A stretch of DNA of 37,048 nt, taken from contig VGYY01000005.1 in the NCBI GenBank assembly GCA_016872815.1, forward strand, positions 1 through 37,048. Direction: 5' to 3'. How positions within the stretch are numbered: the first letter of the stretch is position 1; each line of letters begins with the position of its first letter. Below the pieces are notes generated by a model. That model saw nothing but the letters and a program-made list of their open reading frames with translations, was not told where the DNA came from and did not search any database. Origin of the DNA: Planctomycetota bacterium. Lineage in GTDB: Bacteria; Planctomycetota; B15-G4; SIAN01. The translations under genes were made by a program, and so were the position numbers. Below are positions 1-37,048 of this stretch, piece by piece.

Positions 1-206
1 GCGAGCCAGCCGTCGCCGAGGTGTGGCAGCGGCGGCGCGGTCGCGCGTGCCGCCTCCCACGCCGCGCTGCGCGTGGCCGCGAGGTCGAGGCGCAGCGGAG
101 CCGCCGGCCCGGCAGACGACGGGGGCGGCGGCGCGGGGGACGCGGGAGCGTCGGTCGGTGCGGAGATGACGGGCTCGCGTGGGGAGGTCGTTCCCCCGGG
201 GAACAC
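1..206 (-). CDS. possible partial CDS at left edge, Pro/Ala-rich start
   Basis: One minus-strand frame stays open from at least 290 to the left edge and shows coding-like codon use, with nearly every third position G or C in the part nearest the edge. From a GTG at 206 it reads a Pro/Ala-rich stretch (PASPAPPPPSSAG) and then a more ordinary segment (LRLDLAATRSAAWEAA). The gene would lie downstream of the acetyltransferase on the same strand. The start is uncertain because no good ribosome binding site precedes the GTG and the frame stays open into the 3' end of the acetyltransferase gene. No domain can be assigned from about 68 residues. This could be the start of a real gene or a high-GC open frame. 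The rest of 1-289 holds nothing else I can support. Confidence 0.4.
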   Translation of the reverse strand, partial: MFPGGTTSPREPVISAPTDAPASPAPPPPSSAGPAAPLRLDLAATRSAAWEAARATAPPLPHLGDGWL

Positions 207-289
207 CCGGGGCGGGGAGGCTATCGACGCGGCGGGGGGAGCGGCTGTGATCGACCGAGGAGGCGCGGTCGCAGGCGGCCGCGCCGGGA

Positions 290-778
290 TCAGAGGGGCA
301 GGCGCTCGAGCACCTGGTAACCGGCGTCGACGAAGCCGTTCTTCCGGTAGGTCGCCTGCGCGCGGGTGTTGTGGCTCTCGACGTAGAGCCGCAGGCCGAT
401 CGCGCCGGCGTCGCGGCCATGGGCGATCACCCGATGCAGCAGCAGCTGGAACACGCCCTTGCCCCGCCACGCGGCATCGACGTAGACGCTCTGCAGCCAC
501 CAGAACAGGCCGTTGCGCCAATCGCTCCATTCGCTGGTGACCATCAGCTGGCCCACGACCGGGCCATGCGCCGGATCGCCCGCCACCGCGACGAAGTAGC
601 GGCCGAGCCGCGGATCCCGCAGCAGCGCGTCGACGCCGGCGGTCAGCGTCGCGTGGTCGAGCGCCTTGCCCTCGCTCTCCTGGGCCAGGCGATGGTTGAA
701 GTCGACGATGCGCGCGAGGTCGTCCAGGCGGCCGGCGCGGATCGAGAGTTCGGGGGACGGCTCCGCGGCGGCGGTCAT
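290..778 (-). CDS. GNAT family N-acetyltransferase
   Basis: A 162-residue protein of the usual length for a single-domain GCN5-related N-acetyltransferase, predicted to move an acetyl group from acetyl-CoA to an amine in the cytoplasm. The acetyl-CoA pyrophosphate loop appears as RGKGVFQ around residues 105-111, after the beta-4 strand LQSVYVDAAW. The C-terminal part has the usual LYVESHNTRAQATYRKNGF pattern, in which an Asn and a Tyr close the fold. The ATG at 778 overlaps the TGA of the upstream FG-GAP gene by four bases (ATGA), which fixes this start and suggests translational coupling. The acceptor substrate cannot be told from sequence. No link with the exported upstream protein is evident beyond co-transcription. 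Confidence 0.9.
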   Translation of the reverse strand: MTAAAEPSPELSIRAGRLDDLARIVDFNHRLAQESEGKALDHATLTAGVDALLRDPRLGRYFVAVAGDPAHGPVVGQLMVTSEWSDWRNGLFWWLQSVYVDAAWRGKGVFQLLLHRVIAHGRDAGAIGLRLYVESHNTRAQATYRKNGFVDAGYQVLERLPL

Positions 779-2556
779 TTCGCGTCCTCCTCGCGGATCA
801 CCAGCGAGCGTCCGGCGGCGCTGCCGGGGACGGCGTGCGTCGTCGTGCGGCCGGAACGCCAGCGCACCTCGAACTGCGCCTTCTCGGCCGGACCGCGCAG
901 CACGAAGTGCAGCCGGGGGTCGCAGGACGAGAGGTAGGAGTTGGAGCGATTCACCATGCGGACCTGCGCGCCGCCGCCATCGCGCAGGGTGGCGACGGCG
1001 CCGATCGCGTCGGTGGCCGGCGCTCTGCCGACGAGGCGGACCGTCAGCGGCGCGGGGCCGCCGGCGGCGCGCGGCAGATCGTTGCGGAGCAGGCGCGGCG
1101 GCGCGCCGACGTCCTTCACGTTCACGACGTAGTCGACGTCGCCGTCGTCGTCGAGGTCGCCGAAGGCGGCGCCGCGACTGACCCGCCCGACCTGGAAGTC
1201 GGGACCGAGCGTCGCCGAGATGTCGCTGAACCGGAAGCCGCCGTCGTTGCGGAACAGCCGGTCGGGATCGGCCGCCCTGAGGTCGAAGGCGCCGCCCATG
1301 ACCACCAGCAGGTCGAGATCCCCGTCCTGGTCGAAGTCGTGCATGCCGGAGCCCCAGGCTCCCTTGCCGACCAGCGGCGGCAGGACGCCCGCCTTGCCCG
1401 CGCACTCCTCGAAATGGGGATCCCCCGGCGCGCCGGGAGCGGCGTCGTTGCCGAGGTTGCGGAACAGCGCCGAGGTGAAGAGCGCCGGGACGAAGAGATC
1501 GAAGCGGCCGTCGCCGTCGACGTCGCCGACCGTGCCGTGCATCGACGGCATCGGTGCGCCGTTGCCGTCGCAGGCGACGCCGGCGGCGCCGCCGATCTCG
1601 GCGAAGCGACCCGTTCCGTCGTTCCGCCACGACACGTCGGGCTTCGAGTCGATCGCCTCGAACAGGTCGAGGTCGCCGTCGCCATCGAAGTCGCACGCCA
1701 CCGCGCCCATCGAGCGGCCGTCGGGGAACGCGAGTCCGGCCGCCGCGGTGATGTCGGTGAACTTCCCGTCGCCATCGTTGCGGTAGAGCAGCGACTGCTG
1801 GCCGGGATAGGACTCGGGCCCTTCGTAGGGGTACTCCTTCGGCAGGTGCGGGTCCTTGAAGGCGGGGTCGAAGGCGAGGTAGTTGGTCACGTAGAGGTCG
1901 AGGTCGAGGTCGCCGTCGGCGTCGAAGAAGACGGCGTTGACGCTCCACTTCGGCTGGCCGTTCAGCAGCGCCGGGCCCGCCACGCCGGCCGCCGCCGTCA
2001 CGTCGGCGAAGCGGCGCGTCCCGTCGGTCGCCACGTCGTTGCGCAGCAGGACGTTCGGTCCGCGGTTCAGCAGGAACAGGTCGTCATCGCCGTCGCCGTC
2101 GTAGTCAGCGGCCGCCGCGCCCATCCCGTAGGTGCCGCCGCCGATGCCGGCCGCGTCGGTCACGTCGGCGAACTTCATCCCGCCGAGGTTCCGGTAGAGG
2201 CGACTCCGTGCGCCGGAGCTCCGTTCCTTCCAGGCTGGATCGGTGAGTCCCGGCACGAAGGTGCCGTTGATCAGGAAGACGTCGAGCCTGCCGTCCCGGT
2301 CGAAGTCGAGCAGCGCCACGCCCGAGCCGGTGTCCTCGAGGATCTTCGAGAACTGGTCGTCGCCGAAGGTGTGGCGGAAGCCGTCGAGTCCGGAGCCGGC
2401 GACGACGTCGGTGAAGCGCCATGGCGAGCCGGCAGGCGCGTCGGCGGCCGGCGGTGGCTGCACCGGCGGGGACTGCCGGGCGGTGGCGGACCCGCCGACC
2501 GCGACGGCAGCGGCGAAGGCGGCGGATCGCACGACGGGAAACGTGCTCGACCTCAC
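775..2556 (-). CDS. exported FG-GAP/VCBS repeat protein with C-terminal ASPIC/UnbV domain (CRTAC1-like)
   Basis: A 593-residue predicted extracytoplasmic beta-propeller protein. From a GTG at 2556 it begins with a Sec-type signal (RSSTFPVVRSAAFAAAVAVGG, cleavage near TARQ). GGAG lies nine bases upstream of this GTG; the frame is open further upstream, but that part reads as Arg/Cys-rich non-coding sequence. Repeated calcium-binding motifs of the DxDxDGxxD type follow (DFDRDGRLDVF, DYDGDGDDDLF, DFDGDGDLDLF, DVDGDGRFDLF, DFDQDGDLDLL, DLDDDGDVDYV), typical of FG-GAP/VCBS propellers. The last ~90 residues match the ASPIC/UnbV domain (LTVRLVGRAPATDAIGA, then VRWRSGRTTTH). Such proteins are common in Planctomycetota and Acidobacteriota. 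Their molecular role is unknown, with adhesion or ligand binding the usual inference. Confidence 0.93.
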   Translation of the reverse strand: MRSSTFPVVRSAAFAAAVAVGGSATARQSPPVQPPPAADAPAGSPWRFTDVVAGSGLDGFRHTFGDDQFSKILEDTGSGVALLDFDRDGRLDVFLINGTFVPGLTDPAWKERSSGARSRLYRNLGGMKFADVTDAAGIGGGTYGMGAAAADYDGDGDDDLFLLNRGPNVLLRNDVATDGTRRFADVTAAAGVAGPALLNGQPKWSVNAVFFDADGDLDLDLYVTNYLAFDPAFKDPHLPKEYPYEGPESYPGQQSLLYRNDGDGKFTDITAAAGLAFPDGRSMGAVACDFDGDGDLDLFEAIDSKPDVSWRNDGTGRFAEIGGAAGVACDGNGAPMPSMHGTVGDVDGDGRFDLFVPALFTSALFRNLGNDAAPGAPGDPHFEECAGKAGVLPPLVGKGAWGSGMHDFDQDGDLDLLVVMGGAFDLRAADPDRLFRNDGGFRFSDISATLGPDFQVGRVSRGAAFGDLDDDGDVDYVVNVKDVGAPPRLLRNDLPRAAGGPAPLTVRLVGRAPATDAIGAVATLRDGGGAQVRMVNRSNSYLSSCDPRLHFVLRGPAEKAQFEVRWRSGRTTTHAVPGSAAGRSLVIREEDAK

Positions 2557-2720
2557 GTCGGAGTTCTCCGGGGCTTGCGCCGATCGCGACGGCGACGCTG
2601 CGGCGCGGCCCTGCCAAGGGTCGCGGACGACCTTAGCGGCCGGGGAGCAGCGGCTAACATCCGCCCCCCTCGCGCCGCCGGCCCGGCCGCGACGCCATCG
2701 CCGCAGGCATCGCTCCCCGC
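2557..2720. promoter_or_regulatory. divergent intergenic region, FG-GAP gene / molybdenum hydroxylase operon
   Basis: These 164 bases separate two divergently transcribed units and must hold the promoters of both unless the transcripts start elsewhere. I see no convincing -35/-10 pair. A ribosome binding site GGAG lies just upstream of the leftward GTG. No Shine-Dalgarno sequence is visible immediately upstream of the rightward ATG at 2721, so that start may be inefficient or leaderless. Confidence 0.4.
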
Positions 2721-3275
2721 ATGACCGCCGTGACCCATCTCCTGCGCCTCGACGTGAACGGCAGCACCGTCGACGTGGCGGCACCGGCCCATTGGACGCT
2801 GCTCGAGGTGCTGCGCTACCGGCTGGCGCTGACCGGCAGCAAACAGGGGTGCGACAAGGGCGACTGCGGGGCGTGCACGGTGCTGTTCGATGGCAAGGCG
2901 CGCCTCGCCTGCATCACGCTTGCCGCCGACGCGGTCGGCCATCGCGTGACGACGATCGAGGGGCTGGTCACGCCGGCCGGCCTCGACGTGCTGCAGCGCA
3001 CCTTCGACGAAGCGGGGGCGCTCCAGTGCGGCTTCTGCCAGCCGGGGATGATCGTCGCGGCGCGCGCCTGCCTCGACCGCAAGCCGGACGCGACGCGCGC
3101 CGAGATCAAGGAGGCGCTCGCCTCGAACCTCTGCCGCTGCACCGGCTACACCAAGATCTTCGAGGCGGTCGAGCAGGCGGTCCGCGCCGGCAAGGCGGCC
3201 CACGTCGGCGGCCCCGCGAGCCTGCTCCCGAGCGGCGATGCCACACCCGCCCCCGCGAGCGGAGCCGCGCGATGA
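2721..3275 (+). CDS. molybdenum hydroxylase [2Fe-2S] small subunit (4-hydroxybenzoyl-CoA reductase gamma-like)
   Basis: A 184-residue electron-transfer subunit of a xanthine oxidase family enzyme, slightly longer than the usual ~160 because of an Ala/Pro-rich tail. The plant-type ferredoxin cluster site is CDKGDCGACTVLFDG (C44, C49, C52) with C64 downstream. The second, all-helical [2Fe-2S] site is CGFCQPGM (C103, C106) and NLCRCTGY (C138, C140). There is no signal peptide, so the complex should be cytoplasmic. It is the first gene of a small-large-medium operon. Its TGA overlaps the ATG of the large subunit (ATGA). It passes electrons between the molybdenum site and the FAD subunit. The assignment to the family is secure; the 4-HBCR-like subtype rests mainly on the FAD subunit at 5704-6738. 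Confidence 0.93.
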   Translation: MTAVTHLLRLDVNGSTVDVAAPAHWTLLEVLRYRLALTGSKQGCDKGDCGACTVLFDGKARLACITLAADAVGHRVTTIEGLVTPAGLDVLQRTFDEAGALQCGFCQPGMIVAARACLDRKPDATRAEIKEALASNLCRCTGYTKIFEAVEQAVRAGKAAHVGGPASLLPSGDATPAPASGAAR

Positions 3276-5704
3276 GCAGCTCCCACGGTTCCGGCAAGCC
3301 GCCCGCCGACCGCGCCGATCCGCTGCAGCACGCGCGGTCGCCGAATCGCACCTTCGGGCCGCAGCCGCCCGGCGAGCAGTTCGAGGTCATCGGCAAGCGG
3401 CTGCGGAAGGTCGACGGCGCCGGCAAGGCGACCGGCGAGGCGCTCTACACCGACGACCTCGCGCTGCCGGGGATGCTCCACGGCAAGACGCTGCGCAGCC
3501 CCCATCCGCACGCGCGGATCAAGCGGATCGACACCACCAAGGCCGAGGCGCTCGCGGGGGTCTTCGGCGTCGTGACCGGCGCCGAGATGCCGGCCCGCTT
3601 CGGCGTCATCCCGTGGACGCCCGACGAGACGGCGCTCTGCATCGACAAGGTGCGCTTCATCGGCGACCCGGTCGCTGCGGTCGCCGCCGTCGACGAGGAG
3701 ACGGCGACCCGCGCGCTCGACCTGATCGAGGTCGACTACGAGCAACTGCCGGCGCTGTTCGATCCGGCCGAGGCGCTCGCGCGCAAGGACGTGCTGGTCC
3801 ACGAGGGGAACAAGCACGGGAACATCACCAAGGAGGTCCTGCTCGAGTTCGGCGATCCCGACGGGGCGCTCGCCAAGTCCGACTTCGTGGTCGAGGACGA
3901 CTACTTCTTCCACGGCACGGCGCACGCGCCGATCGAGACCCACGTCGCACTGGCGCGTTACGGTTCGGACGGAGTGCTGACGCTCTGGTCGGCGACGCAG
4001 ATCCCGCACTACGTCCACCGCGAGCTGGCGAAGGTCCTCGACCTCCCGGCGCCGCAGATCCGCGTGATCCAGCCCTGCCTCGGCGGCGCGTTCGGCGGCA
4101 AGAGCGACCCTTTCAGCCTCGAGTTCTGCGCGGCGAAGCTGGCGATGAAGACGCGCCGGCCGGTCAAGTTCCTCTACACGCGCGAGGAGGAGTTCTACGC
4201 CCACCGCGGCCGCCACCCGATGGCGATGCGCTTCAAGACCGGCCTCTCCAAGGACGGCAGGATCACCGCCGTCGACAGCAAGATCCTGATCGACGGCGGC
4301 GCCTACTCGAGCTTCGGCCTGGTCACGACCTACTACTCGGGTCAGCTCCTCACCGGCCCGCACCAGATCCCGAACTACCGCTTCCACTCGACGCGCGTCT
4401 TCACCAACAAGCCCCCCTGCGGCCCCAAGCGCGGCCACGGCAGCGTGCAGCCGCGCTTCGCGCTCGAAGTGCAGCTCGACCGGCTGGCGGAGAAGGCGGG
4501 GCTCGACCCGATCGAGGTGCGCCGGCGCAACTTCCAGGGCGCCTACACCACGACGGTGAACGGCCAGCGTGTGACCAGCAACGGCTTCGATCAGTGCCTC
4601 GACGTCGTCGAGAAGGCGAGCGGCTGGAAGGAGCGGCGCGGGAAGCTCGGCCGCGGCCGCGGACTCGGCGTCGCCGGCTCGATGTACATCAGCGGCACCA
4701 ACTACTGCATCTACCCGAACGACATGCCGCAGGCGGGGATCCAGATCAAGGTCGACCGCAGCGGCCTCGTGACCGTCTTCAGCGGCGCCAGCGACATCGG
4801 CCAGGGCTCGAACTCGGTCGCCGCCTACATCGTGGCCGAGGAACTGGGCATGCGCGTCGAGGACGTGCGGGTGGTCGCCGCCGACAGCGACCTCTGCCCG
4901 GTCGACCTCGGCGCCTACAGCTCGCGCATCACCTTCATGGTCGGCAACGCGGCGGTCCACGCCGCGCGCAAGCTGCGCAAGCAGGTGCAGGCGGCCGTCG
5001 CGCAGGAGTGGGGGATCGAACCGGAACGGGTCGTGCTGGCCGGCGGCTTCGCCTTCGACAAGGACGATCGCGGCAAGGCGATCACCAGCGCCAAGGCGTT
5101 CCAGATCACCGAGGCGGTGCTCGAGACGCTCGGTTCGACCGGCTCCTACAACACGCCGAACCTCGGCGGCGATTACCGCGGCGGCACCATCGGGGCGAGC
5201 CCCGCCTACTCGTTCACGGCGTGCGTCGCCGAAGTCGAGGTCGACGAGGAGACCGGCATCGTCACGGTGCCGCACGTCTGGACCGCGCACGACTGCGGCC
5301 GCGCGCTGGCACCGGTGCTGGTGGAGGGGCAGATCGAGGGCAGCGCCTACATGGGCTTCGGCGAGGTCTTCCTCGAGCACCACGACGTGAACCGCTACGG
5401 GCTCCACGCGCGGCCGAACCTGCTCGACTACACGATCCCCACCTCGGTCGACTGCCCCGAGTTCCACGCCTCCTACGTCGAGTCGCTCGACCCGGAGGGG
5501 CCGTACGGCGCCAAGGAGGCAGGCGAGGGGCCGCTCCATCCGACGATCCCGGCGATCGCCAACGCGATCCACGATGCGTGCGGCATCTGGCTGACCAAGT
5601 TGCCGTTCACGCCGGCGAAGGTGGTGGCGGCGTTGCAGGCGCGCGATGCGGCGCGAGCGGCGGGTGGCGGTGCGAACGGCACGGCGAACGGGAGGGCGCA
5701 CTGA
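3272..5704 (+). CDS. molybdenum hydroxylase large (molybdopterin cytosine dinucleotide) subunit, 4-hydroxybenzoyl-CoA reductase alpha-like
   Basis: An 810-residue catalytic subunit. An N-terminal aldehyde oxidase a/b hammerhead domain (about 40-165, VIGKRLRKVDGAGKATGEALYTDD) is followed by the molybdopterin-binding domains. LGGAFGGKSDP (270-280) is the Mo-site loop and PPCGPKRGHGSVQPRFALE (381-399) the dithiolene region, in a form I recall from 4-hydroxybenzoyl-CoA reductase alpha subunits. ASDIGQG (507-512) is a further cofactor loop. GAKEAGEGP (746-754) contains the expected catalytic Glu, E749. Xanthine or CO dehydrogenases usually differ in the 381-399 segment. The likely reaction is reductive dehydroxylation of an aromatic CoA thioester or a related hydroxylation; the substrate cannot be fixed from sequence. 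Its start overlaps the small-subunit stop, and its TGA shares one base with the next ATG (TGATG). Confidence 0.92.
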   Translation: MSSSHGSGKPPADRADPLQHARSPNRTFGPQPPGEQFEVIGKRLRKVDGAGKATGEALYTDDLALPGMLHGKTLRSPHPHARIKRIDTTKAEALAGVFGVVTGAEMPARFGVIPWTPDETALCIDKVRFIGDPVAAVAAVDEETATRALDLIEVDYEQLPALFDPAEALARKDVLVHEGNKHGNITKEVLLEFGDPDGALAKSDFVVEDDYFFHGTAHAPIETHVALARYGSDGVLTLWSATQIPHYVHRELAKVLDLPAPQIRVIQPCLGGAFGGKSDPFSLEFCAAKLAMKTRRPVKFLYTREEEFYAHRGRHPMAMRFKTGLSKDGRITAVDSKILIDGGAYSSFGLVTTYYSGQLLTGPHQIPNYRFHSTRVFTNKPPCGPKRGHGSVQPRFALEVQLDRLAEKAGLDPIEVRRRNFQGAYTTTVNGQRVTSNGFDQCLDVVEKASGWKERRGKLGRGRGLGVAGSMYISGTNYCIYPNDMPQAGIQIKVDRSGLVTVFSGASDIGQGSNSVAAYIVAEELGMRVEDVRVVAADSDLCPVDLGAYSSRITFMVGNAAVHAARKLRKQVQAAVAQEWGIEPERVVLAGGFAFDKDDRGKAITSAKAFQITEAVLETLGSTGSYNTPNLGGDYRGGTIGASPAYSFTACVAEVEVDEETGIVTVPHVWTAHDCGRALAPVLVEGQIEGSAYMGFGEVFLEHHDVNRYGLHARPNLLDYTIPTSVDCPEFHASYVESLDPEGPYGAKEAGEGPLHPTIPAIANAIHDACGIWLTKLPFTPAKVVAALQARDAARAAGGGANGTANGRAH

Positions 5705-6738
5705 TGTTGCGGCTCGAACCGTTCGCGTTCGCGAGACCAGGCAGCGTCGATGAGGCGGTCGCGCTGCTGGCGAAGCACGGCCGCGCGGCCAGACTGATCG
5801 CCGGCGGCACCGACGTGATGCCGAACCTGAAGCACGGCCTCTACGAGCCGGAGGTGGTGATCGGCCTCTCCGCCGTGGCCGAACTGCGCGGGATCGCGCT
5901 CGAGGGCGGCGGTGCCGCCGCGAACGGCTCCGACGGCGAGCTGGTGATCGGCGCGATGACCACGCTCGCGGAGGTCGAGAGCCATCCGCTGGTGCTGGCG
6001 CGCGCGCCCGGCCTGGCGCAGGCGGCGCGATCCGTCGCCGGCCCGACGCAGCGGACGATGGGGACGCTCGGCGGCAACGTCTGCCTCGATACCCGCTGCG
6101 TCTGGATCAACCAGAGCCACTTCTGGCGCAAGAGCCTCGGCTACTGCCTGAAGAAGGACGGCACCGTCTGCCACGTGGTGCAGGGCGGCAAGAGCTGCGT
6201 GGCCGCCGCCAGCAACGACACGGCGACGCTGTTGTGCGCGCTCGGTGCGACGCTGGTGATCCGCAGCGCGCGCGGCGTGCGCGCGGTGGCGATCCGCGAC
6301 TTCTACAAGCCCGACGGCGCGATGAACCAGCGCCTCGAGCCCGATGAGCTCTTGACGCAGATCCGCGTGCCCGCGCCGCGCCGCTCCAGCGGCGCGAGCT
6401 GGTCGGGCTACGCCAAGCTGCGCGCGCGCAACTCGATCGACTTCCCCAAGCTCTCGATCGCGGTGGCATGGACCACCGACCGCGTCGGCGCGATCGACGA
6501 CGCCACGCTCGTGGTGAGCGCCATCGCCGCCGTGCCGCGCGTCATCGCCGGCATCGCCGACCTCGCCCGCGGCGGCCGCGCCGACGACCCGGCGCTGATC
6601 GCCCGCCTCGGCGAGCAGGCGCGCAAGGTGACGATCCCGCTCACCAACATCGACGGCGACACCGGCTGGCGCCGCGCGATGGTGCCGGTCTTCGTGAAGC
6701 GGGCATTCGCCGCGGCGCGCATGGCGACGACGGGCTGA
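5704..6738 (+). CDS. molybdenum hydroxylase FAD subunit with extra [4Fe-4S] loop (4-hydroxybenzoyl-CoA reductase beta-like)
   Basis: A 344-residue FAD-binding subunit of the CO dehydrogenase medium-chain family. The FAD motifs are IAGGTDVMP (32-40) and TLGGNVC (121-127). An insert after the second motif carries C132, C148, C156 and C165. Their spacing of 16, 8 and 9 residues is the one I recall for the additional [4Fe-4S] cluster of Thauera 4-hydroxybenzoyl-CoA reductase beta; a fifth Cys, C127, lies just before. The motif NQSHFWRKSLGYCLKKDG is typical of that subfamily and absent from ordinary xanthine dehydrogenase medium subunits. The extra cluster lets low-potential electrons enter, so this enzyme may run reductively. 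It ends the operon; no CoA ligase, thiolase or ring-reductase gene lies nearby. Confidence 0.92.
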   Translation: MLRLEPFAFARPGSVDEAVALLAKHGRAARLIAGGTDVMPNLKHGLYEPEVVIGLSAVAELRGIALEGGGAAANGSDGELVIGAMTTLAEVESHPLVLARAPGLAQAARSVAGPTQRTMGTLGGNVCLDTRCVWINQSHFWRKSLGYCLKKDGTVCHVVQGGKSCVAAASNDTATLLCALGATLVIRSARGVRAVAIRDFYKPDGAMNQRLEPDELLTQIRVPAPRRSSGASWSGYAKLRARNSIDFPKLSIAVAWTTDRVGAIDDATLVVSAIAAVPRVIAGIADLARGGRADDPALIARLGEQARKVTIPLTNIDGDTGWRRAMVPVFVKRAFAAARMATTG

Positions 6739-6771
6739 GCGAGCTCGCGCGGGGTCGGGAAGGAGCAGAGC

Positions 6772-7593
6772 ATGCGAGTCGGGCGCGCGCAGTGGCTGGC
6801 GGCGAGCCTCGTCGCGGCGGCGCTCGTCGGTTGCCGTTCCGTCGGCGCTGCCGACGGCACGGCCGGACCGGCGGCGGCAGTCGCGCCGCGGGCGCAGGCT
6901 CAGGCGGCCGCTGCGCCGGCGACCGCGCCAGTTGCAGCGCCGAAGTTCGGCCCCGACGGCCTGCCGATCGTCGACGTAGCGGCGATCAACCAGCCGTTCC
7001 TCGAGGCGAAAGAGGTCGCGAAGTTCGTCGCGCGTTTCGAGCGCGAGAGCCGCGAGATCTTCACCGACCGGGTCGCGATCGCCGACGCAGTCCGGTTGCG
7101 TCCGGGCGATCGGGTGGCCGACGTCGGCGCCGGTACCGGGCTGTTCGCGCCGTACTTCTCGCTGGCGGTCGGGGCGCACGGCAAGGTGATCGCGGTCGAC
7201 ATCGCGCCGCTCTTCCTCGAGCACGTCCGCCAGCGCACGCTGCTCGACAGCCTGCCGAACGTGACGACGCTGCTCTGCGACCAGGCGACGACGAACCTGC
7301 CGTCAGGCAGCGTCGACGTCGTCTTCATCTGCGACACCTACCACCACTTCGAGCAGCCCGCGGCGACGCTCGCGTCGATCCATGCCGCGCTGGTGCCGGG
7401 CGGTCGCCTGGTCGTGATCGACTTCCACAAGATCAAGGGGCAGTCGAGCGACTTCGTCATGGGCCACGTGCGCGCCGACGAGGCGACGGCCGTGGCCGAG
7501 ATCACCGCCGCCGGCTTCGCGCCGGTGCGGCGCGAGGGGTTCCTGAAGGAAAACTGGTTCCGCGAGTTCGTGCGCACGGAAAGCGGCCGATGA
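6772..7593 (+). CDS. class I SAM-dependent methyltransferase with lipoprotein signal
   Basis: A 273-residue protein with a hydrophobic N-terminus ending in a lipobox (LVGC, C21), then an Ala/Pro-rich linker (22-60) and a Rossmann-fold methyltransferase domain. Motif I is VADVGAGTGLF (115-125), the acidic end of beta-2 is VIAVDIAP, and the motif IV region is FICDTYHHFEQP. A strong AAGGAG lies six bases upstream of the ATG at 6772. The sequence predicts export and lipidation, yet S-adenosylmethionine is a cytoplasmic cofactor, so either the signal is not used or the protein has another role. Similar signal-bearing methyltransferase-fold proteins are known in several phyla and are uncharacterised. 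Its TGA overlaps the ATG of the next, interrupted gene (ATGA). Confidence 0.85.
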   Translation: MRVGRAQWLAASLVAAALVGCRSVGAADGTAGPAAAVAPRAQAQAAAAPATAPVAAPKFGPDGLPIVDVAAINQPFLEAKEVAKFVARFERESREIFTDRVAIADAVRLRPGDRVADVGAGTGLFAPYFSLAVGAHGKVIAVDIAPLFLEHVRQRTLLDSLPNVTTLLCDQATTNLPSGSVDVVFICDTYHHFEQPAATLASIHAALVPGGRLVVIDFHKIKGQSSDFVMGHVRADEATAVAEITAAGFAPVRREGFLKENWFREFVRTESGR

Positions 7594-8072
7594 TCCGATC
7601 CCTGCTGGCGATGGCGTTCGCCGCCATGGACGGCGAGTGGCGCGGCGAGGCGTGGACGCTGCTGCCCGAAGGATCGAAGCACGTGCTGACGCAGACCGAG
7701 CGGGTCGGCCCGTTCCTCGACGGCACGGTGCGCGTCATCGCGGGACGCGGCCACGAGGCGGACGGCTCGGTGAGCTTCAATGCGCTCGGCGTCCTCTACT
7801 TCGATCCCGACCAGAAGGCGCTGCGGATGCGCTCGTGGACCCAGGGCCGCACCGGCGAGTTCCCGGTCACCCGCACCGCCACCGGCTTCACCTGAGAGAT
7901 GCCGGCCGGCCCGATGACGATCCGCTACACCGCCACGATCGAAGGCGACTCGTGGCATGAGGTCGGCCACCGCCTCGTCCCGGGCCGCGAGCCGCAGATC
8001 TTCAACGAGATGACGCTGCGCCGCCTCGGCGACAGCGACTGGCCGGCGGCCGGCGCGGTGGCGCGGGAGTAG
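7590..8072 (+). pseudogene. conserved hypothetical protein interrupted by an in-frame TGA at codon 102
   Basis: One frame runs from the ATG at 7590 to the TAG at 8070-8072 (161 codons) and is broken only by a TGA at 7893-7895. The first part (101 residues) contains DGEWRGEAWTLLPEG and QTERVGPFLDGTVRVI. The part after the stop contains MPAGPMTIRYTATIEGDSWH and ends RRLGDSDWPAAGAVARE. I recall both halves as consecutive parts of one uncharacterised family, with Trp at the interrupted site (GFT-stop-EMPAGP versus a Trp-Glu/aliphatic pair in relatives). A TGG to TGA change would explain the break. TGA is the normal stop codon elsewhere in the window, so a reassigned code is unlikely. Nonsense mutation and sequencing error are the leading explanations; read-through is possible. 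The start overlaps the methyltransferase stop, so the two genes are coupled. Confidence 0.8.
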
Positions 8073-8133
8073 GCGGCGCGCGACCCGCGGCGGCCAGCCA
8101 GCGCGGAGGCGTCGGCGGGAGCAGCTGCCGCGC

Positions 8134-9081
8134 TCAGGCGCGGAGTCGGGTCGCGATCGCCAGCGCCAGTTCATCCGCCGCTTCGGGGCGGAAGCGGAAG
8201 AAGAGCTCCGGCTCGATCAGCTCGAGCTCCATCAGCTCGAGACGCCCCGCATGCTCGATCACGTCGACGCGGGCGTAGAGCGGCGGGGCCGGGGCGGCGG
8301 CGACGGCGCGCAGCGCGAAGTCGATCTCGGCCGCGTCTGCGGCGTGCGCGGTGACGGTGCCGCCGTGGTCGTCCTGGACGCGGAAGTCGCCGGGTTTCGG
8401 CCGCTTCGCCACGGCGTGGGAGAAGCGGCCGGCGATCACGATCAGCGACACCTCTCCTGCCGAGAGCACTTCGGGCCGGAACGGCTGGACCAGCAGGGCT
8501 TCGCGCTGCAGCAGGGCGGCGAGGCGCGGCGCGACGGCGGCGGCGTTCGCGCCGTCGATCCGGTGGGTCTCGCGGGCGGCGCCCGAGACCGCGGGCTTCA
8601 CGATCAGCTCGGGGCGCGGGTGGCGGCCGCCGTCCGCCGCCGCCAGCTTCCGCTCGAGGTCGAGCGCCCCACCCGCCGGCACGATCGCGGTCGGCACGAT
8701 CGCCACGCCGGCGCGTTCGAGGTCGAGCAGGTAGCGCTTGTCGAGGTTCCAGCGCACGATCGCGACGTCGTTCAGCAGGCGGGTGGCGGCGGCGGCGCGC
8801 TCGAGCCAGGCGGCGAACTCGCCGAACCGGTGGAAGTAGTCCCAGGTCGAGCGGAAGCAGGCGGCGCGCGTGCAGCGCCAGTCGAAGCGCGGGTTCGACC
8901 AGGCGACGCGCTCGGTGGCGAGGCCGGCTCTCCGGCAGGCGTCGAGCAGCAGGTGGTCCTCGCGCAGCAGCTGCCGGTGCCAGGCGGCGGAGCCGGCGCC
9001 GGTGGCGGGAGCGGCCGCCGACACGGCGGGGGCCTCATGGGCGTCGTCGGTGAGCAGCACGAGGTCGAGCGGACGGATCAT
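8134..9081 (-). CDS. ATP-grasp domain protein (glutathione-synthetase/RimK-like fold)
   Basis: A 315-residue protein of the uncharacterised ATP-grasp group that resembles glutathione synthetase, RimK and the cycloserine-pathway enzyme DcsG. The pre-grasp part contains FRSTWDYFHRFGEFAAWLER. The segment IVRWNLDKRYLLDLERAG, where a Lys contacts ATP, is followed by IVKPAVSGAARETHRI, the nucleotide-binding strand. The C-terminal ELELIEPELFFRF fits the acidic Mg2+-binding strand (E-x-E-L-I-E-P). Such enzymes form amide bonds from an acid and an amine using ATP; the substrates here are unknown. It is transcribed away from the YacP-like gene, with only 25 bases between the two start codons. No biosynthetic partner genes are adjacent. 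Confident for the fold, not for function. Confidence 0.8.
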   Translation of the reverse strand: MIRPLDLVLLTDDAHEAPAVSAAAPATGAGSAAWHRQLLREDHLLLDACRRAGLATERVAWSNPRFDWRCTRAACFRSTWDYFHRFGEFAAWLERAAAATRLLNDVAIVRWNLDKRYLLDLERAGVAIVPTAIVPAGGALDLERKLAAADGGRHPRPELIVKPAVSGAARETHRIDGANAAAVAPRLAALLQREALLVQPFRPEVLSAGEVSLIVIAGRFSHAVAKRPKPGDFRVQDDHGGTVTAHAADAAEIDFALRAVAAAPAPPLYARVDVIEHAGRLELMELELIEPELFFRFRPEAADELALAIATRLRA

Positions 9082-9106
9082 GGCGCCGAGGATAGGCTAC
9101 CGTCCG

Positions 9107-9637
9107 ATGCGTTACTGGGTCGACGGCTACAACGTGATCCACCGTGCGCCGATCGGCGCGGGCGCGAGCCTGCACGAGCGGCGCGCGGAGCTGCTGGCGC
9201 GGATCGCGGCAAGCGGGATGGCGGCCTTCGTCGCCTTCGACTCGAAGGAGCGCGTGGTCGGTGCCGAGCCGAGCGTGCCGCGCCGGATCGAAGTCGCGTT
9301 CGCGCGGGGCGGGCAGAACGCCGACCAGCTGCTGCTCGAGCGGCTGCGCAAGGAGCGCGACCTGCGCGGCGCGGTGCTGGTCAGCGACGATCGCGACCTG
9401 CGCGACCGCGCGCCGGGGCTCGGGGTGGAGACGCTGACGGTGGCGGCGTTCGCGAAGAAGCTCCTGCCGGCCGGCGCGGCCGGCGACGGCGCGAAGGGCG
9501 GCGGCCGGAAGGCGGCGAGCGGCGCGGCCGCGGGCGGGCGCGCGCTGTCGCGGCGCGAGGTCGATGACTGGATGGAGTGGTTCGGCTACGAGCGCGCGCC
9601 GGGAGCGGCGCCGGCGCCGAAGCGGAGCCGCCGATGA
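9107..9637 (+). CDS. YacP-like NYN domain protein (putative ribonuclease)
   Basis: A 176-residue protein beginning with the canonical RYWVDGYNVIHR of YacP/NYN domain proteins, which have a PIN-like nuclease fold. Expected acidic metal-binding residues are D6, D73 (in NADQLL) and D94/D95/D97 (in SDDRDL). The NYN core covers about 1-115; a Gly/Ala-rich spacer and a basic tail (LSRREVDDWMEWFGYERAP) follow. The Bacillus relative (Rae1/YacP) cleaves mRNA on the ribosome. Here the role in RNA turnover is inferred from the family. The ATG at 9107 is chosen because the motif normally begins at residue 1-3. Its TGA overlaps the ATG of the Rieske gene (ATGA). Confidence 0.85.
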   Translation: MRYWVDGYNVIHRAPIGAGASLHERRAELLARIAASGMAAFVAFDSKERVVGAEPSVPRRIEVAFARGGQNADQLLLERLRKERDLRGAVLVSDDRDLRDRAPGLGVETLTVAAFAKKLLPAGAAGDGAKGGGRKAASGAAAGGRALSRREVDDWMEWFGYERAPGAAPAPKRSRR

Positions 9638-10728
9638 GCGCCCCGAAGCCCGAACTCGCCATCGATCCCGACATCACGCGGGCGCGGATGCCGCCGGCGG
9701 CGCTCTACCGCGATCCGGCCTGGTGGAAGGCGCTGTGCGACGGGCCGCTGGCGCGCGGCTGGCACTGCCTCGGCGTGGCCGACGGGCTCGAGGCGGTCGG
9801 CGCCGCGCGGCCGCTCGTGCTGCTGCCGGGCGCGCTCGACGAACCGGTGGTGGTCGTGCGCGGCGGCGACGGCGAGCTGCGGCTGCTCGCCAACGCATGC
9901 ACCCATCGCGCCCACCTCGTGGTCGAGCAGGCGGGGTGCGGGCGCGCGCTGCGCTGCAGCTACCACGGGCGCGGCTTCGCGCTCGACGGGCGGTGCACCG
10001 GTGCGCCGGGGTTCGAGGGAGTGGCCGGTTTCCCGGGAGCCGAAGACGCGCTCGCGCGCTACGCGCTCGCCGAGTGGCGCGGGCTCCTGTTCGGGTCGCT
10101 CGCGCCCGAGGCGCCGTGGCGCGAGGTGATCGCGCCGGTGGAGGAGCGGGCGGCGCCGTTCCTGCCGGCGCGCTGGCGGCATGACGCGACGCTCGACCAG
10201 ACCTTCGAGTTCGACGGCCACTTCGCGCTGTACGTCGAGAACTACCTCGAGGGGCTGCACATCCCGTTCATCCATCCGGGGCTGAACGCGCGACTCGACT
10301 GGAAGCAGTACGGCTACGCGAGCTTCGCCCACGGCACGCTGCAGGTCGGCGTCGCCGCCGCGGGCGAGCCGACGTTGCCGCTGCCGGCCGGGCATCTCGA
10401 CACGGCGCGCGGGCCGGTGGGCGCGCTCTACTTCTGGCTCTTCCCGACCACCATGGTGAACCTCTATCCGTGGGGCCTCTCGCTCAACGTGATCGAACCG
10501 CTCGGGCCGGCGCGCACGCGGGTCCGCTTCCTCGCTTTCGTCGAGCGGCCGGAGTTGCACGATCGCGGCGCCGGTTCGGGGCTGGTGCAGGTGGAGCTCG
10601 AGGACGAGCGCGCGGTGCTGCAGGTGATGAAGGGGCTCGCCGCGCGCGCGTACCGCGGCGGCCGGTACGTCCCGCACGCCGAGCAGGGCGTCCACGCCTT
10701 CCACCGGATGCTCGCGCGCACGCTCTGA
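9634..10728 (+). CDS. Rieske non-heme iron oxygenase, alpha-type subunit
   Basis: A 364-residue oxygenase. The Rieske [2Fe-2S] site is C89-x-H91 and C108-x2-H111 (ACTHRAHL, RCSYHGRGF). The mononuclear iron site is seen in VENYLEGLHIPFIHPG, with H209 and H214 as ligands and E202/N203 as the bridging acidic region; D324 in ELEDERAV is the likely third ligand. The sequence resembles the choline monooxygenase, glycine-betaine demethylase and ring-hydroxylating alpha-subunit group. The substrate cannot be assigned. No ferredoxin reductase or beta subunit lies nearby, so electrons must come from a distant partner. The ATG at 9634 overlaps the stop of the YacP-like gene; an open frame extends further upstream but reads as shadow of that gene. 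Confidence 0.9.
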   Translation: MSAPKPELAIDPDITRARMPPAALYRDPAWWKALCDGPLARGWHCLGVADGLEAVGAARPLVLLPGALDEPVVVVRGGDGELRLLANACTHRAHLVVEQAGCGRALRCSYHGRGFALDGRCTGAPGFEGVAGFPGAEDALARYALAEWRGLLFGSLAPEAPWREVIAPVEERAAPFLPARWRHDATLDQTFEFDGHFALYVENYLEGLHIPFIHPGLNARLDWKQYGYASFAHGTLQVGVAAAGEPTLPLPAGHLDTARGPVGALYFWLFPTTMVNLYPWGLSLNVIEPLGPARTRVRFLAFVERPELHDRGAGSGLVQVELEDERAVLQVMKGLAARAYRGGRYVPHAEQGVHAFHRMLARTL

Positions 10729-10750
10729 TCGCCGCGGGTTCGATCCGGGA

Positions 10751-10776
10751 CGAGGACGGCGTGGACTGCGTCCTCG
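10751..10776. terminator. possible bidirectional terminator hairpin
   Basis: A perfect 8-bp inverted repeat (CGAGGACG, 10 bases, CGTCCTCG) lies between the convergent Rieske gene (stop 10728) and the leftward gene ending at 10864. There is no T-run, so an intrinsic terminator in the strict sense is not shown. The other bases of 10729-10863 hold nothing I can identify. Confidence 0.3.
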
Positions 10777-10863
10777 GCGAGCAGCGCCGCGCTGAACCTG
10801 ATCACGGATCGGTCGAATCGTCGCTGCGACGGAATGACGGAATTGCGGAGATGGGGGCGGCGG

Positions 10864-11625
10864 TCAGTGGCCGGTGTGGCCGTCGATGACGAGGGCGAGG
10901 CGCAGCGGCTCGGGCGGGTCGGTGGGGGCGGCGCCGGCGGCGCGACCGAGCAGGGCGACTTCGAGCGCCTGCTCGGCGAGCTCCCCGCGCTGCGCGATCC
11001 GCGGCTGGCCGTCCGGCGGCGCCGGCTCGCTCGCGGCGGTCACATAGAGCACCAGCGCGTGGTCGCTCGGCGACACCGGCACCGACAGCGCCAGCAGCGC
11101 TTCCTTGGTCGTGACCGCTTCCGGCGACTGCTCCTCGGCGAGGCTGGTCAGCACGAGGAAGTCGCGGCTGTCCGAGGTGCCGAGGTGGTTGCCGTCGCTC
11201 GGCTGATGGACGTAGCGCAGGCCGTAGACGCCGGCGTCGATCGCCTGGTCGCGGTAGTCGTGCGCCCCGGTCACGGCACGGGCCACGCCGACGAACGCCC
11301 CCGGCTCGATCCGCCCCAGCGTGAAGTTGCCGTCCGCCGCCTGCGGCAGCAGCGGCAGCTCGGCGCGCCACCAGACCTCGAGCCGCACCTTGCCGTCGGG
11401 AGCCACCACGCGCATCCCGTCCGCCGCGAGCAGCGCCGCGAACGACTCCTTCGCGCGCGCCGCATCCGGCACGGTCGAGCCGCCCGCCGCGTCGCGGATC
11501 GGCTCGACCCGCCAGACTTTCGCCGCGGGAGCCGCCACCGGCGCCACCGCGGGCGCCGCCTCCTGGCCGCCGTCGCTGGAAGCGCCGCCGCACCACAGCA
11601 GCGCGATGCAGAAGCTCGCTCGCAT
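10864..11625 (-). CDS. exported hypothetical protein
   Basis: A 253-residue protein with a short hydrophobic start (MRASFCIALLWCGG) that suggests export, then an Ala/Pro-rich linker. C12 lies near a lipobox position, but the Trp before it is atypical. The body contains VYGLRYVHQPSDGNHLGTSD and RDFLVLTSLAEEQSPE. I recall this from uncharacterised exported proteins of Acidobacteriota and Planctomycetota but cannot name a family. No catalytic motif is visible. A GAGG about seven bases upstream supports the ATG at 11625. It follows the DUF1326 gene on the same strand after a 58-base gap, so the two are probably co-transcribed. Function unknown. Confidence 0.75.
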   Translation of the reverse strand: MRASFCIALLWCGGASSDGGQEAAPAVAPVAAPAAKVWRVEPIRDAAGGSTVPDAARAKESFAALLAADGMRVVAPDGKVRLEVWWRAELPLLPQAADGNFTLGRIEPGAFVGVARAVTGAHDYRDQAIDAGVYGLRYVHQPSDGNHLGTSDSRDFLVLTSLAEEQSPEAVTTKEALLALSVPVSPSDHALVLYVTAASEPAPPDGQPRIAQRGELAEQALEVALLGRAAGAAPTDPPEPLRLALVIDGHTGH

Positions 11626-11683
11626 GACCCCGCCTCTTCGCTGTCGCGGCCGCTGCGACCGTCTGCCGGACGCGCCGGGCGTC

Positions 11684-12466
11684 TCAGCGCGCCCTGACCT
11701 CGTCGTGACCGACCGTCCGCGGCGGCACCGCCGTCTCGATCTCGAACTTGCCGAGGAAGGCGCTGCGCGAATCGCGGTCGATCCACGCCAGCTCGAGCAG
11801 CGTCCCCTTGACCTTGTGCTCGACGGTGAAGACGGCGTGCTTGTCGGCCAGCGCCGTGACCAGCGGCGGATAGAAGGTCTTCTCGTGGCCGCAGACTTCG
11901 TCGGTCTCCTTGAGGCAGCGCGTCTCGATCTGCGCGATCTCGCCGGCCTCGAACTTGGCGCACCCCTCCTTGTCGCAGCAGTCGACCTTGAGCGCGATCG
12001 AGGTCGGGATCTCCTCGATCACGTTGCCGCCGAGCTCGCCCGCCTGGGTCGCGACGAAGTCGCGCAGCGCGCGCAGTTGCTCGTCGTTCGCGCGCGCGTC
12101 GACCAGCAGGACGTTCCGCACCGGCAGCGCCGAGTGGTAGGGGTCGCCCAGCGTCGATTTGGCGACGATCACCAGCGCGACGCCGAGCCCCTTCAGCTCG
12201 ACGCCCTTCCAGGCGCCCTCGCTGAACTTCCAGACCAGGGTCGCCTGACGGCCCTGCTCGCTGGTCTCCGAGTTGGCGTAGCAGGCGCCGACCCAGACAT
12301 CGCAGGTGCGCGCCTCGAGGTAGTCGCCGCGGAGCATCGAGGCGAGCGGTGCGCTCGGCTGCGGCCGCGGCCGCTCGTCATCACCACGGCTCGTGTCGCC
12401 ACCGAACCCGGCGAACGCGCTACCGGCCAAGAGCAGCGCGCCCAGTACCGCACTCACGGTCCGCAT
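11684..12466 (-). CDS. exported DUF1326 domain protein
   Basis: A 260-residue protein with a Sec signal peptide (MRTVSAVLGALLLAGSAFAG, cleavage after AFA). The N-terminal half of the mature part has the DUF1326 pattern: GDYLEARTCDVWVGACYANSE, then ATLVWKFSEGAWKGVELKGL and STLGDPY. The second half is Cys-containing (KVDCCDKEGCAKF, ETRCLKETDEVCGHEKTFYPP) and may bind metal or form disulphides after export. DUF1326 proteins have no known activity. GGAG lies seven bases before the ATG at 12466. The gene probably starts a two-gene unit with the hypothetical at 10864-11625. The 156 bases upstream (12467-12622) carry no recognisable feature but should contain its promoter. Confidence 0.87.
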   Translation of the reverse strand: MRTVSAVLGALLLAGSAFAGFGGDTSRGDDERPRPQPSAPLASMLRGDYLEARTCDVWVGACYANSETSEQGRQATLVWKFSEGAWKGVELKGLGVALVIVAKSTLGDPYHSALPVRNVLLVDARANDEQLRALRDFVATQAGELGGNVIEEIPTSIALKVDCCDKEGCAKFEAGEIAQIETRCLKETDEVCGHEKTFYPPLVTALADKHAVFTVEHKVKGTLLELAWIDRDSRSAFLGKFEIETAVPPRTVGHDEVRAR

Positions 12467-12622
12467 TGTCGTGCTCCGCTGTCGCTTCCTGATCGTCGGG
12501 ACGATCCAGCCCGACCGGCACGCGGGTTGGCCTGTCGCCGGAGGCGTTCGTGACCGACCGCGAACTCTATCGGCAGGCGCCGGCCGTCGCTGCGGCCGGT
12601 GCGCCCGCCGCGCCTGCTGCTC

Positions 12623-12856
12623 TCACCCCTCGTAGCAGCCGCGCTCCGGGTTGCACTTCGCGGCGTCGCACGGCTCGCTCTCGGGACCGAGGGCCGTGAA
12701 CGTCTTCAGGCACCAGAAGCTGCGCCCTTCGAGGGCGCGCACCGGATCGGCCTGCCACCGTTCCATCTGCTCCTGCGAGGTGTAGTACATCTCCTTGCAG
12801 CGCAGATTGCGGCAGAGGCGGTGGCCGGCAGCCGGACGCAGGTTGGCGAAGCTCAT
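12623..12856 (-). CDS. small Cys-rich protein coupled to exported molybdenum hydroxylase
   Basis: A 77-residue protein with six cysteines: C15 and C20 (RLCRNLRCKEMYY), C49 (FWCLKTF), and C63, C68, C74 (PCDAAKCNPERGCYEG). The spacing suggests a zinc- or Fe-S-binding site, or disulphides if exported, but no signal peptide is seen. I do not recognise a named family. The ATG at 12856 lies one base after the stop of the FAD subunit at 12858, so it is almost certainly translated with the operon. It could be a dedicated maturation, electron-transfer or accessory factor; this is inferred from position only. It is the last gene of the unit. Confidence 0.75.
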   Translation of the reverse strand: MSFANLRPAAGHRLCRNLRCKEMYYTSQEQMERWQADPVRALEGRSFWCLKTFTALGPESEPCDAAKCNPERGCYEG

Positions 12857-12857
12857 C

Positions 12858-13847
12858 TCACGCTCCCTTCAGCGCCGCCGCGCACGCGCGCCGCAGCGCG
12901 ACCTGCGCCAGCTCGACCTTGTAGGCGTTGCCCTTGAGCGGAGTCGCCGACTTCGCGACCGCCGCCGCCAGACCGGCGATGGCGGCGGCGTCGATCGCCT
13001 TGCCGACCAGCGCCGCCGCTTCCGGCACGCTCCAAGGCGTCGGCGCCACGTGGCCGAGCGCGACGCGCGCCGCCACGCACTTGCCGCCGCCGTCCAGCTC
13101 GAACGCAACCGCCGCCGCCGCCAGCGGCCAGTCGAGTCCCTGGCGCGGGCGCACCTCGTAGGTCGCGCTCCGCGGCCGCGGTCGCGGCAACGTGACCGCC
13201 ACCAGCAGTTCGTCGGCGGCGAGCGCGGTCTCGCGCTCGCCCGCCGTCGCCGGCGTTCGGTAGAGCTCCTCGACCTGGACGGTCCGGTTGCCCTTCGGCG
13301 ACGCGATCTCGGCGGTGGCGCCGCAGGCGATCAGCGCCGGCGCCAGGCTCGATGCGTGCACGAACTTCGCGGGTCCCGCGTTGCCGAAGACCGCGTGGTA
13401 GCGGTGGTCGCCCTTCTCGACCATCGAGCTGCCGTCGGCCTCCTGCGCCAGGAGCCCGTGACCGCGCCGGAAGTACCAGCAGCGCGGCCGCTGCAGCAGT
13501 TCGCCGCCGACGGTGCCCATGGCGCGCAGCTGCAGGCTGCGGATCCCCGCCGTGGCGTGCCAGAGCGCCGGCCACTTGGCGGCCCACTGGTTCAGCGCGC
13601 CCGACTGCAGCAACGCGTCGAGCGTGACCGTCGCGCCGATCCGGAGCCCGTCCTTGCCGACCGTGATCGCCTGCAGCGGCGCGATCCCCATCAGCGAGAC
13701 CAGCCGCTTCGGCTCGACCACGAAGTCCTTCATCAGCGAGAGCAGGTCGGTGCCGCCGGCGAGCGGCGCCACCTCGCCGTCCTTCGCCGAGAGCAGCCCG
13801 ATCGCCTCCTCGACCGTCGCCGGCCGCGCGTACTCGAATGCGTTCAT
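12858..13847 (-). CDS. molybdenum hydroxylase FAD subunit (subunit M), exported-enzyme type
   Basis: A 329-residue FAD-binding subunit of the xanthine dehydrogenase/CO dehydrogenase family. APLAGGTDLLSLMK (27-40) and TVGGELLQRPRCWYFRRG (112-129) are the two FAD-contacting regions; AVFGNAGPAKFVHASSLAPA follows. In PaoB-like subunits, and in the paralogue at 5704-6738, the loop after the second motif binds a [4Fe-4S] cluster. Here only C123 remains in it, so the cluster is probably absent. GAGGAG precedes the ATG at 13847 by about seven bases. It lies 16 bases after the large subunit and is followed after one base by the Cys-rich protein. It feeds or drains electrons between the [2Fe-2S] subunit and an unknown acceptor. 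Confidence 0.9.
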   Translation of the reverse strand: MNAFEYARPATVEEAIGLLSAKDGEVAPLAGGTDLLSLMKDFVVEPKRLVSLMGIAPLQAITVGKDGLRIGATVTLDALLQSGALNQWAAKWPALWHATAGIRSLQLRAMGTVGGELLQRPRCWYFRRGHGLLAQEADGSSMVEKGDHRYHAVFGNAGPAKFVHASSLAPALIACGATAEIASPKGNRTVQVEELYRTPATAGERETALAADELLVAVTLPRPRPRSATYEVRPRQGLDWPLAAAAVAFELDGGGKCVAARVALGHVAPTPWSVPEAAALVGKAIDAAAIAGLAAAVAKSATPLKGNAYKVELAQVALRRACAAALKGA

Positions 13848-13863
13848 TGCGGGTCTCCTCTTC

Positions 13864-15993
13864 TCACGTCTTCAGCGCGGCGAGGACGCGGTCGGGCGTC
13901 ATCGGGCAGCGCTTCACGCGGGCGCCGATCGCGTTGGCGACGGCGTTGGCGATCGCCGCCATCGGGCTGATCGCCGGCGGCTCGCCGATGCCGATCACGC
14001 CGCGCGCGACGTGCTCGGGCGTCTGCATCATGTGGACGTCGAGCCGCCCGACGTCGGCGATGCCGGCGAGCTTGTAGAACTCGAGGTCCGGGTTCAGCAC
14101 GACGCCGGTGACCGGATCCTGGATGCGCTCCTCGTAGAGCGCCGCGCAGACCCCCATGATCATCGCGCCGCGCACCTGGCTCTCGGTGGTGAGCAGGTCG
14201 ATGATGCGGCCGCAGTCCTGCACCGCGACCATCTGCCGCACGGTGACGATGCCGGTCTCGCAATCGACCTCGACGTCGGCCATCTGCACGCCGCCGACCT
14301 GCGAACTCGACATGCCGTTGCCGCGCTGCGTCTGCCCCATGGTCACGACCGGCTGCGCGCCGAGCCGCCGGCAGGCGTCGGCGAACGGCACGCCTCCCGC
14401 CGCCGACTCGCGGCCGCGGATCAGCCCGTCCTTCGCGATCAGCTGTTCCGGCGCCGCGTTCATCTCCGGCGCGATCGCCGCGCACAACTTGTCCAGCGCC
14501 TGCACGCAGGCATGGCGCGTCGCCGTGCTGATGGCGCCGACGGTGGTGGAGCCGCCCGAGCCGTCCGATTGCGGGTAGCGGTTCTCGCCGATCAGCACGG
14601 TCACCTTGGCGAGCGGCAGCCCGAAGGTCTCGGCCGCGACGATGCCGATGGTGGTGCGCGCGCCGACGCCGAGGTCCTGCGTGCCGCACCGGAGCTCGAC
14701 CGCGCCGTCGGGGTGGAGCGTGCACTGCACGTTGCTGTTGTGCGGCCCGCCGCCCCAGGTGTGCAGGGCGAGGCCGACGCCGCGGCGCACCACGTCGCCC
14801 TGGTCGCCGCGCGGGATCCACTTCTTCTTCCAGCCGATCATCTCGGCGGCGATCTCGAGTTCCTCGCGGTAGACGTCGGCGCGCGAAGTGAGCCCGAGGT
14901 TCTTCCGGAAGAAGTCGAGCTCGTCCATGCCGAGCTCGGCCGCGGCATCCGACAGCGCCGCCATGGTCAGCAGGCACATCTGCGGGTGGTTCGGCGCGCG
15001 CCACGCCCGCTGCGCGCCGGTGTTGGTGAAGATCGGCGTCGACTTCACCTTCTTGTTCGGGATGTTGCCGAAGACGTAGGGGAGGCCCGGCGCGCCCATG
15101 CCGCCGTTGACGCCGCCGGTGCCCCAGGCGTCCGACTCCCAGGCGACGATCTCGCCGTCGTCCTTGACGCCGACGCGCATGCGACCGAACGCCGACAGGC
15201 GCGAACCGGCCAGCGCGATCTCCATGTCGCGCTCCAGCATCACCTTGACCGGCCGGCCGGTCTGCCGGGCGAGCCGCGCCGCCAGCGCGCCCCAGAGGTC
15301 GGCGCCGAACTTGGAGCCGAAGCCGCCGCCCATGTGCTGGCAACTGACGCGCACCTGCGCCGCCGGCACACCGGCCGCCTGCGCGAACTCGCCGCCCACG
15401 CCCGACACCGCCTGCGACGAGCACCAGGCGCGCACGACCGGCTGTCCGTCCTCCTCGCCGAACTCGACCACCGAGCCGTGCGACTCGAGGCAGCAGTGGG
15501 TGAGCACCGAACAGCCGACCTCGGTCTCGCTCACCACCGCCGCGCCGCCGATCGCCTCGGCGAAGTCGTCGGTGAGCTGCTCGCGGCCCGGCTTCGCCTG
15601 GTTGCCGGCCATGGCGACGTCGTCATCGACGACGTTGTGGGCGAGACGGTCGAAGGTCACCTTGACCCGGCGCACTGCCTCGCGCGCGATCTCCTCGCTC
15701 TCCGCGGCGATGCAGGCGACCTCCTGGAACGAGGTCTTGAGCTCGCTGCCGACCCCGGCGATCACCTCGACGGCGACCACGCCGGGCAGCTGCTGCGCCG
15801 GCGTCACGTCCAGGGAGGCGACCCGCGCCCGCCCGTACGGGCAGGTGACGAACTTCGCCCAGAGCATGCGCGGACGGTTGATGTCGTAGGTGTACTTCGC
15901 CCGTCCGGCGCACTTGTCGGGGCCGTCGATGCGCGGCACGCGCGTGCCGAGCAGCGAGCAGTCCTTCGGATCGGGCCACGCGAGGTCGGCCAT
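13864..15993 (-). CDS. molybdenum hydroxylase large (molybdopterin) subunit, aldehyde-oxidoreductase-like
   Basis: A 709-residue catalytic subunit, close in size to PaoC/YagR-type enzymes. The aldehyde oxidase a/b hammerhead domain begins LLGTRVPRIDGPDKCAGRAK. The Mo-site loop is MGGGFGSKFG, the substrate-side loop is QRAWRAPNHPQ, and GIGEPPAISP contains the expected catalytic Glu, E671. This differs clearly from the 4-HBCR-like subunit at 3272-5704 (GAKEAGEG and CGPKRGHG), so the two enzymes have separate substrates. There is no signal peptide; it would be exported by hitch-hiking on the Tat signal of the small subunit, as known for PaoABC. The start is one base after the small-subunit stop. 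The probable reaction is oxidation of an aldehyde or N-heterocycle; substrate unknown. Confidence 0.92.
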   Translation of the reverse strand: MADLAWPDPKDCSLLGTRVPRIDGPDKCAGRAKYTYDINRPRMLWAKFVTCPYGRARVASLDVTPAQQLPGVVAVEVIAGVGSELKTSFQEVACIAAESEEIAREAVRRVKVTFDRLAHNVVDDDVAMAGNQAKPGREQLTDDFAEAIGGAAVVSETEVGCSVLTHCCLESHGSVVEFGEEDGQPVVRAWCSSQAVSGVGGEFAQAAGVPAAQVRVSCQHMGGGFGSKFGADLWGALAARLARQTGRPVKVMLERDMEIALAGSRLSAFGRMRVGVKDDGEIVAWESDAWGTGGVNGGMGAPGLPYVFGNIPNKKVKSTPIFTNTGAQRAWRAPNHPQMCLLTMAALSDAAAELGMDELDFFRKNLGLTSRADVYREELEIAAEMIGWKKKWIPRGDQGDVVRRGVGLALHTWGGGPHNSNVQCTLHPDGAVELRCGTQDLGVGARTTIGIVAAETFGLPLAKVTVLIGENRYPQSDGSGGSTTVGAISTATRHACVQALDKLCAAIAPEMNAAPEQLIAKDGLIRGRESAAGGVPFADACRRLGAQPVVTMGQTQRGNGMSSSQVGGVQMADVEVDCETGIVTVRQMVAVQDCGRIIDLLTTESQVRGAMIMGVCAALYEERIQDPVTGVVLNPDLEFYKLAGIADVGRLDVHMMQTPEHVARGVIGIGEPPAISPMAAIANAVANAIGARVKRCPMTPDRVLAALKT

Positions 15994-15994
15994 C

Positions 15995-16639
15995 TCAGTT
16001 GCCTCCCTTGCCGGCCAGCGCGTCGACGACCGCCTGCGCGACGCCGTGATAGGTGCCGCAGCGGCAGAGGTTGCCGCCCAGCCCGTCGAGCGCCTGCTCG
16101 CGCGTGGCGCCGGGGTTGGCGCGCTTGAACGACTCGCACGCCATGACGAAGCCCGGCGTGCAGAAGCCGCATTGCTGGGCGTCGTTGGCGACGAAACACT
16201 TCTGGATCGGCGCGGCGCCGCCGTGGGTCTCGGCGAGCCCCTCGACCGTCTCGATGGCACGGCCGTTCGCCTCGACCGCCAGCACGGTGCAGGCGTAGAC
16301 CGCCTTGCCGTCCAGCAGGACCGTGCACGCCCCGCAGGTGGCGCGATCGCACACCTTCTTGGCGCCGGTCAGGTCGAGGTGGTTGCGCAGCGCATCGAGC
16401 AGCGTCACCCGCGGCTCGAGGCGCAGCTGGCGCACCTTGCCGTTGACGTTCAGGGCCACCGCGACTGGAGCGGGACCGAACACCGTCCCGGCCGCCGCGG
16501 CCTGTGGCCCGGCCTTCGCACCGAGTGCGGCGGCCGCGGGGGCGACTGCGCCGGCAGCCAGCGCTCCGGCGCCCACTCCCTTGAGGAAGCCACGCCGCGA
16601 GACGCCGGAAGCGTCCTGCGGCTGATCGGACCGGCTCAT
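15995..16639 (-). CDS. Tat-exported [2Fe-2S] small subunit of molybdenum hydroxylase
   Basis: A 214-residue ferredoxin-like subunit with a twin-arginine signal (SRRGFLKGVGAGALAAGAV, 14-32), so the folded complex should reach the periplasm. The first cluster site is CDRATCGACTVLLDG (C97, C102, C105) with C117. The second is CGFCTPGF (C157, C160) and NLCRCGTYHG (C192, C194). A strong GAGGGAGGAG lies just upstream of the ATG at 16639, so this is the first gene of the operon small, large, FAD, Cys-rich protein. The gene order differs from paoABC, where FAD precedes the large subunit. No XdhC/PaoD-type chaperone is adjacent. The open frame continuing upstream of 16639 lies opposite the phosphodiesterase gene and is a shadow. 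Confidence 0.93.
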   Translation of the reverse strand: MSRSDQPQDASGVSRRGFLKGVGAGALAAGAVAPAAAALGAKAGPQAAAAGTVFGPAPVAVALNVNGKVRQLRLEPRVTLLDALRNHLDLTGAKKVCDRATCGACTVLLDGKAVYACTVLAVEANGRAIETVEGLAETHGGAAPIQKCFVANDAQQCGFCTPGFVMACESFKRANPGATREQALDGLGGNLCRCGTYHGVAQAVVDALAGKGGN

Positions 16640-16846
16640 GCGCCACTCCTCCCTCGGACGGTTCGATCCCGCGATGCGATCCGCGCCGCGGGCGCCACGG
16701 AAGGCGGCATCACAACGGACGACCCGGCGCAGGGCAAGCGCGGAACCGCGCAGGTCGCGGCGGGCGCGGCCGCTGGACGGAGCGGATACAACGCAGCGGT
16801 GCCACCGTGCCAGTGGAGCGCCGGCAACCGGCGCCATGTCGAGGAG
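16640..16846. promoter_or_regulatory. divergent intergenic region with hairpin near the phosphodiesterase start
   Basis: These 207 bases separate the leftward molybdenum hydroxylase operon from the rightward phosphodiesterase gene and should carry both promoters; I find no clear -35/-10 pair. A perfect inverted repeat GCGCCGG-CAA-CCGGCGC lies at 16818-16834, twelve bases before the chosen ATG at 16847. It would form a stable hairpin over or next to the ribosome binding region of that gene. Confidence 0.4.
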
Positions 16847-18490
16847 ATGACGATTCGAAGGAAACCGACACCGCGCAGAAGCTCGGCCACATGGAAGTCG
16901 GTGCTCGCCGGTTGCATCGGCGGACTGTGCTGGACGCTGTTCAAGTGCGCCGGCGAATCGCGCCACCAGGCGAGTCACGAGCCATCCGGTTCGGCGCAGG
17001 AAAGCCCGTCGGCGGCGGGCGGCGCGGCGGCTGCCGACCGGGACCTGCGCAACGCGGTCGTCCGCGGCGAGCGTTCCGACACCGGCAGGAGCCGGCCGCT
17101 GATCCTGCTCGGGGCCGACGGGCTCGAGTGGGACCTGCTGCTGCGCTACCTCGCCGACGGCTCGCTGCCGCACTTCGCGGCGCTGGCGCGCGACGGTTTC
17201 GTCGGCACGTTGCGCACGCTGGAGCAGACGCTCTCGCCGCTGATCTGGACCACGGTGGCGACCGGCCGCCAGCCGGAGGAGCACGGCATCCTCGGCTTCT
17301 CCTACCGCGGCCACGACGACCAGCCGCACCTCTTCCTCAGTCTCCATCGCCAGAGCAAGGCGCTGTGGAACCTGCACGACGAGGCGGGCCTGTCGACCGA
17401 GGTGATCGGCTGGTGGTGCACCTTCCCGGTCGAGCCGATCCGCGGCGGCATGGTGGCGCAGACCTCGACGCGGGCGCAGGCGCGGATCGAGGACGGCACG
17501 GTGATCTGGAAGGGCAGCGTGCTGCCCGGCCTGCCGCATCAGGTGTGGCCGGAGGAGCGCCTCGCCATGATGGACGCGCACGCGCGCGCGCTGGCCGATG
17601 CGATCGCCGACGGCCGCGATCCGGTCACGCTCCGCTTCGGGCCGCCGCCGCCGAAGGAGCGCCGCCTGCCGAACCAGCTCTACGGCGCGCTGCAGCAGAG
17701 CCACTACGCCGACCTGCTGTTCCGCGCGGCGGCGACCGATGTCCTCGCCGCCGCCGCGGCGGGGGCGGGGCTGCCCGACGCGCTGCTGCTCTACCTCGGC
17801 AGCGTCGACGTCGCCTCGCACATGTTCTGGCGCTACCTCGAGCCCGATCGCTACGACCATCCGCCGACCGCCGCCGACATCGAGCGCTTCGGCGCGACGA
17901 TCCGATCCGCCTACCAGTTCATCGACGAGACGATCGGCGAGCTGCGTCAGCGCGCGCCCGAAGCCGATTTCCTGCTGGTCTCCGACCACGGCTTCCACGC
18001 GGTCGCGGTGAAGGAGCAGTTCCCCGACGATCGCGTCGGCCGCGCCGACTCGGGCAACCACCAGGATGCGCCGCCGGGCGTGCTGATGGCCGCGGGGCCG
18101 GGCTTCCGCAAGCAGCCGCTGCCGGCCGGCGCTTCGCGCGCGCAACTGAAGGAGGCCGGCAGCGTCGAGGATCTGCTGCCGACGCTGCTGGTGCGGGCGG
18201 GGTTGCCGTACGCCCATGACGGCGCCGGCCGGCCGCTGCGCAATCTGCTGGCGCCCGCGCTGCTCGACGGGCGGCCGATCCGCTCGGTGCCGACCCACGA
18301 CGATCCGGACTGGCGCGCGCGGCGCGCCGAACTGCTGCGGCGGATCCCCGAGTTCGAGCGCAACTTCGACGCCGCGCTGCGGGCGCTCGACGGCGCCAAC
18401 CTCGATCTGCTGCGCGCGCTCGGCTACGCCGGCGCCGGGATCGACGACGAAGCGGCCGCGACGGCGGAACCGGCAGGCGGCGGGAAGTGA
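16847..18490 (+). CDS. alkaline phosphatase superfamily phosphodiesterase (type I phosphodiesterase/nucleotide pyrophosphatase fold)
   Basis: A 547-residue predicted exported hydrolase. The N-terminus is basic and then hydrophobic with a lipobox-like VLAGC (C23). The metal site is LLGADGLEWD (D91), the nucleophile region LSPLIWTTVATG (S130 by position) and the other ligands DVASH (D321, H325), SDHGFH (D380, H381) and NHQD (H405). This is the pattern of the type I phosphodiesterase family, which cleaves phosphate mono- or diesters; relatives are often found in Planctomycetota. The start is uncertain: GAGGAG abuts the ATG at 16847 with almost no spacer, and no other start has a better site. The stop overlaps a GTG start of the EamA gene (GTGA). 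Confidence 0.85.
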   Translation: MTIRRKPTPRRSSATWKSVLAGCIGGLCWTLFKCAGESRHQASHEPSGSAQESPSAAGGAAAADRDLRNAVVRGERSDTGRSRPLILLGADGLEWDLLLRYLADGSLPHFAALARDGFVGTLRTLEQTLSPLIWTTVATGRQPEEHGILGFSYRGHDDQPHLFLSLHRQSKALWNLHDEAGLSTEVIGWWCTFPVEPIRGGMVAQTSTRAQARIEDGTVIWKGSVLPGLPHQVWPEERLAMMDAHARALADAIADGRDPVTLRFGPPPPKERRLPNQLYGALQQSHYADLLFRAAATDVLAAAAAGAGLPDALLLYLGSVDVASHMFWRYLEPDRYDHPPTAADIERFGATIRSAYQFIDETIGELRQRAPEADFLLVSDHGFHAVAVKEQFPDDRVGRADSGNHQDAPPGVLMAAGPGFRKQPLPAGASRAQLKEAGSVEDLLPTLLVRAGLPYAHDGAGRPLRNLLAPALLDGRPIRSVPTHDDPDWRARRAELLRRIPEFERNFDAALRALDGANLDLLRALGYAGAGIDDEAAATAEPAGGGK

Positions 18491-19428
18491 GCGAACCCGG
18501 CGGCGGATGGGGTGCGGGCGCCGGCGGCGCGGCGCTGGCGGCCGCGGCGTCATGGGCGGTGGCGACCACCCTGATGAAGGGGGCGATCGTGCGCGCCGGG
18601 CCGCGCGCGATGAACCTCTTCCGGCTCTGCATCGCGACGCTGCTGTTCTGGGGCGCGACGCTCCTGCTCGATGGCGCCGCGGCGGCGCGCGCGATCGCCT
18701 CGCACGAGGGGCTGGCGCTGCTCGGCTCGGGGGTGATCGGCCTCGCGCTCGGCGACGTGCTCCTGTTCACCGCGATGCGGCGCCTCGGGGCGCAACCGGC
18801 GGTGGCGCTGAACCAGCTGTCGCCGATCTGGTCGGCGCTGTCCGGGTTCCTGCTCGGCAGCGAGGCGCTGCGCGCGCGCGACCTCGGCGGCATCGCGCTG
18901 GTGCTCGGCGGCGTGCTGCTGGTGATCTTCGGCCGTGCCGCGCCGAAGGTGGCCACGGCGGAGGCCATGCCGGCCGCCGCCGCTGCGCGCCGGCTGCGGC
19001 GGAGCGGCGTCCTCGCCGGCATCGGCTCGTCGCTCTGCAACGCCGCCGCCGGGATGATCACCCACCACGCGATCGTCGCGGTCGGCGTGCTGCCCGGCTC
19101 GACGCTGCGGATGACCGGCGGCGCGGTCGCGCTGCTGCTGGCGACGCTGCTCGCCGGGCGCGCCGCCGCCGACCTCGCGCCGCTGCGCGAGGCGCCGCGC
19201 CGCGGCCGCGAGCTGCTCGCCGTGCTGATCGGCACCTTCCTCGGCGTCTTCCTGCAGCAGCAGGCCTACGCCGGCCTCGACGCCAGCATCGCGCTCTGCC
19301 TGCTCTCGACCACGCCGCTCTTCCTGCTGCCGATGGCCGTCACCCTCCTCGGCGAGCGCTACCGCTGGTGGGCGTGGCTCGGGACGCTGCTGGCGACGGC
19401 GGGGGTGCCGTTGCTGCGGGTCGGCTAG
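18487..19428 (+). CDS. EamA/DMT family transporter
   Basis: A 313-residue inner-membrane protein with about ten hydrophobic segments in two repeats of the EamA domain (about 12-142 and 165-310). The typical end of the first repeat, NQLSPIWSALSGFLLGSEAL, and of the second, STTPLFLLPMAVTLLGERY, are both present. Drug/metabolite transporters of this type export or import small metabolites; the substrate cannot be predicted. The gene starts with GTG inside the stop codon of the phosphodiesterase gene, so the two are coupled. It is followed by a 90-base gap before xylA that contains the palindrome GCCGGCGCCGGC (19436-19447), possibly part of a terminator. Confidence 0.9.
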   Translation: MSEPGGGWGAGAGGAALAAAASWAVATTLMKGAIVRAGPRAMNLFRLCIATLLFWGATLLLDGAAAARAIASHEGLALLGSGVIGLALGDVLLFTAMRRLGAQPAVALNQLSPIWSALSGFLLGSEALRARDLGGIALVLGGVLLVIFGRAAPKVATAEAMPAAAAARRLRRSGVLAGIGSSLCNAAAGMITHHAIVAVGVLPGSTLRMTGGAVALLLATLLAGRAAADLAPLREAPRRGRELLAVLIGTFLGVFLQQQAYAGLDASIALCLLSTTPLFLLPMAVTLLGERYRWWAWLGTLLATAGVPLLRVG

Positions 19429-19518
19429 CAGCGGCGCCGGCGCCGGCGGCAGCGCGCCCGAATTCCGGGATCGCCGCGCTCGCAGTAGCTTGCCGCGCGT
19501 CATTACGGAGGAGGCTCG

Positions 19519-20691
19519 ATGGACTCGTTCGACGCGACTGCGGCCGATCGCTTCACCTTCGGACTCTGGACGGTCGGCAACCCGGGGCGCGACCCGTTCG
19601 GCGAGCCGGTGCGCGCGCGGCTCTCGCCGGTCGAGATCGTGGCGAAGCTCGCGGAGTGCGGTGCGCACGGCGTGAATCTCCACGACGACGACCTCGTGCC
19701 GCCCGGATCGAGCGCCGCGCAGCGCGATGCCATCGTCGCCGGGTTCAAGCGGGCGCTCGCCGACCACGGGCTGGTCGTGCCGATGGCGACGACCAACCTC
19801 TTCTCCCACCCGATCTTCAAGGACGGCGCGTTCACGGCGAACGATCCGGCGGTGCGCGCCTTCGCGCTGCAGAAGACCATGCGGGCGATGGAGCTCGGCG
19901 TCGAGCTCGGCGCGCGGATCTTCGTCTTCTGGGGCGGACGCGAGGGGTGCGAGGCCGATGCGTGCCGCGATCCGCGCACGGCGATCGCCCGCATGCGCGA
20001 CGCGCTCGACTGGCTCTGCGAGTGGACGCACGATCAGGGCTTCGAGCTGCGCTTCGCGCTCGAGGCCAAGCCGAACGAGCCGCGCGGCGACCTCTATCTG
20101 CCGACCACCGGCCACATGCTCCACTTCATCTCGACGCTGGCGCATCCGGAGCGGGTCGGCGTCAATCCCGAGGTGGCGCACGAGACGATGGCCGGCCTCT
20201 CGTTCGTCCACGCCGTCGCGCAGGCGATGGAGGCGGGGAAGCTCTTCCACATCGACCTGAACGCGCAGCGGATCGGCCGCTTCGACCAGGACCTGCGCTT
20301 CGGCTCGGAGGATCTGCGCCAGGCGTTCCTGCTGGTGCGGCTGCTCGAAGGCACCGCGGGCGGCCCGAAGTACCACGGCCCGCTCCACTTCGACGCCCAC
20401 GCCTACCGCACCGAGGACGACGGCGGCGTCTGGGAGTTCGCGCGCGGCTGCATGCGGACCTACAAGATCCTGGCGGCGCGCGCGCGCGCGTTCGACGCCG
20501 ACCGCGAGGTCAAGGAGCTGATCGCCGAGCAGCCCAGCAGGGAGCTCGATCCGCTGCTCGGCCGCTACAACAAGCAGAATGCGGCACGGCTGCGCGCCCT
20601 CGACCTCGACGCCGCCGCGACGGCGCGACGCGGGTTGCGCTACGAGCGGCTCGATCAGCTGATGATCGAGCATCTGCTCGGCGCGCGCTGA
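19519..20691 (+). CDS. xylA: xylose isomerase, class I type
   Basis: A 390-residue cytoplasmic enzyme converting D-xylose to D-xylulose (EC 5.3.1.5), of the shorter class I (Streptomyces/Actinoplanes-like) length. Visible motifs: [17 protein letters not shown] at the N-terminus, [20 protein letters not shown] (metal-binding Glu and Lys), [12 protein letters not shown] (metal ligands), [16 protein letters not shown] and [11 protein letters not shown]. The last differs from the FDFK/FDYK of actinobacterial enzymes but keeps the metal-binding Asp. An excellent GGAGGAGG-like site precedes the ATG. It lies four bases upstream of xylB, forming a xylose module. No xylose transporter or XylR-type regulator is adjacent; the EamA gene upstream is not a usual sugar importer. 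Confidence 0.96.
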
Positions 20692-20695
20692 CGCG

Positions 20696-22213
20696 ATGAC
20701 GCAGGCGATCCGCCGCCTCTTCCTCGGGTTCGACGTCGGCACGCAGGGCGCGAAGGGGATCGTCATCGACGGCGAGCGCGGCGTCGTCGTCGCGCGCGCG
20801 GCGCGCTCGTACGGCCTGATCGCCGGGCTCCCGCCCGGCGCGGCGGAACAGCATCCCGACACCTGGGCGACCGCGCTGCGCGAACTCGCGGCGGAGCTGT
20901 TCGCGCTGCCGGGCGTCGACGCCGCCCTGCTCGCGGCGATCGGCGTCTCGGGACAGCAGCACGGCTGCGTGGTGCTCGACGAATGCGGCGCCGTCGTGCG
21001 TCCGGCCAAGCTCTGGTGCGACACGTCGACGGCGGCGGAGGCGCGCGAGCTCGCGACGCGGCTCGGCCGTCCGCTGCCGACCGGATACACCGCCTCGAAG
21101 CTGCTCTGGCTCGCCCGCCACGAACCCGACCGCTTCGCGCGCGTGCGCCGGGTCCTGCTGCCGCACGACTGGGTCAACTTCCGGTTGACGGGCCGCGCGA
21201 CGATGGAGGCGGGCGACGCGTCCGGAACCGGGCTGTTCGATCCGGTCGCCCGCCAGTTCGATCGCGCGGCGCTCGCCGCGGTCGATCCGCGGCTCGCGGC
21301 GATGGTGCCGCCGCTGGTCGAGGCGGGAGCGGCGGCCGGCACGCTCACGGACGAGGGGGCAAGCTGGCTCGGGCTGCCGCGATCGGCGGTCGGCGCGCAG
21401 GTCGCGGCCGGCGGCGGCGACAACATGATGAGCGCGATCGGCAGCGGCGCGACCCGCAGCGGCGTCGCCGTGCTGAGCCTCGGCACCTCGGCGACGCTCT
21501 TCACCCGCAGCGAGCGCGCGATCGTCGATCCGGGCGGAGCCATCGCTCCCTTCTGCGATTCGACCGGCGCGTGGCTGCCGCTGCTCTGCGTGATGAACGC
21601 GACCGGGGTGCTGGAGGAGGTGCGCGCCGCGTTCGGCGGCGACCTGGCGACGCTGACCGACGAGGCGGAGCGGGTCGAGCCGGGTTGCGGCGGACTGACC
21701 TTCCTCCCGTTCCTGAACGGCGAGCGCGTCCCCGACCTGCCGCACGCGAGCGGCGCGCTGCTCGGCCTGCGGCCCGGTTCGCTGCAGCGCGGCCGCCTCT
21801 TCCGTGCGGCGCTCGAAGGCGTCGCGGTGAACCTCGCCTGGGGCGCCGCGCGGATGCGGGCACTCGGGATCGCGCTCGACTCGATCCGGCTGGTCGGCGG
21901 CGGCGCGCGCAACCGCCTCTGGCGGCAACTCCTCGCCGATGCGCTCGCGGCGCCGGTCCAGCCGCTGGCCGAGGCGGAGTCGGCCGCGCTCGGTGCGGCG
22001 CTTCAGGCGCTCTGGAGCTGGCGCCGCGCGCGCGGCGAGAACGTGGGCGCCGACGCCGTGGCCGCGCCCTGGATCCGCTTCGAGGGCGAGCCGATCGTTC
22101 CGCGCGCCGACGGCGTGGCGCACTTCGCGCAGCGGCTCGCGCCGTTCCAGCAGGCGTGCACCCGGCTGTTCGGGGCCGCGCCGCACACCGCCGCGACGCC
22201 GTCGCCGGAGTGA
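20696..22213 (+). CDS. xylB: xylulokinase
   Basis: A 505-residue FGGY-family carbohydrate kinase that phosphorylates D-xylulose to xylulose 5-phosphate with ATP (EC 2.7.1.17), feeding the pentose phosphate pathway. The N-terminal phosphate-binding motif is GFDVGTQGAKG (11-21), followed by GVSGQQHG. The segment AAGGGDNMMSAIGSG carries the expected catalytic Asp, and SLGTSATLF the second phosphate loop. The C-terminal FGGY signature region is LVGGGARNRLWRQLLADAL. It follows xylA after four bases. It ends eight bases before the stop of the convergent hydrolase gene. Substrate assignment relies mainly on pairing with xylA. Confidence 0.94.
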   Translation: MTQAIRRLFLGFDVGTQGAKGIVIDGERGVVVARAARSYGLIAGLPPGAAEQHPDTWATALRELAAELFALPGVDAALLAAIGVSGQQHGCVVLDECGAVVRPAKLWCDTSTAAEARELATRLGRPLPTGYTASKLLWLARHEPDRFARVRRVLLPHDWVNFRLTGRATMEAGDASGTGLFDPVARQFDRAALAAVDPRLAAMVPPLVEAGAAAGTLTDEGASWLGLPRSAVGAQVAAGGGDNMMSAIGSGATRSGVAVLSLGTSATLFTRSERAIVDPGGAIAPFCDSTGAWLPLLCVMNATGVLEEVRAAFGGDLATLTDEAERVEPGCGGLTFLPFLNGERVPDLPHASGALLGLRPGSLQRGRLFRAALEGVAVNLAWGAARMRALGIALDSIRLVGGGARNRLWRQLLADALAAPVQPLAEAESAALGAALQALWSWRRARGENVGADAVAAPWIRFEGEPIVPRADGVAHFAQRLAPFQQACTRLFGAAPHTAATPSPE

Positions 22214-22221
22214 GCGCGCGC

Positions 22222-23283
22222 TCACTCCTTCGGCGGTGACTTGTCGGGCGCGACCGCGCGCAGCGCCGCGGCGAGCGCCTTCGGGTCGATCTTGTCCTGC
22301 AGGATGGTCTTCACCTTGCCCGCCGCGTCATGGACGACGACCGCGGGCGTCGCCTTGAGGCCCGCCTTGGCGAAACCCTCGGCGTCGGCGTCGCGATCGA
22401 CCTTCGCCGCGGCGAGCTGCTGGCCGTAGTGCTGGACCAGCCGATGGCGCGTCGCCTGGTTCTGGAACGCCTTCGCTTTCTCGTTCTTCAGGTCGCCGGA
22501 CGAGGAGTACCACCAGACGAACGAGCCGGCCTTCGCCGGTCCGGCAGCGGCCGCGTCGAGCGCCGCCTGGGGTGACGCCTGCCACTCGAACGCCGCGCAC
22601 TTGCCGGGCACGTAGCGCCCCTCCTGCACCTCGAGCCACCACGAGAGGTAGGGCACGAGCTTCTCGGGCCAGGCGTGGCCGAGCCCCGGCTGGAGGCGGC
22701 ACTCGACCGATTGCACCTTCTCGTCGAGCAGTGCGACCGTCTTCTCGGCCGCGTCGCGATTCGCGTCGTCGCTGCCGGCGAGGGCGAGCACGCCCATCTC
22801 CTTCTTCGCGTGCCGCGGGACGCTGCCGCCCTGGAAGCCCGCCGCGACCCAGCACGCGCTCTGCACGCGCAGCGCCTCGTCGAAGGCGAGCGGCGCCAGG
22901 TTCCAGCCGCCGTTCGAGAACCCGATCACGTGGAGGCGCCGTTCGCCGACGCGGAGCCGCTGCTTCAGGTCGGCCGTCATCCGGCGGACCGCCGCGACGT
23001 CGGCCGCGTTCCAGCCCAACCCGGTCGACTTCGGCGCGAGCACGACGAAGTCCTCCTTGCACAGGTGCAGCAGCGAGCGCGCCATCCCGTCGTCGCTGCC
23101 GCCGTTGCCGTGCAGGATCACGACCAGCGAGCGCTCCTTCGCGGCGTCGAAGCCGCCCGGCATCACCAGCGTGCACTTCAGCCCCTCGAGCTGCTGCGTC
23201 GACTCGCCCGCCGGGAATGGCGCCGCCTGCGGCGCCACGACGAGGCAGCCCTGCAGCGCGGCGCCGGCCAGCCATGCCCCCAT
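22222..23283 (-). CDS. exported alpha/beta hydrolase fused to a thioredoxin-like domain without CxxC
   Basis: A 353-residue protein. A hydrophobic start with ALQGC suggests export, perhaps as a lipoprotein. Residues about 35-220 form an alpha/beta hydrolase of the PHB-depolymerase/esterase type: oxyanion region VVILHGNGGSDDG, nucleophile GFSNGG (S123), acid D172 or D173 in LALAGSDDAN, and H203 in GLGHAWP. Residues about 250-345 look like a thioredoxin fold: SFVWWYSS at the place of the active site, without any CxxC, and a cis-Pro strand KATPAVVVHDAAG. AGGAG lies seven bases before the ATG at 23283. An open frame extends upstream into the intergenic region but has no supporting content. The substrate is probably an ester; the tail may be a binding domain. 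Confidence 0.8.
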   Translation of the reverse strand: MGAWLAGAALQGCLVVAPQAAPFPAGESTQQLEGLKCTLVMPGGFDAAKERSLVVILHGNGGSDDGMARSLLHLCKEDFVVLAPKSTGLGWNAADVAAVRRMTADLKQRLRVGERRLHVIGFSNGGWNLAPLAFDEALRVQSACWVAAGFQGGSVPRHAKKEMGVLALAGSDDANRDAAEKTVALLDEKVQSVECRLQPGLGHAWPEKLVPYLSWWLEVQEGRYVPGKCAAFEWQASPQAALDAAAAGPAKAGSFVWWYSSSGDLKNEKAKAFQNQATRHRLVQHYGQQLAAAKVDRDADAEGFAKAGLKATPAVVVHDAAGKVKTILQDKIDPKALAAALRAVAPDKSPPKE

Positions 23284-23353
23284 CGCTCGCTCCTCGGCGC
23301 CCGCGCGCGAAGTCGAGCGCGGCCGGGCGGGCGCGATGGTAGGCACCGTCGGG

Positions 23354-23381
23354 TTGACTTCGCGCCGGGCCCGGACAGGAT
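23354..23381 (+). promoter_or_regulatory. possible sigma-70-like promoter for aldo/keto reductase gene
   Basis: TTGACT at 23354-23359 matches five of six bases of the -35 consensus. CAGGAT follows at 23376-23381 after 16 bases as a weak -10. The start codon at 23415 lies 33 bases further on. The rest of the divergent region 23284-23414 is GC-rich without other recognisable sites and should also hold the promoter of the leftward hydrolase. Confidence 0.35.
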
Positions 23382-23414
23382 GCGCTCGCGACCGGTCCCT
23401 CGGAGAGAGCTCGC

Positions 23415-24467
23415 ATGGGCGCATCCGCATCCTCCCGCCGCGATTTCCTGCGACAGACCGCCGCGACGACGGCGGCGTTCTCGTTCGGCGCGTTCGGTTC
23501 GAGCGAGCGGCTGCGCGCGCAGCAGGGGCCGGCGGCTGCGAGTTCCGGCCTCGCCAAGCGGCGCTTCGGCAAGACCGGGATGGACGTCACGCCGCTCGGG
23601 TTCGGCGGCGCCGAGATCGGGTTCGAGCACACCGATCAGGCGACCGTCTCGAAGCTGCTCAACACCGCGCTCGACGCCGGCCTGAACGTCGTCGACACCG
23701 CCGAGTGCTACGTCGAGTCGGAGGCGCTGATCGGCGCGGCCGTCGGCCATCGGCGCAAGGAGTTCTTCCTCTTCACCAAGTGCGGCCACTGGGTCGAGGG
23801 CGACGGCGCGTCCGGCTGGTCGAAGGCGGAGCTGCTGCGCTCGATCGAACGGAGCCTCGGCCGGCTGAAGACCGACGCGGTCGACCTCGTGCAGCTCCAC
23901 TCCTGCTCGCTCGAGGTGCTGAAGAAGGGCGAGTGCATCGAGGCGCTCGAACTGGCGAAGCAGCAGGGCAAGACGCGCTTCATCGGCTACAGCGGCGACT
24001 CCGCGGCGGCGCGCTACGCGGTCGAGTGCGGACGGTTCGACGCGCTGCAGACGTCGATCAACGTCTGCGACCAGGAGTCGATCGAGCTGACGCTTCCGCT
24101 CGCCGCCGAGAAGGGGATGGGCATCGTCGCGAAACGCCCGATCGCGAACGTCGTCTGGCGCCACGACGCGGCGCCGGCCAACGGCTACCACCTCGAGTAC
24201 TGGAAGCGCCTGCAGGAACTGCGCTACGACTTCGCCATGGGCGACGCGCGCAAGCGGGAGGACGCGGACGGCCCCGTCGGCGTCGCGCTGCGCTTCACCG
24301 CCATGCAGCCCGGAGTCGGCGTCCTGATCGTCGGCACGACCAAGCCTGAGCGGTGGAAGCAGAACGCCGGGCTCCTGCAGCCCGGCCCGCTTCCCGAAGC
24401 GCTCGCCCGTTCGATCCGCGCCCGCTGGAAGGAGGTCGCGCGCAGCGACTGGACCGGGCAGACGTAG
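23415..24467 (+). CDS. Tat-exported aldo/keto reductase
   Basis: A 350-residue NAD(P)H-dependent oxidoreductase. A twin-arginine signal (SRRDFLRQTAATTAAFSFG, 7-25) is followed by a linker and the TIM-barrel reductase domain from about 48. The catalytic tetrad is D94 and Y99 (NVVDTAECY), K122 (FLFTKCG) and the His of LVQLHSC; VGTTKPE near the C-terminus binds the cofactor. Exported aldo/keto reductases with Tat signals are common in Planctomycetota and Acidobacteriota, where the tightly bound cofactor is thought to be carried out with the folded protein. GGAGAGAG precedes the ATG at 23415. The substrate is unknown. The gene diverges from the esterase-like gene. Confidence 0.92.
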   Translation: MGASASSRRDFLRQTAATTAAFSFGAFGSSERLRAQQGPAAASSGLAKRRFGKTGMDVTPLGFGGAEIGFEHTDQATVSKLLNTALDAGLNVVDTAECYVESEALIGAAVGHRRKEFFLFTKCGHWVEGDGASGWSKAELLRSIERSLGRLKTDAVDLVQLHSCSLEVLKKGECIEALELAKQQGKTRFIGYSGDSAAARYAVECGRFDALQTSINVCDQESIELTLPLAAEKGMGIVAKRPIANVVWRHDAAPANGYHLEYWKRLQELRYDFAMGDARKREDADGPVGVALRFTAMQPGVGVLIVGTTKPERWKQNAGLLQPGPLPEALARSIRARWKEVARSDWTGQT

Positions 24468-24472
24468 GCGCG

Positions 24473-24499
24473 CGCCGGCGGTCGCTCACCGCGCCGGCG
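24473..24499 (+). terminator. possible terminator after aldo/keto reductase gene
   Basis: The self-complementary octamer CGCCGGCG occurs at 24473-24480 and again at 24492-24499, so the two can pair across an 11-base loop just after the TAG at 24465-24467. There is no T-run. The remaining bases up to 24622 are GC-rich and show no gene. Confidence 0.3.
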
Positions 24500-24622
24500 T
24501 GCTCACCCGCCGTCGGCGCGTCGCCGCGCCCCCTTCCTCCGGCGCGGCGGGCCCGGCATCCTGCCGCCTCCATCGCGGCGGTGCGCCATGGACTGGCGCG
24601 GGCAGGAGCGCAGGCGAGGGCG

Positions 24623-26560
24623 ATGGTGCGACGACGATTCGGCGAGGCGCTGCTCTTGGTGTCGGCGCTGTTCGGCTGCGCGTTCGAGGAGTCGGTGCCG
24701 CTGCGCGCGGACGCGGCGGCGCGCGGCGGCGAGGAGCGACCCATGGCGCACGACATCCACTCGTTCGCGCGACCGGAAGAGGCGCGGGTGCGGCGGCTCG
24801 AGCTCGACTTGACGGTCGACTTCGCGACGAAGCGGCTGAGCGGGCGCGCGAGCCTCCTGGTCGCGGCGCAGGCCGGCGCGAAGCAGCTGCTGCTCGACAC
24901 GCGCGATCTCGAGATCCGCGGCGTCCGCGGCGACGCGCCGCTCGCGCACGCGCTCGGGCCGGTGCAGGGCGACTTCGGCCAGGCGCTGACGATCGAGCTG
25001 CCGGCGGCGCCGGCGGGCGCCGCCGCGCGCGAACTCTGGATCCACGTCGACTATGCGACGAGCCCGGCCGCGGCGGCGGTGCAGTGGCTGGCGCCGGCGC
25101 AGACCGCCGGCGGCAAGTCGCCGTTCCTCTTCACCCAGTCACAGGCGATCCTCGCCCGCACGTGGGTGCCGTGCCAGGACTCGCCCGGCGTCCGCATGAC
25201 CTACGGCGCCCGGATCAAGGTGAACTCGCCGGCGGGCGGGCCGCCGCTGCTGGCGGTGATGTCGGCGGCCGGCAACCCCGAGCGCGCCAGCCCGGACGGC
25301 ACCTACACCTTCGACATGCCGCAGCCGATCCCGAGCTACCTGCTGGCGCTGGCGGTCGGCGACCTCGCCTTCCGGTCGCTCGGCCCGCGCAGCGGTGTCT
25401 ACGCCGAGCCTTCGGTCGTCGCGCGTGCCGCCGACGAGTTCGTCGACCTCGAGTCGATGATCGCCGCCGCGGAGCAGCTCTACGGCCCCTATCGCTGGGG
25501 CCGCTACGACGTGCTGGTCCTGCCGCCGAGCTTCCCGTTCGGCGGCATGGAGAACCCGCGCCTGACCTTCGCGACGCCGACCATCCTGGCGGGCGACCGC
25601 TCGCTGGTCTCGCTCGTCGCCCACGAGCTGGCGCACAGCTGGTCGGGCAACCTGGTCACCAACGCGACCTGGAACGACTTCTGGCTCAACGAGGGGTTCA
25701 CCGTCTACTTCGAGCACCGCATCATGGAGGCGGTCTACGGCGACGAGTTCGACGAGGCGCTCGCCGTGCTGGGCCTCGCCGACCTCGAGCACACGATCGC
25801 CGAGCTCACCGCCGGCGGGCAGGCGCGCGATACCTGGCTCCGTCTCGACCTCGCCGGCCGCAATCCCGACGACGGCGTGACCGAGGTCGCCTACCAGAAG
25901 GGGGCGCGCTTCCTGCAGGCGATCGAGCAGGCGGTCGGGCGGGCGAAGTTCGACCGCTTCCTGCGCGCCTGGTTCGACGGCAACGCCTTCGAGAGCCGCA
26001 CCACTGACGACTTCCTCGCCTTCCTGCGGCGCGAGCTGCTGGCCGGGCAGCCGGCGCTCGAGGCGTCGCTCCGCATCGGCGAGTGGGTCGACGGCCCGGG
26101 GCTGCCCACGAACTGCCCGCGGGCGACGTCGCGCGCGCTCGAGAAGGCGGCAGCGGAGATGGCGCGATTCAAGGGCGGCGCGGCGGCGGCGGCGCTCGAC
26201 GTGAAGGGGTTCACCACGCAGCAGTGGCAGCAATTCCTGCGCGCGCTGCCGGCGGGGACGAGCGGCGCGCGGCTCGCGGAGCTCGACGCGGCGTTCGGGC
26301 TGTCGAACCGCGGCAACTCCGAGGTGCTGTTCCAGTGGCTCGAGCGGTGCGTCGCGCTGCGGCATGAGGCGGCGCTGCCGGCGCTGGAGCGCTTCCTCAC
26401 CGCGCAGGGGCGGCGCAAGTTCCTGAAGCCGCTCTACCAGGAGCTGGCGAAGAGCAGCTGGGGCAAGCCGATCGCGATGCGGATCTACGCCAAGGCGCGG
26501 CCGGGCTACCACGCGGTCTCGACCGCGACGATCGACGGGATCCTGAAGTGGGGGAAGTGA
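24623..26560 (+). CDS. M1 family aminopeptidase, leukotriene A4 hydrolase-like, lipoprotein
   Basis: A 645-residue zinc aminopeptidase with a lipobox (ALFGC, C19), thus probably membrane-anchored in the periplasm. The N-terminal saddle domain (about 50-250) is followed by the catalytic domain: exopeptidase motif GGMEN (307-311), zinc site HELAH (334-338) and third ligand E357 in NEGFTVYF, giving HExxH-x18-E. A C-terminal helical domain (about 500-645) of the LTA4-hydrolase type ends the protein (YHAVSTATIDGILKW). It removes N-terminal residues from peptides and may have a second epoxide-hydrolase site, though this is not shown. GAGG lies close to the ATG at 24623; a large upstream open frame is out of context. 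The stop overlaps the start of the following membrane protein. Confidence 0.93.
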   Translation: MVRRRFGEALLLVSALFGCAFEESVPLRADAAARGGEERPMAHDIHSFARPEEARVRRLELDLTVDFATKRLSGRASLLVAAQAGAKQLLLDTRDLEIRGVRGDAPLAHALGPVQGDFGQALTIELPAAPAGAAARELWIHVDYATSPAAAAVQWLAPAQTAGGKSPFLFTQSQAILARTWVPCQDSPGVRMTYGARIKVNSPAGGPPLLAVMSAAGNPERASPDGTYTFDMPQPIPSYLLALAVGDLAFRSLGPRSGVYAEPSVVARAADEFVDLESMIAAAEQLYGPYRWGRYDVLVLPPSFPFGGMENPRLTFATPTILAGDRSLVSLVAHELAHSWSGNLVTNATWNDFWLNEGFTVYFEHRIMEAVYGDEFDEALAVLGLADLEHTIAELTAGGQARDTWLRLDLAGRNPDDGVTEVAYQKGARFLQAIEQAVGRAKFDRFLRAWFDGNAFESRTTDDFLAFLRRELLAGQPALEASLRIGEWVDGPGLPTNCPRATSRALEKAAAEMARFKGGAAAAALDVKGFTTQQWQQFLRALPAGTSGARLAELDAAFGLSNRGNSEVLFQWLERCVALRHEAALPALERFLTAQGRRKFLKPLYQELAKSSWGKPIAMRIYAKARPGYHAVSTATIDGILKWGK

Positions 26561-27240
26561 GCGGCGAGGGCTCGCGGCCGCGCCCCGCGCCGCCGAAGCG
26601 CCCGGCCGGGATGGCGGCGCTGCTGGCGGAGGCGCGCGTCGCCGCGAAGCTCGAGGAGCCGGTGGCGCCGCGGCGCTGCGGTTCGCCGCGCGCATCGTTC
26701 CTCGCGGCCGGGGTCCTCGCCTTCATCGGAGCGGCGCGCTTCAGCAGCGACTTCCTCACCGATCGCGACCCGGGCTGGGTCGAGGGCTGGCGGGACTCGC
26801 CGCTGCGCTTCTTCGTGCGGATGCCCTCGGATGGCAGCCTGTTGGCCGACCTGAACGTGCAGTGGTTCAAGGTGCTGGCGATCCCGTGCTGCGTCGCCGG
26901 CCTCTACGTGGTGAAGCGGCTGCTGGCGCGGGACCTGCGCGCGACCCAGCGGCTTTGGCAGATGCCGCTCTACCGCCGTCTCTTCCTCGGGCTGTTCGCG
27001 CTGATGTGCCTGGTGATGGAGCTCGAGAAGAGCTTCCACTTCCTCGGGCTCCGGATGGCCGGCCAGTTGCCGGGCGAGCAGGCGTGGCTGAATCACCTGA
27101 TCCACGGGTTCAGCCTTGCCGGGGGCTGGTGGTGGATGGGGTGGCTGCGCTTCGTGGCGCCGGAGGAGATGGCGTCGCGGCGCGCGCCGGCGGTTGCGGG
27201 CGCGCCGTCCGGGCACGGGGGGGCGGCGCGCCGTGGCTGA
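26557..27240 (+). CDS. hypothetical membrane protein, about four TM segments
   Basis: A protein of about 227 residues that I do not recognise. After a Pro/Arg-rich N-terminus it shows hydrophobic segments at [46 protein letters not shown] and [17 protein letters not shown] polar loop ([18 protein letters not shown]) lies between the first two. A His/Glu-bearing stretch, [11 protein letters not shown], follows the third. Two starts are possible: GTG at 26557, which overlaps the aminopeptidase stop (GTGA), or GTG at 26548 in the same frame. I prefer 26557 because such overlaps are frequent in this window. Its stop overlaps the following DUF2132 gene by eight bases. Probably an inner-membrane protein; function unknown. 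Confidence 0.7.
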
Positions 27241-27490
27241 ATCGCCGCAGCGCAACAACCCCCTGCACGGCATCACGCTCGAGGCGATCGTCACCGAGCT
27301 GTCGCAGCGCCTCGGCTGGCCCGAACTCGGCGAACGGATCCCGATCCGCTGCTTCCGCTTCGACCCGAGCGTGACCTCGAGCCTCAAGTTCCTGCGCAAG
27401 ACACCGTGGGCGCGCGCGAAGGTCGAGGCGCTGTTCCTCGACCTCCGCAGCGAGCCGGGGCCGCGGTCGGATCAGCTGCCCTTGCCCTGA
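27233..27490 (+). CDS. VF530/DUF2132 family protein
   Basis: An 85-residue cytoplasmic protein that covers the full DUF2132 (VF530) domain: [30 protein letters not shown], then [20 protein letters not shown] and VEALFLDL. The family is small, helical and DNA-binding-like in structure, with no established function. It starts with GTG inside the 3' end of the membrane protein gene, which makes the protein begin MAESPQRNN. Its last 19 bases overlap the 3' end of the convergent purE gene, so the two transcripts are antisense there. The match to the family is strong over the whole length. Confidence 0.9.
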
Positions 27491-27975
27491 AGCTCGCGAT
27501 CGGCCTGGCGCGCCTTGTCGGCGCGCTTGGCGCGGTCGGCGGTCACTCGTGCGGCCAGCTCGGGGTCGGCCAGCGCGAGGATCTGCGCGGCGAGCAGCGC
27601 GGCGTTCTCGGCGCCCCAGGTCCCGGCGGCGACGGTGGCGACCGGAATCCCGGGCGGCATCTGCACCGTGGCGAGCAGCGAGTCGAGGCCGTTGAACGGC
27701 TCGGTGGCGACCGGAATGCCGATCACCGGAAGCGTGGTGCGCGCGGCGACGGCGCCGGCTAGATGGGCGGCGCCGCCGGCGGCGGCGATCAGCACCCGGA
27801 GGCCGCGCGTGGCCGCGCTGCCGGCCCACTGGCCGACGTCCTCGGGCGTGCGATGCGCCGACATGACGCGCACCTCGCAGCCGATGCCGAGGCCCTTCAG
27901 GACCTCGATCGCCTTCTCGAGCTTCGGCAGGTCCGACGCCGAGCCCATCACGATTCCGACCTTGGCAGTGTTCAT
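27472..27975 (-). CDS. purE: PurE, N5-carboxyaminoimidazole ribonucleotide mutase, copy 1
   Basis: A 167-residue protein of normal PurE length that acts in de novo purine synthesis. It converts N5-CAIR to CAIR (class I), or carboxylates AIR directly if it is class II. Motifs: [16 protein letters not shown] (8-23), MSAHRTPED (38-46) with catalytic H41, [11 protein letters not shown] and [19 protein letters not shown]. The usual SDW is SDL here. The ATG at 27975 is preceded by AGGAACC; the open frame extends upstream but those residues are not PurE-like. A second, more divergent purE copy lies directly upstream on the same strand. No purK is present in the window. Confidence 0.93.
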
Positions 27976-28059
27976 GGTTCCTGGCAGTTCCTGATCGTCC
28001 TTGGGTCCATCGCTTCGCAACGACTCTTGGTCGACTGCCTCGACGCGTCCGGCGCGAGG

Positions 28060-28110
28060 CGGATGCACTTCGTCGGATGCACTTCGTTCAGCCGGCGGTT
28101 CAGCCGGCGG
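28060..28110. repeat. two adjacent short tandem duplications at the 3' end of the second purE
   Basis: CGGATGCACTTCGT is repeated exactly and directly at 28060-28073 and 28074-28087. It is followed by TTCAGCCGGCGG at 28087-28098 and 28099-28110. The second copy of the latter contains the stop codon of the purE paralogue (28100-28102). The pattern suggests replication slippage in the space between the two purE genes. Confidence 0.85.
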
Positions 28111-28705
28111 CGGCGCCGAAGCTCGGCGGCGAGCTGTTCGCGGCGCCCGGCAGGCTGCCGGCCACCGCGGCGAAGGTCGAGGCGCGCGCCGGCGAGCCGA
28201 CCTTCTCGGCGCGGACGCGCTCGTCCTGCTCGCGGCGGAAGGCGGCCCAGCGCTCGCGCAGCTCGGCGTCGTGGCGGGCGAGCATCGCCACCGCCAGCAG
28301 CGCGGCGTTGATCGCGCCGGTCTTGCCGATGGCGAGAGTGCCGACCGGGACGCCGGCCGGCATCTGGACGATCGACAGCAGCGAGTCCATGCCCTTCAGC
28401 GCATGGCTCTCGAGCGGGACACCGAAGACCGGCAGCAGCGTGTGCGCGGCGAGCATGCCGGGCAGGTGGGCGGCGCCGCTGCCGCAGGCGACGAGCGCCT
28501 GCAGGCCGCGCTCCTCGGCGGTGCGGGCGTAGTCGGCGAGGTACTGCGGCGTGCGGTGGGGCGACACGATCAGGCACTCGTGCGGCACGTCGAGCTTCTT
28601 CAGCGTGTCGCTCGCCGCCTGCATCGTCTCCCAGTCGGCCTTGGAACTGATCACCACGCCGACCTTCGGCGGCCCGGCGCTGCTCTTCTCCTTCTTCTTG
28701 CTCAC
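28100..28705 (-). CDS. PurE family protein, copy 2 (divergent, C-terminally extended)
   Basis: A 201-residue PurE paralogue with a Lys-rich start and a C-terminal extension of about 40 residues after the core. Core motifs: VGVVISSKADWETM (15-28), VSPHRTPQYL (48-57; H50 aligns with the catalytic His), ACGSGAAHLPGM and LKGMDSLLSIVQMPAGVPVGTLAIG. Compared with copy 1 and with typical PurE, GS-x-SDW has become SSKADW, SAHRTP is SPHRTP, and AGGAAH is CGSGAAH. Most sugar-phosphate contacts are kept, so it may be an active enzyme of different class or a modified one. It starts with GTG at 28705 behind GGAGG. It lies 124 bases upstream of copy 1 on the same strand. Confidence 0.88.
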   Translation of the reverse strand: MSKKKEKSSAGPPKVGVVISSKADWETMQAASDTLKKLDVPHECLIVSPHRTPQYLADYARTAEERGLQALVACGSGAAHLPGMLAAHTLLPVFGVPLESHALKGMDSLLSIVQMPAGVPVGTLAIGKTGAINAALLAVAMLARHDAELRERWAAFRREQDERVRAEKVGSPARASTFAAVAGSLPGAANSSPPSFGAAAG

Positions 28706-28743
28706 GGCGTTCCTCCCCGAAGAGCGCGGAACGTTAGCCGGAT

Positions 28744-28801
28744 CGGACGATTCGTTCCTGGATCAGTTGTTCCGGACAATTCGTTCCTGGATCAGTTGTT
28801 C
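28744..28801. repeat. 29-bp tandem duplication upstream of purE copy 2
   Basis: A 29-base unit occurs twice without gap, 28744-28772 and 28773-28801, with one difference (CGGACG versus CGGACA at its sixth base). The shared core starts ATTCGTTCCTGG and ends GATCAGTTGTTC. It ends 13 bases before the thioesterase stop codon and begins 39 bases upstream of the purE copy 2 start. It is distinctly richer in A/T than its surroundings, so it may hold the promoter or a binding site. The first duplicated part resembles GTTCCTGGCAGTTCCTG just upstream of purE copy 1 (27976-27993). Confidence 0.9.
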
Positions 28802-28814
28802 AGGTTCGGCCGGT

Positions 28815-29321
28815 TCACCAACGGTGGTAGGCGGGGTGGCCGGGGCGGACGGCGACGAAGGTGCCGTGGCAGGTGGCGGTGACCTTGCCGGCGGCGGAGA
28901 GGGTGGCGTCGACCACGGCGCGATCGTCGCCCGACTCGACCACCCACGCCCGCAGTTCGAGCGGCCCGTCGACCGGCGTCGGGCGCTTCAGCTTCACCGC
29001 GAAGTCGGCCGTCACCGTGCAGGGCGGCGATTCGAGCCCCGCCTTCCGCATCAGGAGCATGGCCGCCATCCAGTTGCTGTGGCAGTCGAGCAGCGCGCCG
29101 GTGATGCCGCCGTTCAGCATCCCCGGGAACGCCTGGTGGTGGGGCGCCGCCCGCCACGTCGCGACCAGTTCGAGCGTCGGCTTGCCATCGGCCCCGGTCG
29201 CCGCCTGCTCGAAGCTGCGGATGTGGAGCCCCTGCGCGTTGGCCGGCCCGCAACCGAAGCAGATGCTCTTCGGCGAGTGGCGCTCCTGCACGCACGGGCC
29301 GCCCGCATCGTCCTGACTCAT
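28815..29321 (-). CDS. PaaI family thioesterase (hotdog fold)
   Basis: A 168-residue single hotdog-domain protein. The family pattern is visible as FPGMLNGGITGALLDCHSNWMA, with the G-x-x-x-G/ALLD turn near the active site, then TADFAVKLKRPTPV and a long final strand with TATCHGTFVAV. The N-terminal CFGCGPANAQGLHI is a feature of the PaaI-like subgroup in which two Cys precede the domain. It probably hydrolyses acyl- or aryl-CoA thioesters in the cytoplasm; the substrate is unknown. GGAGG lies seven bases before the ATG at 29321. It follows the MFS gene by 33 bases and precedes the purE pair, all leftward. Confidence 0.88.
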   Translation of the reverse strand: MSQDDAGGPCVQERHSPKSICFGCGPANAQGLHIRSFEQAATGADGKPTLELVATWRAAPHHQAFPGMLNGGITGALLDCHSNWMAAMLLMRKAGLESPPCTVTADFAVKLKRPTPVDGPLELRAWVVESGDDRAVVDATLSAAGKVTATCHGTFVAVRPGHPAYHRW

Positions 29322-29354
29322 CGAGTGCCTCCCGTTCCCGGGCTCCCCGTTCGC

Positions 29355-30635
29355 TCACCCTGCCGCCGCGAACGTCGCCGCATACCGCGCCCGATAACGC
29401 GCCGCGATCAGCGCCGCGCCGAGCAGGATCACCATCGCCGCGAAGAACGGCAGCCGCGGGCCGAGCACGAACAGCGCCCCCGCCATCGCCGGTCCGGTCA
29501 CGCGCGCGAGGCTCCCGCCCGACTGGTTGAGGCCGAGGAACGCCCCCTGCTCCGCCTCCGGCACCGCCCGCGACAGGAGCCCGGCCACCGACGGATTGGT
29601 CAACCCGAAGCCGAATGGCATCAGCACGCAGCCGGCGATCACCACCGCGAAGGTCGGCGCGCCGCCGATGATCCCGAGCGAGACGCCGAGGATCGCCGGC
29701 CCCACCGCCGCCAGCCGGAGCTCGCCGTACTTCGGGAGCAGCCGCCGAATGAAGCCGCCCTGGATCAGCGCCGAGAGCAGCCCGACCGCGAACAGGTAGC
29801 GCCCGGCGACCGGCGCGGCCTTCATCACGTCGTCGAGCGTCGGCTGCGCCACCGCCGCGGGCTGATTGAACCAGGTCGGGAACAACGACAGCCCGAACCG
29901 CGTGAACATCGCCTCGAAGCAGGAGAAGGCGAAGATGTTGAGGAAGTTGAGCCACATCAGGGTGGCGATCCGCGGGTCGCCGAGCGCCCGCTTCAGGTGG
30001 CCGCTGCCGAAGCTGCGCGAGCCGACGTCGCGCCGCTCCGGCTCCTGCAGCATCACGGCGCCGAACAGCGCCGCCGCCACCGAGAACGCCGCCGCGACGT
30101 AGCCCGGCAGCGCGAAGCGGCTCCCGACCCAATCTGCCGAGCACGCCGACAGCTCGCCGCCCATCAGCGGTCCGAAGGTGAAGCCGAGCCCGAACGCCGC
30201 GCCGAGCAGCCCCATCCCCTTCGCGCGCGACTTCGCGTCGGTCACGTCGGCGATGTACGCCTGTGCCGCGGCGAGATTGGCGCCGAAGAATCCCGCCAGC
30301 AGGCGCGACGCATAGAGCATCGGCGCGCTCTCCGCCCGGGCGAAGAGCAGGTACGCCGCGGCCGTCCCGAGCAGCCCGCCGACCAGCACCGGCTTGCGCC
30401 CGATCCGGTCGGAGAGCCGGCCCCACATCGGCGCGAACAGGAACTGCATCGCGGAGAAGCAGCTGAAGAGCAGCCCGAGCTCGAGCTCGCTCATCGCGAA
30501 CGCCTTGCTGTAGATCGGCAGCAGGGGGATCACGATCCCGAAACCGAGCAGGTCGATGAACACGGTCAGGAAGATGAACAGCAGCGGCGAGCGGCCGGGG
30601 CGCTTCGCCCGGGCGGTGGCGGTTTCGGTCGGCAT
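29355..30635 (-). CDS. MFS transporter, TetA/multidrug-like
   Basis: A 426-residue inner-membrane protein with about twelve hydrophobic segments. The start LLFIFLTVFIDLLGFGIVIP and the loop 2-3 motif GRLSDRIGRKPVLVGG are typical of the tetracycline/drug antiporter group of the major facilitator superfamily. The motif-C region is GLGFTFGPLMGG. Proton-driven export of a small molecule is likely; the substrate is unknown. The ATG at 30635 fits the family N-terminus, though its ribosome binding site is weak; the longer open frame upstream lies opposite the porin gene and is a shadow. It diverges from the porin gene with 79 bases between starts. Confidence 0.92.
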   Translation of the reverse strand: MPTETATARAKRPGRSPLLFIFLTVFIDLLGFGIVIPLLPIYSKAFAMSELELGLLFSCFSAMQFLFAPMWGRLSDRIGRKPVLVGGLLGTAAAYLLFARAESAPMLYASRLLAGFFGANLAAAQAYIADVTDAKSRAKGMGLLGAAFGLGFTFGPLMGGELSACSADWVGSRFALPGYVAAAFSVAAALFGAVMLQEPERRDVGSRSFGSGHLKRALGDPRIATLMWLNFLNIFAFSCFEAMFTRFGLSLFPTWFNQPAAVAQPTLDDVMKAAPVAGRYLFAVGLLSALIQGGFIRRLLPKYGELRLAAVGPAILGVSLGIIGGAPTFAVVIAGCVLMPFGFGLTNPSVAGLLSRAVPEAEQGAFLGLNQSGGSLARVTGPAMAGALFVLGPRLPFFAAMVILLGAALIAARYRARYAATFAAAG

Positions 30636-30714
30636 GGGGCGCGGAGTATAGGTGCAGCGCGAGCGGGGGACGGCGCGGCGCGCGAGCGCGCGCTCGTCCG
30701 TGGCGGAGGACGGC

Positions 30715-31983
30715 ATGGCGCGTGCACACGAGACGGGTCGCGGCAGGTTTTCCGCGGCGACGATCGCCGGCCTCGCTGCGATCAGCGCCGCGGCGCGCGC
30801 GCAGGACGCCAGCGCGCCGCCGCCACCACCGGCCGCGCCGCTCACGGCCGGCTTCGACGACCACTTCTTCCTGCAATCCGCCGACGGGCGCAACCGCGTC
30901 GAGCTCGGCGCGCTGATCCAGGTGCACGCCGTCGCCTTCGGTCGCGGCTCGCACGGGCGCGATGGCGACGTCTTCCTGCGCCGGTTCCGGCTCGAGCTCT
31001 CCGGCCGCATCGACGACGCGTGGCGCTTCAACTTCGAGCCGAAGTTCACCGAGCACGAGGTCGAACTCGAGGAGGCGTGGGTCGGCGCCGAGCTCGAGCG
31101 CGGACTCCTCGCGATGGCCGGCCGGATGAAGGAGCCGTTCAGCCTCGAGGAGGCGCGCTCGCAGAAGCATCTCGCCTACGTGAACTTCTCGATCCTGAAC
31201 CAGTTCGTGCCGGCCGAGGGACACGGGCTCACGTTGGCGGGCGAGGCGCGCGACAACGCGTGGGAGTGGGGGGCGGCGCTCTACCAGGGCGGCGAGGAGG
31301 GGCTGAACGACGGCGACGAGTTCGCGCTGCGCGCGGTCACGCGGCCGTTCGCGCTCGGCGCGCCGGCGCTGCGACGGTTGCAGTTCGGCGCGGCGGCGAC
31401 GGTCGGGCGGAGCGACGGCTCGCTCGCCGGCGTCGAACTCAAGAACGAGGCGCGCGTTCCGTTCGCGACGCTCGACCCGGCGGCCGAGTCGGATGGGGAG
31501 CGCGTGCGGCTCGGCCTCGAGGCGGCGTGGTGGGGCGGTCCGGTCGAGGTCGCGGCCGAGGCGGTGCGGATCGAGCAGCAGGTCGAGGGCCCGCTCGAGC
31601 AGGAGCGCGCAGCGCTGCAGGCGTGGTACGTCGGCGCCGCGTGGGTGCTCACGGGCGAGGAGCGGACGGTGAAGGCGTTCCGGCCGGCGCGACCGTATCG
31701 GCTGCGCGGCGGCGCCGGCGGCGGCCTCGGCGCGCTCGAGCTGGCCGGTCGCGTCTCGCGCCTCCAGTTCGGCGACGGCTTCAGCGAGTCGGGCGTGCTG
31801 CCCGCCGGCTCCGACCCGCGCCGCGTCACGAGCTTCGACCTCGGCCTGAACTGGTATCTCACCTGGAACGCGCGGGTGAAGCTGCACGGCCTGCTGACCC
31901 GCTACGCCGAGCCGATCGCGATCGGCGGCCAGGCAACGCGCGACGAGAAAGCGCTGCTGCTGCAGTTGCAGCTCCACTTCTGA
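30715..31983 (+). CDS. OprP/OprO-like outer-membrane porin
   Basis: A 422-residue predicted outer-membrane beta-barrel. A signal peptide (FSAATIAGLAAISAAARAQD, cleavage near ARAQ) and a Pro/Ala linker are followed by repeated amphipathic beta strands. The family start is recognisable in GRNRVELGALIQVHA, FLRRFRLELSGRIDDAWRF and LEEAWVGAEL. The segment MAGRMKEPFSLEEARSQKHL matches the G-x-x-K-x-P-F-S motif of the phosphate-selective porin O/P family. The C-terminus LLLQLQLHF ends in Phe, as expected for barrel assembly. It should form a channel for anions such as phosphate, though selectivity is not proven. GGAGG precedes the ATG at 30715 by about five bases. Confidence 0.92.
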   Translation: MARAHETGRGRFSAATIAGLAAISAAARAQDASAPPPPPAAPLTAGFDDHFFLQSADGRNRVELGALIQVHAVAFGRGSHGRDGDVFLRRFRLELSGRIDDAWRFNFEPKFTEHEVELEEAWVGAELERGLLAMAGRMKEPFSLEEARSQKHLAYVNFSILNQFVPAEGHGLTLAGEARDNAWEWGAALYQGGEEGLNDGDEFALRAVTRPFALGAPALRRLQFGAAATVGRSDGSLAGVELKNEARVPFATLDPAAESDGERVRLGLEAAWWGGPVEVAAEAVRIEQQVEGPLEQERAALQAWYVGAAWVLTGEERTVKAFRPARPYRLRGGAGGGLGALELAGRVSRLQFGDGFSESGVLPAGSDPRRVTSFDLGLNWYLTWNARVKLHGLLTRYAEPIAIGGQATRDEKALLLQLQLHF

Positions 31984-31989
31984 GTCGCA

Positions 31990-32037
31990 CCCGTCGGAGC
32001 GACTCCGCGAGCGCATACAGCAGCCCTGACCGACGGG
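31990..32037 (+). promoter_or_regulatory. nested inverted repeats between porin and lipoprotein genes
   Basis: CCCGTCGG at 31990-31997 pairs perfectly with CCGACGGG at 32030-32037. An inner, overlapping hairpin CGGAG-CGA-CTCCG lies at 31995-32007, so the two structures are mutually exclusive in part. It starts seven bases after the porin stop and ends 17 bases before the lipoprotein ATG. It could be a terminator without T-run or a leader structure. Confidence 0.35.
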
Positions 32038-32054
32038 ATCGGGAGGTTGCATCG

Positions 32055-32747
32055 ATGCGGAACAAGAGGCGTGCGGGGGAGCGAACGATGCGCGAAGGGC
32101 GGGAGGGGGTGCCGTGGCTCGTCACCGCGACGGCCAGCGTGCTGGCGGGCGCGCTGTCCGGCTGCAGCTACCACCACGTGTCGAGCTGGAGCAATTTCGA
32201 GCTGGTCGCGCCCGACCCGGCAGGGAATCGCGCCAGCTGGGGACTGTTCGAGACCGTGAGCGGCGACTGGAAGGTGGTCGACCGCGTCGACGTCCCGTCG
32301 CCGCCGCAATCGGTCCAGCAGGATCACGTCGGCGCCAAGGACGACTTCAATCTGCTGCTGGTCACCGGCGCGAAGGCGGAGGCCGGCACGCTCTCGGTGC
32401 GGTTGCGCGCGCTCGACGGCACGATCGACCAGGGCGGCGGGCTGGTCTGGCGCGCGCAGTCACCGCGCGACTACTACCTCGCGCGCTGGAACCCGCTCGA
32501 GAACAACGTGCGCGCCTACGTCGTGAAGGACGGCGTGCGCACGATGCTCGCCAGCGAAGGCGTCGAGCTCGGCGACGGCTGGCACGCGCTGGCGATCACC
32601 TTCGACGACGACCGCATCGAGGTCGCCCTCGACGGCCAGGTGAAGCTGGCGTTCGACCACTCCGCGCAGTTCCCGGCCGGCCGCTTCGGGGTGTGGACCA
32701 AGGCCGACGCGCGCACGCAGTTCGACGATCTCGCGATCGCGGACTGA
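32055..32747 (+). CDS. LamG-like/concanavalin-fold lipoprotein
   Basis: A 230-residue exported protein. A charged N-terminus and a hydrophobic stretch end in the lipobox LSGC within SVLAGALSGCSYHH. The mature part looks like a beta-sandwich of the LamG/DUF1080 kind: GGLVWRAQSPRDYYLARW, then GWHALAITFDDDRIEVALDG and FGVWTKADARTQFDDLAI. I recall this pattern from exported proteins of Acidobacteriota and Planctomycetota. No catalytic residue is recognisable, so carbohydrate or surface binding is only inferred. GGAGG lies nine bases before the ATG at 32055; an in-frame Met at 32088 is an alternative that still keeps the signal peptide. Confidence 0.82.
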   Translation: MRNKRRAGERTMREGREGVPWLVTATASVLAGALSGCSYHHVSSWSNFELVAPDPAGNRASWGLFETVSGDWKVVDRVDVPSPPQSVQQDHVGAKDDFNLLLVTGAKAEAGTLSVRLRALDGTIDQGGGLVWRAQSPRDYYLARWNPLENNVRAYVVKDGVRTMLASEGVELGDGWHALAITFDDDRIEVALDGQVKLAFDHSAQFPAGRFGVWTKADARTQFDDLAIAD

Positions 32748-32862
32748 CGCGGACTGAACAGCAGCGCTCGCCGGCCTGACCGGCGCATGCGCCAGGACCC
32801 GCATCCGCGGCACTCGCGTTGCATTCGTTCCCGAGCGGGACGAATGCGAGCGGAGCGGAACC

Positions 32863-34938
32863 ATGCGGTGCGGGGCAGCGACGATCATCCTCGGGACGCT
32901 GGTCGGTGCGGTGGCACTGGGTGTCACCGCGAGTGCACGTCTCGGCGGAGCCGCTCGACTCGATCCGCTGGCGGCACGCGGGGCGGCCGACGACAGGGGC
33001 GGTGAGCCGCTCGCGAAAAGCACATCCGCCGAGTCCGCGCTCCGAGAGATCGGAGTCGCTTCCGCTGCGCTTCCGCCGCCGATCCCGGCGGAACGGGTGC
33101 CGGCGCCCGGGTCGACCGTCGTGGAGCCGGACGGTCCGACGGTCGTGCGGCGGATCGTCGTCATGCGCGCCGAGAACGGCACCCCGATCGCCGGGGCGGC
33201 GATCACCCTGCAGGACGTGCCAGAGCACTTCGGCGACAAGCGGCCGGAACGCCGTGCGGTCGACCTGCGCACGGACGCCCGCGGCGAACTCCAGATCGCC
33301 ATCGACCGTCGGATCGACGCGATCGTCCGCGTGCCGGGTTGCTGCGTCGAGGCGGCGGAGGTGCCGTTCGACCGGAATCTGCCGACCGCGATCGTGACGA
33401 TCCCGCTGTTTCCCGCGGCCTCCCTCGCGGGTCGGGTGGTCGATGAGCATGGCAATCCGGTCGCAGGGGCTGAGGTGGCGGCGATCGGCCGCTACCACCG
33501 CGAGGCCACTGCCGTCAGCCGTGGCGGCTGCGGGAATGGCTACCACGCCTGGAACCGGGACCTCGGCACCACCGATGCCCAGGGTCGCTACGGGCCGGTG
33601 ACCTGCTACGCCGGCGGGATTCCAGCCTTCGAGGTGGCGTTCGAGGGGCGACAGGTCGTGCTGGCCGGAATCGAACTGGATCCGACGCTCGGTCCCGTGT
33701 TCGACGTCGAACTCCGCCTGCCGCCGCGCGTCGAACTCAACGTCCACGTTCGGACGCCCGACGGTCGGCCGGCCAGGGACGACTCACTCGAAGCGGTCGT
33801 GACGCGCGAGTTCGATTGCTTCGCGCCCATCGAGTCGTGGGGGCACTTCCACTCGGAGGGCGTCGCGACGTTCGCGCTTCCTGCGGCCGGGCGCCATCGA
33901 CTCCGGTTGCAGGCGGTCAGCGACGACGCGGTGGAGGAACCCGCTCCTGCCATCGAGCTCGACCTCGTGGTCCGTCACGGAACGAACGACATCACGGTCG
34001 TCTTGCCGTGGTCGGTCGCGCAGGCGGACGCGTCCGACGCGGCACTGGACGACGAGAGCGACGACGCGGGGGACACCGAAGAGGTGGACGACGAAGCGGC
34101 GCCGCCGGAGTCGGAGCCGGGAAACCTGGTCGGGAGCATCGCCTGCGAGTGCAGCGAAGAGGAGGGTTGCGACTCGTTGCGTGTCCGGGTGCTCCGCGAT
34201 GGCGTCACGATCGATGCGATCGACGCCCCATGGAACGACGAGTACGAGTTCGACGATCTGGAGCCGGGCGCCTACGTCGTCGTGCTCGATGGGGCCGGCC
34301 ATCGCCCGGTCGAGTCCGCGCCGGTCGTCGTCGAGGCGCACGCCACGACCGAGGTCGCACGGCTGGTTGCACCAGCCATCGGCCAAGTCCGCGGCCGACT
34401 CGTCGACCCGTTGGGACGCCCGCTCGTGGGGATCGACCTCGCGCTGGTTGGCGCTGCCGACCCGGAGCAGGAGCGCGTGCATGCGGAGACCGACGAGAGC
34501 GGGCGCTTTCGCCTGCCTCGACTCCGCGACCCGGCCTTCCTCGACGTCGTTGATCCCGGAGTCGGCGCCGTCCGTATGCCGTTCCCCGACCTCGCACCGA
34601 CGGAATGGACCATCGAGCTGCCGGCGCCGCGGCGCATCACCGGCACGATCGTCACGCCGCTCGGAGTGCCGCGACACTGGGTCACGGTGCGCTGGGGCGA
34701 TGCGTCGGCGACGGCGGCGAACCCGGGTGGGATGGTGCCGCCCGGCGAGCGGCAGACCGAAGAAGCTGCCGTCGCCGCCGACGGGACCTTCGTCATCGAG
34801 CGCGCTTCCGCGGGTCCGTGCATCCTCGAGCCGCGCTACTCCAGCTTTCCGCTCACGAACTACGTCGTCGCCCGCCGGCTTCTGCCGGCGGGTGGTGACC
34901 TCGACCTCGGCGTCTGGGAGTTGCCGGCGGTGCAGTGA
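32863..34938 (+). CDS. exported protein with repeated carboxypeptidase-regulatory-like domains
   Basis: A 691-residue predicted exported protein with a hydrophobic N-terminus (IILGTLVGAVALGVTASA). Several beta-sandwich domains of the carboxypeptidase regulatory (CarboxypepD_reg) kind follow: IAGAAITLQDV, AASLAGRVVDEHGNPVAGAEV with TTDAQGRYGPV, then VRGRLVDPLGRPLVGIDLAL with ETDESGRFRLPRL, and ITGTIVTPLGVPRHWV. An acidic linker of about 40 residues (SDAALDDESDDAGDTEEVDD) and a short Cys-bearing piece (IACECSEEEGC) lie in the middle. Such multi-domain proteins are abundant in Planctomycetota; their role is unknown, with binding or surface roles inferred. GGAG lies upstream of the ATG at 32863. 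A 115-base gap separates it from the lipoprotein. Confidence 0.85.
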   Translation: MRCGAATIILGTLVGAVALGVTASARLGGAARLDPLAARGAADDRGGEPLAKSTSAESALREIGVASAALPPPIPAERVPAPGSTVVEPDGPTVVRRIVVMRAENGTPIAGAAITLQDVPEHFGDKRPERRAVDLRTDARGELQIAIDRRIDAIVRVPGCCVEAAEVPFDRNLPTAIVTIPLFPAASLAGRVVDEHGNPVAGAEVAAIGRYHREATAVSRGGCGNGYHAWNRDLGTTDAQGRYGPVTCYAGGIPAFEVAFEGRQVVLAGIELDPTLGPVFDVELRLPPRVELNVHVRTPDGRPARDDSLEAVVTREFDCFAPIESWGHFHSEGVATFALPAAGRHRLRLQAVSDDAVEEPAPAIELDLVVRHGTNDITVVLPWSVAQADASDAALDDESDDAGDTEEVDDEAAPPESEPGNLVGSIACECSEEEGCDSLRVRVLRDGVTIDAIDAPWNDEYEFDDLEPGAYVVVLDGAGHRPVESAPVVVEAHATTEVARLVAPAIGQVRGRLVDPLGRPLVGIDLALVGAADPEQERVHAETDESGRFRLPRLRDPAFLDVVDPGVGAVRMPFPDLAPTEWTIELPAPRRITGTIVTPLGVPRHWVTVRWGDASATAANPGGMVPPGERQTEEAAVAADGTFVIERASAGPCILEPRYSSFPLTNYVVARRLLPAGGDLDLGVWELPAVQ

Positions 34939-34989
34939 AGGAATCGCCGCCGGGCCGCGGCCGTCAGCGAGCGGCGACCCTCTCGCCGC

Positions 34990-35949
34990 CTACAGCCACC
35001 GCCTCCCCCGCAGCCACCGCCAGGTGCACCCGCCCACCAGCGCCATCAGGCCGAGCAGCGCCCACACGCCCCACGGCCGGTCGATCAGCGGCATCGCCCG
35101 GAAGTTCATGCCGAACAGCCCGGCGAGGAGGCTGAGCGGCAGCAGCAGGGTCGCCACCGCGGTCAGCGTGCGCATGGTGACGTTGAGCTCGGTGTTCATC
35201 GCGGTGAGGTGGGCGTCGCGCGCGGCGAGGATGCCGTCGCGGACGGCCTCGAGCAGGTCGTAGATGCGCAGCATGTGGTCGGCGACGTCGCGCAGGTAGG
35301 GCTCCTCCGCCCGCGGGATCAGCGGGTTGCCGCCGCGCGCGAGCGCCTGCATCACGTCGCGCTGGGCGCGCACGACGCGGGCGAGCGCGGCGGTGCGGCG
35401 GCGCAGCTGCTGCAGCTTCTCCAGCGTGTCGGTGGCGGCGCGCTCGAGCGAGCGCTCCTCGAGCTCCTCGGCGCAGTCGATCATCTCGTCGACGCGCTCC
35501 TCGAACACGTCGCACAGGTGATGCAGGATCGCGTGGAGGATCCGCTCGGGCTTGCCGAGGTAGTAGTCGGGGTTGCGTTCGAGCGTCGGGCGGAGCGGGT
35601 CGAGCAGCGGCAGCTCGCGACGCACCACCGAGACCAGCCAGCCGCGGCCGAGGAAGAGCGAGATCTTGCGGGTGTGGACCTCGAGCCCCGGCTCGGGCGC
35701 GTGGACGATCGCCATCAGGTGGCCTTCGAGCTCGCGCAGCAGCGGCGGGTGGTGGGGCTGGAGCGAGTCCTCGAGCGAGTCCTTCGGCAGGTGCAGTTGC
35801 TCGAGGAGGAACGCCTGCTCGGCGGTGTCGGGGACGACCGCCTCGAACCACGCCGGGTGGCGCGCGAGGCCGGCCGCCGCGGCGCGCGCCGCCTCGAGAC
35901 CGGTCGTCGTGCGCCAGCCACCGCCCTCGCCACGGTGGACCCTCAGCAT
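34990..35949 (-). CDS. CorA family divalent cation transporter
   Basis: A 319-residue channel-type transporter for Mg2+ (or Co2+/Ni2+) with a large cytoplasmic N-terminal domain and two C-terminal transmembrane helices. The signature GMN is at 280-282 (LAGLFGMNF), preceded by a long helix (LTAMNTELNVTMRTLTAVATLLLPLSLLAG). The last helix is WALLGLMALVGGCTWRWL. The periplasmic loop after GMN is short (RAMPLIDRP). GGAGG precedes the ATG at 35949 by six bases. Its start overlaps the MscS stop by one base (TGATG), so the two are co-translated. The pairing of a Mg2+ channel with a mechanosensitive channel suggests a joint role in ionic or osmotic response. Confidence 0.93.
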   Translation of the reverse strand: MLRVHRGEGGGWRTTTGLEAARAAAAGLARHPAWFEAVVPDTAEQAFLLEQLHLPKDSLEDSLQPHHPPLLRELEGHLMAIVHAPEPGLEVHTRKISLFLGRGWLVSVVRRELPLLDPLRPTLERNPDYYLGKPERILHAILHHLCDVFEERVDEMIDCAEELEERSLERAATDTLEKLQQLRRRTAALARVVRAQRDVMQALARGGNPLIPRAEEPYLRDVADHMLRIYDLLEAVRDGILAARDAHLTAMNTELNVTMRTLTAVATLLLPLSLLAGLFGMNFRAMPLIDRPWGVWALLGLMALVGGCTWRWLRGRRWL

Positions 35950-37048
35950 CAGCGTCCTCCAGTCGGGGGCGCGGCGGGCGATCCGGCGCCGGCGCCGGCG
36001 TCGCCGTCGCCATCGAGTCGCACCGGCAGCGGCCGGTCGGCGCGCAGCACGACCTCGCGGTGCGGGAAGGGGATCGCGATGCCGTTGCGCGCGAAGGCAG
36101 CGTCGATCGCGAAGTGCAGGTCGCTGGTGACGCGGCCGGTCTGGCGGGTGTCGGGCAGCCAGAAGGTGAGACGGAAGTCGATCGAACTGTCGTTGAAGCG
36201 CAGGAACCAGACCTCCGGCGCCGGGCGCCGCATCACCCGTCCATCCTTCGCCGCCACCTCGAGCAGGACGTCGCGCACCCGCTTCAGGTCGCTGCCGTAG
36301 GCGACGCCGACCACGATCGACACCCGCATGCGCGGGTCGATCGCGTCGTGGTTCACCACCCGCTGGGTGATGAACTCACGGTTGGGGACCAGCACGTGGA
36401 TGTTGTCGGCGGTTTGGATGGTGGTGGCGCGGATGCCCAGTTCGCGCACGGTCCCGACCTGCCCATCGCCGAGGCTGATGGTGTCGCCCGGCTTGATCGG
36501 CCGCTCCAGCAGCAGGATCAGGCCGCTGACGAAGTTGCTGATGATCTCCTGCAGCCCGAAGCCGATGCCGACCGACAGCGCGGCGACCAGGTAGCCGAGG
36601 TTGGCCAGGTCGAACAGGCGGGTCGCCGCGAGCCAGAAGCCGGCGCCGTGCAGCGCGTAGATCGAGAGCGTCGTGATCGTGTAGCGCGTGCTGCGCAGGA
36701 GCGCGGTCATCGGCAGCAGCACGTCGGTCAGCGCCAGCTTGAGCTGGCGGGCGACGTGCACGGTCAGCACGGCGATCAGCACGGCGAGCAGGACGTCCCA
36801 CCAGGTGCGGCGCGCGACCGGATCGGTCGCGTCCTGCAGCGGCAGGGGGCGCTCGAAGAAGGCGCGCAGGCTGGCGAAGGACGTGCCGGTGAACTGCAGC
36901 ACCAGGAGGAGCAGCACCACGATCACGGCGGCGCGCAGCAGGAAGCGGAGGATCTCGTCGAGCGCATGCAGGCGCGCGCGGTCGAGCGACGCGGCGTCGT
37001 CCTCGTCGGGCGCGCCTTCGCCGCCGCCGCCGCTGCCGCTGCCGCCGC
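35949..37048 (-). CDS. MscS family mechanosensitive ion channel (5' end outside window)
   Basis: The frame is open to the right edge without a plausible start, so the N-terminus is missing. About 365 residues are seen. A Gly/Ser linker (GGSGSGGGGEGAPDEDD) near the edge is followed by several hydrophobic segments and the pore-lining helix region DLANLGYLVAALSVGIGFGL. Then comes QEIISNFVSGLILLLERPI, the conserved MscS sequence after TM3, and the beta domain motifs GTVRELGIRATTI and VLVPNREFI. The C-terminal alpha/beta domain ends in a Gly/Ala-rich tail. These channels open on membrane tension to release osmolytes. Without the upstream part, the number of TM helices cannot be given. The stop overlaps the CorA start. 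Confidence 0.92.
   Translation of the reverse strand, partial: GGSGSGGGGEGAPDEDDAASLDRARLHALDEILRFLLRAAVIVVLLLLVLQFTGTSFASLRAFFERPLPLQDATDPVARRTWWDVLLAVLIAVLTVHVARQLKLALTDVLLPMTALLRSTRYTITTLSIYALHGAGFWLAATRLFDLANLGYLVAALSVGIGFGLQEIISNFVSGLILLLERPIKPGDTISLGDGQVGTVRELGIRATTIQTADNIHVLVPNREFITQRVVNHDAIDPRMRVSIVVGVAYGSDLKRVRDVLLEVAAKDGRVMRRPAPEVWFLRFNDSSIDFRLTFWLPDTRQTGRVTSDLHFAIDAAFARNGIAIPFPHREVVLRADRPLPVRLDGDGDAGAGAGSPAAPPTGGR

Follow-up and report, generated by a model that had tools for sequence, protein, structure and literature searches.

A small cysteine-rich protein encoded beside an exported molybdenum hydroxylase of Planctomycetota proved to be a near-obligate partner of this enzyme; the kind of enzyme is known, and the partner is what is new. 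Sequence and genomic setting make it very likely that the small protein is either a fourth piece of the exported enzyme or its dedicated assembly helper, and we give a rough probability of 0.5 to the reading in which it is a dedicated fourth subunit, probably binding an Fe-S centre and exported together with the enzyme. Accounts of the xanthine oxidase family give its enzymes one to three subunits and a fixed redox chain. If the exported molybdenum enzymes of a clade present in roughly one in four of the Planctomycetota genomes sampled have a nearly obligatory fourth component, they would either contain an additional redox centre or pass through an assembly step that is new; a family not covered by the profile libraries, PDB sequences and PDB folds searched would also acquire a role open to testing.

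The gene lies in the window (the whole stretch of 37,048 nucleotides analysed), at the end of the following operon:

12623..12856, minus strand: small four-Cys protein, 77 aa, last gene of the enzyme operon
12858..13847, minus strand: FAD subunit (CoxM/PaoB/HcrB type), 329 aa, Pfam FAD_binding_5 (2.3e-34) and CO_deh_flav_C (1.7e-13)
13864..15993, minus strand: molybdenum-cofactor subunit, Pfam Ald_Xan_dh_C, MoCoBD_1 and MoCoBD_2
15995..16639, minus strand: 2x[2Fe-2S] subunit with the Tat signal peptide VSRRGFLKGVGAGALAAGAVAPAAAAL, Pfam Fer2_2 and Fer2

The four genes run on the same strand in the order FeS-Mo-FAD-small. The stop of the FeS subunit is one base from the ATG of the Mo subunit and, as the original prediction had pointed out, a single base also separates the TGA of the FAD subunit from the ATG of the small gene. 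The Pfam domains of the FeS, FAD and Mo subunits are all present and the N-terminus of the FeS subunit, SRRGFLKGVGAGALAAGAVAPAA, is a Tat signal; by its domains and this signal, the window enzyme is a Tat-exported, aldehyde-oxidoreductase-like molybdenum hydroxylase of the xanthine oxidase family. Its nearest solved structures are 5y6q_B for the FAD subunit and PaoC of the Escherichia coli periplasmic aldehyde oxidoreductase PaoABC(D) (5g5g, 5g5h) for the Mo subunit (5g5h_C, 6e-61). The best NCBIfam match of the FAD subunit, TIGR03195, is far below its cut-off. The enzyme is not PaoABC proper, since the PaoC equivalog NF041671 scored 289.6 bits against a cut-off of 1180 and the gene order is FeS-Mo-FAD-small, in contrast to the FeS-FAD-Mo order of Pao-type sets.

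Translation of the minus strand from 12856 to 12623 yielded the 77-aa protein MSFANLRPAAGHRLCRNLRCKEMYYTSQEQMERWQADPVRALEGRSFWCLKTFTALGPESEPCDAAKCNPERGCYEG, with the six cysteines at positions 15, 20, 49, 63, 68 and 74 that had been listed beforehand; the plus-strand reading of the same positions does not give the protein described. Homologues share 71% identity within the genus, falling to about 25% across the phylum, and Ka/Ks was 0.25-0.41 for three members of the window genus and well below 1 in five further pairs, indicating that the small ORF is a real gene and not a chance reading frame. Members of the family are mostly 65-88 residues long, and the small protein has no signal peptide of its own. 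In an alignment of 81 small proteins with a mean column identity of only about 22%, six residues were invariant in all 81 sequences (C15, K21, C49, C68, R72 and C74), and L18, W48, T52, G57, P58 and an acidic residue at 59 were nearly so; K21 is replaced by Q in one later member, L176, which lies outside this alignment. The grouping of the cysteines in pairs was thus only partly sustained, and the inconsistent conservation that would have told against a metal-binding role was seen at two positions only: C15, C49, C68 and C74 never change, whereas C20 and C63 vary, so that the feature is a four-Cys site rather than three pairs. Four invariant cysteines, spaced C-x33-C-x18-C-x5-C in the window protein, in so small a polypeptide point to a putative metal site or cluster.

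The linkage between small gene and enzyme was surveyed across the phylum. A search with the single small protein against 58 relatives gave 14 matches, all 14 adjoining an XDH-type FAD subunit, and these seeded a profile that found the family at 102 places in 101 of 392 Planctomycetota genomes, most of them fragmented assemblies. A contig search matched three close relatives, the named ones being Planctomycetota, and a plasmid collection searched with three different small-protein members gave no match, with XDH-type Mo subunits present in 585 plasmid records. In 101 of the 102 places the small gene follows a FAD gene on the same strand, directly so in 100 and at 0.84 kb in L167; the only exception, L175, is a partial, weak match (E 0.0026) with no enzyme nearby and was excluded as a member. 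Eighty neighbourhoods and the window were inspected (the other places by coordinates or later inspection), and in all 81 FeS-Mo-FAD precedes the small gene on the same strand, parts being absent only at the ends of contigs or of the retrieved DNA. From the FAD stop to the start of the small gene the median distance is 2 nt, which would fit translational coupling and a similar dosage of the products. Of the FeS reading frames of the partners, 73 of 75 show a twin-arginine motif by eye, and the two without it are cut; the partner signals are RRxLL or RRDVLRGAGAAA variants, and an association of the small protein with non-Tat enzymes was accordingly rejected. No fusion of the small protein with the FAD or any other subunit was found in the family.

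In the converse direction, a FAD-subunit profile run on the same 392 genomes gave 110 matches of at least 313 bits plus a lower-scoring group, the clade counts resting on this profile threshold. Two matches at contig ends (L182, L183) were left out, and the small gene was present with 99 of the 108 testable clade FAD subunits. Co-occurrence with this type of exported hydroxylase, raised as a question in the original prediction, is therefore near perfect both ways (101/102 and 99/108), and homologues away from molybdenum hydroxylases amount to the one weak fragment. Of the nine clade members lacking the gene, five come from a single genus; the others are G016, G014, G032 and G304 (frameshifted enzyme genes). 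They share the same architecture, and their readable FeS subunits all carry Tat signals, so that Tat enzymes exist without the small protein, which is typical of the clade and not indispensable. In that single genus (L170, L171, L174, L180 and L181), the place of the small gene after the FAD gene is taken by another conserved ORF, about 118 aa long (MDVRFSDPARVSLLAHIFASILRRG...) and with no Pfam match. Outside the clade, the small gene was beside none of 16 HBCR-like paralogue FAD subunits inspected in near relatives and the window, where this subunit lies at 5719-6717, and it was likewise absent from two PaoB-like sets, L172 and L173, which do have Tat signals. The window paralogue belongs to the following set:

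about 2685-6738, plus strand: second XDH set, HBCR type, Mo subunit matching TIGR03194 with 874.7 bits (cut-off 994.6)

This set lies about 6 kb from the exported one in the opposite orientation; its FeS subunit has no Tat signal, its FAD subunit retains a Cys-rich loop, and no small gene accompanies it.

No family could be assigned to the small protein in Pfam, NCBIfam or PDB sequences, whether searched as a single sequence, as a set of 69 members or as a profile, in agreement with the original prediction, in which no family had been recognized. Weak matches to Fab chains, DUF7549, CWC and others were judged to be chance; that to Cys_rich_CWC (PF14375) involved 1 of the 69 members at E 0.0033. 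The members matched no zinc family in Pfam, and the HiPIP Pfam profile matched none of the 69. AF2 modelled the window protein with a pLDDT of 73 and the short member L098 with a pLDDT of 86 and a pTM of 0.68 and almost no helix or strand; a confident model with so little regular secondary structure is what one would predict for a fold held together by a bound metal. Foldseek comparison of the two AF2 models with the PDB, and of one with BFVD, returned nothing significant, including no HiPIP fold. HiPIPs, small, with four cysteines and little regular secondary structure, thus serve as a works-like analogy only, and their Cys spacing differs from that of the small protein. These results indicate that the small protein founds a conserved family absent from the profile libraries, PDB sequences and PDB folds searched. 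A fourth subunit of such enzymes was not found in the open-licence literature searched, nor was a four-Cys fourth protein found among PDB sequences for the aldehyde oxidase 5y6q, the closest solved FAD-subunit relative.

The original prediction had also proposed that the small protein replaces a [4Fe-4S] electron path lost by the adjacent FAD subunit. The FAD subunit of 4-hydroxybenzoyl-CoA reductase HcrABC (1rm6), a system without the small fourth gene, carries an extra Cys loop for such a cluster. The loss itself is confirmed: when examined for the four-Cys loop of HcrB/PaoB, the window FAD subunit keeps a single cysteine, C123, whereas most of its relatives are intact. As a general reason for the small protein, however, replacement is refuted, and we consider it highly improbable. 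All 11 FAD subunits with a fully lost loop do have the small protein, but about 92% of the clade has it, which makes this 11/11 uninformative; among 90 FAD partners of the small gene, 60 keep four loop cysteines, 19 keep three and 11 keep one, and the extra cysteines C20 and C63 do not track loop loss. On a FAD tree built without the loop columns (LG+G4, short search, 29 weak forks), full loss appeared as one change, nested among intact-loop rows with the small protein, and small-gene presence as two changes, the pattern of a gene that was ancestral and then lost. This nesting implies that the small protein is older than the loss. It did not arise to replace the lost cluster and is independent of the FAD-loop cluster, but it may have allowed the window lineage to tolerate the loss. 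A large group of FAD subunits (L077, L081, L085, L092, L097, L100, L110 and relatives) has exactly three of the four loop cysteines, with the fourth substituted in GGGPSY, a pattern suggestive of a [3Fe-4S] cluster or of one altered in another way.

From the linkage, the conservation and the Tat signal of the partner, we infer that the small protein binds the enzyme. In the proposed mechanism, C15, C49, C68 and C74 would hold a metal centre that is probably an Fe-S cluster, and K21 and R72 would lie close to it; the protein would bind to the enzyme while still in the cytoplasm and, having no signal of its own, would rely for its export on the Tat signal that the FeS subunit carries. Once exported, it would extend or gate the exit of electrons from FAD to a periplasmic acceptor. 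Little is settled about the electron acceptors of periplasmic members of the xanthine oxidase family, and the small protein is a specific candidate for the connection to them. A more specific version, in which a new Fe-S family with a fold outside the PDB provides exported planctomycetal enzymes with a fourth redox subunit whose cluster comes after FAD, and after the HBCR-type cluster in enzymes that have one, on the way to that acceptor, is tentative and on balance rather unlikely. Several observations count against this fourth-subunit reading: the absence of natural fusions to another subunit, a Cys spacing whose irregularity matches neither ferredoxin, HiPIP nor zinc ribbon, the working of PaoABC as three subunits (PMC3958847), and the nine clade members that share the architecture and have no small gene.

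The absence of the gene from some lineages with an otherwise intact enzyme would suit the main rival, a dedicated cytoplasmic assembly or proofreading factor, which would bind the FAD or FeS subunit before export, handling metal or sulfur or acting as a checkpoint for Tat export, and would not form part of the mature enzyme; we regard this as quite possible, though short of probable. Its place at the end of the operon, which is also that of PaoD and XdhC (PMC3958847; PMC10609526), would fit a maturation factor equally well, and the restriction to Tat-exported enzymes and the lack of an own signal peptide are in line with it. The fourth gene of PaoABC(D), paoD, encodes an XdhC-like chaperone (PMC3958847) and not a small four-Cys protein, and XdhC/YagQ (PaoD) proteins act in sulfuration and insertion of the Mo cofactor (PMC10609526, PMC3958847). 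The small protein is not of this type, as XdhC domains were matched in 0 of the 69 members and, of 32 genomes tested, 31 encode true XdhC-type chaperones elsewhere, whether they have the small gene or not, from which it follows that Mo-cofactor insertion does not obviously need the small protein. Moreover, exported enzymes of the PaoABC type, including L172 and L173 of this phylum, manage without the small protein, and four invariant cysteines plus a lysine and an arginine exceed what a simple chaperone needs. A structural subunit stabilised by zinc or disulfides, with no redox role and perhaps sealing the FAD/FeS interface for export, would also account for the four cysteines, the scarce secondary structure and the one-to-one operon linkage; yet the invariant cysteines include no CxxC and do not follow a zinc-ribbon or knuckle spacing, the protein, as noted, matches no Pfam zinc family, and nothing positively separates the site from an Fe-S site. 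We deem this reading distinctly unlikely.

The remaining genes recorded around the two enzyme sets were:

8870-9637, plus strand: YacP-like NYN domain protein, adjoining the oxygenase gene below
9577-10728, plus strand: Rieske-type ring-hydroxylating oxygenase alpha subunit
10864..11625, minus strand: 253-aa, probably exported protein with no Pfam match
11684..12466, minus strand: DUF1326 protein (PF07040, 2.6e-10) with a Sec-type signal peptide

In a minority of loci the 253-aa protein follows further downstream. A DUF1326 gene, often together with the 253-aa protein, lies downstream in about 22 of the 81 loci, and its product, while not obligatory, may be functionally associated with the exported enzyme.
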